Shown here piece by piece: positions 1-64,000 of a stretch of DNA of 64,000 nucleotides. Under the pieces are notes generated by a model. It searched no databases. It saw only the letters and a list, made by a program, of their open reading frames with translations, and was not told the DNA's origin. Made by a program: the position numbers and the translations under genes. Source of the stretch: Bacteroidota bacterium (GTDB lineage Bacteria > Bacteroidota > Bacteroidia > Chitinophagales > Chitinophagaceae); NCBI GenBank assembly GCA_947452905.1, contig CANGEP010000001.1:310001-374000 (forward strand). Reading direction: 5' to 3'. Every line of letters begins with the position of its first letter. The stretch's first letter is position 1.

Positions 1-244
1 ATGCATCTGAGGGTAATGCTTTTCTGTCTTTATAAAAACGTCCCGAAAACTCGGCTGCTAAATGTTGTGCGTCAGCTGCGCTGCCACCATTACCAGCAAA
101 ATAAACGGCATTACCATTTTTAAAAGCAGCTGTAACGAGTTCAACTGCTGTATTAATTTTAGCCACTAATTGCTCATCTGATAATAAAGCTTCTTTAACA
201 TCTATAGAACTTTTAATAAGTTCTTTTATTGTTTGTATTGACAT
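1..244 (-). CDS. gmhA: Phosphoheptose isomerase GmhA, N-terminal part (cut by window edge)
   Basis: A reading frame starts with ATG (complement of 242-244) and runs off the left edge, giving about 81 residues. The translation contains GNGGSAADAQHLAAEFSGRF, the hallmark of the SIS-domain sedoheptulose-7-phosphate isomerase GmhA, followed by a DRKALP segment typical of the family. GmhA makes D-glycero-D-manno-heptose 7-phosphate, the first step toward ADP-heptose for the LPS inner core, in the cytoplasm. It lies 8 nt downstream of a GT4 glycosyltransferase on the same strand and is probably the distal gene of that envelope operon. The C-terminal two thirds, including most of the active site, are outside the window. 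A DiaA-like SIS protein is the main alternative, less likely in this context. Confidence 0.9.
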   Translation of the reverse strand, partial: MSIQTIKELIKSSIDVKEALLSDEQLVAKINTAVELVTAAFKNGNAVYFAGNGGSAADAQHLAAEFSGRFYKDRKALPSDA

Positions 245-252
245 AAAAGTGA

Positions 253-1383
253 TTATAATTGTTGATGTAAAGTTAAAAAGTTTTCAGCCATTTTTTCCCA
301 GCTGTATTTTTTCTTTTCTATTTGAATATTGGAAATAAAAGATTGCTCCCCTAAGTCATATAATTTTTCAATTCCATGGGCTATGGAATCTACATCTGGG
401 TTAACTACTAATCCCACTTTTTCATGAGGAACAGTATCAGCTAGACCACCCACATTGGTTACCAACATAGGTTTTTCAAAATGATAGGCAAGAGGCGTTA
501 CACCACTTTGTGTTGCATTTTTATACGGTTGTATAATAAAGTCGGCACTGCAAACATAATTTTTAACGAATTGATCTGGCACAAATTCGTTGTGGATAAT
601 AATGCGATTTTGTAAACCCAACTTATTAATTAAATCATAGTAAGGTTGTGCCTCTTCATAAAATTCACCTACCACTAATAAAGTAATATCTTTTGCCAAA
701 ATATTGGGGGCTGACATTGCCTTTATTAAAAGATCCAAACCTTTATATTTTCGGATTAATCCAAAAAATAAGATAACTTTTTTATCTGTTGGTATATTAA
801 TATTTTGCCTTGCTTCAACTTTAGGAATGGCAATGCCAAAGTGCTCGAATATAGGATGAGGAGACAGTATTATAGGTTTAGAGGAGAATTTCCTAACATC
901 TTTACTAACTTTTTCACTCATGGTTAAAAATCCATTCATGGCGTTGGCAAAATATTTAGTCAATAATTGATCGCCAATTCTTTTTTCATGAGGAATCATA
1001 TTATCAACAATCGCAATAACTTTTGTTTTTTTATTTCCACTTGCAATTTTACAAATAGTTCCCAAGCAAGGAGCTAAAAATGGAATCCAATAACGAACAA
1101 TAATAAGATCAGGTTTTTGTTTTCTCAATAATAAACCTATTCGAATCCAATTTATTGGATTGATTGAATTAATTCTTGCATTTGATAGTATTCCTTCTGG
1201 GGCAGGGTCGCTACTAAATTGCGTTTTCCCTGGGAACAATAGAGAAGGGTATTGTAGGCTAAAAGTTTCTATACTTGCCTTTATTCCCAAATCATTAAAA
1301 GTACGGGCTAATTTTTCATCAAAAGCGGCAAGTCCACCTCTTAATGGCCAAGCGGGGCCAATTATGACCAAAGAATTTACCAT
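253..1383 (-). CDS. Glycosyltransferase family 4 protein
   Basis: A 376-residue GT-B fold glycosyltransferase. The N-terminus has a glycine-rich GGLAAF loop near residue 16, as in GT4 enzymes that grip a nucleotide-sugar. The C-terminal half has the usual GT4 block: a KKVILFFGLIRKYKGLD segment (start of the donor domain) and a stretch with GVTPLAYHFEKPMLVTNVGG, the E-x7-like donor-binding region. No membrane segment or signal peptide is seen, so it should act at the cytoplasmic face. It overlaps the upstream GT2 gene by 7 nt and is followed by gmhA, pointing to LPS or surface-glycan assembly. The sugar donor and acceptor cannot be read from the sequence. Confidence 0.85.
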   Translation of the reverse strand: MVNSLVIIGPAWPLRGGLAAFDEKLARTFNDLGIKASIETFSLQYPSLLFPGKTQFSSDPAPEGILSNARINSINPINWIRIGLLLRKQKPDLIIVRYWIPFLAPCLGTICKIASGNKKTKVIAIVDNMIPHEKRIGDQLLTKYFANAMNGFLTMSEKVSKDVRKFSSKPIILSPHPIFEHFGIAIPKVEARQNINIPTDKKVILFFGLIRKYKGLDLLIKAMSAPNILAKDITLLVVGEFYEEAQPYYDLINKLGLQNRIIIHNEFVPDQFVKNYVCSADFIIQPYKNATQSGVTPLAYHFEKPMLVTNVGGLADTVPHEKVGLVVNPDVDSIAHGIEKLYDLGEQSFISNIQIEKKKYSWEKMAENFLTLHQQL

Positions 1384-2318
1384 CCTTGTGTATCTTCAAT
1401 TAAATAGCTATTTCTTTCAGGGGCATTTCGATTCACTAATTCAGCTATAAATCCTGCCAAAAATAATTGCATACCTACAATGATAGCTGTTAAGGCAATA
1501 TAAAAAGAAGGTTTATTAGTAATTGAAGTATCAGGATATAAAAATTTAGATAACACAGTATATCCTACTGATCCCATTCCTATCAAAAAGAATAGGGTGC
1601 CAATGAGTCCAAAAAATTGCATTGGTTTTTTACCAAATTTGGATAAAAATTGAATGGTCATTAAATCTAAAAAACCATTCACAAATCTTTCCCAACCAAA
1701 TTTAGTGGTGCCATATTTTCTGGCTTGGTGAACCACTACTTTTTCGCCAATTTTTTTAAAACCTGCCCATTTAGCGAGAATAGGTATATAACGGTGCATT
1801 TCACCAAAAACTTCGATACTCTTTACCACTTTTAATTGATATGCTTTTATACCACAATTAAAGTCATGTAAAATAATACCAGAGCTTTTTCTTGCTACTG
1901 CATTATATAATTTAGAAGGGATATTTTTAGTAAAAGTATTGTCGTATCGTTTTTTCTTCCATCCACTTACTAAATGAAACCCTTGACGCACAATCATGTC
2001 ATAAAATTCGGGAATCTCATCAGGTGAATCTTGTAAATCTGCATCCATGGTTACTACAATATCCCCTTGAGCGGCTTTAAAACCCTCATTTAAGGCTGCA
2101 GATTTTCCATAATTACGTTGAAATTTTATCGCCTTAAGAAAAGGATATGTTCCTCTCAATTTGCTAATAGTTTGCCAGCTATCATCATCACTTCCATCAT
2201 CTACCATAATTACTTCATAACTATATTGATGATCTTGCATAACACGATCAATCCAGGCCATTAATTCAGGTAAAGATTCAGATTCATTAAATAAAGGGAT
2301 GACAACGGATATTTGCAT
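1377..2318 (-). CDS. GT2 polyprenyl-phosphate glycosyltransferase (DPM1/GtrB-like)
   Basis: 313 residues. An N-terminal GT-A domain (about 1-225) opens with SVVIPLFNESESLPEL and carries a DAD metal-binding motif at residues 92-94, followed by LQDSPDEIP, typical of dolichol/undecaprenyl-phosphate hexose transferases. Two C-terminal membrane helices (about 235-257 and 272-294) match the GtrB/ArnC arrangement, in which the enzyme puts a sugar on undecaprenyl phosphate at the inner membrane. The start lies 9 nt after the DUF4199 gene, and the end overlaps the GT4 gene, so translation is probably coupled. The likely role is supply of a lipid-linked sugar for envelope glycans; the sugar is unknown. 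Confidence 0.88.
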   Translation of the reverse strand: MQISVVIPLFNESESLPELMAWIDRVMQDHQYSYEVIMVDDGSDDDSWQTISKLRGTYPFLKAIKFQRNYGKSAALNEGFKAAQGDIVVTMDADLQDSPDEIPEFYDMIVRQGFHLVSGWKKKRYDNTFTKNIPSKLYNAVARKSSGIILHDFNCGIKAYQLKVVKSIEVFGEMHRYIPILAKWAGFKKIGEKVVVHQARKYGTTKFGWERFVNGFLDLMTIQFLSKFGKKPMQFFGLIGTLFFLIGMGSVGYTVLSKFLYPDTSITNKPSFYIALTAIIVGMQLFLAGFIAELVNRNAPERNSYLIEDTQGW

Positions 2319-2327
2319 GGGGGCTAA

Positions 2328-2846
2328 TTAATTGATTGAATCTTGAAATGGATTCGGATTTTTCTTGGCTATAGCTGCTCCCAATAAGGAACCAAGGGCT
2401 CCTAAAATACCGGTGCCTATAATCGCGCCACCCAAAGCAAATGGTAAAAAGTATTTCTTAGTCATAGCAATGGCTTGTTCAATCATTTCGTCAGTCATCT
2501 TTGGATTTTTTTCCATTTGCTTTCTAGACATTTCTAAAATTTTATCTACCATGTCAGGGAATAAAAACTTCATTGATAAAAATGTATAAACACAAGTAAT
2601 AACGATTACTACCGAAGTAGTTTTAAAACCATGAGCAAAAACATTACCAAAAGTAACATTGTGATTGCTTTCGTTAGAAAACAAAACTGCGCCATACACT
2701 AAACCACCTAAGAAAATAAGGTAGTTTATCCAACTTAACCAAGTTAATTCGTATAAGTTAAAGACATAAACTATTACTGAAAATACAATTGAAAGTGTAC
2801 TTAATATTACACCTTTTACAATGTGAGATGTTATTTTATTTTCCAT
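2328..2846 (-). CDS. DUF4199 family membrane protein
   Basis: 172 residues with four predicted membrane helices: about 12-30, 36-55, 75-95 and 132-158. The last is a Gly/Ala-rich helix followed by a short Lys/Asn-rich cytoplasmic tail. The pattern and the charged loop between helices 3 and 4 (containing MSRKQMEKNPKMTDEM) match DUF4199, a Bacteroidota family of unknown function. It sits between the dihydroorotase-like gene (12 nt upstream) and the GT2 gene (9 nt downstream). I recall this gene order as common in the phylum, but cannot check it here. The location suggests an envelope role; no catalytic motif is visible. Confidence 0.8.
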   Translation of the reverse strand: MENKITSHIVKGVILSTLSIVFSVIVYVFNLYELTWLSWINYLIFLGGLVYGAVLFSNESNHNVTFGNVFAHGFKTTSVVIVITCVYTFLSMKFLFPDMVDKILEMSRKQMEKNPKMTDEMIEQAIAMTKKYFLPFALGGAIIGTGILGALGSLLGAAIAKKNPNPFQDSIN

Positions 2847-2858
2847 TTTTTTTCTTAT

Positions 2859-4124
2859 TTAAGCGTTTAAATATGTTTTCCCTTTTGCAATAGTGCCAAT
2901 AATTTTTCCTTGTAAATTTTTATCCAAGAAAGGATTGTTAGTTGATTTGCTTTTTGAATATTTGTTAGATAGACAAGTTTTTTGTGATCTTGTATATAAA
3001 GTTAATTCGGCAATGCTACCATCTTTAATAGTTGCCTGTTCCAATGCAAAAATAGTTCTAGCATTAGTGGAAAATAGAGCAGCCAATTGGGAATCAGTTA
3101 ATTGAGGTAGTAAATGATAAACACTGGCAAAGCTTGTTTCAATAGAAGCTATACCTGCTTTAGCATTTTCAAATTCAATGGTTTTACCATCCCAATCTTG
3201 AGGAATATGATGAGAACTTATACAATCTATAATTCCTTCTTCTATTCCTTTTAATAAAGCGATTTGGTCTTTTTTAGTTCTAAGAGGAGGGAATACTTTT
3301 AGGAGGGTGTCATAATTATGCAAATCTTCTTCATTAAAGAATAAATGATAGGGAGTAACACTACAACTTATATGTAAGCCTTCTTTTTTTGCAGCACTAA
3401 TAAGTTTTAATCCTTTTTCAGTGCTAATTCCAGTGATATGTAATTTTGATTTCGTGTATCTTAATAATTCGATATCTCTTGCTATTATTAGTTCTTCTGC
3501 AATGGCAGGTATGCCTGGTAAACCCAATTTAGTAGACAAAATACCTTCATTCATTAAACCTAAACTCCCTAAACTTTTATCAATGGGCATTTGAATGGCT
3601 ACTCCATCAAAAGCTTTAACATACTGTAAGGCTTTTAAAAATAGAAGGGTAGATTGTACAGGGTATAATCCATCACTAAATGCAACTGCTCCATTTGATT
3701 TCATGTCAATCATTTCTGCTAAGTCCTTGCCTTCGATTTTTTTAGAGATGGCTCCAAGGGGTAAAATATGGATCGGTAGATTTTGACTATTTTGTAAAAT
3801 ATAAGTTACCTGTGATTTGGTATCAATAATAGGTTTTGTATTAGGTACTACAAATACAGTTGTAAATCCACCTTCTTGTGCAGCAGCTGCCCCTGAGCTT
3901 AGGGTTTCTCTATGTTCCATACCTGGGTCACAGAAATGAACAAAATTATCTACAAAACCAGGGCTAACTATTAGCTCTTTTTGATCGATGATTTCGTCTG
4001 CTTTACCATTATATTTGTCGGATATGGTCTTAATTGTTTGACCATCAATGAGAATATCTTTAATCTGCCCATTAAAAGGGGAGTTTGGATCAGCTATTTT
4101 GACTTGCCTGAGAAGAGTTGTCAT
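2859..4124 (-). CDS. Dihydroorotase-like protein, probably catalytically inactive (PyrC'-type)
   Basis: 421 residues, clearly homologous over the full length to class I dihydroorotases of the amidohydrolase superfamily (PGFVD block at 55-59, GGFTTV at 85-90, PNTKP at 94-98). The metal ligands are mostly gone. The DxHxH motif reads D59-N-F-V-H63, so its first His is Phe. The Arg that normally follows (HxR) is Cys65. The His expected near 178 is Gln, the HxST His is Gly232, and the TDHAPH signature reads SSHHIPQ (304-309), so the catalytic Asp is His305. By family knowledge this should not cyclise carbamoyl-aspartate. Pseudo-dihydroorotases (PyrC') serve as structural partners of aspartate carbamoyltransferase in Pseudomonas; pyrB lies at 18211. 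It heads an operon with envelope genes. Confidence 0.85.
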   Translation of the reverse strand: MTTLLRQVKIADPNSPFNGQIKDILIDGQTIKTISDKYNGKADEIIDQKELIVSPGFVDNFVHFCDPGMEHRETLSSGAAAAQEGGFTTVFVVPNTKPIIDTKSQVTYILQNSQNLPIHILPLGAISKKIEGKDLAEMIDMKSNGAVAFSDGLYPVQSTLLFLKALQYVKAFDGVAIQMPIDKSLGSLGLMNEGILSTKLGLPGIPAIAEELIIARDIELLRYTKSKLHITGISTEKGLKLISAAKKEGLHISCSVTPYHLFFNEEDLHNYDTLLKVFPPLRTKKDQIALLKGIEEGIIDCISSHHIPQDWDGKTIEFENAKAGIASIETSFASVYHLLPQLTDSQLAALFSTNARTIFALEQATIKDGSIAELTLYTRSQKTCLSNKYSKSKSTNNPFLDKNLQGKIIGTIAKGKTYLNA

Positions 4125-4173
4125 TGAGTCAATAAAATTTAATGCAATATACCCCGTTTTTCCTATTTGACCC

Positions 4174-4181
4174 TATATTTG
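4174..4181 (+). promoter_or_regulatory. Putative -7 box of the tRNA-Pro promoter
   Basis: TATATTTG matches the Bacteroidota -7 consensus TAnnTTTG exactly and lies 48 nt before the tRNA-Pro gene, so a leader of about 45 nt would be removed by RNase P. No TTTG is found 19-22 nt upstream, so the -33 element is weak or absent. Confidence 0.5.
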
Positions 4182-4229
4182 CAACCCAAAAACACTGTTT
4201 TTAGCCATAAAAAAGAGTTTTTTGGTTTT

Positions 4230-4303
4230 CGGGTGGTAGCGCAGCCCGGTAGCGTACACGTCTGGGGGGCGTGTGGTCGCAGGTTCAAATCCTGTCCACC
4301 CGA
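4230..4303 (+). tRNA. tRNA-Pro (anticodon GGG)
   Basis: 74 nt folding into a full cloverleaf. The acceptor stem pairs CGGGTGG (4230-4236) with CCACCCG (4296-4302), with discriminator A4303. The D stem is GCGC/GCGT. The anticodon stem CACGT/GCGTG encloses the loop CTGGGGG, giving anticodon GGG. The T arm carries GGTTCAAATCC. The first pair C1-G72 is typical of bacterial proline tRNAs. The 3' CCA is not encoded (the genome reads CAA after the discriminator), so it must be added by the CCA-adding enzyme, unlike the tRNA-Ser at 53223. Confidence 0.97.
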
Positions 4304-4304
4304 C

Positions 4305-4333
4305 AAAAAGCCAGCATTTGCTGGCTTTTTTTG
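4305..4333 (+). terminator. Rho-independent terminator of tRNA-Pro
   Basis: A perfect stem AAAGCCAGCA/TGCTGGCTTT with a 2-nt spacer, followed by a run of T, immediately after the tRNA. It should end the tRNA transcript. Confidence 0.9.
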
Positions 4334-4423
4334 AATATATCCATAAAGAAATCTATTAAAGCTGGTATGCTTTGTCTCACCCATTCAAGGAAGCCGGAGC
4401 AGAGCGACGGCAAACCTACATTG
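4334..4423. other. Non-coding stretch with a GC-rich patch of unknown origin
   Basis: This 90-nt spacer between the tRNA-Pro terminator and the DUF1501 gene holds no supportable gene. About 4376-4412 is clearly richer in G and C than its surroundings (it includes GGAAGCCGGAGCAGAGCGAC) and has a weak GCCG/CGGC inverted repeat. It could be a decayed repeat or integration scar beside a tRNA. I cannot identify it. Confidence 0.4.
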
Positions 4424-6001
4424 TCAAATTTTAACAATACTAATTACATGTCTATCCGCTTCGTTTTGTAGGCTTAGGTAATATATACCTGGCATGAGTG
4501 CAGACCCATTAAAATTGATACTAAATATGCCTGCTGTATAAGGTGTAAAATCTAAAAGAACTTGAATAGGATTGCCCACCATATTCAATAATTCTAATCT
4601 GGTATGGCCTCCATTAGTTTTATATTCAATATGAGTTATCCCTGAAAATGGATTTGGATAGTTTTTTATATGTGTGTTTTTATCTAATTCATCGGTTGTA
4701 TTGGCTACGCCACAAACAGAAGAGTTAATAACTGGAATAATGGGGTATTTTTTTAATAATATCTCGAATTGATTTGACTCAGAAACACAAAACCAATTTT
4801 GTAAAATTGAATTATATACCGATCTAAAATCATATTGGTAGTTTATATTATCACTACTTGTAACCGAAGAAGGAATTAAGGGGTTTATGCCAGTAACGCC
4901 ACCATTCACTTTTTTACCGAACAAAAATAATGGTGCAGCAGCTCCATGGTCGGTTCCACCACTGGCATTGGATTTTATTCTTCTTCCAAATTCAGAAAAA
5001 GTCATTCCTAAAACCCTGTCCTCTACACCTAATCCAGCTAAATCATCTTGAAATGCTTTAATGGCATTGGAAACATTTCCTAATAAATTAGCATGTGTGC
5101 CTTTAGTAGTATCTGTACTTGTAACCTGATTCGCATGTGTATCAAAACCGCCATAACTTACTAAATATATTTTTGTTTGTAGCCCCCCTTTAATTAATCG
5201 TGCAACAATTTTAAGTTGATTGGCCAAAGAATTGCCTGTAGGGTAGGTAGCTTGTTGTGTTACACTATCCGATGCAGTTTTAATTCTTGCAGCGTATTTA
5301 TTAGTTTGTTTTGCAATGGTTCTAATAAAACTTAATTCATACCCTGCATTAGTGTTGGGTAAAGGGTCGGCCGAACCATCGAGTAAATTATAAAAAGAGC
5401 TAGGGTCTGAAATGCTTAAACCCATGTTTACTACTGGCCCTTGACATGTTAATGTACTAATTGAACCAATTTGAATAGCTAAAGGATCCGGGTTGGCGTC
5501 ACTTGGATATTGATCGGGATAATTGGGATATTTTTGATCTAAAAATCGTCCGGCCCAACCTGTATTTAAATATTGATCACTATCAGAACCACTCATCCAA
5601 ATGTCCGTAGCTCTAAAATGAGAAAAATTCGTTTTTGCATAACCCACCGATTGCACCACATTTATTTTTCCATCATTAAATAAACTTTGAAGGGAGCTCA
5701 TTGCAGGATTTAAACCAGTGCCCTCATATCCATTTAATTTTAAAATAGCATTTTCGGGTACAGCTATATTTTTTCTAGCATTATAATAATTACTATACTC
5801 GCTAATAGGAATTACAGTATTTAATCCATCATTCCCACCGCTTAATTGAACAATCACAAGTACATTGTCGTTTGTAACGTTCGCTAATAAGTTAGTATTA
5901 AACAATGGGTGATTGTCATTTAATAAATAAATGGGATTACCCTGTATAATGGTGGGTGCCAACAAGGCTAAACTATTCCTAAAAAATTTTCTTCTTTTCA
6001 T
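4424..6001 (-). CDS. DUF1501 family protein with T9SS type A sorting domain
   Basis: 525 residues. The N-terminus MKRRKFFRNSLALLAP looks like a twin-arginine (Tat) leader. The central part is the DUF1501 fold (sulfatase/alkaline-phosphatase-like superfamily), with QLSGGNDGLNTVIP early, YGGFDTH and the TFSEFGRRIKSNASGGTDHG block, all characteristic of the family. The last 80 residues start with NYPNPFSG and form a typical Por secretion-system (type IX) C-terminal domain, so the mature protein should be exported and anchored or released at the surface. It follows the DUF1800 gene with a 2-nt gap, the usual pairing. Substrate and activity are unknown. Confidence 0.92.
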   Translation of the reverse strand: MKRRKFFRNSLALLAPTIIQGNPIYLLNDNHPLFNTNLLANVTNDNVLVIVQLSGGNDGLNTVIPISEYSNYYNARKNIAVPENAILKLNGYEGTGLNPAMSSLQSLFNDGKINVVQSVGYAKTNFSHFRATDIWMSGSDSDQYLNTGWAGRFLDQKYPNYPDQYPSDANPDPLAIQIGSISTLTCQGPVVNMGLSISDPSSFYNLLDGSADPLPNTNAGYELSFIRTIAKQTNKYAARIKTASDSVTQQATYPTGNSLANQLKIVARLIKGGLQTKIYLVSYGGFDTHANQVTSTDTTKGTHANLLGNVSNAIKAFQDDLAGLGVEDRVLGMTFSEFGRRIKSNASGGTDHGAAAPLFLFGKKVNGGVTGINPLIPSSVTSSDNINYQYDFRSVYNSILQNWFCVSESNQFEILLKKYPIIPVINSSVCGVANTTDELDKNTHIKNYPNPFSGITHIEYKTNGGHTRLELLNMVGNPIQVLLDFTPYTAGIFSINFNGSALMPGIYYLSLQNEADRHVISIVKI

Positions 6002-6003
6002 AA

Positions 6004-7608
6004 TTAAGCCAATTGATAATCGGGTGTATTAAGAATATATTTTAGCAATGCTTTAAGCCTTGAGGTAACTATATTTAAATTAATGGTAGTAGGGCTAGTT
6101 TGATAACTATTCCAAGCTTCAGTCCAATAATAATCAGAGGCTTGTCCACTTAATAGAATTTGTTTTTTTAAATTTTGTTTAGTGGTATCCAAAACATCCG
6201 TGGACAATAAATAGGAAAATAAAGTATTAACAAGTAAATTAGGATCACTAGGATCAGCACAAATTTCTTTTACAAATTTTATAGAATCAATAATTACTTT
6301 ACTAGTGTTTTTGGTGTACCCCGTATTAACTAGTAAATCGGTTAATTTATTTCTTTTAGGAAGTGTATCGGCATTAATCCATAATTCATAAAAGTCAGGT
6401 GTTTGATAATAAGCTTGCCAGCCAGCAACATTAGGCGGTTCCCCAGGATCTTGCCCAAAACTTATTAGCTGACTTACAATACTATTAAATAAACTATAAG
6501 CATCTACATAATTATTATTGGCATCAGGGAATGTAATATTAAATTGCCTAATACAACCTATAGCATGATCCATGGGGCTTTTAATTTGAGCTCCTCTGTT
6601 TTGTACATCAAAAAAATGTTCACTCGATAATAAGGCTTTTAATACAGGTTTTATTTCAAAATTACTTTGAATAAACAAAGAGGAAAGTGGAGTGATAATA
6701 TTCTTTTCAACATCGGCATCAATTTGATAAAAAACAAACCAACGATAGATTTTTCTACAAATATATTTAGCAGCTTCTGTTTTTGAGAATATCATATCCA
6801 ATAAATCATCTGTCTCCAATTGGCCATTGCTGCCTGTTTTTCCGGTGATTGTTTTATTATTATAAAAGGTAGAAAACTGCTTATTGGAGGTATCATGTTT
6901 TGTAGCATCAAAATATACTTGAAAACTTGAATTAATTCTCCAGCCAGTTAAAACTTTTGCTGCCGCTTTTACATCGTCTTCGGTATATCGTATTTCTGTG
7001 TCTTTTCCTATGGTGAAAAGCTCTTGTAATTCTCTGCCATAATTTTCATCAGGGGAAGTATTAGTATTTAAATAACCATTTAAATAACGCAACATGCCAG
7101 CATCCACAGTGACTAATTTCACCAATTGCTTAAAATTACCTAAACAAAAATTTCTGAGTAAACTGTGATGTTGATATACATAATGTGAAATACTTATGGT
7201 AGCAACTTCTGTGCCAAAATGATTTGCCCAAAATAAGGACATCTTTTCTTTAATACTTCTATCTTGATTGATCATTTGACCTACCCACCATTTTTTAAAA
7301 CTAGCTCGTCGATAACTATTTAAAGTACCATCATTAGTGGGATCATTTATCCAAGTAGTTCCAATTTTTACATTAGGATCGAGAACGGTGGTGGTGGTGT
7401 AATCATTAAGGGGTGGATTAACAGAATTATTTATGGGATTTAATAATTCATCAATAGTAGTTTTTAAGTCTTTTGTTAAGAAGTATTGAATATCTGAGTT
7501 GGCAGCCCCAAACATAGTGCGCTGCAATAAATGTTTAACCGCAGCAAAATCCCAGATGCCTTTATAAGGAGTTAGGTCAAGTTTGCTAGTGACGATGCTG
7601 GGGGGCAT
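6004..7608 (-). CDS. DUF1800 family protein
   Basis: 534 residues. The N-terminus has LLQRTMFG (about 27-34), the HLLxRxxFG signature of DUF1800. Further family marks are WANHFGTE (about 123), NYGRELQELFTIG (about 188-200) and PPNVAGWQAY near residue 400. No signal peptide is seen, and an in-frame TAA lies just 6 nt before the ATG, so the start cannot be moved upstream to add one. The partner DUF1501 gene follows after 2 nt and does carry export signals. DUF1800/DUF1501 pairs are widespread, but their biochemical role is not established; the two probably act as one unit. Confidence 0.9.
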   Translation of the reverse strand: MPPSIVTSKLDLTPYKGIWDFAAVKHLLQRTMFGAANSDIQYFLTKDLKTTIDELLNPINNSVNPPLNDYTTTTVLDPNVKIGTTWINDPTNDGTLNSYRRASFKKWWVGQMINQDRSIKEKMSLFWANHFGTEVATISISHYVYQHHSLLRNFCLGNFKQLVKLVTVDAGMLRYLNGYLNTNTSPDENYGRELQELFTIGKDTEIRYTEDDVKAAAKVLTGWRINSSFQVYFDATKHDTSNKQFSTFYNNKTITGKTGSNGQLETDDLLDMIFSKTEAAKYICRKIYRWFVFYQIDADVEKNIITPLSSLFIQSNFEIKPVLKALLSSEHFFDVQNRGAQIKSPMDHAIGCIRQFNITFPDANNNYVDAYSLFNSIVSQLISFGQDPGEPPNVAGWQAYYQTPDFYELWINADTLPKRNKLTDLLVNTGYTKNTSKVIIDSIKFVKEICADPSDPNLLVNTLFSYLLSTDVLDTTKQNLKKQILLSGQASDYYWTEAWNSYQTSPTTINLNIVTSRLKALLKYILNTPDYQLA

Positions 7609-7675
7609 TTGTTAGTATTTTATAATTCTAAATTTAATGATTTTTCTTACATTTAGTTACAAAAAATCATTTCCT

Positions 7676-9298
7676 ATGTCAGGTATATCAAAATTCATTA
7701 AAACATTAGTTTTCATACTCTCTAGTTTCATAATGAGCCATTCCTATGGACAAAATGCAACAGATGCAGCTAAAATTGAAGCCCTTAAAACTAAAGCGCT
7801 TAAAATAGTAGATTCTAAAGCTAAAAATATTCAAGAAATGGTGGACATGGTTTTTAGCTATGGTGAATTGGGTTTTCAGGAAGTAGAAACCTCTAAGTAT
7901 TTAACTGGCATCTTAGAAAAAAACGGTTTTAAAGTAGAAAAAAACATTTCTGGAATTCCTACCTCATGGATGGCTAAATGGGGGACAGGAAGCCCCGTTA
8001 TTGCTTTAGGAAGTGATATAGATTGTATACCAAGAGCTTCCCAAAAACCTGGAGTAGCCTATAAATCACCCATAGTGGAAGGAGCGCCAGGACATGGAGA
8101 AGGACATAACTCGGGTCAATCAGTAATTATTTTTGCGGCAATCGCAGTTAAACAAATAATGGAAGAAAATAATATTCCAGGCACTCTAGTTATTTGGCCA
8201 GGTGTAGCAGAAGAGTTGGTTGCCAGTAAAGCTTGGTATGTTAGAGATGGGTATTTTAAAAACATTGATGCTTGTATTTTTACACATGTGAGTAGCGATT
8301 TTGCTTCGGATTATGGAGATCCAGGTAATAATGGTTTGGTGAGTGTAGAATTTGATTTTACAGGAGAAGCAGCCCATGCAGCAGGTGCTCCTTGGAGAGG
8401 AAAAAGTGCTTTAGATGCTGTCGAATTAATGAATGTGGGATGGAATTATAAAAGAGAACATTTAAAACCCACACAACGTTCCCATTATGTAATTAAAGAT
8501 GGGGGAGATCAGCCCAATGTAGTTCCTTCTGTGGCAAGTGTATGGTATTATTTTAGAGAAAGAACTTATGATGATATTTTAAAAAATTATCAAGCAGGTT
8601 TGAAAATTGCAGATGGTGCCGCTATGATGACTGATACAAAGGTTACTAGCAAAATATTAGGTACTGCATGGCCAGGACATTTTAACAAACCACTGGCACA
8701 AACTATGTATAAAAATATTCAAAAAGTGGGAATGCCTAAATGGTCTGATGAGGATGAAAAATTAGCAGTAGCTGTTCAAAAATTATTAGAAGCCCCAGAA
8801 AAGGATATGAAAGGTAATCCTATCAAAGGAATGAATACAAAAATTGACACGCTCGAAGGTTCTGTTCCATTTTCATGGGGAGGAGGTTCTGATGATATTG
8901 CAGATATCTCCTGGAATTTACCAACCATTGTTTTAAGATATCCAGCCAATATTAAAGGTACAAAAGGACATCATTGGGGAGATGCCATTGCTATGGCAAC
9001 ACCTATTGCTCATAAAGGAAGTTTAGCAGGAGCTAAAGCCACTGCTTTAACTTTAGTAGACATCTTCACTGATCCGACAATCGTAGCTGCTGCAAAAGAT
9101 TATTTCGTAAATGTGCAAACAAAAAATACAAAGTATAAGCCATTTATTTCGGCTACCGATCCAGCACCTATTTATTTAAATAAAGAGATTATGGATAAAT
9201 ATAGAGATAAAATGAAGCCATTTTATTATCAACCAGATAAATACAATACTTACTTAGAACAATTGGGTATTAAATACCCTACACTTGAGCTAAAATAA
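7676..9298 (+). CDS. Secreted M20-family amidohydrolase (AbgB-like)
   Basis: 540 residues from ATG 7676. The frame is open from 7637, but the 13 extra residues precede a clean signal peptide (MSGISKFIKTLVFILSSFIM, cleavage after SYGQ), so I chose the internal start. The mature part is an M20 dipeptidase/amidohydrolase: GSDIDCIPRASQ, PGHGEGHNSG and WPGVAEELVASK correspond to the metal-binding blocks, and the EAAHAAGAPWRGKSALDA segment is the dimerisation-domain motif of the AbgB/IAA-amino-acid hydrolase group. It should hydrolyse an amide such as p-aminobenzoyl-glutamate or an N-acylated amino acid in the periplasm. It is monocistronic and divergent from the DUF1800 gene. The true substrate is unknown. 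Confidence 0.88.
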   Translation: MSGISKFIKTLVFILSSFIMSHSYGQNATDAAKIEALKTKALKIVDSKAKNIQEMVDMVFSYGELGFQEVETSKYLTGILEKNGFKVEKNISGIPTSWMAKWGTGSPVIALGSDIDCIPRASQKPGVAYKSPIVEGAPGHGEGHNSGQSVIIFAAIAVKQIMEENNIPGTLVIWPGVAEELVASKAWYVRDGYFKNIDACIFTHVSSDFASDYGDPGNNGLVSVEFDFTGEAAHAAGAPWRGKSALDAVELMNVGWNYKREHLKPTQRSHYVIKDGGDQPNVVPSVASVWYYFRERTYDDILKNYQAGLKIADGAAMMTDTKVTSKILGTAWPGHFNKPLAQTMYKNIQKVGMPKWSDEDEKLAVAVQKLLEAPEKDMKGNPIKGMNTKIDTLEGSVPFSWGGGSDDIADISWNLPTIVLRYPANIKGTKGHHWGDAIAMATPIAHKGSLAGAKATALTLVDIFTDPTIVAAAKDYFVNVQTKNTKYKPFISATDPAPIYLNKEIMDKYRDKMKPFYYQPDKYNTYLEQLGIKYPTLELK

Positions 9299-9344
9299 TG
9301 AAATCTCATAGGTTGCATCGCTACTCTACTGACACATAATAACC

Positions 9345-9352
9345 TACCTTTG
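9345..9352 (+). promoter_or_regulatory. Putative -7 box of the helicase gene, near-leaderless
   Basis: TACCTTTG is an exact TAnnTTTG match ending 6 nt before the ATG at 9359. It overlaps the upstream in-frame TTG at 9350, which argues that the TTG is promoter DNA and not a start codon. No clear -33 TTTG is seen. Confidence 0.5.
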
Positions 9353-9358
9353 CAACCT

Positions 9359-10690
9359 ATGCTTTTTACCGATTTAAACTTGAACAGTCCCTTATTAAGG
9401 GCTTTAGAAGACTTAAAATATACTACACCCACCACTATTCAACATAGGGTTTTCCCTATTGTGATGTCGGGTAGAGATGTTTGTGGTATTGCACAAACAG
9501 GTACTGGTAAAACATTTGCCTATTTATTGCCTTGTTTAAGACAATGGAAATTTGATAAAAACAAAGACCCTCAGGTGCTTATTTTGGTGCCCACTAGAGA
9601 ATTGGTAGTGCAAGTAGTAGAAGCCGTAAAAAAGTTAACGCCTTACATGAGTGTGGTTACCATTGGTGTATTTGGAGGAGTTAACATAAATACACAAGCC
9701 ATTGAAGTGGAACAAGGAGTGGATGTATTAGTGGCTACTCCAGGACGTTTATTTGATTTAATCATGAATGGTTCTATAAAAACTAAAACAATAAAAAGAT
9801 TGGTGATTGATGAAATGGATGAAATGTTGAATTTAGGTTTTAGAAAACAAATCACTAATATTTTAGAATTACTCCCCGCTAAAAGACAAAATCTTTTATT
9901 TTCTGCCACCATTACCGATGAGGTGGAAAAATTAATGGATGATTATTTTACAAGCCCAGAAAGAGTTGAAGCTGCTCCAACGGGTACCCCCTTAGAAAAT
10001 ATAATTCAGTCGGCCTTTTTAGTGCCCAATTTTAATACAAAGGTAAATTTATTAGAATTGCTTTTAACAAATGATCAGGCAATGACCAAAGTGCTCATTT
10101 TTGCAGCTACCAAAAGTTTGGCCGATCAATTATATGATCAACTCATTGAAAAATTTCCTGAAATAGTAGGAGTAATTCACTCCAACAAGAAACAGAATTA
10201 TAGATTTAATACAGTAAATCAATTTAAAGCAGGTGTTTTTAAATATATAATATCAACTGATGTAATGGCGCGTGGTATTGATGTTGCCGAAGTAACTCAT
10301 GTTATCAATTTTGATACACCAGATGTACCTGAAAACTATATACATCGAATTGGACGTACCGGTAGAGCAGATAAGAAAGGTATTGCTATTACTTTTATTA
10401 CTCCCAAAGAAATAAAAGAGCAAGCTGCTATTGAAGCATTGATGAAGCAAGCAATACCTATCGTTAATTTACCTGAAGATTTAATAATATCTGATATTTT
10501 AACAGAAGACGAGAAACCTAAAGTGAGAATGAAAATTATACAGGTTAAAGTTCCTAAAAAAGAAGAATCAGGCCCTGCTTTTCATGAAAAATCTGCTAAG
10601 AATCAAAAAGTGAATGTGAGGAAGAATCACAAAGATGCTATGATGAAAAAATACGGCAAACCTAAAAAAAGAGGTGCTAAAAAGAAATAA
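9359..10690 (+). CDS. DEAD-box-type RNA helicase with DEMD motif II
   Basis: 443 residues from ATG 9359. All superfamily 2 helicase motifs are visible in order: Q-motif region, motif I AQTGTGKT (about 45-52), PTREL, GG, TPGR, motif II, SAT, then in the second RecA domain ARGID and HRIGRTGR. Motif II reads DEMD (151-154) instead of DEAD, confirmed in the DNA at 9809-9820. The C-terminal 60 residues are Lys-rich and probably disordered and RNA-binding. It is a likely ATP-dependent RNA helicase for ribosome assembly or mRNA turnover, in the RhlE/CshA-like broad group. The DEMD variant keeps the Asp-Glu needed for Mg-ATP. It is convergent with ndk across a shared terminator. Confidence 0.92.
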   Translation: MLFTDLNLNSPLLRALEDLKYTTPTTIQHRVFPIVMSGRDVCGIAQTGTGKTFAYLLPCLRQWKFDKNKDPQVLILVPTRELVVQVVEAVKKLTPYMSVVTIGVFGGVNINTQAIEVEQGVDVLVATPGRLFDLIMNGSIKTKTIKRLVIDEMDEMLNLGFRKQITNILELLPAKRQNLLFSATITDEVEKLMDDYFTSPERVEAAPTGTPLENIIQSAFLVPNFNTKVNLLELLLTNDQAMTKVLIFAATKSLADQLYDQLIEKFPEIVGVIHSNKKQNYRFNTVNQFKAGVFKYIISTDVMARGIDVAEVTHVINFDTPDVPENYIHRIGRTGRADKKGIAITFITPKEIKEQAAIEALMKQAIPIVNLPEDLIISDILTEDEKPKVRMKIIQVKVPKKEESGPAFHEKSAKNQKVNVRKNHKDAMMKKYGKPKKRGAKKK

Positions 10691-10726
10691 AAAAAGATCC
10701 TTCTATTTTTGAAGGATCTTTTTTTA
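10691..10726. terminator. Bidirectional rho-independent terminator between helicase and ndk
   Basis: Stem AAAAAGATCCTTC/GAAGGATCTTTTT with a 6-7-nt loop and T runs on both strands. It serves the convergent helicase (+) and ndk (-) genes. Confidence 0.92.
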
Positions 10727-10746
10727 TTTAGAATATATATTTTAGT

Positions 10747-11163
10747 TTAGAACCTCTCTAAATGGCTAAAAAAGAAATTTCCTTCGATGGCAGCGTTCTC
10801 GTCACTATCACTTCCGTGAACAGCATTTTCTCCAATAGAAGTTGCATATTTTTTACGAATAGTACCTTCGGCAGCATCTTTAAAATTTGTAGCTCCAATT
10901 AAAGTTCTAAAATCAGCTACTGCGTTCTCCTTTTCTAAAATAGCAGCAACAATAGGTCCACTACACATAAAATCAACTAATTCTCCGTAAAATGGTCTTT
11001 CCTTGTGCACTGCATAAAACTCCCCGGCTTGAGTAGGCGTTAAATGGATCCATTTCATCGCTTTAACAGTAAAACCAGCTTGGATGATTTGATCTAAAAT
11101 CGCTCCAGTATGACCTTTTGAAGTAGCATCTGGCTTAATCATCGTAAATGTTCTGTTGCTCAT
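10747..11163 (-). CDS. ndk: Nucleoside diphosphate kinase
   Basis: 138 residues from [13 protein letters not shown]. An upstream in-frame ATG at 11217 would add 18 residues, but these cross the promoter and the family starts here. The core has the catalytic His in NAVHGSDS (about residue 116) and the conserved [20 protein letters not shown] block. The enzyme transfers the gamma-phosphate between NTPs and NDPs through a phospho-His, balancing nucleotide pools in the cytoplasm. Its length is normal for bacterial Ndk. It is divergent from nrnA, with separate promoters in the 80-nt gap, and convergent with the helicase gene. Confidence 0.97.
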
Positions 11164-11198
11164 AATAATAATTGTTAGTTTGTTTCTAATTGTGGCCG

Positions 11199-11206
11199 CA
11201 AAATTA
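11199..11206 (-). promoter_or_regulatory. Putative -7 box of ndk
   Basis: On the minus strand this reads TAATTTTG, an exact TAnnTTTG match, giving a 5' leader of about 30 nt before the ndk ATG. The -33 element is not obvious. Confidence 0.5.
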
Positions 11207-11228
11207 CATAAAAACATCCGTTTTGCCT

Positions 11229-11236
11229 TAAATTTG
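11229..11236 (+). promoter_or_regulatory. Putative -7 box of nrnA, near-leaderless
   Basis: TAAATTTG matches the TAnnTTTG consensus and ends 7 nt before the nrnA ATG. With a start site a few bases downstream of the box, the mRNA would have almost no leader. It is divergent from the ndk promoter. Confidence 0.5.
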
Positions 11237-11243
11237 TGCTCTT

Positions 11244-12242
11244 ATGCAACCCATCGAACTGTTTTTCCCTTTTTTAAATAAACCATTTAAGGCTGTTATA
11301 ACAGCACATCAAAAGCCAGATGGTGACGCAATGGGTTCAACATTAGCCTTATATCATTTTTTAACCCAATTAGGACATGAGGTTACTGTTATTTCACCAA
11401 CCAATTGGGCCGATTTTTTAAACTGGATGCCTGGGGTTGATAAAGTCATTGATTTTGAAGCAAATAGAGAAAAATCTGTACAAATCGTAAATACTGCTGA
11501 CTACATTTTTTGTTTAGATTTTAATATACTACATAGAACAAAACATTTAGAACCTGTCATACAACAATCCTCTGCTGTCAAAATATTAATTGATCATCAT
11601 CAACAACCCGACACACCTAGTTTTGGATATGGTGTAAGTGATGTTAAAATGAGTTCCACTTGTGAAATGATCTATGATTTTATAGTACAATCTGGCCATA
11701 GCAATTTAATTAATTTAGATATTGCTACTTGTTTATACACAGGTTTAATGACAGATACGGGTTCTTTTAGATTCCCTTCAACCACTGCTTCGGTTCATAA
11801 AATTGTAGCCCATTTAAAAGAATTAGGATTACAACATTCCATTATTCACGAAAACATTTATGACCAAGGTTCAGAAGCAAGATTAAAATTTATGGGTAAT
11901 GCATTCTTACACAGAATGCAAGTTTTTCCTCAATATCATACCGCTATAATGTCGATTCCTAAAACCGATATTTATAAATTTGATTTAAAAACAGGAGACA
12001 CCGAGGGTTTAGTAAATTATTTACTTTCTATTCAAGGTATTAAATTTGCTGCCATTGTGATTGATAGAGAAGAAGAAAGAAAATGGAGTTTTAGAAGCAA
12101 GGGGGTATTTGATGTAAATATTTTTGCACGAACCCATTTTGAAGGGGGAGGTCATGCCAATGCAGCCGGTGGGAGATCGTCCAAGTCGGTGGAAGAAACC
12201 ACACAGGATTTTATTTCAATCTTAGAAAATTATAAACCATAA
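11244..12242 (+). CDS. nrnA: DHH-family bifunctional oligoribonuclease/PAP phosphatase
   Basis: 332 residues with the DHH/DHHA1 architecture. Motif I is AHQKPDGDAMGS (21-32), the second metal site is CLDFN, the name-giving motif is LIDHHQQPD (near 115-123), and the C-terminal DHHA1 domain ends with GGGHANAAGG. By family knowledge NrnA degrades short RNA oligomers (nanoRNA, linear dinucleotides such as pGpG or pApA) and dephosphorylates 3'-phosphoadenosine 5'-phosphate, using Mn2+ in the cytoplasm. Its length is typical. The FKBP gene follows 19 nt later on the same strand and may be co-transcribed. A pApA-specific phosphodiesterase of the same family is a close alternative. Confidence 0.92.
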   Translation: MQPIELFFPFLNKPFKAVITAHQKPDGDAMGSTLALYHFLTQLGHEVTVISPTNWADFLNWMPGVDKVIDFEANREKSVQIVNTADYIFCLDFNILHRTKHLEPVIQQSSAVKILIDHHQQPDTPSFGYGVSDVKMSSTCEMIYDFIVQSGHSNLINLDIATCLYTGLMTDTGSFRFPSTTASVHKIVAHLKELGLQHSIIHENIYDQGSEARLKFMGNAFLHRMQVFPQYHTAIMSIPKTDIYKFDLKTGDTEGLVNYLLSIQGIKFAAIVIDREEERKWSFRSKGVFDVNIFARTHFEGGGHANAAGGRSSKSVEETTQDFISILENYKP

Positions 12243-12261
12243 TTAACACAATAAAACCAAC

Positions 12262-13176
12262 ATGATAAAATCAACTTTAAAGTTAGTCGCTGCTATTGTA
12301 TTGTTTGCAAGCTGTAATCAATACGAAAAAGCGCCATCAGGCATGCCTTACAAAATAACACATGCTTCAAGTAATGAAAAATTATTACAACAAGGACAAT
12401 ACGTAAAATTGAATGTAGAGTATCGTTTGAAAGGAAAAGATACTGTATTAAGTTCTACTTATGGTGTTATTCCGGTATATTTCCCAGTGGACACTACTCG
12501 TCTAGGTAAATATACTTTTACTGAAATTATTACTAAATGTAGAAAAGGAGATAAAATTGATTTCTCATTAAGCATTGATACTTTAGTAAATTTAAAAGTA
12601 CTAGAATATAATGCAGTTTTCAAAAAAGGAGATTTAATTTTAGGAAAAGCGGAAATAGCAAATGTATTTAATGATGTTACTGCCGTTGATGCTGATTATA
12701 AAAAAGAACAAGAAGCTGAAAAAGGCAGAGAAGTTAAAACTATTAAAGAATATTTAACTAAAAATAAAATTAACGCCACTGAAACTCCAGAGGGTGTTTT
12801 TGTAGTAGTTAAAACAGCTGGTGATGCCAATCAAAAAATTGATAGCACAAAACAAGTAAGTGTTTATTACAAAGGGTTTACTTTAAAAGGAGAGACATTC
12901 GATACCAATATTAAACCTAATGATGCAAGTGCAAAGCCTTATGATGTTAGAATAGGAGAACAATCAGTGATTCCTGGTTGGGAAATTGGTTTAAAATATT
13001 TCACCAAAGGAGCTAAAGGATCAATATATGTTCCTGCCATGTTAGCTTATGGCCCACAAGCAAATGGTGTTATCAAAGCGTATGAAAATTTAGCTTTCGA
13101 TATTGAAATTCAGGATGTAATGACAAAGCCAGTATTGGCTCCAACTTCTGCACCTGCTGCTCCAAAAGGAATGTAA
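12262..13176 (+). CDS. FKBP-type peptidyl-prolyl isomerase lipoprotein
   Basis: 304 residues. The leader ends in VLFASC with Cys18 as the lipidated residue, so this is an envelope lipoprotein. Residues about 25-175 form an N-terminal segment with a degenerate FKBP-like pattern (QGQYVKLNVEYRLKGKDTVL). The C-terminal part (about 185-288) is a clear FKBP domain: VSVYYKGFTLKGETFDTN, the VIPGWEIGLKYFTKGAKG core, and the PAMLAYGPQ loop. It should catalyse proline isomerisation on exported proteins. A Pro/Ala-rich tail follows. It sits just downstream of nrnA and is followed by a bidirectional terminator. Confidence 0.9.
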   Translation: MIKSTLKLVAAIVLFASCNQYEKAPSGMPYKITHASSNEKLLQQGQYVKLNVEYRLKGKDTVLSSTYGVIPVYFPVDTTRLGKYTFTEIITKCRKGDKIDFSLSIDTLVNLKVLEYNAVFKKGDLILGKAEIANVFNDVTAVDADYKKEQEAEKGREVKTIKEYLTKNKINATETPEGVFVVVKTAGDANQKIDSTKQVSVYYKGFTLKGETFDTNIKPNDASAKPYDVRIGEQSVIPGWEIGLKYFTKGAKGSIYVPAMLAYGPQANGVIKAYENLAFDIEIQDVMTKPVLAPTSAPAAPKGM

Positions 13177-13198
13177 TATTCATTTAAAATACTATAAT

Positions 13199-13230
13199 AA
13201 AAAGCGCTCTCTAAAGGAGCGCTTTTTTTA
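13199..13230. terminator. Bidirectional terminator between the FKBP gene and folP
   Basis: Stem AAAAAGCGCTC/GAGCGCTTTTTT with a 7-nt loop, flanked by T runs on each strand. It overlaps the folP stop codon region and ends the convergent transcripts. Confidence 0.9.
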
Positions 13231-14046
13231 TTGCATATAGGAAAGTAATTGTATTATCTGTCGAGCTTCCTTAACATCATGTACTCTTAAAATTTGTGCC
13301 CCATTTAATAAACCAATCGTATTTACCACCGTGGTTCCATTGAGTGAATCAGCGGGTAATACACCTAAAGTTTTATAAATGGCTGATTTTCTTGAAACTC
13401 CTAGTAAAATGGGTAAATCTAAAGTTTTCAATAATTGAAGATGACTCACCAACTTAAAATTATCCTCTATACTTTTTCCAAAACCAAAACCTGGATCGAC
13501 AATCCAATGCGTAATTCCTTTTTGTGCTAAATAAGCTTTTTTAAGTTCAAAGAACTTAAGAATGTCAGTAACGCTGGTAGGTTTTAGGGTATGCATTTCT
13601 GCTTGTGATTCATGAATATGCATGCCTATATAACCCGCATTATACTTCACAATAGTATCTAAAATTGTTGGATTATATTGGCCACAACTAATATCATTTA
13701 TAATATTAGCACCCACCTCAAGTGCTTCCTGGGCCACCACATTTACATAAGTATCTACCGAAATAAGTAAATCAGGAAATGAATTTCGGATGGCTTTTAC
13801 GATTGGAATTACTCTATCTACTTCCTCTTGTACCTCTACTTTTACAGCTCCAGGGCGGGTACTTTGACCTCCAATATCAATCACATTAACCCCTTCCTTA
13901 ATAAACTCCTGTACTTTATTAATTACTTCCTCGGGTTCTATTTTCCTACTTGGGGAATAGAAAGAATCAGGGGTGGTATTTATAATTCCCATAACCTGAG
14001 GGCCATTTATTTCCCATGATCTATCTTTAGCAGGAATTATAAACAT
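13228..14046 (-). CDS. folP: Dihydropteroate synthase
   Basis: 272 residues of a TIM-barrel DHPS. Signatures are GIINTTPDSFY (about 20-30, pterin/phosphate loop), VIDIGGQSTRPGA (about 55-67, the sulfonamide-target loop), NDISCG, DPGFGFGKS and LGVSRKSAI (about 217-224). It condenses 6-hydroxymethyl-dihydropterin pyrophosphate with p-aminobenzoate to make dihydropteroate in folate synthesis. Folate genes folB (45056) and 5-formyl-THF cyclo-ligase (41746) are elsewhere in the window. It is divergent from the DUF1599 gene, an arrangement I recall from other Bacteroidota. Confidence 0.96.
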   Translation of the reverse strand: MFIIPAKDRSWEINGPQVMGIINTTPDSFYSPSRKIEPEEVINKVQEFIKEGVNVIDIGGQSTRPGAVKVEVQEEVDRVIPIVKAIRNSFPDLLISVDTYVNVVAQEALEVGANIINDISCGQYNPTILDTIVKYNAGYIGMHIHESQAEMHTLKPTSVTDILKFFELKKAYLAQKGITHWIVDPGFGFGKSIEDNFKLVSHLQLLKTLDLPILLGVSRKSAIYKTLGVLPADSLNGTTVVNTIGLLNGAQILRVHDVKEARQIIQLLSYMQ

Positions 14047-14125
14047 AGTTTTATTATAAAGGGGTTATTGATTATCTTGCAATCGTTCAAAGATATTAAC
14101 TAACTGTGTAATAAGGAATAATTCC

Positions 14126-14671
14126 ATGAGCCAAACTTCTAAGCAATTTGATCAGGCAATTGAGTCTTGTAGAGATATTTTTATCAAAAAAACCAAAGAT
14201 TATGGTACTGCTTGGCGTGTACTAAGAATTATTTCCGTGGTAGATCAAATTTTTATTAAAGCTTTAAGGATTAGAACCATTCAAGATCTTGGTTCCCAAA
14301 AAGTAGGGGACGATATTAATTCTGAATTTAAAGGCATCATCAATTACTCTGTTATAGGACTTATTCAATTACAATTAGGTGATCCAAAAGTAGAGGAACT
14401 CCCTGTCAATCAAATACAGGATTTATATGCCGAATATGTGAATTTTGCTAAATCTACAATGCTAGACAAAAATCATGATTATGGAGAAGCCTGGAGAGAT
14501 ATGAGTCAGGAAAGTTATGCCGATTTAATTTTAATGAAATTAATGAGAATTAGACAAATTTTAAATAATGATGGCAAAACTTTAATAAGCGAAGGTATAG
14601 ATGCTAATTTTGTAGATATTTTAAATTATTCAGTTTTTGCCCTAATACAAATTCAAGAAGGTAAACATTAA
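14126..14671 (+). CDS. DUF1599 domain protein with internal duplication
   Basis: 181 residues made of two similar halves. Each half has a KDYG/HDYG-x-AWR motif (KKTKDYGTAWRVLR and KNHDYGEAWRDMS), then a basic RIRxI helix, then a DxxDxxNYSVxxLIQLQxG ending. This is the DUF1599 duplication. A purine-rich AAGGA 9-10 nt before the ATG is one of the few Shine-Dalgarno-like sites in the window. The function is unknown; I recall related domains near nucleotide-modification genes in phages, but nothing here tests that. It is followed 9 nt later by the DoxX-like gene, probably as one transcript. Confidence 0.85.
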   Translation: MSQTSKQFDQAIESCRDIFIKKTKDYGTAWRVLRIISVVDQIFIKALRIRTIQDLGSQKVGDDINSEFKGIINYSVIGLIQLQLGDPKVEELPVNQIQDLYAEYVNFAKSTMLDKNHDYGEAWRDMSQESYADLILMKLMRIRQILNNDGKTLISEGIDANFVDILNYSVFALIQIQEGKH

Positions 14672-14680
14672 TTTCAATCG

Positions 14681-15757
14681 ATGAACATGCAAACCTTTTT
14701 AAAAATACTTCGTTGGTTAGTAGGTTTATTATTCATCTTCTCTGGTCTTATTAAAGCCAATGATCCACTCGGATTAAGCTATAAAATGCAAGAATTTTTT
14801 GATGTATGGGGAATGTCTTTTTTATCAGATTATACATTAGGCTTAGCCTATTGTATGAATTTGTTAGAAATAATAACGGGTATTGCATTACTCATTAAAT
14901 TCCCCTATAAACAAACACTTTGGCTTCTTTTAGGATTAATTCTGTTCTTCACTTTTTTAACCGGTTACGCTTTATTTTCAGGTAAAATAAAAACCTGTGG
15001 TTGCTTTGGTGATTGTTTGGTATTAACCCCTAAAATCTCTTTTATTAAAGACATTCTATTACTTATTAGTATTCTCTTATTATTGATTACACACAAAAAA
15101 GTAAAAACAAACTTTTCAAAATCATTAGGCATATTTATTTTATTGATTTCAACAATAGGGGTAGGGTATGGTCAATATTATGTTCTACAAAATTTACCCT
15201 TCATAGATTGCTTGCCATATAAAGTGGGTAATGATATAAATGAACAAATGAAAACACCTAATGGTGCCATTGCAGATAGTATAGTTATAGAGATGGATTT
15301 TATCAAAAATGGGGTTCATTACAGTTTTACACCCGATAAATTTCCAACAGATTTTGATAGTACTTATGTATTTAATACTAGAAAAGAAGTGGTTGTTAAA
15401 AAAGGAAATGGCATTAAAGCACCTATAGCAGATTTCAATTTAAATACTTTACAAGGCAGGGATACCACAGCTGCTTTATTCGCTACACCAACCCCTTATG
15501 TTTTAATTTTTGCTGGACAAATTGATCCTACAATACCTTGGGAAAAACTATTACAAACGATTCATAATAAACATAAGTTAGTTTATATAGTTACTGCAGA
15601 TAAGTCAGGGGCTATCAGTTCTTTAGCTAAAGAAAATATCCTTATAGCTGACATTACTATGATTAAAACTGCTGCAAGGGTTTGGCCTACCATTTTTATT
15701 ATGAATGGAGCTACCATTATGCAAAAGAAATCATTTTTATTTTACACCGAAAAATAG
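14681..15757 (+). CDS. DoxX/MauE-like membrane protein with thioredoxin-like C-terminal domain (BT_3928-type)
   Basis: 358 residues. The N-terminal 140 residues form four membrane helices with the DoxX/MauE pattern and a conserved CGCFGDC cluster at 106-112 between helices 3 and 4. A fifth hydrophobic segment near 145-170 leads to a soluble, probably periplasmic part. The last 120 residues resemble a thioredoxin/AhpC-like fold (GIKAPIADFNLNTLQGRD, then a WPTIFIMNG cis-Pro region) but lack any CxxC. This looks like a membrane redox relay or quinone-linked thiol protein whose thioredoxin domain has lost its active Cys pair. It is co-directional with DUF1599. In Bacteroides relatives tpiA often follows; here a CBS gene does. 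Confidence 0.8.
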   Translation: MNMQTFLKILRWLVGLLFIFSGLIKANDPLGLSYKMQEFFDVWGMSFLSDYTLGLAYCMNLLEIITGIALLIKFPYKQTLWLLLGLILFFTFLTGYALFSGKIKTCGCFGDCLVLTPKISFIKDILLLISILLLLITHKKVKTNFSKSLGIFILLISTIGVGYGQYYVLQNLPFIDCLPYKVGNDINEQMKTPNGAIADSIVIEMDFIKNGVHYSFTPDKFPTDFDSTYVFNTRKEVVVKKGNGIKAPIADFNLNTLQGRDTTAALFATPTPYVLIFAGQIDPTIPWEKLLQTIHNKHKLVYIVTADKSGAISSLAKENILIADITMIKTAARVWPTIFIMNGATIMQKKSFLFYTEK

Positions 15758-15817
15758 AATTTATATTTTAATTTTAAAATTGTAACTTAGTTAACATCAC
15801 TACTAAATTACTTTTCT

Positions 15818-16207
15818 ATGTCAAAGATTAAACAAATTCTTCAAAAGAAAGGGCCTCATTTTAACACGGTTACACCTGATACAAAAATAGTAGACGCTTT
15901 AACTATTATGAAATCTGAAAACTTGAGTTATGTTGTTGTAATGCAGGATAATCAATATTTAGGTATTATGTCGGAACGTGATTATACGCATAAGGTTAAA
16001 TTACAAGGTCGTAAATCTGAAACCTCTACAGTTAAAGATATTATGACAAGTGATTATCCAGTGATAGGGTATGAAGATAATTTAGAAAGATGCATGGTAC
16101 TAATGAATGTATATAAAACCAGGTATTTACCCGTTTTTGACGATATGCAATTTCAAGGTATATTGACGATGAATGATTTAATGAGAGAAGTAATTGATGG
16201 AAAATAA
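15818..16207 (+). CDS. Tandem CBS domain protein
   Basis: 129 residues that are essentially two CBS motifs: VTPDTKIVDALTIMKSENLS with QYLGIMSERDYTHKV, then VIGYEDNLERCMVLMNVYKT with FQGILTMNDLMREVI. Such stand-alone CBS pairs bind adenosyl ligands (AMP, ATP, NAD or S-adenosylmethionine) and sense energy state. No effector domain is fused. Upstream, TAACTTAG about 30 nt before the ATG is a one-mismatch -7 box. The stop is 2 nt from the convergent dciA stop. Confidence 0.88.
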   Translation: MSKIKQILQKKGPHFNTVTPDTKIVDALTIMKSENLSYVVVMQDNQYLGIMSERDYTHKVKLQGRKSETSTVKDIMTSDYPVIGYEDNLERCMVLMNVYKTRYLPVFDDMQFQGILTMNDLMREVIDGK

Positions 16208-16209
16208 AT

Positions 16210-16491
16210 CTATTTAATAATAACTTCGTTAATTATATTTTCTCCCATCTTTTCATTTACAAGAGAAATGATTTGTAATTTTTGAAACCCTAACTCATTT
16301 TTTAAAGGTCCTACACTAGTTTCAATAAAAAGCTTTTTTTCGAATATATATATTTTATCGGTGTATTTGGCTATCGTAACGCCCATAATTTCGGCCCATA
16401 CTTCTTCAATTTGAGCAGCTCTTATTCCATTTTTCAATTTACTACTTTGAACAAATTGCTTTAATGCATCCCCGATTTTAAATGTAGCCAT
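16210..16491 (-). CDS. dciA: DUF721/DciA family protein (replicative helicase loader-like)
   Basis: 93 residues covering one DUF721 domain with no extension: IGDALKQFVQSSKLKNGIRAAQIEEVWAEIMG-type N-terminal helices, then a beta-hairpin and KLFIETSVGPLKNELGFQK, the conserved PxLRxEL-like core. DciA proteins load or stimulate the DnaB helicase in bacteria without DnaC/DnaI. It lies 21 nt downstream of recF on the same strand, the usual partner in this phylum. Assignment rests on family pattern and on context; function in this lineage is inferred. Confidence 0.8.
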   Translation of the reverse strand: MATFKIGDALKQFVQSSKLKNGIRAAQIEEVWAEIMGVTIAKYTDKIYIFEKKLFIETSVGPLKNELGFQKLQIISLVNEKMGENIINEVIIK

Positions 16492-16512
16492 AAGGACTGT
16501 AATTTAATCAAT

Positions 16513-17595
16513 TTATAATTCAATTAATTGATAACTTTTTAAATGAGTTCCTAGCAAATTAGCTACCCTTTCCTTATGGGTGTCCGTAATAAAAACTTGA
16601 CCATCTGTATGATTACTTACCCAATCCAATAGATGAATCATTCTTTGGGCATCTAATTTTTCAAATATATCATCTAATAACAAAATAGGAGAAAAGTGCT
16701 TATGTTCTTTAATCAATTCCCATTCCGCCAGTCTGATGGCAAATAATAAACTTTTTCTTTGCCCTTGTGAGGCTTCTTGCTTGAATGATTGTTCCTGAAT
16801 GGTTATTATTAAATCATCTCTATGTACACCCACACTTGTTCTTTGCACAAATTTATCTTTGGTAATAGACTGCGCCAATAAAGTTTTAAAGTCTCCATTT
16901 TGTAAGGGTGATTGATATTGTATATTTATTTGATCATCTTGACCTGCAATATTGTTATACAATTTTTTAATCTTAGGTAGATACTGAGCAATTAAATTGG
17001 TTCGATATTTAAAAACTTGCAAGCCTTTTTCAACTAGTTGCTCATTTAATGTTTCTAACAAGGTTTCATCCATTTGCCCAAATTCAGCCGCTTGTTTTAA
17101 TAAAGTATTTCTCTGTGCTAATATTTTGTTGTACTGTATTAAATTGCTCAAATAACTCGGATACATTTGAGACAATAAACTATCCATTAGTTTTCTTCTT
17201 TCTTCACTTAAACCGGTTATTATGCCTACATCATCTGGAGCTATCATAACGCAGGGTATACGGCCAATATGTTGAGATAACTTAGCATAAGCATCTTGAT
17301 TATAATAAAATTCTTTTTTTAAATTTTCTCTGACAATACAAGTTATGGGGATTTGTTCATTTTGTATAATATATTGTCCTTCAATCCTTAAACCTTGGTA
17401 TCCATGATGTACATTTTGTGCATCTGGTCGATTAAAATAAGATTTAGTAAAAGACAAATAATAGATAGCGTCTAACACATTGGTTTTCCCTTTTCCATTG
17501 GCTCCAACAATACCAATGATACGATCCGTAAAATGTAATTCTTGGGAAACATAGTTTCTAAATTGTACTAAGCTTAACTGTGTTAATTGAACCAT
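16513..17595 (-). CDS. recF: DNA replication/repair protein RecF
   Basis: 360 residues, an SMC-like ATPase of normal length. Walker A is GANGKGKT (31-38), the signature region is SQGQRKSLLFAIRLAEW (near 275), and Walker B is ILLLDDIFEKLD (near 305). RecF loads RecA at single-strand gaps with RecO and RecR in the cytoplasm. The N-terminal LSLVQFRNY and the downstream dciA support the assignment. Immediately upstream of the ATG the minus strand reads GAAATTTG then 4 nt, a one-mismatch -7 box with almost no leader. No dnaA or dnaN is adjacent, so this is not the classical oriC cluster. Confidence 0.95.
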   Translation of the reverse strand: MVQLTQLSLVQFRNYVSQELHFTDRIIGIVGANGKGKTNVLDAIYYLSFTKSYFNRPDAQNVHHGYQGLRIEGQYIIQNEQIPITCIVRENLKKEFYYNQDAYAKLSQHIGRIPCVMIAPDDVGIITGLSEERRKLMDSLLSQMYPSYLSNLIQYNKILAQRNTLLKQAAEFGQMDETLLETLNEQLVEKGLQVFKYRTNLIAQYLPKIKKLYNNIAGQDDQINIQYQSPLQNGDFKTLLAQSITKDKFVQRTSVGVHRDDLIITIQEQSFKQEASQGQRKSLLFAIRLAEWELIKEHKHFSPILLLDDIFEKLDAQRMIHLLDWVSNHTDGQVFITDTHKERVANLLGTHLKSYQLIEL

Positions 17596-17643
17596 GGTGC
17601 AAATTTCGAGAAAAGAATGTAATTTTATTGAAAATTAATAGGA

Positions 17644-18168
17644 ATGACCCTAATTAGTGAACAACAACTTCCAAGTATCGTAAAACGTTTAGCTCATCAA
17701 ATTTTGGAGACCTATCCAGGTTTGAACAATGCTGTAATAGTAGGTTTGCAACCTAGAGGTGTGTTTTTGAGTGATCGAATTGTAGCTGCTTTATTAAAAG
17801 AGTTACCAGCAGAACAGGTGGTATATGGAAAATTGGATATTACTTTTTATAGAGATGATATACGTAGAGAGCTGCATTTAGCCACACAAACCGATTTGCC
17901 CTTTAGTATTGAAGGAAAAACGGTTATTTTAATTGATGATGTATTATTTACAGGGCGTACCATTAGGGCTGCTTTGGATGCCTTGTTATCCTTTGGTCGT
18001 CCTTCAAAAGTGAGCCTATGTGTACTTGTAGACCGAAAACCAAGTAGAGAATTACCTATACAACCCGATTTTTCAGGTAAAGAAATGGACGCCTTAACCC
18101 CTTTAAAAGTAAAAGTGAGATGGAAAGAAAATGATGGTGTTGATGATGTAATTTTATTGGGAGAATAA
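17644..18168 (+). CDS. pyrR: Bifunctional pyrimidine operon regulator/uracil phosphoribosyltransferase PyrR
   Basis: 174 residues of a type I phosphoribosyltransferase. The PRPP loop is VILIDDVLFTGRTIRAAL (about 97-114), and VGLQPRGVFLSDRI plus LCVLVDRKPSRELPI match PyrR. In Bacillus PyrR binds pyr mRNA to cause attenuation and has weak UPRTase activity; I see no attenuator-like hairpin between pyrR and pyrB, so RNA binding here is uncertain. It stands 42 nt before pyrB, which also has its own promoter-like box, and is divergent from recF. Confidence 0.93.
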   Translation: MTLISEQQLPSIVKRLAHQILETYPGLNNAVIVGLQPRGVFLSDRIVAALLKELPAEQVVYGKLDITFYRDDIRRELHLATQTDLPFSIEGKTVILIDDVLFTGRTIRAALDALLSFGRPSKVSLCVLVDRKPSRELPIQPDFSGKEMDALTPLKVKVRWKENDGVDDVILLGE

Positions 18169-18195
18169 GGTTATGGTTAGTTGAAAAAAATATAT

Positions 18196-18203
18196 TAATT
18201 TTG
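18196..18203 (+). promoter_or_regulatory. Putative -7 box of pyrB, near-leaderless
   Basis: TAATTTTG is an exact TAnnTTTG match ending 7 nt before the pyrB ATG, within the 42-nt pyrR-pyrB gap. This suggests pyrB can be transcribed independently of pyrR. No TTTG lies at the expected -33 distance. Confidence 0.45.
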
Positions 18204-18210
18204 TTTTTTA

Positions 18211-19143
18211 ATGGCACTATCTACCAAACATCTTCTTGGTATCAAAGACCTCAAAACCGAGGACATTCAACTTATTTTATCTACCGCAGGTCAATTTAAA
18301 GAAGTTTTACAGCGACCCGTAAAAAAGGTTCCTACCTTAAGAGACGTTACTATCGTTAATTTATTTTACGAAAACTCTACTAGAACTAGAATCTCTTTTG
18401 AACTAGCAGAAAGGCGCTTATCGGCTGATGTAGTAAACTTTACGGTTTCTAATTCCTCCGCAGCTAAAGGGGAAACCTTATTAGATACCGTAAATAATAT
18501 TTTAAGCATGAAAGTAGATATGGTGGTGATGCGCCATAGCGCTTCTGGTGCCCCTCATTATTTAGCAAAACATATAGACGCAGCAATTATTAATGCTGGA
18601 GATGGGATTAATGAACACCCCACACAAGCTTTATTGGATGCTTTTTCGATACAAGAAAAACATGGAAAATTAGAAGGCTTAAAAGTGGCCATCATTGGTG
18701 ATATAATGCATAGTAGAGTGGCTTTAAGTAATATTTATTTGCTCAAAAAAATGGGTGCCGAAGTGATGGTTTCAGGGCCACCCACTTTAATCCCTAATTA
18801 TTTACAAGAAGCCATGGACATTAGAGTCGAATATAATATTGATAAAGCATTGGCTTGGTGTGACGTAGCCAATGTGTTAAGGATACAATTAGAACGCCAA
18901 AATCAGCCTTTATTTTCCTCTTTAAGGGAATATAATCTGGCATATGGGATAACTAAAAACCGATTGGACAAATTAGATAAACAAATCACCATAATGCATC
19001 CTGGACCTATCAATAGAGGGGTAGAATTAGATAGTGATGTGGCAGATAGTCAACAATCCATTATCTTAGATCAGGTAGAAAATGGAGTTGCCGTAAGAAT
19101 GGCATGCTTATATTTACTAACCGGTCGCAGTAATCCAGCTTAA
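18211..19143 (+). CDS. pyrB: Aspartate carbamoyltransferase catalytic subunit
   Basis: 310 residues, normal for the catalytic chain. The carbamoyl-phosphate loop is ENSTRTR (54-60), the SSAAKGETLLDT loop (82-93) supplies the neighbouring-subunit Ser/Lys, NEHPTQALLD (134-143) holds the catalytic His, and IMHPGPINRGVE is the aspartate-binding region. It makes N-carbamoyl-L-aspartate, the first committed pyrimidine step. No pyrI regulatory chain is adjacent. Enzymes of this class can need a dihydroorotase-like partner for assembly; the inactive homologue at 2859 is a candidate. coaD follows after 2 nt. Confidence 0.96.
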   Translation: MALSTKHLLGIKDLKTEDIQLILSTAGQFKEVLQRPVKKVPTLRDVTIVNLFYENSTRTRISFELAERRLSADVVNFTVSNSSAAKGETLLDTVNNILSMKVDMVVMRHSASGAPHYLAKHIDAAIINAGDGINEHPTQALLDAFSIQEKHGKLEGLKVAIIGDIMHSRVALSNIYLLKKMGAEVMVSGPPTLIPNYLQEAMDIRVEYNIDKALAWCDVANVLRIQLERQNQPLFSSLREYNLAYGITKNRLDKLDKQITIMHPGPINRGVELDSDVADSQQSIILDQVENGVAVRMACLYLLTGRSNPA

Positions 19144-19145
19144 TT

Positions 19146-19619
19146 ATGGAAAGAATTTGCTTATTCCCAGGTACTTTTGATCCAGTAACATTGGGGCATA
19201 TCGATATTATAGATCGTTCACTTCCTTTGTTTGATAAAGTAGTGGTAGGGATTGGTATTAATTCCATAAAGAATCCCATGTTTTCAGCAGATCAGAGAAA
19301 AGCCTGGTTCAAAGAAATCTATAAAAATCAACCTAAAGTAGAGGTCGCTGTTTACGATGGATTAACAGTAAAATTTTGTGAATCTATCAATGCCCATTTT
19401 ATTTTAAGGGGTATTCGCTATGTAAGTGATTTTGAATATGAGAAAACAATTGCTGATGCCAATCGTACAATGGATCGTACCATCGAGACAATTTTTTTAA
19501 CAGGGGAGCCTAAATATACTTCAGTGGCATCTACAATTGTTAGAGATATTATTAAAAATGGAGGAGATGCTTCTCCTTTTTTACCTCAAGCTGTGATAAA
19601 TACGCTAGCTAGTAAATAA
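19146..19619 (+). CDS. coaD: Phosphopantetheine adenylyltransferase
   Basis: 157 residues. The nucleotidyltransferase motif is FPGTFDPVTLGHIDII with TLGH at 15-18, followed by RGIRYVSDFEYE (substrate loop) and STIVRDIIKNGG near the C-terminus, all diagnostic of CoaD. It adenylates 4'-phosphopantetheine in coenzyme A synthesis. It begins 2 nt after the pyrB stop and is thus probably co-transcribed with pyrB; its stop lies 3 nt from the convergent Nudix gene. Confidence 0.96.
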   Translation: MERICLFPGTFDPVTLGHIDIIDRSLPLFDKVVVGIGINSIKNPMFSADQRKAWFKEIYKNQPKVEVAVYDGLTVKFCESINAHFILRGIRYVSDFEYEKTIADANRTMDRTIETIFLTGEPKYTSVASTIVRDIIKNGGDASPFLPQAVINTLASK

Positions 19620-19622
19620 TTT

Positions 19623-20048
19623 TTACCCTTTATTTATCATAACTCTATAGGCTTCTATTACTTCGATGATATTGGGGTAGGTATTTTCTAAACAATGCCT
19701 AGCTTTATCAATGCTAAACCATTCAATTTTTTCTATATCTTCTGTAATTTGAGGGATACCATTTTGTTCATTTGGGATGGTCATATGAAACCAATAGCTT
19801 CGTTTAATTACCTCTTCTTGTAAATATTTATCAAAATAGGTATGATTGGTAAAACATAACATTCCATGTAATTGAATGTTATCAATGCCTGTTTCTTCTT
19901 GTACTTCTCTTATAGCACAAGTTTGAATGGTTTCTCCATCATCCAGTTTACCCTTTGGTAAATCCCAAAAACCACGTCTAAAAATCCATAATATTTCACC
20001 TTTTGGGTTAGTTACAAGGCCACCAGCAGCTATTATTTGTTTGGGCAT
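19623..20048 (-). CDS. Nudix hydrolase
   Basis: 141 residues with a complete Nudix box, GKLDDGETIQTCAIREVQEETGI (GxxxxxE-x7-REUxEExGU; about 32-54). The protein starts MPKQIIAAGGLVTNPKGEILWI, a layout shared with MutT/Ap4A-type pyrophosphatases of Bacteroidota. The probable activity is Mg-dependent hydrolysis of a nucleoside-diphosphate-linked compound or Ap4A; the substrate is not predictable from the sequence. It is divergent from pyrE with an 81-nt gap. Confidence 0.88.
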   Translation of the reverse strand: MPKQIIAAGGLVTNPKGEILWIFRRGFWDLPKGKLDDGETIQTCAIREVQEETGIDNIQLHGMLCFTNHTYFDKYLQEEVIKRSYWFHMTIPNEQNGIPQITEDIEKIEWFSIDKARHCLENTYPNIIEVIEAYRVMINKG

Positions 20049-20129
20049 AAAAATGTGTATAGTATTTAGTAACTCTTGTGTAATTTCTTGTTTTTAGCCT
20101 TTAAATTCGCACCATAAGAACATTTACCC

Positions 20130-20759
20130 ATGACTAACGAAAAAGCTGTTGCAGAAAAATTACTTCAAGTTGGTGCTGTAAAATTAAGCCCAAATAATCC
20201 ATTTACATGGGCTAGTGGTTGGAAAAGTCCAATTTATTGTGATAATCGTAAGGTTCTATCTTTCCCTTATGTCCGTGACTTTATAAAAAGTGAAATGTGT
20301 AATGTGATTTTTGAAAAGTTTGATGGTGCTGATATGTTAGCTGGGGTAGCCACTGCAGGAATTCCATGGGGTGCCATGGCTGCTGATCAGTTAAAACTAC
20401 CTTATATATATGTGAGACCTAAACCCAAAGAACATGGTTTAGGTAATCAAATCGAAGGGGCAGTTAGTACAACTAATAAAATATTGGTTATTGAGGATTT
20501 AATATCTACCGGTAAAAGTAGTTTGCAAGTAGTTGATGTATTAAGAAATGCAGGCTTGGAAGTAGTTGGCATGGTTTCCATCTTTAATTATGGATTTTCT
20601 CTTGCTGAGGAAGCTTTTAAAGCTGCTGGCGTTCCTTATCAATCTTTAACAAATTATGCTAGTTTAATTGAATTGGCTGTTGAAAAAGGAGATATTGATG
20701 CATCCACTCAAAATACACTTATGCAGTGGCGAGAAAGCCCCTCTACTTGGGTACCCTAA
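20130..20759 (+). CDS. pyrE: Orotate phosphoribosyltransferase
   Basis: 209 residues. Family marks are the N-terminal FTWASGWKSPIYCDNRKVLS block, VATAGIPWGAMAADQL, YVRPKPKEHGLGNQIEG (the mobile loop with catalytic Lys and His) and the PRPP motif VIEDLISTGKSS. It converts orotate and PRPP to OMP. The promoter region has TAAATTCG (one mismatch to TAnnTTTG) at 20102-20109. It lies about 0.5 kb after the pyrR-pyrB-coaD cluster, separated by the Nudix gene on the other strand. Confidence 0.95.
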   Translation: MTNEKAVAEKLLQVGAVKLSPNNPFTWASGWKSPIYCDNRKVLSFPYVRDFIKSEMCNVIFEKFDGADMLAGVATAGIPWGAMAADQLKLPYIYVRPKPKEHGLGNQIEGAVSTTNKILVIEDLISTGKSSLQVVDVLRNAGLEVVGMVSIFNYGFSLAEEAFKAAGVPYQSLTNYASLIELAVEKGDIDASTQNTLMQWRESPSTWVP

Positions 20760-20765
20760 AAAAAC

Positions 20766-21236
20766 TTATTTCATCGATTTTAAAGCCTCTTTTAAATTCA
20801 ATTTTTGTTCTGTTTTAAAGGCTATAGGTACTTGTTTTGTGAAAAATCCTTTTGTGAGCGTTGCATTACCTTTTACTTCCACCTTCATTGGATTATTCAT
20901 TAATATATCAACACTATTTTTTAATAGTTTAGAAAGTTCAATTTCCATTTTTGCTGGCAATTCAAAATTACTACTAGCTGGTATAATAAAATCTTGATGT
21001 AAATGGTATTCTGTTAATGCTTGATCATTAATATAAATAATACAATCTAATTGTTTTAAAGTTAACCCAAAATTGTTGGGATTATAATATTCAAAATTAG
21101 CATTAACAAGATTTTTCCCAAAACTTGCTTTTTCCAATTGTATGGATTTGATTCCTTTAAAGTCAAATGATTTAGGGTTTGAACAACTTGCTAAAACCAA
21201 CAAAAAAGCCATCAAGAATATATTTGTGAATTTCAT
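20766..21236 (-). CDS. LEA14-like (LEA type 2) lipoprotein
   Basis: 156 residues. The leader MKFTNIFLMAFLLVLASC ends in a lipobox with Cys18. The mature part resembles the LEA type 2/WHy beta-sandwich: ANFEYYNPNNFGLTLKQLDCIIYIND followed by FIIPASSNFELPAKMEIE. This is a small envelope lipoprotein of unknown role found widely in Bacteroidota. Immediately before the ATG the minus strand reads GAAATTTG plus 4 nt, the same near-leaderless arrangement as recF. It is divergent from the WbqC-like gene. Confidence 0.78.
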   Translation of the reverse strand: MKFTNIFLMAFLLVLASCSNPKSFDFKGIKSIQLEKASFGKNLVNANFEYYNPNNFGLTLKQLDCIIYINDQALTEYHLHQDFIIPASSNFELPAKMEIELSKLLKNSVDILMNNPMKVEVKGNATLTKGFFTKQVPIAFKTEQKLNLKEALKSMK

Positions 21237-21307
21237 TGTACAAATTTCGTTAAAAATAATAGGTTATTGACGCAACTGAAGATATTTTTACCAAGTATTT
21301 GTTAAAT

Positions 21308-21910
21308 ATGATTCAGCAAACCTATTCTTATTTTGGGAACATTCATGAAATAGATGCCATAATAAAAGATGGTTCGGTGATTTTTATAAAAGACGCTTCT
21401 TTTAGTAAAATGAGTTTTAAAAACAGGATGGTAATTGCCACTGCACAAGGACCACTTCATTTAACCATACCCATAGTCGGGGGAAGAGAACAAAAAACAC
21501 CTATGGATAGCCTTAAAATTGCTTATGATATTCCATGGCAAGAACAACATTATAAAGCCATCATTAGCAATTATAAAAGAGCCCCATTTTTTGAATATTA
21601 TGAAAATAGTTTAGCACAAGTTTACAAAAATAAATCTGTTTATTTAATCGATTTCTTACAGCACTGTCATGCATGGTTACTTCAGCAATTAAAAAATAAT
21701 TGGCAAGTGGAAATTAGCGATAGGATAACAGCTCAAAATAATTTTCAAAAATCCGAGCAAGCGCCTAAAAATTATCATCAATTTGCCCATCACATTAAAT
21801 ACCAACAAGTATTTGAAGATAGAATTGGGTTTTTACCCAATTTGTGTATTCTTGATTTATTGTTCTGTGTAGGAGGGAAACAAGCGGTTCATATTTTAAA
21901 AACTTCTTAA
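21308..21910 (+). CDS. WbqC-like family protein
   Basis: 200 residues from ATG 21308 (an in-frame TTG at 21299 is less likely). The sequence has the family pattern: start with a QTYSYFGNIHEIDAII-type segment, then FSKMSFKNRMVIATAQGPLHLTIPI, KIAYDIPWQEQHYKAI and APFFEYYENSLAQVY, ending with a LCILDLLFCVGG motif. WbqC-like proteins occur in O-antigen and surface-glycan loci, but the chemistry is not established. Its last 15 nt overlap the convergent M56 gene. Confidence 0.85.
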   Translation: MIQQTYSYFGNIHEIDAIIKDGSVIFIKDASFSKMSFKNRMVIATAQGPLHLTIPIVGGREQKTPMDSLKIAYDIPWQEQHYKAIISNYKRAPFFEYYENSLAQVYKNKSVYLIDFLQHCHAWLLQQLKNNWQVEISDRITAQNNFQKSEQAPKNYHQFAHHIKYQQVFEDRIGFLPNLCILDLLFCVGGKQAVHILKTS

Positions 21911-23290
21911 ACTATCCGCTGGGGTAAAAGTACCAGGATGTTTCTTTAAAAAGGCTTTAGCCCATTTATCATATTGCATCATCTGTTCCCATTCTTTAGA
22001 ATTCATTAAATAATCGTAGGCTTCTTTTTCGTCAGCTACTTTCTCTAATTTTTCGCGAAGAATTTCTTTCTTTAAAGCATAATTTTTTACAATGCTTTGT
22101 ACTATTAATTTTTCGGCAATATCGTATTCTAAAGAATCATTATCTTGTTCATAGGAGGCAAAATGTGCTGGATTTTCGTGTTCCTTAATCCATTGAGCAG
22201 TTTCATTTACCAAATTATTATAGGAAGGTGCCTTAAAAGCTAATTCGTATTTAACTATAATAGGTGTTTTAGGCACCTGCTTTTTATGATTGCTTAAATG
22301 CTTTATTATGGGTTTAGCGCTTTCAAATTTAGTAAAACGCGCCATGGAGGTGGTTAATGTATTTAACACTTTTTTATTTTCTTTGTGGGGTTGCACATTT
22401 AAGAAAACAAAGAGCACCATTAGTACCGTTAGGAAAATGGGGAATACATTAATAAATTTCTTTTTACTATTTATTTTGTTCATAAACTGTATCCTTTCCA
22501 TTAATTCATTTGTAGTATTAATGGCGGACATGGTAAATGGAAGCGAACTTTTAATTGTATTAACAGTAGCTAAATGATATAAGGTTTTTGTATATGATAA
22601 GGGCTCTTGTGTAATTTTAACAACATTTTCATCGGCTATGATCTCTCTTTGTAAATTAATTTCTTTTTTAAAATAATAAGAGAATGGATTAAAAAATAAT
22701 ACACTATGAATAAGCTCCAATAACAAATTGAATAAATAATCATGATGAATAATATGTGCTAATTCATGCAGTAATATTAATTTAATTTCCTGTGTACTTA
22801 ATTGGTTAAGTACCGAAATAGGCAATAATATAATGGGCTCTATAAATCCTAAAGTAATGGGAGAAACTATTTTATCACTATAGCCTATTTTTAAATTTTT
22901 TGGTAGTTGAATATAAAACTCATTTAATTGCGATTGCCAATAAAGGTTGTCATTTAAATTAACCGAATTTTTGATTTGTATGGTTTGTTTTAATTGTACT
23001 GCCCATCGAATTAAATAAATACCCAATAAAATACAATAAAGTATCCCAACTATTGGTAATAAAGAGTAGGAGAGCGATGCTGATATGAAATAGGTGGTGT
23101 TGGTATTGGGGTTAATAATTGAAAAAATAAAAAATAAACCTCCAACTACTTGATAGAAAATTGCACTACTATATAAAATAGTAGGAAGATTTACAGCAAG
23201 TTTACCCAACTGATACAATAAACATAAAATAGCCATAAAACCAATATTATTGATGATGGCTGCTGGAATATTTGAAAATAAAGACATCAT
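21896..23290 (-). CDS. M56 family (BlaR1/MecR1-like) membrane metallopeptidase
   Basis: 464 residues. Several N-terminal membrane helices (about 10-30, 36-60, 70-97) precede a cytosolic gluzincin domain with HELAH at 175-179 in LILLHELAHIIHHDY, and a further helix near 283-303. The C-terminal 160 residues are soluble, charged and lack a penicillin-binding sensor domain. Proteases of this family cut their partner BlaI-type repressor on receiving a signal. The gene overlaps the BlaI gene by one base (TAATG), so the pair is translated together. The signal is unknown; the absent PBP domain argues against beta-lactam sensing. Confidence 0.9.
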   Translation of the reverse strand: MMSLFSNIPAAIINNIGFMAILCLLYQLGKLAVNLPTILYSSAIFYQVVGGLFFIFSIINPNTNTTYFISASLSYSLLPIVGILYCILLGIYLIRWAVQLKQTIQIKNSVNLNDNLYWQSQLNEFYIQLPKNLKIGYSDKIVSPITLGFIEPIILLPISVLNQLSTQEIKLILLHELAHIIHHDYLFNLLLELIHSVLFFNPFSYYFKKEINLQREIIADENVVKITQEPLSYTKTLYHLATVNTIKSSLPFTMSAINTTNELMERIQFMNKINSKKKFINVFPIFLTVLMVLFVFLNVQPHKENKKVLNTLTTSMARFTKFESAKPIIKHLSNHKKQVPKTPIIVKYELAFKAPSYNNLVNETAQWIKEHENPAHFASYEQDNDSLEYDIAEKLIVQSIVKNYALKKEILREKLEKVADEKEAYDYLMNSKEWEQMMQYDKWAKAFLKKHPGTFTPADSLRSF

Positions 23291-23667
23291 TATTTGCCTT
23301 CTAATTTTTCAATTAAATTTTTGATAGCGGATAATTCTTCATCAGAGGGTTGATGATTTCCTAAGGCTTGCAATACTAACTCAGATGAATTCCCACTAAA
23401 CAATGTTCGTATCATTTTACTAACATAATGCTCTTGCGCTTTTTCTTTCGCAAAACTAGGGGTGTAAATATGTGTTTTTGCTGTTTCATTTCGAGAAACC
23501 AATCCTTTTTCATGCATTATTTGCATGAGTTTAAGTGTGGTAGTATAACCCACTTCTTTGGTAAGATGTACAATTTCATGTACTTCACGAACAGTGGCTG
23601 ACTCTTTATCCCAAAGGATACTTAAAATTTCTAGTTCACTTTCGGTAGTCTTGAATGTCTTACTCAT
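23290..23667 (-). CDS. BlaI/MecI/CopY family transcriptional repressor
   Basis: 125 residues with the family's winged-helix layout: TESELEILSILWDKESATVREVHEIV, a GYTTTLKLMQIMHEKGLVSR recognition region, then a C-terminal dimerisation helix containing LEGK at the end. In known systems the repressor is cleaved by its M56 partner, encoded directly downstream here. A strong array of inverted half-sites at 23672-23700, starting 5 nt upstream of the ATG, is the probable autoregulatory operator. Confidence 0.93.
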   Translation of the reverse strand: MSKTFKTTESELEILSILWDKESATVREVHEIVHLTKEVGYTTTLKLMQIMHEKGLVSRNETAKTHIYTPSFAKEKAQEHYVSKMIRTLFSGNSSELVLQALGNHQPSDEELSAIKNLIEKLEGK

Positions 23668-23671
23668 AGTA

Positions 23672-23700
23672 TTACGATTGTATTCGTAAGCAATCTACGA
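23672..23700. promoter_or_regulatory. Putative BlaI operator: three alternating half-sites at 12-bp steps
   Basis: TTACGA (23672-23677) and TCGTAA (23684-23689) form a perfect inverted repeat around 6 bp. A third half-site, TACGA (23696-23700), pairs with TCGTA (23684-23688). Half-sites therefore begin at 72, 84 and 96. The position right before the blaI ATG fits autorepression by the encoded dimer. Confidence 0.7.
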
Positions 23701-23716
23701 AAAACAGGGAAATAAC

Positions 23717-23748
23717 AAAAAAACCCCCTGAAAAAATCAGAGGGTTTT
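23717..23748 (-). terminator. Rho-independent terminator of hppA
   Basis: On the minus strand the stem CCCTCTGA/TCAGGGGG with a T-rich loop is followed by seven T. It lies 24 nt past the hppA stop. Confidence 0.88.
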
Positions 23749-23771
23749 ATGTTAAAATTTATTAAAAAGAA

Positions 23772-26168
23772 TTACTTCTTTTGTAAGTAACTATTGTATT
23801 TAGCGTTTTGCTCTTCTGTTAAGGCTTTTCCGTTAACGCTAATTTTACCATCTTTTACTTGGATATTTACATTGTCTTTAGGCGCTAAACCATCTTCTTG
23901 TAAAGCTTGTACTAAAGTTTTTGCATCTGCTGAAATAGTAACTGTATGTGTTGAATCAGCCACCATTTTAGAAGAATCGGTACTAATAACTGATAATTCT
24001 ACAGTTTGCGTTTTAACAGTAGCAGCGCCAGTTGGATGCATACGTGCTAAAGTAGGTGCTAATACCAATGAAACAATTGACATTAATTTAATTAAGATAT
24101 TCATAGATGGACCAGAAGTATCTTTGAATGGATCTCCCACAGTATCACCTGTCACGGAAGCCTTATGTGGTTCAGATTTTTTGTAGAACATCTCTCCATT
24201 AATTTCTACTCCTTTTTCAAAAGATTTTTTAGCATTATCCCATGCACCACCTGCATTATTTTGGAAAATACCCATTAACACACCACTAACAGTAGCACCG
24301 GCTAAGAAACCACCTAAAGCTTCTGGACCTAAAGTAAATCCAATTAAAATAGGAGAGATAATAGTGATAGCACCAGGTAACATCATTTTCTTTAAAGAAG
24401 CTTCCGTAGAGATAGCAACACATTTATCATATTCTGGTTTACCAGTACCTTCCATAATTCCTGGAATGGTACGGAACTGACGACGAACTTCTTCCACCAT
24501 GGCCATAGCAGCTTCACCCACTGCACGAATCGCTAGAGAAGAGAAAATAAATGGAATCATACCCCCTACAAATAAAGCAGCTAATACATCGGCTTTATAA
24601 ATATCAATATGTTGATTATAGGGCATTGCTACACCCACAAAAGCTGCAAATAAGGCTAATGAAGTTAAGGCAGCGGAAGCAATGGCAAAACCTTTACCAC
24701 TTGCGGCTGTTGTATTACCCACAGCATCTAAAATATCTGTTTTCTCACGAATCTCTGCTGGTAACTCACTCATTTCTGCAATACCTCCTGCATTATCGGC
24801 AATAGGACCGAATGCATCAATGGCTAATTGCATTGCCGTTGTTGCCATCATACCTGCTGCAGCAATGGCTACGCCGTATAAACCAGCACAAGCAAAAGAA
24901 CCATAAATACCAGCTGCTAAAACTAAAATAGGATAGAAAGTAGATTCCATACCAATGGCTAAACCACCAATAATATTAGTTGCATGACCGGTACTAGATT
25001 GTTTAATAATACTTAGTACTGGTCGCTTACCCATAGCAGTATAAAATTCAGTAATAATACTCATTAAAGTACCTACGATTAATCCAACTGCAATGGCACC
25101 AATAACTCCATTTCTTGAAAATTCTAAACCTCTTAAGAACATGGTTTCAGGTAAAATATTAGATACAAGGAAATAACAAGCAACCGCTGTTAAAACCATT
25201 GATCCATAATTACCCATATTTAAGGCTTTTTGAACAGTAGCTGTATTTAAACCAGCATTTTCACTAATTCTAACAAAGAAAGTTCCTACGATAGATAATA
25301 AGATACCTACACCTGCAATTAACATAGGAAGTAGGATAGGAGATAAACCTCCAAAAGCATCTACTAATTTAGCTCCATTGGCACCAGTCACTTCTTGGCC
25401 TAAAACCATAGTGGCTAAAACTGTAGCTACATAAGAACCAAATAAATCGGCACCCATACCTGCTACGTCACCCACATTATCACCCACATTATCGGCAATA
25501 GTTGCTGGGTTACGAGGATCATCTTCGGGTATACCTGCTTCTACTTTACCTACTAAATCGGCACCCACATCGGCAGCTTTTGTATAAATACCACCACCCA
25601 CACGAGCAAATAAGGCAATCGATTCAGCTCCTAGAGAGAAGCCAGTTAAAACTTCTATAGTTCTTAACATTTCTTCTGGTTGACCACTTATGAAGAAATA
25701 TTGTTTTAAAATTAAAAATAAACCACCCAAACCTAATACAGCTAAACCAGATACACCCAAGCCCATCACAGATCCACCAGTAAAGGAAACTTTAAGTGCA
25801 CGCGCTAAACTTGTTTTTGCAGCTTCGGCTGTACGAACATTTGCTTTAGTAGCAATCTTCATTCCGATATATCCTGCAGTGGCACTAAATACAGCACCTA
25901 TAACAAAAGAAATAGCAATACTCCAGTGGCTGGATTCATTTTTTGATGCCATAAAACCTAATAATAAGGCTACGATCACCACAAAATATCCTAATATTTT
26001 CCACTCAGCTTTTAAGAAAGCCATAGCACCTTCAGCAATATAATTACTGATTTCTTTCATACGTGCATTACCGGCATCTTGTTTAGATACCCAGTTGAAT
26101 TTCAATAGAGTATAGAGTAAACCTACAATACCCATGGCCGGAACGGCATAAAATAGACAATCTTTCAT
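23772..26168 (-). CDS. hppA: Membrane-bound ion-translocating pyrophosphatase with C-terminal extension
   Basis: 798 residues from MKDCLFYAVPAMG; the open frame extends 23 codons further but those carry no family signal. About 16 membrane helices and the PPi-binding blocks are present: FTKAADVGADLVGKVE-type motif (here YTKAADVGADLVGKVE), DDPRNPATIADNVGDNVGD, and DNAGG. The GNTTAASGKG segment has Ala where K+-independent enzymes have Lys, suggesting the K+-dependent class; Na+ versus H+ specificity is unresolved. The normal family end is at LMSIVSLVLAP; here about 90 more residues follow with a small alpha/beta-looking domain (23772 to about 24047). A promoter lies at 26215-26248 and a terminator at 23717. 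Confidence 0.95.
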   Translation of the reverse strand: MKDCLFYAVPAMGIVGLLYTLLKFNWVSKQDAGNARMKEISNYIAEGAMAFLKAEWKILGYFVVIVALLLGFMASKNESSHWSIAISFVIGAVFSATAGYIGMKIATKANVRTAEAAKTSLARALKVSFTGGSVMGLGVSGLAVLGLGGLFLILKQYFFISGQPEEMLRTIEVLTGFSLGAESIALFARVGGGIYTKAADVGADLVGKVEAGIPEDDPRNPATIADNVGDNVGDVAGMGADLFGSYVATVLATMVLGQEVTGANGAKLVDAFGGLSPILLPMLIAGVGILLSIVGTFFVRISENAGLNTATVQKALNMGNYGSMVLTAVACYFLVSNILPETMFLRGLEFSRNGVIGAIAVGLIVGTLMSIITEFYTAMGKRPVLSIIKQSSTGHATNIIGGLAIGMESTFYPILVLAAGIYGSFACAGLYGVAIAAAGMMATTAMQLAIDAFGPIADNAGGIAEMSELPAEIREKTDILDAVGNTTAASGKGFAIASAALTSLALFAAFVGVAMPYNQHIDIYKADVLAALFVGGMIPFIFSSLAIRAVGEAAMAMVEEVRRQFRTIPGIMEGTGKPEYDKCVAISTEASLKKMMLPGAITIISPILIGFTLGPEALGGFLAGATVSGVLMGIFQNNAGGAWDNAKKSFEKGVEINGEMFYKKSEPHKASVTGDTVGDPFKDTSGPSMNILIKLMSIVSLVLAPTLARMHPTGAATVKTQTVELSVISTDSSKMVADSTHTVTISADAKTLVQALQEDGLAPKDNVNIQVKDGKISVNGKALTEEQNAKYNSYLQKK

Positions 26169-26214
26169 AAGAATTCTTAATTCAGTTATTAGTTTTAGAT
26201 TCAAATAAGGTCTG

Positions 26215-26248
26215 CAAAAATAGGGTGAAAAGGCCAAAAAACGGCAAA
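26215..26248 (-). promoter_or_regulatory. Putative hppA promoter
   Basis: On the minus strand TTTG (26245-26248) and TATTTTTG (26215-26222, exact TAnnTTTG) are separated by 22 nt, close to the usual 19-21. The leader would be about 43 nt. Confidence 0.55.
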
Positions 26249-26259
26249 AAAGAGCAAGT

Positions 26260-27480
26260 TTACTCCTCTAAAGAAGTGGTATCCTCTTTACCTGTAAAGA
26301 TAGAAGCAAGCTCTTTGCCTTTATAGATCGATTTATTAAATCGATTCCCCAATATAATAATGGTAGCAGTTTCCCCAATAAGGCGTGTAAATACAGTGTT
26401 ATTGCCATGCCACCAGCCATTATGGTAAATAAGTTTTTCTTCATTAGGCTTGGTTAAAATACGCCATCCTAAACCATAATTATGCCAGTATTTATTGGTT
26501 GGGCTTTTGGGTTCATAGGCCATCTCAAGGGTGGATGCTTGTAAGAAACTACCCTCATTAAGTGCTTTATCCCATAATAACATATCACGGGCAGTACTAT
26601 AAACATTTTTATCACCATAAATACAATCATATTTTTCGATACGGTAAGGTTGCATCTTGGCATTATACGAAGGCGTGTATTTATCTACCACTTTAGCATT
26701 AAAAATATAACTATTATTCATTTTTAATGGCTTAAATAAAGTTTCCTGCATATAGGTGGGAAAATCTTGACCCGTAATTTTTTCAATTACTAATGCCAAT
26801 AAAACATAATTAGTGTTACAATATTTAAAAACACGATCTGGGTTGGCAGCGGGTGCTGGGTGACGTTTTACCATATAATCCAACACATCGTTATTGGTTA
26901 AAATGCCTTGTTTAAAGGGTACTTCATTTTGAATCAATTGTAATTTTTTAACCCATCTTCCTTTTTTGTTTTTTGCTTTTACGGCGATATACTTTTTGGA
27001 TTCCATAAAATAGGTATAGTCGGGCAAGCCACTACGATGTGATAATAATTCTTCAATGGTCACTTCGGTATAGGGAAAATTTGGCAGGTATTTGGTAACA
27101 GGCGCTTTTAAATCCAATTTGTTTTGTTCCCATAATTTAAGTGCCGCCATGCCAGTAAATGTTTTAGAAATTGACGCTAAATGGATAGGCGTTTCATTGG
27201 TAATGGGCGTTTTATCGGCGTAATTAGAAAAACCTTTATAGTCTTCAAAAACCACTTCGCCATTTTTGGCAACAATTATTTGACCACTAAAACCTCGATT
27301 ACCTAACAATTTTTCATATTTGGCCTTTATTTGCTCAGCGTATTTTTCTTTATCCGAATTTGCTAAAGGCTTATATACAATAGCTTTAATAGATTCTGGA
27401 GCATATTTAGGCCCTTGAGAGGTACCACAAGCACAGCTAATAAAGAAAATAAAAGTTAATAATGACAATCGCACAATCAT
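26260..27480 (-). CDS. Serine hydrolase, class C beta-lactamase-like, lipoprotein
   Basis: 406 residues. The leader MIVRLSLLTFIFFISCACG has a lipobox (Cys16 or Cys18). The beta-lactamase/transpeptidase-like fold shows SISK at 103-106 (catalytic Ser and Lys in LASISKTFTG), YCNTNYVLLA (the YxN motif) and HNGWWHGNN near the C-terminus (the KTG-equivalent HxG). Such proteins are esterases, D-aminopeptidases or peptidoglycan-trimming enzymes more often than true beta-lactamases. It is transcribed toward hppA, 91 nt away, and divergent from serA. The BlaI/M56 pair is nearby but separated by hppA. Confidence 0.88.
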   Translation of the reverse strand: MIVRLSLLTFIFFISCACGTSQGPKYAPESIKAIVYKPLANSDKEKYAEQIKAKYEKLLGNRGFSGQIIVAKNGEVVFEDYKGFSNYADKTPITNETPIHLASISKTFTGMAALKLWEQNKLDLKAPVTKYLPNFPYTEVTIEELLSHRSGLPDYTYFMESKKYIAVKAKNKKGRWVKKLQLIQNEVPFKQGILTNNDVLDYMVKRHPAPAANPDRVFKYCNTNYVLLALVIEKITGQDFPTYMQETLFKPLKMNNSYIFNAKVVDKYTPSYNAKMQPYRIEKYDCIYGDKNVYSTARDMLLWDKALNEGSFLQASTLEMAYEPKSPTNKYWHNYGLGWRILTKPNEEKLIYHNGWWHGNNTVFTRLIGETATIIILGNRFNKSIYKGKELASIFTGKEDTTSLEE

Positions 27481-27575
27481 CTGTTAGTATTTATAGGGTA
27501 TATAGATCAACTACAAAAATAACGCCAAAACGTAGATTTTATTGTTAAGGAAACCTAAAGCGGTAATATTTTTTT

Positions 27576-27583
27576 TAACTTTG
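27576..27583 (+). promoter_or_regulatory. Putative -7 box of serA, near-leaderless
   Basis: TAACTTTG is an exact TAnnTTTG match ending 4 nt before the serA ATG, so the transcript should start at or next to the start codon. A -33 TTTG is not seen at the normal distance. Confidence 0.5.
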
Positions 27584-27587
27584 CAAC

Positions 27588-28826
27588 ATGAGTAATTTAG
27601 TGAATACCAGCTATCCAAAAGATAAAATTAAAGTCCTTTTCCTTGAAAATATCAGCGAAAAAGCAGTTCAATATTTTAAGGTTCAAGGGTATATGGATGT
27701 AAAAAAAATGCCTGGGGCTTTAAGCGAAGAAGAACTTATTAAAGCTATTAAAGATGTTCATATTTTAGGTATTCGTTCAAAAACCTTTATTTCAAAAAAA
27801 GTATTAGATAGTGCTAAAAAATTACAAGCAATTGGATGTTTTTGTATTGGCACGAATCAAGTAGATATCAAAGCTTGTAAATTAAAAGGGGTAGCCGTTT
27901 TTAATGCACCTTATAGTAATACCAGAAGTGTTGCCGAATTAGTAATTGGATCTTCCATTATGCTTATTCGTAAAATTATAGATAAAAATAAAGCAGCGCA
28001 CGAAGGTATTTGGAATAAAGAAGCGAAAGGAAGTTTTGAACTAAGAGGTAAAACTATGGGTTTAATTGGATACGGTAATATTGGAACACAAACTAGTATC
28101 ATGGCCGAAGCCATGGGCATGAAAGTAAAATTTTATGACACAGAAACTAAATTACCCTTAGGGAATGCAGTATCTGTAAAATCCGTTAAAGAATTAGTAA
28201 GTACATCAGATATTATATCAATTCATGTTCCAGAAACCTCTCAAACTAAAAATTTAATTAGCAAGGAAGTTATTAAGCAAATTAAAACTGGTGCTATTTT
28301 AATTAACTATGCAAGAGGTGAAGTAGTTGATTTGGAAGCTTTAGCGGAGGCACTAAAAAACAAACAATTAAGTGGTGCTGCTATAGATGTATTTCCATGG
28401 GAGCCAGAAAAAAATGGAGATAAGTTTACCACGCCATTACAAGGTTTATCCAATGTTATTTTAACACCTCATATTGGTGGTTCTACCGAAGAGGCGCAAG
28501 AAAATATTGGTGAAGATGTAAGTGTTAAATTATACCAATACCTTGAAAGAGGTGTCTCTAATGGCTCTCATTCAATTCCTGCCATAGGTTTACCCCCTGT
28601 AGAAGGAGCGCATCGTATTTTGCATATTCACAATAATGTACCAGGTGTATTAAGTGCCATAAACACGGTAATGTCTAAAAACAAAATAAATATTGTTGGT
28701 CAGTATTTAAAAACAAACGAAGAAATTGGTTATGTAGTTTTAGATGTAGATTCTAAATTATCTAAAAAGGCATTGGAATTATTAAGAGATGTTAAGCATA
28801 CTATTAGAGTTAGAATGCTCTACTAA
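27588..28826 (+). CDS. serA: D-3-phosphoglycerate dehydrogenase
   Basis: 412 residues with the E. coli-type layout. A substrate domain (1-110 and 300-330) contains FCIGTNQVDIKAC, and the Rossmann domain has GLIGYGNIGTQ. The catalytic set includes the Arg of NYARGEVVD and the His of HIGGSTEEAQENIG. A C-terminal ACT domain (about 338-412, HNNVPGVLSAINTVM) is the usual serine-feedback site. It oxidises 3-phosphoglycerate to 3-phosphohydroxypyruvate, the first step of serine synthesis. Its stop overlaps the convergent cutC stop by 4 nt. Confidence 0.95.
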   Translation: MSNLVNTSYPKDKIKVLFLENISEKAVQYFKVQGYMDVKKMPGALSEEELIKAIKDVHILGIRSKTFISKKVLDSAKKLQAIGCFCIGTNQVDIKACKLKGVAVFNAPYSNTRSVAELVIGSSIMLIRKIIDKNKAAHEGIWNKEAKGSFELRGKTMGLIGYGNIGTQTSIMAEAMGMKVKFYDTETKLPLGNAVSVKSVKELVSTSDIISIHVPETSQTKNLISKEVIKQIKTGAILINYARGEVVDLEALAEALKNKQLSGAAIDVFPWEPEKNGDKFTTPLQGLSNVILTPHIGGSTEEAQENIGEDVSVKLYQYLERGVSNGSHSIPAIGLPPVEGAHRILHIHNNVPGVLSAINTVMSKNKINIVGQYLKTNEEIGYVVLDVDSKLSKKALELLRDVKHTIRVRMLY

Positions 28827-29548
28827 ATAAGCGCTTCAAGCATCGCCTTTATTTCTTGTTCATCAACTTGTGTACTTTGTAAATTCTCTTTCATTAAAGG
28901 ATTTGTGTATTCCATTAAACTTGTTACAGCTATTCTTGCCGAACTATGAATTTCAATAGCGCCAACAGCATCAATTATTTGTCTGCAATTTTTTGCTCTA
29001 ACGCCACTACCTGGTAAAATAATAATTCTCCCTGCTGCTTTATCCACCAATGATTTTAATAAATTAAGTCCCTCCATAACATTGGGTACTTGAGCACTAG
29101 TAAGAATTCTTTTACAACCTGCATGTATTAAATCTTCAATGGCTTGAAATGGATTATGGCATCTATCAAAAGCTCTATGAAAAGTAATTTCCATGGGAGC
29201 TGCTAAATCTACAATTGCTTTGGTTCTTTTTATATCTATCGATCCGTCTTTTAATAAAAACCCAACAACGGCACCTTTATAACCTAAAGACTTTATAAAT
29301 TTTATATCTTCCACTATTACCTCAAATTCGGTTTCTGTATATAAAAAATCACCTCCTCTTGGTCGAACAATGGGAAAAACAGGAATGGAAGTTTTTGAAA
29401 TTAAAGTTTGTAAACTTCCATGCGATGGGGTAGTTCCTCCCTCTAAAGGATTTTCACAAAATTCAATTCTGTTTGCACCTGCTTTTATAGCACTAAGGGC
29501 AGCTTCCACTCCGAATACGGCTACTTCTAAAATTATTTTTGGTACCAT
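28823..29548 (-). CDS. cutC: CutC family protein
   Basis: 241 residues of a TIM-barrel CutC protein: ILEVAVFGVEAALSAIKAGA, NRIEFCENPLEGGTTPSHG, FPIVRPRGGDFLYTETE, ITFHRAFDRCHNPFQAI and IIILPGSGVRAKN are all family blocks. CutC was first linked to copper tolerance in E. coli, but that role is disputed and an enzymatic role is likely given the barrel. It starts 3 nt after the glycosylasparaginase stop on the same strand, so in this organism it may act on an amino-sugar product; that is inference from position only. Confidence 0.9.
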   Translation of the reverse strand: MVPKIILEVAVFGVEAALSAIKAGANRIEFCENPLEGGTTPSHGSLQTLISKTSIPVFPIVRPRGGDFLYTETEFEVIVEDIKFIKSLGYKGAVVGFLLKDGSIDIKRTKAIVDLAAPMEITFHRAFDRCHNPFQAIEDLIHAGCKRILTSAQVPNVMEGLNLLKSLVDKAAGRIIILPGSGVRAKNCRQIIDAVGAIEIHSSARIAVTSLMEYTNPLMKENLQSTQVDEQEIKAMLEALI

Positions 29549-29551
29549 AAA

Positions 29552-30589
29552 TTAAACACTAAATGGAGATTCAATTAAATTTGAACCCTGCTCAGATTGT
29601 ACTGCATAATTAAATCCATTGTGCAATGCAAAACTACCATGTTCTCCTTTTTTATTGAGTGCAATAAAACAAACTTGAATAGCTGCCGCTTTTTCTTTTT
29701 TTATTCTTCTAATTTTTTCCACCACTAATTTACAGGCTTCTTGTGGTGATTTACCTTGTCGCATATATTCTACCACTGCACTTGCACCTGCCACACGTAT
29801 TACATCTTCACCTTGCCCTGTAGCTACTACCGCACCTACTTCATTATCTACAAATAATCCAGCACCAATAATAGGGGAGTCGCCCACACGGCCTCTCATT
29901 TTAAAACCTGCACCACTTGTAGTACAAGAACCACTTAAATTACCATGCATATCCAATGCTACCATTCCAATGGTATCATGGTTCCAATCACCATTATCGA
30001 AACGAGTGGGTGCTTTATATTTATCCTCTAATTGAGCATTGGGTTTATTGGATCTTTCTATATTAATGATGGGTTTATAAGTTGATTTTTTTAACCAATT
30101 TTGGTATGCATTTTGTGCGTCATCAGACAATTTCTCAGACTCTAAAGTAAATCCTTCAGCAATGGCAAATTGTTGTGCGCCTTCACCCACTAGCATTACA
30201 TGGGGAGTTTTTTCCATCACTTTACGAGCTACCGAAATAGGATGTTTTATTCTCTCTAAAAAAGCCACACTTCCACAATTAAACTCATGATCCATAATAG
30301 AAGCATCTAAGGTTACATGACCATCCCGATCGGGATTAGCCCCTAAACCCACACAACAACTAATTTCGTCTTCGGTTACCATCACTCCTTTTTCAACTGC
30401 ATCTAAAGCCGTTCCACCTTTACTTAAAACTTCCCAGGCACCTTTATTCGCGTTCAATCCTGCATCCCAGGTAGAAATCACAATTGGTTTTTGATCCATA
30501 ACATGGGAAGGGTTTGTAAAACCCGAAATAGTAAATCCAGTTATTCCTAATCCAGATAAATTTATAAAACGACGGCGATTCATACTCAT
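29552..30589 (-). CDS. N4-(beta-N-acetylglucosaminyl)-L-asparaginase (glycosylasparaginase), exported
   Basis: 345 residues from ATG 30589; a second ATG at 30583 is equally possible, while the longer open frame to 30646 is unlikely. The N-terminus NRRRFINLSGLGITGF is a Tat-type leader. The Ntn-hydrolase fold shows the autocleavage site HDTIGMVALD (Thr becomes the nucleophile), then SCTTSGAGFKMRGRVGDSPIIG and TGQGEDVIRV, matching the Elizabethkingia glycosylasparaginase. It cleaves the GlcNAc-Asn bond left after glycoprotein breakdown. It forms an operon with cutC and is divergent from a NahK-like kinase, with a GH109 enzyme one gene further. Confidence 0.92.
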   Translation of the reverse strand: MSMNRRRFINLSGLGITGFTISGFTNPSHVMDQKPIVISTWDAGLNANKGAWEVLSKGGTALDAVEKGVMVTEDEISCCVGLGANPDRDGHVTLDASIMDHEFNCGSVAFLERIKHPISVARKVMEKTPHVMLVGEGAQQFAIAEGFTLESEKLSDDAQNAYQNWLKKSTYKPIINIERSNKPNAQLEDKYKAPTRFDNGDWNHDTIGMVALDMHGNLSGSCTTSGAGFKMRGRVGDSPIIGAGLFVDNEVGAVVATGQGEDVIRVAGASAVVEYMRQGKSPQEACKLVVEKIRRIKKEKAAAIQVCFIALNKKGEHGSFALHNGFNYAVQSEQGSNLIESPFSV

Positions 30590-30657
30590 AGTATATGCTG
30601 CTATTTGAAATTTGAATTTACGAAAAATGAAGCTATTTATGTACATTTATTTTTAAT

Positions 30658-33089
<2,432 letters not shown>

Positions 33090-33210
33090 CTAATTTACAA
33101 TAATCCTTTAATAATCAATAAGATTAGACCACTATTGTTTACAGCTTTCCCAAATACAATACTCTAAATTACCTTATAATTAACATTATGTTAAATAGAT
33201 TATTACAAAG

Positions 33211-33237
33211 AAACCCCCGATTACTCGAGGGCTTCCT
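33211..33237 (-). terminator. Probable terminator downstream of the TPR-like gene
   Basis: On the minus strand CCCTCGA/TCGGGGG (one G-T pair, 4-nt loop) is followed by TTTCTTTG. It lies 26-52 nt past the stop of the 33263-34621 gene. Confidence 0.65.
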
Positions 33238-33262
33238 ATTATAACTAAAAATTAGTTAAACA

Positions 33263-34621
33263 CTAGTTGTTGTATTTGTCGTGTAGTTTATCATACACAT
33301 TGTATTTAGCATCAAATTCATCAGATGCTTTTTGATCCTTGCCTCTAGATTTATCACGCTTAAACGCATATAAAGTGGCTAAAAAGTCTACTGATCTACT
33401 AGCTACATTTTTCTCAGATCTTTCTAATTTTTCCTTGTCTTTGATGACATCATATGCTTTTGTAATCCACTCAATAGCTCCATCTACTTTTTCTTTAATG
33501 GGTGCTTCTAAGGCAACATTCAACTTCTTGATACTATCCACTTGAGCTTTAAAAGCAGCATCAAAAGCTATTTTCTTTTTTGGATCCTTAGGTGCTGCAG
33601 GCTTATTAGCATTTAAATTTTGTAAAGCACGGATATTATCACTCACTTTTTCATCTAATACAGTGAATTGATTGTAATAAGCAATGCCAATATTAAATGC
33701 TGCAGCAAAATTCTTAGTATTCATTGCATAAGCCTTTTTATAAGCATCAGCTGCTTTTAAGATGTATTTTTCACTAGCTGCTGCATCATCCGATTTTCCT
33801 GTCATGAACATATCACCATACATTTGAAACTCTACCTCGGTCATTTTACCAGTGGCTGCAATCTCATCGTATAGTTTAACTTTTTCATCTAAACTATAAT
33901 TTTTGTCGATATACTCTGTTTTATATTCTGCCCAAGTTTCGGCAGGATATGCTTTTTCAGATACTGCTAAATACTTATCAAAACTAGTTTTGTCTTTTTT
34001 AGTAGTTAATTGCATTAATACATAACGGTAAACATCTAATAATTCAGGAGTTTTTATACCTGACTCAATTAAACGCGAATAAAATACTAAGGTTTGATCG
34101 ATATTACCAGCGTTTTGATTGGAATACCCTGCATATATAATTGAAGTTGTATCAAAAGGTTGTTTAGAGGTTGACCATCCATTTGAAAAGATAATATCAC
34201 TGTATTGTACTGCAATTGCAAAATTGGCTGCAGCATCTTTCCATGATTTTGAGTTAAACCCATTTACCCCTTCTTTAAAACTTTTTAAATACACATCAAA
34301 AAAAGGATCTTGACCGTTTTCTTTGGCTAAAGCTAAATTAGGTTCCGCTTTTAAATATGCATCTAAATTCTTTTTTAACTCTGCATAAGCATTTGGATTT
34401 TTGGCTGCATCCTTATTTAAACCACTATATATTTTAGCAGCCCAATAATACCCTTCTGCAGAAGTTGCTGCAGTTGGTTTTTTAGCAACCACTTTATCGA
34501 ATTCCGACTTTGCATTATCGTACTGACCAATTAACATATTGGTTTGTACCTTTTTAAAGTCTTGCGCAAAAGATGTTAGTACAAACATCATTATTGCTAA
34601 AACTGCCATCAACTTTTTCAT
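33263..34621 (-). CDS. Exported TPR-like protein of unknown function
   Basis: 452 residues from MKKLMAVLAIMMFVLTSFAQ, a signal peptide with cleavage after FAQ; an ATG two codons upstream is less likely. The mature protein is Lys/Ala-rich and mostly helical, with TPR-like spacing: NMLIGQYDNAKSEFDKVVAKKP, GYYWAAKIYSGLNKDAAKNP, ADAYKKAYAMNTKNFAAAFN and FNIGIAYYNQF. The end (IEWITKAYDVIKDKEKLER onward) is another helical pair. Such proteins usually mediate protein contacts in the periplasm. It lies 34 nt after gyrA on the same strand, perhaps by read-through. I do not recognise a named family. Confidence 0.75.
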   Translation of the reverse strand: MKKLMAVLAIMMFVLTSFAQDFKKVQTNMLIGQYDNAKSEFDKVVAKKPTAATSAEGYYWAAKIYSGLNKDAAKNPNAYAELKKNLDAYLKAEPNLALAKENGQDPFFDVYLKSFKEGVNGFNSKSWKDAAANFAIAVQYSDIIFSNGWSTSKQPFDTTSIIYAGYSNQNAGNIDQTLVFYSRLIESGIKTPELLDVYRYVLMQLTTKKDKTSFDKYLAVSEKAYPAETWAEYKTEYIDKNYSLDEKVKLYDEIAATGKMTEVEFQMYGDMFMTGKSDDAAASEKYILKAADAYKKAYAMNTKNFAAAFNIGIAYYNQFTVLDEKVSDNIRALQNLNANKPAAPKDPKKKIAFDAAFKAQVDSIKKLNVALEAPIKEKVDGAIEWITKAYDVIKDKEKLERSEKNVASRSVDFLATLYAFKRDKSRGKDQKASDEFDAKYNVYDKLHDKYNN

Positions 34622-34655
34622 AATCATGAATTTTACTTTTTAAAAATTTTTAGGC

Positions 34656-37247
34656 CTATTCAACTGGTGTGTCGTCACCGGTATTTTCATTAGTTTCCTC
34701 CAATGTTGAAGATGAAATTTCATCCACATCAGACGCATTCGCGTCTTCTTCAGCACCTTGGTCACCAATTTTGGAAGTAGCTGCTATTTCATCCTCCTCG
34801 TCTAATCGAATTAATTTTACCCCTTGTGTAGCCCTACCCGCTTCTCTAATTTCATTGATGCTGGTTCTAATAGTAACACCAGATTTACATGTAATAATTA
34901 AATCGTCCGACTCAACAACATCCATTAATCCAACTAAACTGCCCGTTTTCTCGGTTACATTAATAGTTTTAACTCCTTTACCACCACGATTAGTAATTCG
35001 GTAATCATCTATCGGAGTACGTTTACCAAATCCTTGTTGGCTTACTACTAATATGGTACGATCTTTATCTTCTCTACTCACACAAACTAAACCTACAACT
35101 TCATCGGTAGCATCATCCACTTCGATACCTGCAACACCAATCGCGCCTCTACCCGTTGGTCGAACTTTTTCTTCTGGGAAACGAATTGCTCTACCCGACT
35201 TCACAGCCATCATTACTTCGTTATTTCCATCGGTTAATCGAGCCGCTAATAATTCATCCCCTTCGTTAATCGTAATAGCATTAACACCACTCACTCTTGG
35301 ACGACTAAATTCCTCTAAACAAGTTTTTTTGATGATCCCTTTTTTAGTACATAAAACAATGTAATGATTGTTGACATAGTCTTTGTCATCCAGTTTTCTA
35401 ACTTCAATAATTGCTTTTACTTTATCATCCGGTGGAATTTGAATTAAGTTTTGCACGGCACGTCCCTTACTTGTTTTTTCTCCTTCTGGAATCTCATAAA
35501 CTCTTAACCAAAAACATCTTCCTTTTTCGGTAAAGAATAACATTGTATCGTGCGTAGAAGCGATAAATAAATGCTCTACATAATCTTCTTCTCTTGTTTT
35601 AGAACCAATAGCTCCACGACCACCTCTTTTTTGTTGACGATATTCGGAAACAGAAGTACGTTTAATATAACCTAAATGAGAAATGGTGATAACTACATCT
35701 TCTTCTTCGATTAAATCTTCGATACGCATTTCATCGGCTAAATATTGTATCTCAGTTTTACGTTCATCCCCGAATTTTTCTTTTACTTCTAATAATTCAG
35801 TTTTAATAAGTTCGTAACGTAAATGTTCGCTTCCTAATAATTCTTTTAAGGAAGCAATTACTTTCATTAATTGATCGAACTCTTCTTTAATTTTTTCACG
35901 TTCCATGCCAGTTAAACGTTGCAATCTTAATTCCAGAATTGCTTTGGCTTGAATCTCTGAAATGCCCCACCCTGCTGTAATTAAAGCTTCTTTAGCAGCT
36001 TCTGGATTAGCAGAATTTCGAATTAAACGAATTACTTCATCTAAATGGTCTAAGGCTATTAAATAACCCTCTAAAATATGAGCTCTTTCTTCTGCTTTTC
36101 TTAATTCAAATTTTGCACGACGAATAACCACTTCCATTCTAAATTCAATGAATTCAGAAATTAAGTCTCTCAAGTTCATGATTCTAGGACGCCCTTTACT
36201 TAAAGCAACGTTATTAATACCATAACTTGTTTGTAATTCTGTGAACTTGTATAATTGATTAATGATTACTTGCGCAACCGCATCTTTCTTTAACTCGATA
36301 ACAATACGAGTACCTTCACGCTTATTACTTTCGTTATTAACATGAGAAATACCTTCGATGGTTTTATCCACTACCAACTGACCAATACGATCGGTTAAAT
36401 TATCACGATTAACTTGATAAGGAATTTCATTAATCACAATCATTTCTCGACCGCTCGCTTTGGTTTCAACATTGCATTTACCACGTAAAACCACACGACC
36501 ACGACCTGTCATTAATCCTTGTTTAACCCCTTCCATTCCGAAAATAACGCCACCAGTTGGGAAATCGGGTGCTTTCACGTAAGTGATTAATTCCTCAATG
36601 GTAATGTCACGATTATTGATATAAGCAATACAACCATCCACTACTTCATTTAAATTATGAGGCAACATATTGGTAGCCATACCTACGGCAATACCTGAAG
36701 ACCCATTCACTAATAATTGTGGAATTCTTGTAGGTAAAACACTGGGTTCTTCTAAACTATCATCAAAGTTTAATTGGAAATCGACTGTGTCTTTTTCGAG
36801 GTCATCCAACATGGCTTCAGAAATTCGTTGCAAACGAGCTTCAGTGTAACGCATAGCAGCTGGCGGATCTCCATCTTGGTTACCAAAATTACCTTGGCCA
36901 TCTACTAATTTGTAACGCATAGTCCACTCCTGGGCCATACGCACTAAAGTATCATAAATAGCAGTATCGCCATGGGGGTGAAACTTACCCATTACTTCCC
37001 CTACTATACGAGCCGATTTTTTATAGGGTTTATTGCTATTGTTTCCTAGTTCATGCATCGCAAATAAAACGCGACGGTGAACAGGTTTAAAGCCATCTCT
37101 CACATCAGGAAGTGCACGACCCACAATCACCGACATAGAATAATCTATGTAAGATGTTTTCATTTGCTCTTCAATATTAACCTTAATTACTCGGTCATTA
37201 TCTTGGGTCTGTTCAGGTCCTAAATTTTCATTCAAATTATCTTCCAT
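34656..37247 (-). CDS. gyrA: DNA gyrase subunit A
   Basis: 863 residues. The N-terminal breakage-reunion domain has [14 protein letters not shown], the quinolone region [17 protein letters not shown] (Thr95 and Asp99 align with E. coli Ser83 and Asp87) and the catalytic Tyr134 in [10 protein letters not shown]. The C-terminal beta-pinwheel starts with the GyrA box QKRGGRG, which separates gyrase from topoisomerase IV. The tail is acidic ([18 protein letters not shown]). With GyrB it introduces negative supercoils using ATP. It is the first gene after a 138-nt intergenic region holding an inverted DnaA-box-like pair. Confidence 0.97.
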
Positions 37248-37328
37248 AGGGTGTTATTAAACAATGTCTACGAAGATAACTTTTCACCCCCTTTTTTAAC
37301 CTTTTTTGGGCCTGTTTTTTACCCCCAT

Positions 37329-37348
37329 TTATCCACAGTTGTGGGTAA
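37329..37348. promoter_or_regulatory. Inverted DnaA-box-like pair upstream of gyrA
   Basis: TTATCCACA (37329-37337), a perfect consensus DnaA box, is followed after 2 nt by TGTGGGTAA (37340-37348), the reverse complement of the near-box TTACCCACA. The pair lies between divergent gyrA and the saccharopine dehydrogenase-like gene, 80-100 bp from the gyrA ATG. Binding by DnaA is a hypothesis. Confidence 0.45.
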
Positions 37349-37385
37349 TAATTTATACCTTTAAAACAAGGAAAATGAACCCCTT

Positions 37386-38714
37386 ATGAATGTTTCAATG
37401 ACGACTAAAATTTTAATATTAGGTGCAGGGAAATCGGCTACTTTTTTAATCCAATATTTACAAAAAAAAGCAGTTGAAAATAACTGGCATATACTACTAG
37501 CAGATCATGATATTTTACTAGCTAAAGAGAAATGGAATAATCAATCCTGTGGAGAAGCAATAGCAGTAAACATTGTAGACTCTTTCGAAAGAGCTTCGAT
37601 CATTCAAAAAAGCACTGTGGTTGTTTCCATGTTACCGGCTGCACTTCATCATTTAGTAGCAGAAGATTGCCTCAAATTTGAAAAATCACTTTTTACAGCC
37701 TCCTATGTGGATGAGGCTATGGCACAATTAGACACTGCTGTTAAAAACAAAGGATTACTATTTTTAAGTGAAATGGGATTAGATCCTGGAATTGACCATA
37801 TGAGTGCTATGCAACTCATTGATAAGATTAAGGCATTTGGAGGCAAAATAACTGGGTTTAAATCGCATTGTGGCGGTATAATTGCCCCTGAGTGTGATAC
37901 CAATCCATGGCATTATAAAATTAGTTGGAATCCACGTAATATTATTTTAGCAGGAAAAGCAGGAGCCATTTTCTTGGAAGAGGGGCAACATAAACAGCAA
38001 AATTATTTGCAATTATTTGAGCATAATAAACAAATTACAATACCAAAACTTGGCGCCCTAGCTTATTATCCCAATCGCAATTCATTATCCTATATCAACA
38101 CCTACTGCTTACAAGGTGTTAAAAATTTTGTTAGAACTACCCTTCGATATCCTGAATTTTGCAAAGGCTGGAATGTAATTGTTCAATTAGGACTTACCAA
38201 CGAAACCATTTGGGAAAATAATGCACCAACCACCATTCAAGAATGGTTTTTAAAATTATGTGCCAACTCAGATTTTAAAAATAAATATGAGTTGTATATG
38301 CAAGATCCTACAATTGCTCAACAAATTAATTATTTATCCTTTACCAATAACGATGCCTTACCCTCTTTTGTAAACTCTAATGCTAGTTTATTACAATGGA
38401 GATTAGAACAAAAATGGGCGCTCTCACCCACCGATAAAGATTTAGTAGTTATGATGCACGAGATTGAATATACTTTTCAGGGAAAGCAATATTTAGTTCA
38501 AAGTGCTATGACTTTAAAAGGCATCGATGGCCATTATACCGCGATGGCTAAAACAGTAGGATATCCGCTTGCTATGGGGGTTTGCGCTTATTTAAATGGA
38601 GAAATTAAATTAACAGGTATTCAAATTCCAACCCATCCAGAAATATATATTCCCCTTTTAGAAAAGCTTTCTCAAGAAGACATTGTTTTTACAGATATAA
38701 CCACTGAAATTTAA
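37386..38714 (+). CDS. Saccharopine dehydrogenase-like protein
   Basis: 442 residues. The N-terminal Rossmann fold is ILILGAGKSATFLIQYLQK (about 9-27), followed by VVSMLPAALHHLVAEDCLKF and FLSEMGLDPGIDHMSAMQLI, blocks of the saccharopine dehydrogenase/LYS9 family. The C-terminal domain has SHCGGIIAPECDTNPWHYKISWNPRN and ends in TGIQIPTHPEIYIPLLEKL. It probably interconverts saccharopine and glutamate plus aminoadipate semialdehyde for lysine breakdown, though bacterial homologues are also found in other pathways. The ATG at 37386 is followed by a second at 37398; both are plausible. It is convergent with rnr with a 4-nt stop overlap. Confidence 0.88.
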   Translation: MNVSMTTKILILGAGKSATFLIQYLQKKAVENNWHILLADHDILLAKEKWNNQSCGEAIAVNIVDSFERASIIQKSTVVVSMLPAALHHLVAEDCLKFEKSLFTASYVDEAMAQLDTAVKNKGLLFLSEMGLDPGIDHMSAMQLIDKIKAFGGKITGFKSHCGGIIAPECDTNPWHYKISWNPRNIILAGKAGAIFLEEGQHKQQNYLQLFEHNKQITIPKLGALAYYPNRNSLSYINTYCLQGVKNFVRTTLRYPEFCKGWNVIVQLGLTNETIWENNAPTTIQEWFLKLCANSDFKNKYELYMQDPTIAQQINYLSFTNNDALPSFVNSNASLLQWRLEQKWALSPTDKDLVVMMHEIEYTFQGKQYLVQSAMTLKGIDGHYTAMAKTVGYPLAMGVCAYLNGEIKLTGIQIPTHPEIYIPLLEKLSQEDIVFTDITTEI

Positions 38715-40678
38715 GCTTTAGGTTTTTCCCATTCATAATCAATTTGGCGTTTCTCTAAATTTGCAGAAATAACTTTGATATTGATTTTATCTCCCATGCT
38801 AAATTTGCGTCCTGATTTTAATCCTACCAATGAATAGCTTGATTCTACTAATCTAAAATCATCAAATTTGGACAAACTAATAATGCTCACAAGGCCCTCG
38901 CATTTATGTTCCACAGTTTCTACCCAAAAACCAAAACTAGAAACACCACTTATGACACCTTCAAAAACATGCCCGATATAGTCTCTCATAAACTCCACTT
39001 GCTTGTATTTGTTAGAAGCTCGCTCGGCTTCCATAGCGGCTCTTTCCCGATCACTACAATGAGCACATTTTTCTTCCATGCCTTGGTCATTTAATGGACG
39101 ACCATCGATAACTGATTGCACCACACGATGCACTAATACATCGGGGTATCTTCGAATAGGAGAAGTAAAATGACAATAAAATTCAAAGCCTAAACCGTAG
39201 TGTCCAATATTGTTGGTAGTATACACTGCTTTTGCCATGGTTCTAATACCTAATTGTTCTAATACATGTTGTTCGGGTTTGCCCTTAGAAGCTTGCATTA
39301 AATCATTAAAACTATGGGCAATTTTTTCGGGACTACTTAAATCAAAAGGATATCCATGTGATTTAGCAAAAGCTACAAAGGGGGCTAATTTATCTTCGTT
39401 GGGTTGATCATGTACCCGATAAGGGAAAGGGATAGGTTCTTTTTTTAATTTTACCTGCCCCATTTTTTTAGCAATTAACTGATTGGCTTTTAACATAAGC
39501 TCCTCAATTAGTTGATGCGACTCTTTACTTTCCTTAACCGTAATGCCAGTTGGTTTCCCTTTTTCATCTAATGTAAAACGTACTTCTTGTGAAGAGAAAT
39601 TAATGGCGCCATTGGCAAATCTTGATTTTCTTAAAGATTGTGTATAATCCAATAACCATAAAATTTCGTCTTGATGATCCCCTTTTTTGGTTTCAATAAT
39701 TTCTTGTACTTGTTCATACGTAAATCGACGATCCGAATAAATAATTGTTTTACCATACCATTCATTTACTACTTTCTTATGCGCATTAAGCTCGAAACAT
39801 GCTGAGAAAGTTAGTTTTTCTTCATGAGGTCTTAAAGAACATAATTCGTTGGAGATTCTCTCTGGTAGCATTGGATATACCCTATCAGGTAGATAAACCG
39901 AAGTGGCTCTTTCATAGGCTTCTTTATCAATAGAAGTTCCAGGTTGTACAAAATGACTCACATCGGCAATATGTACACCAATTTCAATATTCCCATTAGG
40001 TAATTTTTGAAAAGAAATAGCATCATCAAAATCTTTAGCATCTACTGGATCTATGGTAAAAGTTAATACTTTACGATAATCTTTTCTTTTAGCAATTTCT
40101 GTGTCCGAAATTTTATCTGATAATGTTTGAGCAAAAGCTAATGTTTCGGCACTAAAAGATAATTCAAATCCTGCTTCTGCCACAATCGATTTCATGGCTA
40201 AATCATTCTCTTGCTCTGGCGTAAATATATTAAGCACTTCCCCCTCAGGTTTGCGATTTGCTTTCTCCCAATGCGTTAATTTTACAATCACTCTATCTTT
40301 ATCCTTTGCTCCATTTAATTTGTTAATGGGAATATAGATATCAGGCATGGGATAAATGGAACTAGGAATAAAAAAAGCATGTTTATCCATTACTTGCATA
40401 GTGCCAGAAAAAGAAACCTGTTTTCGTTTAATAACCTCGATTACCTTTCCTTCTTTTTTGCCCGAACCTTGTCTTATTTTGGTAATCTTTACGGCCACTT
40501 CATCTCCTTTTAAGGCAGTGTTAAAATCGGTAGGAAAAACAAGAATATCATTTTCTAAATTAGGTACAATAACAAAACCCATACCGGATTTAGCAATATC
40601 TAATACGCCTCGATATGTGGCTGCTAAATTAGATTGCTTAGTAGTTACGTGCTTTTTTACTTTTTTCTTATTGGGCAT
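38711..40678 (-). CDS. rnr: Ribonuclease R
   Basis: 655 residues, slightly short for the family. After a basic N-terminus come cold-shock-type RNA-binding domains (about 20-160). The RNB catalytic domain starts with FTIDPVDAKDFDDAISF, whose Asp cluster binds the metal ions, and includes IADVSHFVQPGTSID, YLPDRVYPMLPERISNELCSL and FTSPIRRYPDVLVHR. The C-terminal S1 domain is GHVFEGVISGVSSFGFWV onward. It is a processive 3'-5' exoribonuclease for structured RNA. It overlaps lpxK by 11 nt as the last gene of the DUF3822-rsmD-FCL-lpxK-rnr operon. Confidence 0.95.
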   Translation of the reverse strand: MPNKKKVKKHVTTKQSNLAATYRGVLDIAKSGMGFVIVPNLENDILVFPTDFNTALKGDEVAVKITKIRQGSGKKEGKVIEVIKRKQVSFSGTMQVMDKHAFFIPSSIYPMPDIYIPINKLNGAKDKDRVIVKLTHWEKANRKPEGEVLNIFTPEQENDLAMKSIVAEAGFELSFSAETLAFAQTLSDKISDTEIAKRKDYRKVLTFTIDPVDAKDFDDAISFQKLPNGNIEIGVHIADVSHFVQPGTSIDKEAYERATSVYLPDRVYPMLPERISNELCSLRPHEEKLTFSACFELNAHKKVVNEWYGKTIIYSDRRFTYEQVQEIIETKKGDHQDEILWLLDYTQSLRKSRFANGAINFSSQEVRFTLDEKGKPTGITVKESKESHQLIEELMLKANQLIAKKMGQVKLKKEPIPFPYRVHDQPNEDKLAPFVAFAKSHGYPFDLSSPEKIAHSFNDLMQASKGKPEQHVLEQLGIRTMAKAVYTTNNIGHYGLGFEFYCHFTSPIRRYPDVLVHRVVQSVIDGRPLNDQGMEEKCAHCSDRERAAMEAERASNKYKQVEFMRDYIGHVFEGVISGVSSFGFWVETVEHKCEGLVSIISLSKFDDFRLVESSYSLVGLKSGRKFSMGDKINIKVISANLEKRQIDYEWEKPKA

Positions 40679-41756
40679 TTTCGGTGTTGTTAAAATTAGC
40701 TACAAATTCTTTCACTAATTTATTAAAAGCTGCTTCTCCATTAAATAAAAAATGGGGTTTAATGGGTAAAACATACATTGGTATATTGGTTAACTCCTCT
40801 GTGTATTTAACCAATCTAACTGCATCTTTTTCGGTGGTTAAGATTAATTTACTTTTGGCATCAATTTGTTCAAACTTTTCTTTTATTTCTTGCAAATCTT
40901 CAATGGAAAATATATGGTGATCACTGTAACTTAATTGATAATAGGTATGTGCATGTTCGTGTAAATAGTCTTTTAAAGGTTGAGGGTTGGCTATACCACA
41001 AACCAATAAAACTTCATCTCTAAGTGTTAATACCCATTCATCCGAGGGATTATAAATATGATAGGGCGTTTCATAAGCAATTGAGGTAAAGAAAACGGAT
41101 TGATGTTGTTCAGGATATAATTTCTCAATAATTTCTTCTTGCTCTTCCACTGTTAATTGCGCAGGACATTTGGTGACTACAATGATATCAGCTCTTTTAG
41201 CCGATTTGCGTTCGTCTCTTAAATCACCTGTTGGGAAAAAAATGTCATCTACATATAAATTATTGTAGTCCGTTAGTAAAATATTATACCCAGCTATAAT
41301 TTCTCGATGCTGAAAAGCATCATCTAAAATAATAGTTTGTAAACCGGGAACGTCCTGAATTAATTGAGGAATCGCTTCAATTCTTCTTTCACAAACTGCC
41401 ACTGAAACATTGGGATGTTTAATGTGAAATTGCATGGGCTCATCGCCTATCTCTAGTGCAGTGGTTGTTTGGTTAGCTAAGGCATAGCCCCTTGTTTTTC
41501 TCTTATAGCCTCTACTTAAAGTGGCCAAATTAGTATCCGTTTCCAATAATTGTAATAAATGCTCCACCATGGGCGATTTACCTGTACCTCCTAAAGACAA
41601 ATTTCCCACACAGATAACAGGAATATTAAAGGCAACTGATTTAAGATACTTCTTTTGATATAGCCAATTGCGTAAACTCACCACCCATCCATATAAAAGG
41701 GCAAATGGTAGTAGTAATACTCTAAAAGATTTTAAAAATAAAGTGTTAAAATTCAT
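40668..41756 (-). CDS. lpxK: Tetraacyldisaccharide 4'-kinase
   Basis: 362 residues. An N-terminal membrane anchor (about 8-30) precedes the P-loop GNLSLGGTGKSP (51-62). Further family marks are LSRGYKRKTRGY, GDEPMQFHIKHP, CERRIEA, TIILDDAFQHREI and LTDYNNLYVDDIFFPTGDLRD. LpxK phosphorylates the lipid A precursor disaccharide at the 4' position at the inner membrane. It overlaps the 5-FCL gene by 11 nt upstream and rnr by 11 nt downstream, so the operon is translationally packed. Confidence 0.96.
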   Translation of the reverse strand: MNFNTLFLKSFRVLLLPFALLYGWVVSLRNWLYQKKYLKSVAFNIPVICVGNLSLGGTGKSPMVEHLLQLLETDTNLATLSRGYKRKTRGYALANQTTTALEIGDEPMQFHIKHPNVSVAVCERRIEAIPQLIQDVPGLQTIILDDAFQHREIIAGYNILLTDYNNLYVDDIFFPTGDLRDERKSAKRADIIVVTKCPAQLTVEEQEEIIEKLYPEQHQSVFFTSIAYETPYHIYNPSDEWVLTLRDEVLLVCGIANPQPLKDYLHEHAHTYYQLSYSDHHIFSIEDLQEIKEKFEQIDAKSKLILTTEKDAVRLVKYTEELTNIPMYVLPIKPHFLFNGEAAFNKLVKEFVANFNNTENAQ

Positions 41757-42309
41757 AAGTTTTCCAAGGCGTAATGCAATGGGTCAAAGGTACGTCAAAT
41801 TCATGGGTATCTTGAATCCTATCAATGGGTTCAAAATAAGAGATACCCACTCTTAATTGCGTTTTAGGACTATTCGCTAAATACCTATCATAAAAACCTT
41901 TACCATAACCTATTCTATGACCTTCCAAATCCATTCCTAATAATGGAACAAGGATTACTTCCATTTGTTGTATCGTAATTTCATTAAAGGGTAAGGGTTC
42001 TTGTATACCCCATTTATTTAAACTTAGAGTTTCGGTTTCGGCATAAAATTTCATGCTAATACCATCCTCATTTATTTTAGGATATGCCATGGTAAGATGA
42101 GGCACAAAAGTTTTTAAATATTTTGCCAATAATAAAACATTAGGTTCATTTTTATCTTCCATGGGATAAAAACTACCCACGCAATCTATATAAGGTAAAG
42201 CAAAGCGCTGCCATTGTATGAGTATTAAATCATCTAACTTTAAACACTCCGAAGAATTGAGATTGTTTCGGAGATTCAAAAAGTGTTTTCTAGCAGCTGA
42301 TTTTAACAT
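41746..42309 (-). CDS. 5-formyltetrahydrofolate cyclo-ligase
   Basis: 187 residues. The C-terminal ATP-binding motif GYGKGFYDRYL and the preceding ILVPLLGMDLEGHRIG identify the 5-FCL (YgfA/MTHFS) family; the N-terminal KHFLNLRNNLNS is the KxxxRxxL-like phosphate region. It converts 5-formyl-THF to 5,10-methenyl-THF with ATP, returning this folate form to use. It begins 8 nt after rsmD and overlaps lpxK by 11 nt. Confidence 0.92.
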   Translation of the reverse strand: MLKSAARKHFLNLRNNLNSSECLKLDDLILIQWQRFALPYIDCVGSFYPMEDKNEPNVLLLAKYLKTFVPHLTMAYPKINEDGISMKFYAETETLSLNKWGIQEPLPFNEITIQQMEVILVPLLGMDLEGHRIGYGKGFYDRYLANSPKTQLRVGISYFEPIDRIQDTHEFDVPLTHCITPWKTYEF

Positions 42310-42317
42310 AGCTCAAT

Positions 42318-42851
42318 TTACTCAAAAAAGCTAAATATTGTAGTGCCATAGTTTCTTTTAAAACTAAAGCCAGGAAATAGTTCATAATCATTCCTTGGAG
42401 TATGCTCTAAAATAAAATAACCAGCGGCTGAGATAAGTTTTCGTTCTACAATAATTCTAGGCAAATCATCAATAGTATTTAGGGCATAAGGAGGACCAGC
42501 AAAAATAATATCATACTGTTCGTTGCAAGTATTTAAAAATTGAAAAACATCCATTCTTAACACATTCGTATTTTCAATTTTAATGGCCTCTATATTCTTT
42601 TTTATAAAATCGAGCATTTGTCCATCCTTTTCTACAATAGTTAAAGAAACCGCTCCACGCGAAGCCAGTTCATAACTAATACACCCTGTGCCTCCGAATA
42701 AATCTAGCGTTTTAGCCCCCTCAATTTGAACCCGGTTTTGTAAAATATTAAATAAGCCTTCTTTAGCGATATCGGTAGTGGGCCTCGTATATGGCATATT
42801 GGTGGGAGGATGTATTTTTCTGCCCCCATATTTTCCTGCAATAATTCTCAT
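42318..42851 (-). CDS. rsmD: 16S rRNA (guanine966-N2)-methyltransferase RsmD-like, altered motif IV
   Basis: 177 residues, full length for RsmD. The N-terminus MRIIAGKYGGRKI and PTTDIAKEGLFNIL are family blocks, motif I is TLDLFGGTGCISYELASRGA, and the EKD acidic loop follows. Motif IV, normally (D/N)PPY, reads GPPY at residues 119-122 in IIFAGPPYAL; the Gly codon GGT is at 42495-42497, one base from GAT (Asp). That Asp/Asn contacts the target amine in this class, so activity may be reduced unless the lineage uses a variant. The start overlaps the DUF3822 stop. Confidence 0.88.
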   Translation of the reverse strand: MRIIAGKYGGRKIHPPTNMPYTRPTTDIAKEGLFNILQNRVQIEGAKTLDLFGGTGCISYELASRGAVSLTIVEKDGQMLDFIKKNIEAIKIENTNVLRMDVFQFLNTCNEQYDIIFAGPPYALNTIDDLPRIIVERKLISAAGYFILEHTPRNDYELFPGFSFKRNYGTTIFSFFE

Positions 42852-43627
42852 TAAAAAATAAAGTAAGTAGCAAATTGCTGATGAGGAGATGATTCAACAT
42901 GTGTTTTTTCAAAATAGGGAGCTACCATATCAATAAAGCTTTCTTTATTATCATTGCTCCAAATACGAAGGGTTTGACCAGAAAGATCCTTTAATATGTT
43001 TTTTGCAACTTGTAAGATTGTGTACCCATTTTGTTCGGGACTTTCGATAGGGAAATAGGCTAAAAATTGAGTGCTGCCATCTTTAATTATATGTAAACAA
43101 TATTGTTGTGTAAACAAATATAACTGTGTTTCGTTTTGCGACTTTTGCGCAGCTACATAGGTAGCATAATGCTTCCATTTTCCTGTTGGAAATGTTCTAC
43201 TTAATAACGCACTTAAAGCATCTGGAATCGAGTATACAATTGTAATTTGATCATTAATGGAATTGTAATATAATTCTTCATCCTCTTTAATGCCATGTAC
43301 AAATGACAACTCTTGTTGATAGGATAAAGTATTTTCTTGGGTTTGTTTTTTTGTAAGAATTACTCTTGATCCATTATATACAAAAAAAACATTTCTATAA
43401 AAATGATGAATTAGTTTTGAGTTATTTTGCAAGTATGCGATTAAACCACTCCAACCTTTTTGGTCTCCCCCGTTTTCGAATTGTTCAAATGCAATATATT
43501 CGTTGGTGATATTGTTTTTTACGTTAAAAACAATACTATTCTCATCCACAATTAAGTATAAATCCTCTACTTTATTGTTGGCTGTACTTTGCAGGTCGGA
43601 GTAAATGCCAATATTCTTTTTTGCCAT
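42851..43627 (-). CDS. DUF3822 family protein
   Basis: 258 residues, no signal peptide or membrane helix. The sequence is beta-rich in the N-terminal half (LYLIVDENSIVFNVKNN) and ends with AYFPIESPEQNGYTILQVAK and IWSNDNKESFIDMVAPYF. This corresponds to DUF3822, a Bacteroidota family encoded next to rsmD, as here. The function is unknown. The one-base overlap with rsmD and the downstream 5-FCL, lpxK and rnr genes make it the first gene of that operon. Confidence 0.8.
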   Translation of the reverse strand: MAKKNIGIYSDLQSTANNKVEDLYLIVDENSIVFNVKNNITNEYIAFEQFENGGDQKGWSGLIAYLQNNSKLIHHFYRNVFFVYNGSRVILTKKQTQENTLSYQQELSFVHGIKEDEELYYNSINDQITIVYSIPDALSALLSRTFPTGKWKHYATYVAAQKSQNETQLYLFTQQYCLHIIKDGSTQFLAYFPIESPEQNGYTILQVAKNILKDLSGQTLRIWSNDNKESFIDMVAPYFEKTHVESSPHQQFATYFIF

Positions 43628-43685
43628 AGTGTAAATCTAATGCAATGATATAAAAAAAGAGGCAGTTCTTTGCTAAAACTAATTG

Positions 43686-43693
43686 TAGATTTG
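43686..43693 (+). promoter_or_regulatory. Putative -7 box of the MATE gene, near-leaderless
   Basis: TAGATTTG is an exact TAnnTTTG match ending 7 nt before the ATG at 43701. A TTTG at 43669-43672 is only 13 nt upstream, too close for the standard spacing. Confidence 0.5.
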
Positions 43694-43700
43694 CAAATAT

Positions 43701-45059
43701 ATGAGCAGTCATTCCACGACCCCGTCTTTACAGGTAAACATTAGTAGTAAGCAAATCCTTGCTATCTCCTTACCTATTGCGCTTGCTATATTAGTTCCCC
43801 AAGTAAATTTTGTAATTAATAATATATTTTTAGGTGCCTTAAGTTCTCAAGCATTGGCTATTGGAGGAATTACCGGGGTATTTTATCTCATTTTTGGAGT
43901 CATGGGACAAGGTTTAAATAATGGACTTCAAGCCCTTATTTCCCGTCGTGCGGGAGAAAATAGAATTGATGAAATTGGCATTTTATTTTCTCAAGGTGTA
44001 ATTATCTCATTAGCGCTTTCGGTGATAGGCATTTCTTTCACTTATTTTGTAGTGCCTACCCTTTTTCATTCCCTATTGCATGATTCTGATCGCGCTAATA
44101 CTGTTATAGAATTTTTGAAAATAAGAATTTGGGGGCTTCCTTTTTTGTTTATCTATCAAATGCGTAATGCTTTATTAGTAGGGACTAACCAAAGTAATTT
44201 TTTAATACTAGGTACAGCATCTGAAGCCATCTTTAATATCTTTTTTGATTATAGTTTAATTTTTGGTCATTTTGGGTTTGCCGCCATGGGATTAAATGGT
44301 GCTGCTTATGCCTCTATTATAGCCGAAGTGATGGGCTTACTCGTTATTTATTTAGTAATCCATTTTCAGAAAATTGGAGAACGTTTTGAATTATTTAAAC
44401 ACTTTAGTTTTAAGTGGCCTTATATTCAATTAATTCTCGTGCAATCTGCTCCCATTATGATGCAGTATATGATTAGTATTGTTAGCTGGGAATTTTTTTA
44501 TATTTTAATTGAACACCGAGGAGAACAAGCTTTAGCAGTCTCTAATGCCATGCGAAATATATTTGGATTTTTTGGAAGCTTTACCTGGGCTTTCGCTGCC
44601 ACTTCAAATACTATGGTGAGTAATATTATTGGACAAAATATGGAAGACAAAGTAATACCACTAATTCATAAAATAATGAAATGGAGCCTAGGTTTTGCAT
44701 TGGCAGTTTGTATATTACTTAATGTATTTGCCCATCCCTTTTTATCCATTTATGGACAAGGGGAAGGTTTTATGCAGGAAGGTATTCCTGTATTAAGAGT
44801 AGTCTCTTTTGCTTTACTAATTATGTCAATGGCAACCATCTGGTTAAATGGTGTAACTGGTACTGGGCAATCCAAAATAAATTTAGCGATTGAATTTGTG
44901 GCTATTATTATTTATTTAATTTATGCTTATTTAACGATCGAGTATTTTCAACTCCCTATAACCATTGGATGGATGTGTGAAATTATTTATTGGATAACTT
45001 TACTTATCCCCTCTTACTGGTATATCAAATCTAAAAAATGGGTAGGAAAAAGAATTTAA
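43701..45059 (+). CDS. MATE family efflux transporter
   Basis: 452 residues with about 12 hydrophobic segments in two similar halves. The first half has ILAISLPIALAILVPQVNFVINNIFL and GVMGQGLNNGLQALISRRAG, the latter a typical MATE loop; the second half contains NAMRNIFGFFGSFTWAFAATSNTMVSN. These transporters export organic cations or drugs in exchange for Na+ or H+. It stands alone between the DUF3822 operon and folB, and its stop overlaps the folB stop by 4 nt. Substrate unknown. Confidence 0.92.
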   Translation: MSSHSTTPSLQVNISSKQILAISLPIALAILVPQVNFVINNIFLGALSSQALAIGGITGVFYLIFGVMGQGLNNGLQALISRRAGENRIDEIGILFSQGVIISLALSVIGISFTYFVVPTLFHSLLHDSDRANTVIEFLKIRIWGLPFLFIYQMRNALLVGTNQSNFLILGTASEAIFNIFFDYSLIFGHFGFAAMGLNGAAYASIIAEVMGLLVIYLVIHFQKIGERFELFKHFSFKWPYIQLILVQSAPIMMQYMISIVSWEFFYILIEHRGEQALAVSNAMRNIFGFFGSFTWAFAATSNTMVSNIIGQNMEDKVIPLIHKIMKWSLGFALAVCILLNVFAHPFLSIYGQGEGFMQEGIPVLRVVSFALLIMSMATIWLNGVTGTGQSKINLAIEFVAIIIYLIYAYLTIEYFQLPITIGWMCEIIYWITLLIPSYWYIKSKKWVGKRI

Positions 45060-45424
45060 ATCCTGCTTTTTGTGAGTGATACCGACATATTCCCTTCTAA
45101 TGCTTTAATATAAACTTGTGCTTTTGTAATTTGAATAGTAATACTTTGAGCTATCGGAAATTGTTCTAATAATGAAGTAACAATATCTTTAACTAGGGTT
45201 TCTAATAAAGGGGTAGGCAATTCCATTCTTGCTTTAACCAATTCATATACAGTAACGTAATCAATGGTTTGATGAATCGCTATTACTCCTTCGGAAGGAG
45301 GTGTAAACCTTATTGATAAATCAACTATAAAAGTATTTCCCAACTTTTTTTCTTCCTCATATAAACCATGATACCCGTAAAATTTAACTTGGTGTAATTG
45401 AATGGTCATGATATCAGAAGGCAT
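45056..45424 (-). CDS. folB: Dihydroneopterin aldolase
   Basis: 122 residues: IQLHQVKFYGYHGLYEEEKKLGN, the HG-x-xxEE active-site region of FolB, then DLSIRFTPPSEG, TIDYVTVYELVKARME and the C-terminal SITIQITKAQVYI. It cleaves 7,8-dihydroneopterin to 6-hydroxymethyl-dihydropterin and glycolaldehyde, feeding FolP (13228). It begins one base after trxB ends, so they are co-transcribed; the link between the two functions is not obvious. Confidence 0.93.
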   Translation of the reverse strand: MPSDIMTIQLHQVKFYGYHGLYEEEKKLGNTFIVDLSIRFTPPSEGVIAIHQTIDYVTVYELVKARMELPTPLLETLVKDIVTSLLEQFPIAQSITIQITKAQVYIKALEGNMSVSLTKSRI

Positions 45425-45425
45425 A

Positions 45426-46361
45426 CTAGTGTCCTTTAGCTGTTAAATATCTTTCCGCATCTAAAGCAGCCATACAGCCACTTCCTGCTGCAGTTACTGC
45501 TTGACGATAGTTTTTATCTTGCACATCACCTGCCGCAAATACACCTGGGATATTAGTTTTGGTAGTACCTGGTTCTGTTAAAATATAACCTGTCTCGTCC
45601 ATGGTAATACATTCTTTAAAAATATCACTATTGGGTTGATGTCCTATGGCCACAAAAAAGGCACTCACAGGAATCTCGTGTAATTCGTTAGTTTTATTAT
45701 TTTTAACACGAACTGCTGAAACAGTTTTTTCTCCTAAAATTTCATCCGTTTCCGTGTTAAAGTAAACTTTAATATTGGGGGTATTTAATACTCTATCCTG
45801 CATTACTTTACTTGCACGCATTTGATCTTTTCTAACAATCATATGAACCGTACTACACATTTTTGATAAGTAATGTGCTTCTTCGGCTGCAGTATCACCT
45901 GCACCTACAATCGCTACTTCTTTCCCCTTAAAAAAGAATCCATCACAAACCGCACATGCACTAACACCAAAACCATTTAAGCGCTCTTCACTTGGAATAC
46001 CTAACCATTTGGCGCTTGCACCAGTTGAAATAATTACAGCATCTGCTTCAATGATCTTTTCATCATCTATCCACACTTTTTTTACCTCTCCACTAAAATC
46101 AACTTTAGTGGCTAAACCGTATCTAATATCTGCCCCCATACGTGCGGCTTGTTTTTCAAAATTCACCATCATATCTGGCCCTTGGATTCCCTCTGGGAAA
46201 CCAGGATAGTTTTCTACTTCGGTAGTGATAGTTAATTGACCCCCTGGTTGAATCCCTTGGAATAATAGAGGTTTCATATTGGCACGAGCTGCATAAATAG
46301 CTGCTGTATAACCCGCTGGGCCCGAACCTATAATTAAAATACTTACTTTTTCTGTTTCCAT
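45426..46361 (-). CDS. trxB: Thioredoxin-disulfide reductase
   Basis: 311 residues from METEKVSILIIGSG; the open frame runs 16 codons further upstream, but the extra part runs to the rpoD terminator and lacks homology. FAD is bound by IIGSGPAGYTAAIYAARA, NADPH by VAIVGAGDTAAEEA, and the redox centre is CAVC in SACAVCDGFF. The C-terminal GVFAAGDVQDKNYRQAVTAAG is diagnostic of low-molecular-weight TrxB. It reduces thioredoxin with NADPH. It lies downstream of rpoD on the same strand, but the rpoD terminator separates them. Confidence 0.96.
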   Translation of the reverse strand: METEKVSILIIGSGPAGYTAAIYAARANMKPLLFQGIQPGGQLTITTEVENYPGFPEGIQGPDMMVNFEKQAARMGADIRYGLATKVDFSGEVKKVWIDDEKIIEADAVIISTGASAKWLGIPSEERLNGFGVSACAVCDGFFFKGKEVAIVGAGDTAAEEAHYLSKMCSTVHMIVRKDQMRASKVMQDRVLNTPNIKVYFNTETDEILGEKTVSAVRVKNNKTNELHEIPVSAFFVAIGHQPNSDIFKECITMDETGYILTEPGTTKTNIPGVFAAGDVQDKNYRQAVTAAGSGCMAALDAERYLTAKGH

Positions 46362-46391
46362 AATAATTTCTTGCTTTACTAAATAATGCTT

Positions 46392-46432
46392 AAAAAAAAG
46401 CCCCGACAAAATTAATATGTTGGGGCTTTTCT
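46392..46432 (-). terminator. Rho-independent terminator of rpoD
   Basis: On the minus strand AAAAGCCCCAACA/TGTCGGGGCTTTT with a 9-nt loop and eight T follows the rpoD stop by about 15 nt. The plus strand is also T-rich at its end. Confidence 0.9.
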
Positions 46433-46446
46433 ATTATTGTTATTGA

Positions 46447-47304
46447 TTAGCCCAAATAAGCTTTTAACGCATTGCTATATCTCGCCTTTTGTAAGCGTTT
46501 AATAGCACGTTCCTTTATTTGTCTAATTCTCTCTTTTGTTAAATCGTATTTAATACCAATTTGTTCGATAGTAACTCCGTTCTCACCATCTAAACCAAAA
46601 TAAGCATTAACTATCTCTGCCTCTCTGGGACTCAATGACTTAAGTACTCTACGAATTTCTTCTCTTAAAGAATCTTTCATCACATCCTCGTCGGTATCGT
46701 CACCTCCTTCTAATAAATCACCCATAGCCACATCCTCCGCCTCATGTACTGGTGCATCTAATGAAGTGTGACGTGTATTTGATTGAAATATATTGTTAAT
46801 CTCAGTTTCAGACATCTCTAAGATCCCTGCTAACTCTTCGGTAGAGGGCTCACGTTCATGCTCTTGTTCAAAAGCCATGTAAGCTTTGTTGGCTTTATTA
46901 TAAGTACCAATTTTGTTTTGTGGCAAACGCACTAAACGACCTTGCTCTGCTAAAGCTTGCAAAATAGATTGACGAATCCACCACACCGCATAGGAGATGA
47001 ATTTAAAACCCTTGGTCTCGTCAAAACGCTGAGCCGCTTTAATTAAACCCAAGTTTCCTTCGTTAATTAAATCCGATAAAGACAAACCTTGGTGTTGATA
47101 TTGTTTAGCAACAGATACAACGAAACGTAAATTGGCTTGCACCAACTTATCTAAAGCACGTTGATCTCCCATTTTAATGCGTTGCGCCAATGTGGTTTCC
47201 TCTTCGGGATTGATCATTGAAATCTTAGAAATCTCTTGTAAGTACTTTTCAACCGCTTGCGAGTCTCTATTGGTAATCTGTGTAGCAATTTTAAGCTGCC
47301 TCAT
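46447..47304 (-). CDS. rpoD: Primary sigma factor RpoD/SigA (short Bacteroidota form)
   Basis: 285 residues, the compact form usual in Bacteroidota, lacking the long region 1.1 of E. coli sigma-70. Region 1.2 includes DSQAVEKYLQEISKI. Region 2 has NLRFVVSVAKQYQHQGLSLSDLINEG and FKFISYAVWWIRQSI (-10 recognition). Region 3 runs from RLPQNKIGTYNKA. Region 4 has LSPREAEIVNAYFGLDG with the helix-turn-helix TIEQIGIKYDLTKERIRQIKERAI. It has the best promoter in the window (47366-47397) and its own terminator. It directs housekeeping transcription from TTTG-N19-21-TAnnTTTG promoters. Confidence 0.97.
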   Translation of the reverse strand: MRQLKIATQITNRDSQAVEKYLQEISKISMINPEEETTLAQRIKMGDQRALDKLVQANLRFVVSVAKQYQHQGLSLSDLINEGNLGLIKAAQRFDETKGFKFISYAVWWIRQSILQALAEQGRLVRLPQNKIGTYNKANKAYMAFEQEHEREPSTEELAGILEMSETEINNIFQSNTRHTSLDAPVHEAEDVAMGDLLEGGDDTDEDVMKDSLREEIRRVLKSLSPREAEIVNAYFGLDGENGVTIEQIGIKYDLTKERIRQIKERAIKRLQKARYSNALKAYLG

Positions 47305-47365
47305 GCAAAGTATTTATTTAAATATAACGACGTAAACACTAAAATAGTATAGTGATGTCAGTCTG

Positions 47366-47397
47366 CAAAGGTACTATTTTGAAATTAATCTCCCAAA
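47366..47397 (-). promoter_or_regulatory. rpoD promoter with consensus -33 and -7 boxes
   Basis: On the minus strand TTTG (47394-47397) is followed after exactly 20 nt by TACCTTTG (47366-47373), a full match to the Bacteroidota consensus. The leader would be about 58 nt. Confidence 0.8.
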
Positions 47398-47495
47398 TAT
47401 TGATTCCTAGGCATTTATTCACTTTTTTTACCCCATTTTTGCCCCATTTATCTAAAAAAATAGGCTTTATCCCCTGTCGAGATTATCTTCGTAAC

Positions 47496-48509
47496 ATGAT
47501 TGATTTTAGATCCGATACTGTTACAAAACCTACCCCAGCTATGTTGGCTTTTATGCAAGATGCTCCAGTGGGTGATGATGTATTTGGCGAAGACCCAAGC
47601 ATTAACGCATTAGAAAAAATTACAGCTGCAAAATTTGGAATGGAAGCAGGTTTATTTTGCCCTAGCGGAACCCTTTCTAACCAATTAGCTATCAAAACAC
47701 ATACCCAAGCCGGAGACGAAGTCATTTGTGACGAACTCTCTCACATCTATCAATACGAAGGTGGTGGAATTGCATCCAATTCAGGTTGTTCGGTTAAACT
47801 ACTCCATGGTAACCGTGGTCGTTTAAAAGCAAATCAAATATTGGCAGCTATTAACCCTGAAGATGTTCATAAGCCTATTAGTCGTTTAGTGAGTTTAGAA
47901 AATACAACCAATCGTGGTGGAGGGGCCTGTTATCAGTTTTCAGATTTTGAAGACATTCAAAAAGTAACTAAGGCTCATGGCTTAGCGCTTCATTTGGATG
48001 GAGCAAGATTATTTAATGCCCTAGTTCATAAAAATGAGTCCCCTTTGGATTATGGAAAAGTATTTGATTCTATCTCCATATGTTTGAGTAAAGGATTAGG
48101 TGCGCCCGTTGGAAGTGTGTTAATAGGATCGGCACCATTTATAAAAAAAGCCAGAAGATGGCGTAAGGTTTTTGGTGGAGGAATGAGGCAAGCTGGTTTT
48201 TTAGCAGCTGCTGGAATTTTTGCATTAGATCATCATGTTGATCGTTTAGCAGAAGATCATCAGCATGCCTTATTATTAAAAGACGCATTGGCTAAGAAAA
48301 GTTTTGTATCTGAAATTTTAGAAGTGGAAACTAATATTGTAATAGCCAGCATTGGTGAAAAATATACTGCTGCTAGTTTAGTAGCTGCTTTAAAAGAAAA
48401 AGATATTTTAGCCATCGCCATGTCACCCACTCAAATACGTTTTGTACTACATCTAGATATTACACCCGAACAAGTAGCTCGAACCATTCAAATAATTGAA
48501 TTATTGTAG
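47496..48509 (+). CDS. ltaA: Low-specificity L-threonine aldolase
   Basis: 337 residues from MIDFRSDTVTKPTPAM; an open frame begins at 47352 but the first 48 codons lie over the rpoD promoter and have no family match. The PLP fold shows GDDVFGEDPS, GLFCPSGTLSNQLAI, LENTTNRGGGACY, LHLDGARLFNALV and the Schiff-base Lys in CLSKGLGAPVGS. It cleaves threonine/allo-threonine to glycine and acetaldehyde. TATCTTCG, a one-mismatch -7 box, ends 4 nt before the ATG. pgi follows 39 nt later. Confidence 0.93.
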   Translation: MIDFRSDTVTKPTPAMLAFMQDAPVGDDVFGEDPSINALEKITAAKFGMEAGLFCPSGTLSNQLAIKTHTQAGDEVICDELSHIYQYEGGGIASNSGCSVKLLHGNRGRLKANQILAAINPEDVHKPISRLVSLENTTNRGGGACYQFSDFEDIQKVTKAHGLALHLDGARLFNALVHKNESPLDYGKVFDSISICLSKGLGAPVGSVLIGSAPFIKKARRWRKVFGGGMRQAGFLAAAGIFALDHHVDRLAEDHQHALLLKDALAKKSFVSEILEVETNIVIASIGEKYTAASLVAALKEKDILAIAMSPTQIRFVLHLDITPEQVARTIQIIELL

Positions 48510-48548
48510 AAAAAAATAGACAAAAAATAAAAGTAAAGAAGATAAGAA

Positions 48549-50204
48549 ATGTTAGAAAGAATTAATCCCACGACTACACAAGCATGGTTTGTATTAAAAA
48601 AACACCACGAAGAAGAAATGAGCAGAAAACACATGAGAGATTTGTTTGCTGCAGATGAAAATAGATTTGAAAAATATTCTATAAATACCCACGATATTTT
48701 ATTTGACTACTCAAAGAATATAATTAGCGAAAAAACGGTTCAATTACTATTTCAATTAGCCAATGAATGTTCTTTACCTGCCGCAATTGAGGCACAATTT
48801 TCTGGTAAAGCAATCAACGAAACAGAAAACAGAGCTGTTTTACACACAGCTTTAAGAAATTTTTCAAACAATCCAGTTTTGGTAGATGGTCAAGATGTGA
48901 TGCCTGAAATTAAAAGAGTATTAAGGCAAATGAAAACATTTTGTGATGACATTCATAGTGGCAAACACAAAGGATACACGGGTAAAAAAATTACTACCAT
49001 TGTAAATATTGGAATTGGTGGAAGTGATTTAGGTCCTGTAATGGTTACCGAAGCTTTAAAACCATATTGGGTGCAAGGTATGCAAGTGTATTTTGTAAGT
49101 AATGTAGATGGTACACATATAGCTGAAACTTTGAAAAAAGTGAACGCAGAAGAAACTCTATTTTTAATTGCTTCCAAAACATTCACAACGCAAGAAACCA
49201 TGACAAATGCACATACAGCAAGGTCTTGGTTTTTACAACATGCTAAAGACGAAAATCATATTGCTACACATTTTGTGGCGCTAAGCACCAACGAAAAATC
49301 AGTGAACGAATTTGGGATAGATAGTAAAAATATGTTTGAGTTTTGGGACTGGGTAGGCGGAAGATATTCTTTATGGAGTGCTATTGGTTTATCCATCGCT
49401 TTAACCATTGGCTATAATAATTTTGAAGCCTTATTAAAAGGTGCACATGAAGCTGACAATCATTTTAAAAACGAAAAGTTAGCACAAAATATTCCAGTGA
49501 TCATGGCCTTATTGGGTGTTTGGTATACTAATTTTTTTGGTGCACAAAGTGAAGCTATCCTACCCTACGATCAATACATGCATCGATTTGCAGCATACTT
49601 CCAACAAGGTAATATGGAAAGTAATGGTAAATATGTTGATCGTAAAGGAACGGGAGTTAATTATGCTACGGGTCCTGTAATTTGGGGTGAACCAGGCACC
49701 AATGGACAACATGCTTTTTATCAATTAATACATCAAGGCACCTTAATGATTCCGTGTGATTTTATTGCACCTGCAGTAAGTCATAATCCCATTGGTGACC
49801 ATCATGATAAATTATTAAGTAATTATTTTGCACAAACTGAAGCTTTATTAAACGGTAAAACCAATGTCGAAGTGGTAGCCGAATTAACCGCTGCCCAAAA
49901 ATCTGAAAAAGAAATTGAATTTCTAGCTCCCTTTAAAGTGTTTGCAGGTAATAAACCAACCAACTCTTTCTTGGTAAAGAAAATTACACCCTCCACTTTA
50001 GGATTTTTAATCGCTTTATACGAGCATAAAATATTTACGCAAGGGGTTATTTGGAATATTTTTAGTTATGATCAATGGGGCGTGGAGTTGGGTAAACAAT
50101 TGGCTAATAAAATTTTACCTGAATTAGGAGATAATGCTAAAGTAAGTGGACATGATAGTTCAACCAATGGATTGATTAATCAATATAAAAATTGGAAAAA
50201 ATAA
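48549..50204 (+). CDS. pgi: Glucose-6-phosphate isomerase
   Basis: 551 residues, the long bacterial/eukaryotic type. Signatures include [59 protein letters not shown] (PGI signature 1), [14 protein letters not shown] and [19 protein letters not shown] (signature 2), and [12 protein letters not shown] at the C-terminus. It interconverts glucose-6-phosphate and fructose-6-phosphate. The stop overlaps the start of the GNAT gene by one base, TAATG. Confidence 0.97.
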
Positions 50205-50692
50205 TGTCGGAAAATGTTCGCATTCGACTAATAGAGCCAAGAGACAATGTTGACATTGCCAAAGTAATACGTGCTGCCTTAACTGAATTTGGCGCCAATA
50301 AACCAGGTACCGTTTATTACGATCCTACAACCGATGCTTTGTTTGAATTATTTAAAACACCAGGTTCTGTTTATTATATTGCCACCATTAACGATATTAT
50401 TGTAGGTGGTTGTGGCATTTTTCCTACCGAAAATTTACCCAAAGGAACCTGCGAATTAGTGAAATTATACTTAGATGCATCCGCAAGAGGAACAGGACTT
50501 GGTAAAAAACTAATGTTACAATCCATGGCTTGGGCCAAAAATAATGGTTACACAGAAGTATATTTAGAATCTATGCCTGAACTATCTAAAGCTGTTTCTA
50601 TTTATGAAAATGTAGGATTTACCAGGCTTCAACATCCACTAGGCAATAGTGGTCATTGTGGTTGTGATATTTGGATGCTAAAAAGCCTCTAA
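50204..50692 (+). CDS. GNAT family N-acetyltransferase
   Basis: 162 residues from [15 protein letters not shown]; the start is set by the TAATG overlap with pgi. The acetyl-CoA loop is the (R/Q)-x-x-G-x-G/A motif in DASARGTGLGKKLMLQSM (about 90-107), preceded by CELVKLYL and followed by the VYLESMPELSKAVSIYENVGF segment common to GNAT enzymes. It acetylates an amine on an unknown substrate. Co-transcription with pgi and ltaA is likely from spacing, but no functional link is evident. Confidence 0.9.
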   Translation: MSENVRIRLIEPRDNVDIAKVIRAALTEFGANKPGTVYYDPTTDALFELFKTPGSVYYIATINDIIVGGCGIFPTENLPKGTCELVKLYLDASARGTGLGKKLMLQSMAWAKNNGYTEVYLESMPELSKAVSIYENVGFTRLQHPLGNSGHCGCDIWMLKSL

Positions 50693-50696
50693 CAAA

Positions 50697-51221
50697 CTAC
50701 CATTTATCTACTTCTTCCCCACTTAAATTATCTCCCTTACTCGCATGTGAATCACGCGCTGCTAAAGGAACTTTTTCGGTAATAGTTGAAGGATCAATAT
50801 CTGGTTCAGTATCAGCCATTGGAGGAGCTGTTATGGATGCTGCTGATTCCTGTGACGCTAAAGAAACTGCTCCGGTATCAAGTGCGACACCTCCGTTTTC
50901 ATCCGGCGCATAAACACCTTCTTCGTCATGATTAAAAGCATCAAAATCAAAATCAGGCATTAATTCTGTTTTCACATAATCTACTGCTTCATTTATCGCT
51001 TTTAAAAACTTATTAAAATCTTCTTTGTATAAAAATATTTTATGACGATCATAGCCATTATTATCAAAACGTTTACGGCTTTCTGTAATGGTTAAAAAGA
51101 AATCATTACCACGCGTAGCTCTTACATCAAAGAAATAAGTTCTTCTTTTACCAGCTCTAATTCTGGTACTATAAACACTTTCTATTTTTTTGTCGTTTTG
51201 TTCGTAATTCCCGTTATCCAT
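50697..51221 (-). CDS. DUF3276/PUR-family nucleic-acid-binding protein with acidic tail
   Basis: 174 residues. The first 95 match the bacterial PUR-alpha-like family (DUF3276): SVYSTRIRAGKRRTYFFDVRATRG, DFFLTITESRKRF and HKIFLYKEDFNKFLKAINEA. The rest is an acidic, low-complexity tail (PDFDFDAF onward) likely disordered. PUR repeats bind single-stranded DNA or RNA; the bacterial role is not well defined. It follows the ABC transporter by 67 nt on the same strand and is convergent with the GNAT gene. Confidence 0.85.
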   Translation of the reverse strand: MDNGNYEQNDKKIESVYSTRIRAGKRRTYFFDVRATRGNDFFLTITESRKRFDNNGYDRHKIFLYKEDFNKFLKAINEAVDYVKTELMPDFDFDAFNHDEEGVYAPDENGGVALDTGAVSLASQESAASITAPPMADTEPDIDPSTITEKVPLAARDSHASKGDNLSGEEVDKW

Positions 51222-51288
51222 AAATTCCTATCAATTTGTTCTCTAAAATATAGAAATAGATTGAAAATGAAAAATTTAAAAGGAAATT

Positions 51289-53109
51289 TTAATGTTCTTT
51301 ATGAGTCTGTTGTAAATGATACAACTCGGCGTATAAGCCATTTTTAGCTAACAAACTTTCGTGGGTGCCTATTTCAGCAATTTGGCCGTCCTCTATATAG
51401 ATAATGAGGTCAAATCGAAAACTATAAAAAATTCTATGCGTAATAAACAAGGTCGTTTTTTGATCAGTAAAAGCGGCTAAATTTTTAAGAATTGTTTGTT
51501 CTGTGTTGGCATCAACCGCACTTAAACAATCGTCAAATATATAAATTGAAGGTTTTTTTAGCAAGGCTCTTGCAATGGAAACCCTTTGTTTTTGCCCCCC
51601 ACTTAAAGTAGTACCTCTTTCTCCAATCAGGGTAGTAAATTTATTGGGCAGGTTATTAATTTCATTAAGCACATGGGCAGCCGATGTTGCTTCAATTAGT
51701 TCATTTTCATTAGCCAACGCCTCCACTCCAAACTGTATATTGTTTTGTACCGAATCGCTAAACAAAAAAACATCCTGTTGAACATACCCAATGTTTTTCC
51801 TTAACTGTTGAATTTGATACTCTTTTATATTAATTCCATCTATTAATACCTCCCCTTGGGTTACATCATACATGCGTGTTAAAAGTTGCGCAATAGATGA
51901 TTTACCCGATCCAGTCTTTCCTAAAATCAATACTTTACTTCCTGCAGGTATTTGTAAATTAAATTGGTCAATGGCTTTTATACCTGAATGAGGATAAGTG
52001 AGCTGTACATTTTTAAAATCAAGATTTCCTTTTAAACTGTCTGCTTCCAAAGCATTATTTGCATTGCTAATGTTGGGGACTATAGATAAAAATTCATTTA
52101 ATCTTTTTTGTGAAGCCGCTGCTCTTTGAATCATACTGGCCGTCCAACCAATGGCACTTACAGGAAAAGTAAGCATATTAATATAAATCACAAACTCAAT
52201 GATAGTACCCACTTTAGAAGGATCATGATAAGCTTGAATGCCCCCTAAAAAAATAGTAAGCAGCGTACTTAAACCTATCATAAAAGACATTGTAGGCGTA
52301 TAAAAAGCTTCCACCCTTGCTAAACTTACCGCACTGCTACGATAAAGCTCGCTATTGGTTTTAAAAAAGCCCAACATAGCGGATTCTTGTACAAATGATT
52401 TTATTACTCTAATACCTGAGTAGGATTCTTGAGCATTGGTGGTAAGGTCCGATAACTGACCTTGTATTTGCTCACTTTTTTTATTGATAATACTATTTAC
52501 AATATAAATGGTAATAGCTAATAAAGGTAAAGGAGCTAATACATACAAACTAAGTTTAACATCTTTACTAAACATGTTAAATAAGGTAAACCCAATTAAA
52601 GAAACAAGATTAATCAGATACATTAAAGAAGGTCCTGTATACATTCTTACCCTACTCACATCCTCAGACATACGATTCATCAAATCACCTGTGCTATGTG
52701 TTTTGTAAAATTCAGTATCCAGTTTTTGATAATGTTCGTATACTTGATTTTTTTGGTCATATTCGATATGACGACTCATTACGATAATGGTTTGTCTCAT
52801 AAAAAACATAAAAACGCTTCTTATGATAGCCAACACTAATATGGTAATACTACAAAAAGTGATTAGCGAACTAAAACTAAAATTAAAATGAGATCCTATA
52901 TGAGCAATTTGAGAAACGATTAAATCGGGCTGAATTTCACCTACAGGCTTACCTCCAGGTAATTTGGCTTGCACTAAACTCACCACATATCCAGTTATTT
53001 GAGGAGCCAAAACCGCCAAATAATTGGTGGCAATAACCAAGATAATTCCAGTAAAAAAGCGGAAACGGTACTTCCAAAAAAAGTGATTTAATGCCGACAA
53101 TTCTTTCAA
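51289..53109 (-). CDS. ABC transporter, fused permease and ATPase (half-exporter)
   Basis: 606 residues: six-helix type I exporter domain (about 15-330) then an ATPase (about 360-600). Walker A is ILGKTGSGKSSIAQ, the Q-loop is YVQQDVFLF, the signature is LSGGQKQRVSIARAL, and Walker B is YIFDDCLSAVD with Asp527 where the catalytic Glu usually is. Asp at this position marks degenerate sites in heterodimeric exporters (MdlA/BmrC-type). No partner half-transporter is within the window. Substrate unknown; lipid or drug export is possible. Confidence 0.93.
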   Translation of the reverse strand: MKELSALNHFFWKYRFRFFTGIILVIATNYLAVLAPQITGYVVSLVQAKLPGGKPVGEIQPDLIVSQIAHIGSHFNFSFSSLITFCSITILVLAIIRSVFMFFMRQTIIVMSRHIEYDQKNQVYEHYQKLDTEFYKTHSTGDLMNRMSEDVSRVRMYTGPSLMYLINLVSLIGFTLFNMFSKDVKLSLYVLAPLPLLAITIYIVNSIINKKSEQIQGQLSDLTTNAQESYSGIRVIKSFVQESAMLGFFKTNSELYRSSAVSLARVEAFYTPTMSFMIGLSTLLTIFLGGIQAYHDPSKVGTIIEFVIYINMLTFPVSAIGWTASMIQRAAASQKRLNEFLSIVPNISNANNALEADSLKGNLDFKNVQLTYPHSGIKAIDQFNLQIPAGSKVLILGKTGSGKSSIAQLLTRMYDVTQGEVLIDGINIKEYQIQQLRKNIGYVQQDVFLFSDSVQNNIQFGVEALANENELIEATSAAHVLNEINNLPNKFTTLIGERGTTLSGGQKQRVSIARALLKKPSIYIFDDCLSAVDANTEQTILKNLAAFTDQKTTLFITHRIFYSFRFDLIIYIEDGQIAEIGTHESLLAKNGLYAELYHLQQTHKEH

Positions 53110-53186
53110 GGGTAAGTTTTTTGTAAAGATACATGGTAGTCAATTAATTAGCTACTTTGTTTACCCAGATAAAATACCCCTATTTT

Positions 53187-53218
53187 TTTGCATAATTGAC
53201 CCTGAGTTCCTACATTTG
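53187..53218 (+). promoter_or_regulatory. tRNA-Ser promoter with consensus -33 and -7 boxes
   Basis: TTTG (53187-53190), 20 nt, then TACATTTG (53211-53218): a full Bacteroidota consensus. The -7 box ends only 4 nt before the mature tRNA 5' end, so transcription should start at or within a base of the tRNA itself. Confidence 0.8.
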
Positions 53219-53222
53219 CCGC

Positions 53223-53310
<88 letters not shown>

Positions 53311-53315
53311 AACAC

Positions 53316-53344
53316 AAAAAAGGGGCTAAAAAGCCCCTTTTTTT
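53316..53344. terminator. Terminator after tRNA-Ser
   Basis: AAAAAAGGGGCT/AGCCCCTTTTTT with a 4-nt spacer. The T runs work in both directions, so it can also end the DUF1573 operon arriving from the minus strand (stop at 53369). Confidence 0.92.
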
Positions 53345-53368
53345 ATGCCCAAAAGGGCCTATAATTAG

Positions 53369-53755
53369 TTATTGCTGTATTCCTTCCCCATGAAAACTAA
53401 CCGTTTTCACCATATTGTCATTAAAAAATAGCGTTGCCGATTTAGTAAAATTTCCAATAGCTGACCCATTAAACCCTAATACCACCGTCGCTATAGCACC
53501 AGGTGCAATGACCGAATTAGCAGTAAATTTGGGTGTGGTACAACCACAACCCACTTGAACATTAGTTAAAATAACAGGACTAGCACTAATATTTTCAATG
53601 CTTACAGTAAACTCAGTGGGTTTGCCAAAGGCAATTTTACCCATATCATAATTGTCGTTGGTAAACTTTAAAACCTTAGTAATATCTGTTTGTTGCGCAT
53701 TTGCATTAAATACAATAGCAATAAGTAATAATGTAATTGTTAAGAGTTTATTCAT
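53369..53755 (-). CDS. DUF1573 domain secreted protein
   Basis: 128 residues. A signal peptide (MNKLLTITLLLIAIVFNANA) precedes one Ig-like DUF1573 domain: MGKIAFGKPTEFTVSIENIS, VILTNVQVGCGCTTPKF (the conserved GCGCT motif) and ATVVLGFNGSAIG. DUF1573 proteins are exported beta-sandwich proteins of unknown function frequent in Bacteroidota. It is the last gene of the mutS2-yhcH-pirin-DUF1573 run, 34 nt after the pirin gene. Confidence 0.88.
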   Translation of the reverse strand: MNKLLTITLLLIAIVFNANAQQTDITKVLKFTNDNYDMGKIAFGKPTEFTVSIENISASPVILTNVQVGCGCTTPKFTANSVIAPGAIATVVLGFNGSAIGNFTKSATLFFNDNMVKTVSFHGEGIQQ

Positions 53756-53789
53756 AAGAACTATTTTAAAAATGGAAAGTTAGCTTTTT

Positions 53790-54665
53790 TTAATCTTCTA
53801 GTATACCAAATTTTCCCAACTCATAATCTTGAAATGCTTCCATGATTTGTTCTCTAGTGTTCATCACAAATGGTCCATGAGAAGCAATAGGTTCATTTAA
53901 AGGTTCCCCACTTAAAATTAACACAATACTTTTTTCAGTAGCTTTAATGGTAAAAGATACTCCTTCGTTGGCCATTAAAGCAAAATGATCTAAAGGAACA
54001 TCTTCGGTACCATTTATTATTACTTCCCCCTCAATTACCAAAACACAGGTATTATAATGTGATGGAAATTGAATGGTGGCTTCTCCCCCCTTTTCTAATT
54101 TTGCATTTAACATATTTACGGGCGAAAAAGTACTGGCTGCGCCTTTTTGACTATTATATTCACCCGCAATTACCTCTATAAAACCACCTTCCACTGGCAC
54201 TTTGGGAATACTAGCATTTTGAATCGCTTGATATTTAGGCGTACTCATTTTATCCTTGGCAGGTAAGTTTACCCACAGCTGCACCATTTGAAAATAACCA
54301 CCCGTTTTACTAAATTCTTCCGAATGATACTCTTTGTGTAAAACGCCACTGGCTGCAGTCATCCATTGTACATCCCCTTGCTGAATAACGCCACCACCAC
54401 CACCACTATCATGGTGTGCAACACTTCCATTGTAAGCTATAGTAACTGTTTCAAACCCACGATGAGGATGTACTCCTACGCCTTTGGGTTTAAAAGGACT
54501 CGGTGGGAAATGAAATTTAGAAGCATAATCTAAAAAAATAAAAGGATCCATTCTTTGCATGGTTAAACCATAGCCACTTGGTATAAAGTTATGCACTCTA
54601 AAACCATCACCAACATAATGTGGGGCTCTAGGAGCCAACACCATTTCAACATTTTTTACTGACAT
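53790..54665 (-). CDS. Pirin family protein
   Basis: 291 residues of a double-cupin pirin. The N-terminal cupin has FLDYASKFHFPPSPFKPKGVGVHPHRGFETVT, where HPHRGFE provides metal-binding His/Glu, followed by MTAASGVLHKEYHSEEFSKTGG with two further metal residues. The C-terminal cupin ends in LILSGEPLNEPIASHGPFVMNT, a conserved pirin tail. Some pirins are quercetinases or redox-sensing regulators; the substrate here is unknown. It lies 6 nt after yhcH. Confidence 0.93.
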   Translation of the reverse strand: MSVKNVEMVLAPRAPHYVGDGFRVHNFIPSGYGLTMQRMDPFIFLDYASKFHFPPSPFKPKGVGVHPHRGFETVTIAYNGSVAHHDSGGGGGVIQQGDVQWMTAASGVLHKEYHSEEFSKTGGYFQMVQLWVNLPAKDKMSTPKYQAIQNASIPKVPVEGGFIEVIAGEYNSQKGAASTFSPVNMLNAKLEKGGEATIQFPSHYNTCVLVIEGEVIINGTEDVPLDHFALMANEGVSFTIKATEKSIVLILSGEPLNEPIASHGPFVMNTREQIMEAFQDYELGKFGILED

Positions 54666-54671
54666 ATCATT

Positions 54672-55127
54672 TTATTTTACGCGAACTTTTAAAACTAATT
54701 TTTTAATCATTCCTTCCCCTATCATAGGCGCATGCACATCGTTGGGAAAATAAATACCAAATTGACCCGGGTACAATTTAAAAAAGAAATCGGGTGCATC
54801 TTCATAAAACAACACATCTTTTTCACTATTATATTCGCCTCTTGGTTCTACACATAAATCTCTGCTCTTATACCCCACCGTCTCTACACCTGCATACACA
54901 TATTGAATATCGATGTAGGTATTATGACATTCAAAATTAGCAATAGAATCTAACATAGGCACACCATTATCGGCAGCATGTATCACAAATAAATCATCGC
55001 CTTGTATTGCAAATTTACCATTTTTAATTTTTTCGGTGTCCAAAGATTTAATGTATTCAAAAGCCTTTTCAAAAAGCGGATGAAGGCTGGTATATTTATC
55101 TATTTGTGCAATTTCGTCGATAATCAT
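54672..55127 (-). CDS. YhcH/YjgK/YiaL family protein
   Basis: 151 residues: the HNTYIDIQYVYAGVETVGY strand, EYNSEKDVLFYEDAPD and LYPGQFGIYFPNDVHAPMI are hallmark blocks of the YhcH/YjgK/YiaL cupin-like family (DUF386). Members occur with sialic-acid and other sugar catabolic genes, and one was annotated as a beta-galactosidase subunit. The His residues in HNTYIDIQ and NDVHAP suit a metal centre. The start is one base after the mutS2 stop, so translation is coupled; the function is not known. Confidence 0.9.
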   Translation of the reverse strand: MIIDEIAQIDKYTSLHPLFEKAFEYIKSLDTEKIKNGKFAIQGDDLFVIHAADNGVPMLDSIANFECHNTYIDIQYVYAGVETVGYKSRDLCVEPRGEYNSEKDVLFYEDAPDFFFKLYPGQFGIYFPNDVHAPMIGEGMIKKLVLKVRVK

Positions 55128-55128
55128 A

Positions 55129-57258
55129 TTAATTCTTTTTTTTAGTTTGTGTTGTTTCTGTTGTAGCCAATTCTTCTACCACAATTAAATCTTCTATATC
55201 AATACTCATAGGTAGTTGCCCTACTTTAACCACTGCTCTTTTTCCTTTAAATTCAATAACCTCACCCACTTGATAATTCTTTTTTAGTTTTACCATCGCG
55301 CCAACTATTATAGGCGCCTTAGTTTCTTTAAAATTTTTATCAACTTTCTTAGCTAACTTATTAATAACGATAGCGTCATTCTTTTTAAATAAAAGTTGAT
55401 ATAAGTTTTTCATTACTTCCTCTTTCTTATCCGATTTTTTCCAATCTAGCGCAATTTGTTTAAGCTTGCGCTCCATATCTTTTAAGTAAGTGAATTTTTC
55501 TTCGGCAACTCTGTTTTGCTCTTTTAATAAGTTTATCTGTTGGTAATACTTCTCTTTATCTAAAGTTTTTTGCAAGGATATTTTTAAAGTATCATTTTCT
55601 TTAATCTTTTTTATGAGTTCCTTGCGTTCGGCTTGCACCAATTGTAAATCCTGCTCCGTTCGATTTAATAATTTATCCAATTCAAAATGATGGGTATCAA
55701 CTAATTTTCTTGCTCTATTTATTAAATGTTTTGGAAGCCCTATTCTTTCGGCAATAGCGAAGGTATAAGAGCTACCAGGTTTACCAATTACTAACTGATA
55801 CAAGGGCTCCAGTTTAACTTCGTCAAATTGCATAGCTCCATTGACAATGCCTTTATTATGATTGGCCATTACTTTTAAATTTAAGTAATGTGTAGTTACA
55901 ATACCTTGTGCATGCTTGTGAGAGAGTTCTTCTAAAATTACTTCGGCAAATGCCCCACCCAAATGTGGATCTGAGCCACTTCCTAATTCATCAATAAAAA
56001 ACAAGGTTTTACCATTAGCATTTTCGATAAAATATTTCATATGCATTAAGTGACTTGAATAAGTACTTAATTCAAATGCTAAATTTTGAGTATCCCCTAA
56101 CTGAATAAAAAGTTGTTTGTAAATTCCCATGGTAGATAATTCACTCATAGGCACTAACAATCCCGATTGCATCATTACTTGGTTTAAACCCAAGGTTTTC
56201 ATTGAAACCGTTTTACCCCCTGCATTGGGGCCACTAATAATTAATATTCTAGCTGCATCATCTAATTCCAAATGTACCGGAACCGTTTTTTTACCAGATA
56301 CTTTATTATACAAAAACAATAAGGGATGATACGCATTTATTAAATGTGTACTCGCTTTATTATCCAATTGTGGCATATTGCCATTCATATCAATGGCTAA
56401 TAATGCCTTAGCTCTTATAAAATCATAAGTACCCACTATTTGGATATACGATAAAAGTAATGCCGAATAAGGTGCCAACTCGGCAGTTAAAGCCCTTAAA
56501 ATTCTCTGCACTTCTCTGGTCTCGTCCTGTTCTAATTCATAAATCTCATTGTTAAGTTCAATGGTTTCTTCGGGCTCTATAAAAGCGGTTTTTCGACTAT
56601 CACTCTCCCCATGAAAAAAACCTTTTACCTGGCGTTTGTACTCTGAAAATACTGCTACTACTCTCCTACCATTGCTAAAACTTTCATCGATATCGGCCGT
56701 ATAACCCGACTTGGCTAACTTACTCACTACTTTTTCAAAAACGCGTTTCAAGGTTTGACGTGTTTTAAATAACTGGGTCCTTATTTTAGCTAAATCTTCG
56801 GATGCATTATCTTTTACCGCCCCTCTTTCATCAATAATCGCATCAATAGAATCTATTATTTGCTTTTCATAATAAGCATCTTTAATAACTTCATGCAAAT
56901 TGGCATAAGAAGCTTTCCTTTCGGCATCAAACCATCTAAAAACCTGATGCATATGGTCGGCTAATTTTCGAACTAATAACCATTGTTCTCCTGTTAACTG
57001 AGCACCTGGAATTCCTAATAATTTTAAATCTTTTCGTGTATCTATTACAAAATCGGAAGGGAAATATTGATTAGCCGATTTTATAAACTTATACTCCTGT
57101 GTTTGTGAAAGGGCAGTTTGAATGTATTTTTGATGGGTATGAATACGCATTTCTTCGGCCAATTCCTTTCCAATAGGAGTTTGGCAATTATTCAATAAAA
57201 TGGATTTTATTTTATCAAATTCTAACTGACTGAGGGCGTTTTCGGGGTATACCAGCAT
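55129..57258 (-). CDS. mutS2: MutS2-like protein lacking the Smr domain
   Basis: 709 residues. The core/lever and ATPase domains match MutS2: Walker A is ISGPNAGGKTVSMKTLGL (near 333), then FFIDELGSGSDPHLGGAFAEVIL, TTHYLNLK and the YQLVIGKPGSSYTFAIAERIGLP block. A long coiled coil (about 510-620) and a KOW-like beta domain (about 645-690) follow. Typical MutS2 proteins have about 80 more residues with the Smr nuclease; here the protein ends TTQTKKKN and yhcH starts one base later. It probably suppresses homologous recombination or acts on stalled ribosomes, without Smr cleavage. Confidence 0.92.
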   Translation of the reverse strand: MLVYPENALSQLEFDKIKSILLNNCQTPIGKELAEEMRIHTHQKYIQTALSQTQEYKFIKSANQYFPSDFVIDTRKDLKLLGIPGAQLTGEQWLLVRKLADHMHQVFRWFDAERKASYANLHEVIKDAYYEKQIIDSIDAIIDERGAVKDNASEDLAKIRTQLFKTRQTLKRVFEKVVSKLAKSGYTADIDESFSNGRRVVAVFSEYKRQVKGFFHGESDSRKTAFIEPEETIELNNEIYELEQDETREVQRILRALTAELAPYSALLLSYIQIVGTYDFIRAKALLAIDMNGNMPQLDNKASTHLINAYHPLLFLYNKVSGKKTVPVHLELDDAARILIISGPNAGGKTVSMKTLGLNQVMMQSGLLVPMSELSTMGIYKQLFIQLGDTQNLAFELSTYSSHLMHMKYFIENANGKTLFFIDELGSGSDPHLGGAFAEVILEELSHKHAQGIVTTHYLNLKVMANHNKGIVNGAMQFDEVKLEPLYQLVIGKPGSSYTFAIAERIGLPKHLINRARKLVDTHHFELDKLLNRTEQDLQLVQAERKELIKKIKENDTLKISLQKTLDKEKYYQQINLLKEQNRVAEEKFTYLKDMERKLKQIALDWKKSDKKEEVMKNLYQLLFKKNDAIVINKLAKKVDKNFKETKAPIIVGAMVKLKKNYQVGEVIEFKGKRAVVKVGQLPMSIDIEDLIVVEELATTETTQTKKKN

Positions 57259-57274
57259 GCTTTTAAATAGGTTA

Positions 57275-57282
57275 CAAATTTA
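57275..57282 (-). promoter_or_regulatory. Putative -7 box of the mutS2 operon
   Basis: On the minus strand TAAATTTG matches TAnnTTTG exactly, 16 nt before the mutS2 ATG. No -33 TTTG lies at 19-22 nt. Confidence 0.45.
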
Positions 57283-57355
57283 GGCAAATAAACATTAACA
57301 GACCCTGAACAATTAACCTGCAAAATTGTTTTAATTTAGTACCTATAAATTAAGT

Positions 57356-57991
57356 ATGAAACAATTAGTATCTATTTTAATGATTGCCTGTATAGTCTTT
57401 ACAGCATGTGCACAAAAACCAACCCCTAAACTTAAAACTCCCCTATCTATGACAAATACTGAAACCATCACATTAGGCTCTGGTTGCTTTTGGTGTACCG
57501 AAGCCATTTACCAACGTCTTGAAGGGGTGGTTCAAGTAACGAGTGGTTACAGTGGCGGACATATCGAAAATCCAACTTATGAACAAGTTTGTGATAAAAC
57601 AACTGGGCATGCGGAGGTTTGTCAAATAGTTTATGATACCACTAAAATTAGCTTAGATGATATTTTAGCAGTTTTCTGGAAAACACATGACCCTACTACC
57701 CCTAACCAACAAGGCAATGATCTTGGCCCTCAATACCGTAGTGCTGTATTTTATCATAATGAACACCAAAAACAAGTAGCCGAAAAATACAAAGCCGAAT
57801 TAACGGCTGCTAAAGCTTGGGACAAACCCATTGTTACAGAAATTACCGCTTTTACAAAATTTTATAGCGCCGAGTCGTATCACCAAAATTATTACAATGA
57901 CAATACCAACCAAGGTTATTGCAGATATGTAATTGGGCCAAAATTAGAAAAGTTTGAAAAAGTATTTAAAAGCAAACTAAAAAAGCAATAA
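57356..57991 (+). CDS. msrA: Peptide-methionine (S)-S-oxide reductase, lipoprotein form
   Basis: 211 residues. The leader MKQLVSILMIACIVFTAC has a lipobox (Cys18), so the enzyme is anchored in the envelope. The catalytic motif is GSGCFWCTEAIYQRLEGV (about 41-58), followed by GYSGGHIENPTYEQVCDKTTGHAE, LGPQYRSAVFYHNEHQ and AESYHQNYY; a C-terminal Cys in NQGYCRYVIGP may be resolving. It repairs oxidised methionine in exported proteins. The downstream M1 peptidase gene starts 27 nt later. Confidence 0.95.
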   Translation: MKQLVSILMIACIVFTACAQKPTPKLKTPLSMTNTETITLGSGCFWCTEAIYQRLEGVVQVTSGYSGGHIENPTYEQVCDKTTGHAEVCQIVYDTTKISLDDILAVFWKTHDPTTPNQQGNDLGPQYRSAVFYHNEHQKQVAEKYKAELTAAKAWDKPIVTEITAFTKFYSAESYHQNYYNDNTNQGYCRYVIGPKLEKFEKVFKSKLKKQ

Positions 57992-58018
57992 TTTACTCTC
58001 GAATTGTAAACTATTGCT

Positions 58019-59722
58019 ATGAAAAAAATAACTGTATTTTTGGTTACCTTTTTTTTAATGGTTGCTTCATTACGTGCACAAACCGATTTTACCCATGCCG
58101 ATACTTTAAGAGGAACTTTAAATGAAAACAGAGATTGGTTTGATATTTTACATTATACTTTAATTATCAATCCCAATATCGAACAACATAGCTTAGATAA
58201 ATCTCGTGTAAATTGGACTGCAAAAGCTGTAAAAGCAACTTCAAATATTCAAATCGATTTACAGCAACCACTCGAAATTGATAAAATTGAATTTGCGGGT
58301 TTAATTCCAACAGGAAAAGGAAAGGAATTAGAATGGATTGGACACAAAACATTAAAATTCACAAGAGAGGGAAATACTGCCATAGCTATAATGGATACTA
58401 ATATTGCCATTGGCACCGAATTTCAATTGGATATAACTTATCATGGCAAGCCACGTGAAGCCGTTCGTCCCCCTTGGGATGGAGGATGGATTTGGAAAAA
58501 AGACGCTAACGGTAAACCTTGGATATCGGTTGCCTGTCAAGGATTAGGTGCTTCTGTATGGTATCCTTGTAAAGATCATCAATCAGATGAACCAGACAAT
58601 GGCATGGATATTTATCTTAAAAATTTTGAAGGATTAGAAAGTATTTCCAACGGTCGTGGCTATAGTTTTGAAGGAGAAAGAGAATCTTCGGCTCATTGGA
58701 AAGTACGCAACCCCATTAACAATTATAATATCATTCCTTATATAGGTGATTATGTTCATTGGTTTGAAAATTACAAAGGGTTAAAGGGTGATTTAAATGT
58801 GAGTTATTATAGTTTAAGAGAAGACTCGGCTAAAGCCCGTGCCCAATTTACACAAGTGCCTAAAATGTTAGCGGCATTTGAATATTGGTTTGGCCCCTAT
58901 CCTTTTTATGAGGATGGTTTTAAATTAATTCAAAGTCCGCATCTAGGAATGGAGCATCAATCGGCAGTAGCTTACGGTAATAAATTTTTAAATGGTTATT
59001 TAGGACGCGATTTATCGGGATCGGGTTGGGGATTAAAATGGGATTTCATTATTGTACATGAAAGTGGTCATGAATGGTTTGCTAATAATATTACCACCAA
59101 AGATATTGCGGATATGTGGGTGCACGAAGGCTTTACCAATTATTCCGAAACCTTGTTTACCGAATACTATTATGGAAAAGAAGCAGGTATTGAATACAAT
59201 TTTGGTAGTCGAAAAAATATAAAAAATGACCGACCCATTATTGCTCATTATGGTGTAAATGAAGAAGGCAGTGGTGATATGTATCCTAAAGCTTCTAGTA
59301 TGATTCATAATATTAGACAAGCAATGCATAACGATAGTTTGTTTAGATCCATATTAATAGGGCTTAACAAAGATTTTTATCATCAAACAGTAACAAGTAA
59401 ACAAGTTGAAAACTATATCTCTTTAAAATCAGGTATTAATTTTAGCAAAGTATTTGATCAATATTTAAGAACTATTCAAATACCTAGTTTTGCTTACAGT
59501 TACGACGAAAAAGAAAAAATTCTTACCTACCAGTGGAAAAATTGTATCGGCGGTTTTGACATGCCTATTTATTTAGACTTTCAAGGAAAATCTTATAGCT
59601 TTTTACCAGCCGATTACCAACCCCAAAAAAGATTAATTAAAGAAGCCAACTTTGACGTGAAAGCTTTTACTGAAAGAATTCAAAAATTATACTTGGTAAA
59701 AATTGAACAAGTAAGTTTGTAA
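58019..59722 (+). CDS. Secreted M1 family metallopeptidase
   Basis: 567 residues with a signal peptide (MKKITVFLVTFFLMVASLRAQ). An N-terminal beta-rich domain of the M1 type precedes the catalytic domain: the exopeptidase-like loop is LGMEHQSAVAYG, the zinc site is HESGHEWFANN with the third ligand Glu in MWVHEGFTNYSETLF, and YPKASSMIHNIRQ follows. The helical C-terminal domain of full aminopeptidases is short or missing. It should trim peptides in the periplasm or outside. The stop directly abuts the convergent NlpC gene. Confidence 0.92.
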   Translation: MKKITVFLVTFFLMVASLRAQTDFTHADTLRGTLNENRDWFDILHYTLIINPNIEQHSLDKSRVNWTAKAVKATSNIQIDLQQPLEIDKIEFAGLIPTGKGKELEWIGHKTLKFTREGNTAIAIMDTNIAIGTEFQLDITYHGKPREAVRPPWDGGWIWKKDANGKPWISVACQGLGASVWYPCKDHQSDEPDNGMDIYLKNFEGLESISNGRGYSFEGERESSAHWKVRNPINNYNIIPYIGDYVHWFENYKGLKGDLNVSYYSLREDSAKARAQFTQVPKMLAAFEYWFGPYPFYEDGFKLIQSPHLGMEHQSAVAYGNKFLNGYLGRDLSGSGWGLKWDFIIVHESGHEWFANNITTKDIADMWVHEGFTNYSETLFTEYYYGKEAGIEYNFGSRKNIKNDRPIIAHYGVNEEGSGDMYPKASSMIHNIRQAMHNDSLFRSILIGLNKDFYHQTVTSKQVENYISLKSGINFSKVFDQYLRTIQIPSFAYSYDEKEKILTYQWKNCIGGFDMPIYLDFQGKSYSFLPADYQPQKRLIKEANFDVKAFTERIQKLYLVKIEQVSL

Positions 59723-60445
59723 TTATGGTGCCGACACTCGGCCTAAACTATACAAACGTCTCTGCCAATAAGGATCGGCTAAATCACTGATGGTTACTCC
59801 CTGACTGGTAGAAGCATGTACAAATTTATTATTGGTTAAATAAATACCTACATGTGAAATGGTACGACGTCCTTCGGTTTTAAAAAAGATTAAATCACCT
59901 TGCTTTAGTTGATCCCAATTAATTTTACTGCTTTGTTCGTATTGCTCTGCAGCAGTTCGTTTTAAGCTTGTTTTGTAAATAGATTGCATTACATCCAAGG
60001 TAAAATAACTACAATCCACACAACCTTTAGAGTTTCCTCCTAAACAATAAGGCGTTCCCCACCATTCATCAATTTTTTGAAATAGTGGCATATTGGCTAC
60101 TTCCTCTACAGCCACATCCATTTTTAAAGAATATTTTAATTGCAACCAATTGGCTTTCTCCACATCGGATAAATTAGCGGGCATTAAATCGTAAGTATTC
60201 GTAGTGGTTTTTACAGGTTCTTTTTCCTTTGTAGTTGAACTTCGTCTAATAGAAACACTCCCAGGGGTTACTGATATATTATCTAAAAATTCAATTTCAT
60301 TATTTGAGGTAGATGAAAAAGTAGGATTTGTTTGCGCAACTGGCATCTTCACTTTACTAGATATTGACTTTAGGGTGCTACAACTTGATAGTCCCAGAAC
60401 TAGTAATAAAAAAAGAAAGTAAGATTTAGATAGAAAGATTTTCAT
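59723..60445 (-). CDS. NlpC/P60 (C40) family lipoprotein
   Basis: 240 residues from MKIFLSKSYFLF; an in-frame TTG three codons upstream is rejected. The lipobox is LGLSSC. Residues 25-120 are low-complexity and Ser/Thr-rich. The C-terminal NlpC/P60 domain has the catalytic Cys in GCVDCSYFTLDVM and the His in ISHVGIYLTNNKFVHAS. It probably cuts peptidoglycan stem peptides (gamma-D-Glu-diaminopimelate) as an outer-membrane or inner-membrane lipoprotein. It is divergent from dnaE. Confidence 0.92.
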   Translation of the reverse strand: MKIFLSKSYFLFLLLVLGLSSCSTLKSISSKVKMPVAQTNPTFSSTSNNEIEFLDNISVTPGSVSIRRSSTTKEKEPVKTTTNTYDLMPANLSDVEKANWLQLKYSLKMDVAVEEVANMPLFQKIDEWWGTPYCLGGNSKGCVDCSYFTLDVMQSIYKTSLKRTAAEQYEQSSKINWDQLKQGDLIFFKTEGRRTISHVGIYLTNNKFVHASTSQGVTISDLADPYWQRRLYSLGRVSAP

Positions 60446-60515
60446 CGAAGGCAAGTTAAGCCCAAAAAATGATTTTTTGTGGAAAATTAGCCGCTTTTTA
60501 AGTGCCTGAAGATGC

Positions 60516-60523
60516 TAGATTTG
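60516..60523 (+). promoter_or_regulatory. Putative -7 box of dnaE
   Basis: TAGATTTG is an exact TAnnTTTG match 32 nt before the dnaE ATG. A second, weaker box (GATATTTG) follows at about 60526-60533. No -33 TTTG at standard distance. Confidence 0.45.
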
Positions 60524-60555
60524 GCGATATTTGTATACTTAGTCCCTATCCCAAA

Positions 60556-63500
60556 ATGCCCATATTTTCACATTTACACGTTCATACCCAATACTCACTT
60601 TTAGATGGAGCAGCCTCTATTGATGGGCTTTATAAAAAAGCGATTAAGGATAATATGCCTGCAGTGGCAATTACCGATCATGGAAACATGTTTGGGGCAT
60701 TTAACTTTGTAAGTCAGGCCTGGAAAAATACTAAAGTGATTGGTAAGGACGCAGCGGGTAAAGATATTTTAGCACCTGTGGTAAAACCTATTGTGGGTTG
60801 TGAATTTTACATGGTTAAAGACAGGCATCAAAAGGTATTTACCAAAGACGCCAAGGACGATCGTTTTCATCAGGTATTATTAGCCAAAAATGCGGTGGGT
60901 TATCAAAACTTAATAAAACTTACTTCCTTAGGCTATATCGAAGGTATGTATAGCAAGTACCCACGTATCGACAAAGAATTAATTTTAAAATACCACGAAG
61001 GAATTATTGCTACCACCTGTTGTATTGGTGCACATGTGCCACAATATATATTAAGACACGGTGAAAAAGAAGCTGAAAAAGAATTTAAGTGGTGGCTCGA
61101 TATTTTTGGCGACGATTATTATATCGAATTACAAAGACATCAAATCCCTGAACAAGAAATTATAAATCAAACGCTTTTACAATTTGCCAAAAAGCATAAA
61201 GTTAAAGTTATTGCGACCAATGATAGCCACTATGTAAATGAAGATGATGCCAACGCACATGACATTTTACTATGCATTAATACAGGCGAAAAACAAGCTA
61301 CCCCTGGTTTTGATGATTTTGTCAACGATGAAATACAAATTAAAAATCGTCGTTTTAAATTTCCGAATAACGAATTTTATTTTAAGACACAGGAGCAAAT
61401 GATTGAGCTTTTTAATGATATTCCTGCTTCTATCGATAATACCAATGAAATAGTAGATAAAGTTGAGGTGCTTAATTTAAAAAAAGACATCCTCCTACCT
61501 GCTTTTCCTATTCCTAAAGAATTTCAGATTCATTCGGATGCCAATATGAATCAATGGGAATTTTTAAAACACATTACTTGGGAAGGTGCCCATAAAAGAT
61601 ATAATGAGATAACCACCGAAATACAAGAACGTATCGACTTTGAATTGTTTACTATTCAAACCATGGGATTTGCTGGTTACTTTTTAATTGTAAGTGATTT
61701 TATTAGAGCTGGGCGTGAGATGGATGTGTTTGTAGGTCCCGGTCGTGGATCTGCGGCAGGAAGCGTGGTGGCTTATTGTATTGGTATTACAAATATCGAC
61801 CCTATAAAGTACCAATTACTTTTTGAGCGTTTCTTGAATCCAGATCGTAAGAGCATGCCCGATATTGATACGGACTTTGACGACGAAGGACGTCAAAAAG
61901 TGATTGATTATGTGGTTGAAAAATATGGTAAAGAGCAGGTTGCGCAAATTATCACCTACGGCACCATGGCAGCTAAGAGTAGTATTAAAGATGTTGCTCG
62001 AGTAATGGATTTGCCATTAGCCGAAAGTAACTTTTTAGCCAAATTAGTACCCGATAAACCAGGTACCGAACTAAACCGTTGTTTACACGCTCCTCTTACT
62101 GCCAAAGAGGGTGAAAAATCATTAGCCGAAAAAGAAGTTTATCAGTCGGAAGATATAGATAATATAAAAAAGCTAAGAGAAATATATAAAGGCAATGATT
62201 TACAAGCAGCCGTATTACATGAAGCGGAACGTTTAGAAGGATCTATTCGTAACACAGGTATTCATGCAGCTGGTATAATTATTGCCCCTACCGACTTAAC
62301 AGAAATTATGCCGGTAGCTACTGCCAAAGACTCTACACTTTGGGTAACACAAATCGAAGGATCTGTGATTGAAGAAGCGGGTGTAATTAAAATGGACTTT
62401 TTGGGATTAAAAACACTTTCTATTTTAAAAACTGCTTTAGAACTTATTAAACAAAATCATGGTATTAAAATTGATTTAGATACCATACCCCTAGACGACG
62501 AAAAAACTTTTCAACTTTACCAAAAAGGTGAAACCAATGCTACTTTCCAATTTGAGAGTGTGGGTATGCAAAAATATTTACGCGATTTAAAGCCTGATAA
62601 GTTTGCCGACCTCATTGCCATGAACGCCTTGTACCGACCAGGTCCTATCGCTTATATTCCCAATTTTATTGACCGTAAACATGGTCGTGAAGCCATCAGC
62701 TATGATCTTCCTATTATGGAAGAAATTTTAGCTGATACTTATGGTATTACAGTGTATCAAGAGCAGGTAATGTTACTCAGCCAAAAAATTGGTGGATTTA
62801 CCAAAGGCGATGCCGATGTACTTCGAAAAGCAATGGGTAAAAAACAAAAGTCGGTGTTGGATAAAATGAAAGCACAATTTGTGGCCGGTGCTGTAAAGAA
62901 TGGACATCCAGAAAAAGTATTAGATAAAATTTGGACTGACTGGGAAGCTTTTGCACAATATGCATTTAATAAATCGCACTCTACTTGTTATGCCTATGTA
63001 GCTTATCAAACAGCTTATTTAAAAGCACATTTTCCGGGCGAATATATGTCGGCTGTTTTAAACCATGCAGGCAGTATCGAAAAAATCACCTTTTTTATGG
63101 AAGAGTGTAAACGTATGGGCATAAAAGTTTTAGGTCCCGATATTAATGAATCTTTAAAAGGATTCTCTGTAAACAAACAAGGACAAATTCGATTTGGATT
63201 AGGGGGTTTAAAAGGAGTTGGTGAAGCTGCCATTGAAGCAATTATTATAGAAAGAAATAAGAATGGCCATTTTGAATCAATGATTGATTATATAAAAAGA
63301 GTTTTATCCCGTTCGGTAAATAAAAAATCATTAGAAAGCCTTGCTTACTCAGGAAGCTTTGATTGTTTCCCAGAATATCATCGTGCACAATATTTTAATG
63401 TTGCAGATGGCGACCGAACTAATGGATTAGAAAAACTTATACAATACGCACAAGCCACTCAATCTATGAGCGCAGGCACAACCAATACCCTCTTTGGCGA

Positions 63501-64000
63501 CCTTCCTTCGGCCATGCATGTACCTGCTCCCAAATTAGCCCTTTGTGAAGAGTGGACTTTAACTGAAAAACTAGATCACGAAAAAGATATCACAGGCATG
63601 TTTATGAGTGGACACCCACTCGACCATTTTAATTTTGAAATGCGTCATTATAATTTTACCAATATCACCGATTTTAATGAGGTAAAAGACTCCTTAAGTA
63701 TGCAACCTAATCAACTGGGTAAAATGTTTAAACTAGCTGGTTTAATTACAGATGTTCAACATCGTATTACTAAAACAGGTAAAAACTTTGGTTCCTTTGT
63801 GATTGAAGATTTTACAGGTAAAACTGACTTTTTATTATGGAGTGAGGACTATATTAAATTTCAAAATTATTTAGAAGTAGGACAAAAAGTATATATCAAC
63901 GGGTCGTTCCGTAACAGATTTAATCAACCCAATAGTTTTGAATTTAAAATTCAAACCATGTCTTTGTTGGAAACAGTAAAACAAAATCAAACAAGATCGA
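60556..64000 (+). CDS. dnaE: DNA polymerase III subunit alpha (3' end outside window)
   Basis: An uninterrupted frame from ATG 60556 to the right edge, 1148 codons. The PHP domain begins at once (FSHLHVHTQYSLLDGA, then AITDHGNMFGAFNF and ATNDSHY). The polymerase core has VGPGRGSAAGSVVAYCIG and the catalytic Asp pair in MPDIDTDFDDEGR, with the third in IKMDFLGLKTL. The helix-hairpin-helix and beta-binding region follow (FNKSHSTCYAYVAYQTAYLK). Near the edge an OB-fold domain is present (KLAGLITDVQHRITKTGKNFGSF). It is the replicative polymerase. The PHP His/Asp residues look intact. Confidence 0.97.
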   Translation, partial: MPIFSHLHVHTQYSLLDGAASIDGLYKKAIKDNMPAVAITDHGNMFGAFNFVSQAWKNTKVIGKDAAGKDILAPVVKPIVGCEFYMVKDRHQKVFTKDAKDDRFHQVLLAKNAVGYQNLIKLTSLGYIEGMYSKYPRIDKELILKYHEGIIATTCCIGAHVPQYILRHGEKEAEKEFKWWLDIFGDDYYIELQRHQIPEQEIINQTLLQFAKKHKVKVIATNDSHYVNEDDANAHDILLCINTGEKQATPGFDDFVNDEIQIKNRRFKFPNNEFYFKTQEQMIELFNDIPASIDNTNEIVDKVEVLNLKKDILLPAFPIPKEFQIHSDANMNQWEFLKHITWEGAHKRYNEITTEIQERIDFELFTIQTMGFAGYFLIVSDFIRAGREMDVFVGPGRGSAAGSVVAYCIGITNIDPIKYQLLFERFLNPDRKSMPDIDTDFDDEGRQKVIDYVVEKYGKEQVAQIITYGTMAAKSSIKDVARVMDLPLAESNFLAKLVPDKPGTELNRCLHAPLTAKEGEKSLAEKEVYQSEDIDNIKKLREIYKGNDLQAAVLHEAERLEGSIRNTGIHAAGIIIAPTDLTEIMPVATAKDSTLWVTQIEGSVIEEAGVIKMDFLGLKTLSILKTALELIKQNHGIKIDLDTIPLDDEKTFQLYQKGETNATFQFESVGMQKYLRDLKPDKFADLIAMNALYRPGPIAYIPNFIDRKHGREAISYDLPIMEEILADTYGITVYQEQVMLLSQKIGGFTKGDADVLRKAMGKKQKSVLDKMKAQFVAGAVKNGHPEKVLDKIWTDWEAFAQYAFNKSHSTCYAYVAYQTAYLKAHFPGEYMSAVLNHAGSIEKITFFMEECKRMGIKVLGPDINESLKGFSVNKQGQIRFGLGGLKGVGEAAIEAIIIERNKNGHFESMIDYIKRVLSRSVNKKSLESLAYSGSFDCFPEYHRAQYFNVADGDRTNGLEKLIQYAQATQSMSAGTTNTLFGDLPSAMHVPAPKLALCEEWTLTEKLDHEKDITGMFMSGHPLDHFNFEMRHYNFTNITDFNEVKDSLSMQPNQLGKMFKLAGLITDVQHRITKTGKNFGSFVIEDFTGKTDFLLWSEDYIKFQNYLEVGQKVYINGSFRNRFNQPNSFEFKIQTMSLLETVKQNQTRS

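Follow-up and report, generated by a model that had tools for sequence, protein, structure and literature searches.

A degenerate dihydroorotase as the probable non-catalytic partner of aspartate carbamoyltransferase in Bacteroidia

Pseudomonas is not known to carry PyrI and encodes its active dihydroorotase (DHO) elsewhere. Its class A2 aspartate carbamoyltransferase (ATCase) pairs the catalytic chain, PyrB, with an inactive 45-kDa DHO homologue termed PyrC' or pDHO; in the sections of PMC7053772 available to us, P. aeruginosa PyrB is described as monomeric and inactive when alone and as needing pDHO to form an active trimer, with pDHO restoring the dodecamer. The same sections describe an inactive DHO-like domain in a fungal CAD-like protein (5nnl), where the DHO fold is kept without activity in a protein that contains an ATCase. 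Disruption of the pyrB-linked gene smc01361 of Sinorhizobium meliloti, which encodes PyrX, results in pyrimidine auxotrophy even though an essential PyrC is encoded elsewhere, according to the available portion of PMC5929573. In the class A1 DHO-ATC dodecamer of Aquifex aeolicus (3d6n, 4bjh), the excerpted text of PMC3880350 has the DHO catalytic once bound to ATC, unlike the protein described here.

We analysed a gene of the class Bacteroidia whose product is a pseudo-dihydroorotase (likewise abbreviated to pDHO) and looks like an independent case of PyrC'-like function, unlinked from pyrB. The window, meaning the whole 64,000 nt stretch of DNA that was analysed, contains this gene at the head of an operon, as well as the proposed partner:

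253..1383, minus strand: group 1 glycosyltransferase (GT4), in the same operon, with a 7-bp overlap
1377..2318, minus strand: family 2 glycosyltransferase (GT2), in the same operon, after a 9 bp gap
2328..2846, minus strand: DUF4199 membrane protein, 12 bp after the pDHO gene
2859..4124, minus strand: pDHO gene, encoding 421 aa
17644..18168, plus strand: gene directly before pyrB, which from its sequence we take to be pyrR-like
18211..19143, plus strand: pyrB, the ATCase catalytic chain of the native Bacteroidia type (TIGR00670, 327 bits)

The pDHO gene and pyrB are thus about 14 kb apart, and a TIGR00240 search of the whole genome returned no match to pyrI, as an earlier sequence-only reading of this locus had stated on both points. 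This distance distinguishes the arrangement from that in Pseudomonas, as does the fact that the complex is here one that we infer; the likeness to PyrC' is one of description, rather than of alignment to the P. aeruginosa sequence. Sinorhizobium PyrX and its Azospirillum homologue (loci L157 and L159; the former, from strain Ak57, is assumed to be the smc01361 orthologue from its place beside pyrB) are degenerate DHO homologues too, but their genes overlap pyrB by a few bases and they form a clade separate from the Bacteroidia proteins. The pDHO gene neither overlaps pyrB nor lies directly behind it, and pyrB was absent from all 22 Bacteroidia stretches (9-15 kb) checked around pDHO genes. Near the start of the gene in the window, a promoter scan gave one promoter-like site where 2.1 were expected, hence no signal above chance, and a terminator scan, with 0.4 sites expected, gave a single terminator-like one, which lies on the opposite strand.

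The protein scores 327 bits against TIGR00857 (pyrC_multi), exceeding the curated cut-off of 279, and by sequence the Aquifex DHOs are its closest relatives of known structure. An AlphaFold2 model built from 35 sequences has a mean pLDDT of 85.2 and a pTM of 0.88, and its top match among PDB structures is 3d6n_A, the Aquifex DHO activated by ATCase (TM 0.89, 36% identity). The full-length type-I DHO fold is therefore predicted to be intact, bearing out in the model the earlier statement that the rest of the fold survives. The Aquifex enzyme is the best match in both sequence and structure, and its type of DHO-ATC complex is likely to be the ancestral state; the 5nnl domain, which unlike pDHO is part of a fused protein, shows no more than a weak, local resemblance in sequence (E 3.2e-4). 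The low-confidence segment of the model, residues 184-199, overlaps with the part of the Aquifex chain that contains loop A, a loop which in the available part of PMC3880350 holds Cys181, is disordered in the isolated DHO and becomes ordered upon ATCase binding.

For the active site, pDHO was aligned to A. aeolicus DHO, using the letters of 3d6n; the active-site positions carry Aquifex numbers, and the residues that replace them carry those of pDHO. We take Arg65, the substrate residue, and Asn95 and His309 to have active-site roles. The metal ligands given in the accessible text of PMC3880350 are His61, His63 and Asp153 of the alpha site, along with His180 and His232. Only two of the nine metal and substrate positions, His63 and Asn95, are left in pDHO, and the replacements are found in the following stretches:

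3921..3950, minus strand: pDHO residues 59-68, DNFVHFCDPG, with Phe61 for His61 and Cys65 for Arg65; His63 is kept
3669..3674, minus strand: pDHO residues 151-152, Asp-Gly, with Gly152 for the ligand Asp153
3585..3593, minus strand: pDHO residues 178-180, Gln-Met-Pro, with Met179 for the ligand His180
3423..3440, minus strand: pDHO residues 229-234, HITGIS, with Gly232 for the ligand His232
3198..3218, minus strand: pDHO residues 303-309, SSHHIPQ, with His305 for Asp305

The counterpart of His309 is also lost, appearing as either a gap or Gln309 depending on the alignment. Hence where an active type-I DHO has His61, His63 and Asp153 at the alpha site, pDHO has Phe61, His63 and Gly152, and where it has the substrate Arg65 and catalytic Asp305, pDHO has Cys65 and His305. 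Not all of these changes carry the same weight: in the part of PMC3880350 available, changing both His180 and His232 of the Aquifex complex to alanine costs about 21% of Vmax and leaves an active double mutant, and His61 and Asp153 are therefore the telling metal-site losses, so that the most telling overall would be those of His61, Asp153, Arg65 and Asp305. His63 being the sole remaining ligand, the sequence-only reading was right that nearly all catalytic metal ligands are gone, and its individual readings of DNFVH, Cys65, Gly232, SSHHIPQ and His305 all agree with the alignment; it had, however, placed a ligand at Gln178, one residue away from the true position, as Gln178 aligns with Asp179 and His180 with Met179, and its list of lost ligands overlooked the alpha-site change of Asp153 to Gly152. 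The best reading of the alignment is that pDHO would be catalytically dead as a DHO.

The sequence-only reading had suggested looking for a second complete pyrC, and one is present in the same genome (contig 2:121904-123133), encoding a 446 aa PyrC of the PRK09236 type. This PyrC (L002; L010 4851-6227), assumed to be active from its family membership, reads DDQVHFREPG, with Gln in place of the first metal His; several class members are alike in this, and some have His. So pDHO shares its genome with another complete DHO, as in class A2 systems. PRK09236-type PyrC was found in 305 of 316 Bacteroidia genomes; among the 272 that match the pDHO profile strongly it is present in 266, the six exceptions being G313, G072, G362, G429, G503 and G516.

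These counts come from a scan of the 316 class genomes using a profile of 13 rows, with up to five candidates scored per genome. Matches at 1e-30 or better were found in 280: in 272 the match was strong (4.6e-74 or better), and in the other eight it was weak (1e-31 to 1e-52). In 46 class genomes the locus was read by sequence (the 30 top-scoring loci from the phylum scan and another 22 loci, six being common to both sets), and all 46 lack His61; each is missing several other sites besides, with some keeping Arg65, Asp153 or Asp305. The other strong matches are assigned to pDHO from score alone; one strong match, in G072, looks like an intact active enzyme and lies beside PyrB. Since the scan scored no more than five candidates per genome, every candidate was then scored in 23 of the 44 genomes that had come out as weak or negative, a set that left out 12 of the 16 pyrI genomes, six of family f82 and three of family f71. 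Rescoring revealed very divergent pDHOs in G316, G372, G310 and G527, a fragment in G476 and, in the one of seven f82 genomes that was rescored (G327), a 208-aa divergent piece close to the end of a contig. The PyrBs of G316, G372 (f71), G527 and f82 are unusually divergent as well; in G310 PyrB was not found.

In a DHO tree of 58 rows, from which Pseudomonas was left out, all 30 rows from Bacteroidia fall into a single clade (99/99, and 100% of 200 bootstrap trees), whilst the two alphaproteobacterial rows form their own (100/100), as do the four PRK09236-type PyrC rows (100/100). Bacteroidia pDHO thus apparently lies outside the proteobacterial PyrC' lineage and would have been inactivated independently; the deeper forks of the tree are weak, so that separate inactivation is no more than likely.

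Outside the class, orthologues in the phylum matched the same family profile but had their metal and substrate residues in place: the active site was intact in all 18 loci that were read, hence the tally of the phylum scan outside the class does not count pDHO. In seven of these 18 loci pyrB lies directly upstream of the intact orthologue, with gaps of 9-193 bp, and native Bacteroidia PyrB groups with those seven copies in the PyrB tree (97/93). This suggests that the intact DHO of other Bacteroidota classes is the sister group of pDHO, although the corresponding fork of the DHO tree is weak. Taken together, the intact DHO behind pyrB and the PyrB grouping fit an ancestral ATC-DHO pair, the active site of which was later lost in Bacteroidia.

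PyrB was present in every one of the 109 pDHO genomes tested (24/24, 80/80 and 5/5, the 80 being drawn from the other 242 genomes and the five being G313, G362, G429, G503 and G516), although in one of the 80, G317, only as a partial match below the family cut-off. The nativeness of these PyrBs was judged by sequence for 29 in the tree and, from their best match, for the 30 of the 80 that scored highest, all of these being native, and by score alone for the other 50. In the 29 genomes judged to lack pDHO, the picture is different: 16 have a PyrB of the type found with pyrI, four have a divergent PyrB, no PyrB was found in five and four have native PyrB. Fifteen of the 44 genomes that gave no strong match were left out of this set, namely G316, G372, G310, G527 and G476, the seven f82 genomes, and G466, G481 and G494, which have weak pDHO-profile matches like that of their relative G372. 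Hence, within the class, pDHO accompanies native PyrB, and genomes where PyrB has been replaced or was not found almost invariably lack pDHO.

The 16 genomes with pyrI (14 matches over the cut-off and two just under it, among the 316) contain no strong pDHO match, and their PyrBs form a single clade (91/74) far from native PyrB, such that the mutual exclusion of pyrI and pDHO may represent a single event. A seventeenth pyrI match, in G029, was discarded, being a piece of 25.8 bits that contains stops. The four divergent PyrBs (G012, G095, G366 and G342) have long branches and fall outside the native clade; the branch lengths leave the placement of those of G366 and G342 unsure. PyrB was not found in the pDHO-less genomes G166, G544, G324, G353 and G453. 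G166 and G544 belong to genus g23, of which another member, G072, has PyrB together with an intact DHO on the same strand of contig 23:

495937-496830: PyrB of the G072 pair
494503-495711: intact DHO of the G072 pair

The same pair of PyrB and intact DHO is also carried on a Hymenobacter volaticus plasmid (L158 1919-4272), its PyrB being distant from the native PyrB of the class. In G324 and G353 (f79) there was no match to PyrB, pDHO or either type of DHO, and the early pyrimidine pathway seems to have been lost as a block.

Some observations run against this coupling. Four draft assemblies (G469, G474, G515 and G521) were found to have native PyrB without pDHO, and in G310 a divergent pDHO is present whilst PyrB was not found. 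Several of the genomes are fragmented drafts, where absence from a single assembly is weak evidence, and related genomes are not independent of one another, for which reason Fisher values, although calculated, were set aside. Mirror-tree distances over 20 genomes gave a partial rho of 0.35 between pDHO and PyrB given PyrC, versus 0.39 between pDHO and PyrC given PyrB, hence PyrB was not favoured over the control.

Overall, we consider it probable that pDHO is a dead type-I DHO kept as a non-catalytic subunit of PyrB in a class-A2-like ATCase, as PyrC' is in Pseudomonas and as has been proposed in S. meliloti. The sequence-only reading had pointed to the scaffolding of ATCase by pseudo-dihydroorotases, and the degenerate site, the separate PyrC, the lack of PyrI, the intact orthologues and the loss of pDHO where PyrB is replaced or absent all argue for such a role here. 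From the co-occurrence with native PyrB, we infer that the two proteins physically interact, the class A2 counterpart being a 6:6 complex on which ATCase activity depends. The ancestral protein would have been an active DHO complexed with ATC, like that of Aquifex. Catalysis would later have passed to the distant PRK09236-type PyrC in the lineage of Bacteroidia, with the old DHO subunit losing its active site and becoming unlinked from pyrB, and pDHO would have been retained because native PyrB needs it for assembly, stability or regulation. Windows of pDHO near positions 137-142 and 197-207 (Aquifex numbering) show roughly the conservation seen in active enzymes, despite the whole protein being looser, and may be surfaces that touch PyrB.

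The genomic neighbourhood could point elsewhere, to a function of pDHO in the cell envelope alongside its BatA-type, DUF4199 and glycosyltransferase neighbours that is unrelated to PyrB. DUF4199 lies directly downstream of pDHO in 59 of the 90 loci with room to tell, mostly in Chitinophagaceae, and in Rufibacter tibetensis the same order recurs, pDHO being followed by two DUF4199 genes, GT2 and another glycosyltransferase. Directly upstream, 17 of 26 loci, from many families, have a BatA-type gene (L077, L078, L116-L118, L120, L123-L129 and L131-L134); the encoded proteins form one cluster and are mostly 640-700 aa long, and the Pfam BatA domain was present in all three of the 17 that were scanned. 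However, when a BatA-type profile was run against 51 genomes, the gene was not found in five of 24 with pDHO, including that of the window, and was full-length in nine of 27 others (the 16 pyrI genomes, two of f82 and a further nine without pDHO, G072 being included among the nine). G366, which keeps the BatA-type gene with a divergent PyrB and no pDHO, is the clearest case. As the gene dissociates from pDHO in both directions, the gene order appears real and old yet does not explain why pDHO is retained, and an envelope partner as the selective reason, tested through this neighbour, was not supported. Furthermore, the downstream genes vary between families, it is PyrB that pDHO tracks instead, and the orthologues in other classes are intact enzymes, 7/18 of them behind pyrB; an exclusively envelope-related role is consequently highly improbable. 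The second, non-pyrimidine role suggested in the sequence-only reading fares similarly: the pDHO-DUF4199-GT2 order is real and recurs elsewhere, but gene order is all that speaks for such a role, given the dissociation of the BatA-type gene. The old BatA-type synteny is nevertheless left unexplained by the PyrB-partner model, and there is a slim chance, if a marginally better one than that of the envelope role by itself, that in Bacteroidia a single protein, encoded in an old envelope cluster of BatA-type, pDHO, DUF4199 and GT2 genes, serves both in the assembly or regulation of the ATCase holoenzyme and in linking the supply of pyrimidine nucleotides (UDP-sugars) to the synthesis of envelope glycans.

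Two further features of this neighbourhood were observed. The minus strand of the window at 4424-7608 encodes a DUF1501 protein that ends in a type IX sorting tail (over the NCBIfam cut-off, under that of Pfam), together with a neighbouring 534-aa ORF that is presumably DUF1800, the usual partner of DUF1501. The R. tibetensis genes are annotated on 'plasmid 2' (L156), a 12.5 kb circle with six annotated genes, including pDHO, the two DUF4199 genes and the two glycosyltransferases; no replication gene is annotated in the PLSDB gene table, which is incomplete, and the sequence may be a piece of chromosome.

It is also conceivable that pDHO is still a DHO, one that uses another metal or none, for example under zinc limitation. 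A PyrC paralogue without zinc ligands is reported to be active as a DHO in the accessible text of PMC2770081, which cites Brichta 2004, and of the 30 Bacteroidia rows in the alignment four keep both His63 and Asp153 (L128, L129, L134 and L231) and five keep Arg65. Against this, His61 is kept in none of the 30, the site residues vary widely over the class, the substrate Arg and catalytic Asp have gone from the pDHO of the window as well as the ligands, and a separate PyrC accompanies nearly all strong matches; we regard residual DHO activity as very unlikely.

No better placed is the idea of an enzyme carrying out a new reaction in the old pocket, which in Chitinophagaceae is lined by Phe61, Cys65, Gln178, Gly232 and SHHIPQDWD. 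Several pocket residues are invariant, or nearly so, in the 35-sequence alignment, but this is composed mostly of Chitinophagaceae, and such conservation within one family is to be expected from close kinship. The 30 class rows differ widely in the residues found at the catalytic positions: averaged over the nine metal and substrate columns, variability is 2.36 bits against 1.77 for all columns, where the 18 active orthologues give 0.00. With the catalytic columns looser than average, no new common active site is seen, and a new catalytic function common to Bacteroidia pDHOs would be unlikely. In eighteen columns that are invariant in the active orthologues, most pDHOs have lost the residue; six of these columns are metal or substrate positions (61, 63, 65, 180, 232 and 309), and some of the others (93, 154 and 307) adjoin such residues.

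The gene is nonetheless under purifying selection. Amongst 75 relatives from a collection of species genomes, mostly labelled Bacteroidetes, Chitinophagaceae or Sediminibacterium and including a few partial sequences, none has an internal stop and the same losses recur: Phe61 in 73, Gly at 153 in all 75, Gly at 232 in 68, His at 305 in 72 and Cys at 65 in 70, with His63 retained in 57. Pairwise dN/dS between 19 close copies has a median of 0.107 and a maximum of 0.176 (116 pairs, dS < 2). These values, along with the strong matches in 272/316 genomes, accord with the earlier proposal that the gene is selected for something besides catalysis. That pDHO is a decaying, functionless pseudogene, as its destroyed active site and the greater variability of the class sequences compared to active orthologues might suggest, is refuted by this conservation to the point of being barely credible.

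In the open PMC papers, the scope of our search, which did not extend to subscription papers or preprints, no description was found of a dead DHO as an ATCase partner in Bacteroidota. If pDHO is indeed a non-catalytic subunit of PyrB, then a large bacterial class builds its ATCase with a dead DHO, in parallel to the PyrC' and PyrX of Pseudomonas and rhizobia, and proteins named as dihydroorotase by the general family model would be non-catalytic in Bacteroidia. It would also provide a testable answer to the question of what replaces PyrI as the partner of PyrB in this class, and an evolutionary series that would run from an intact DHO behind pyrB in other classes, through the dead DHO of Bacteroidia, to its loss where PyrB has been replaced.
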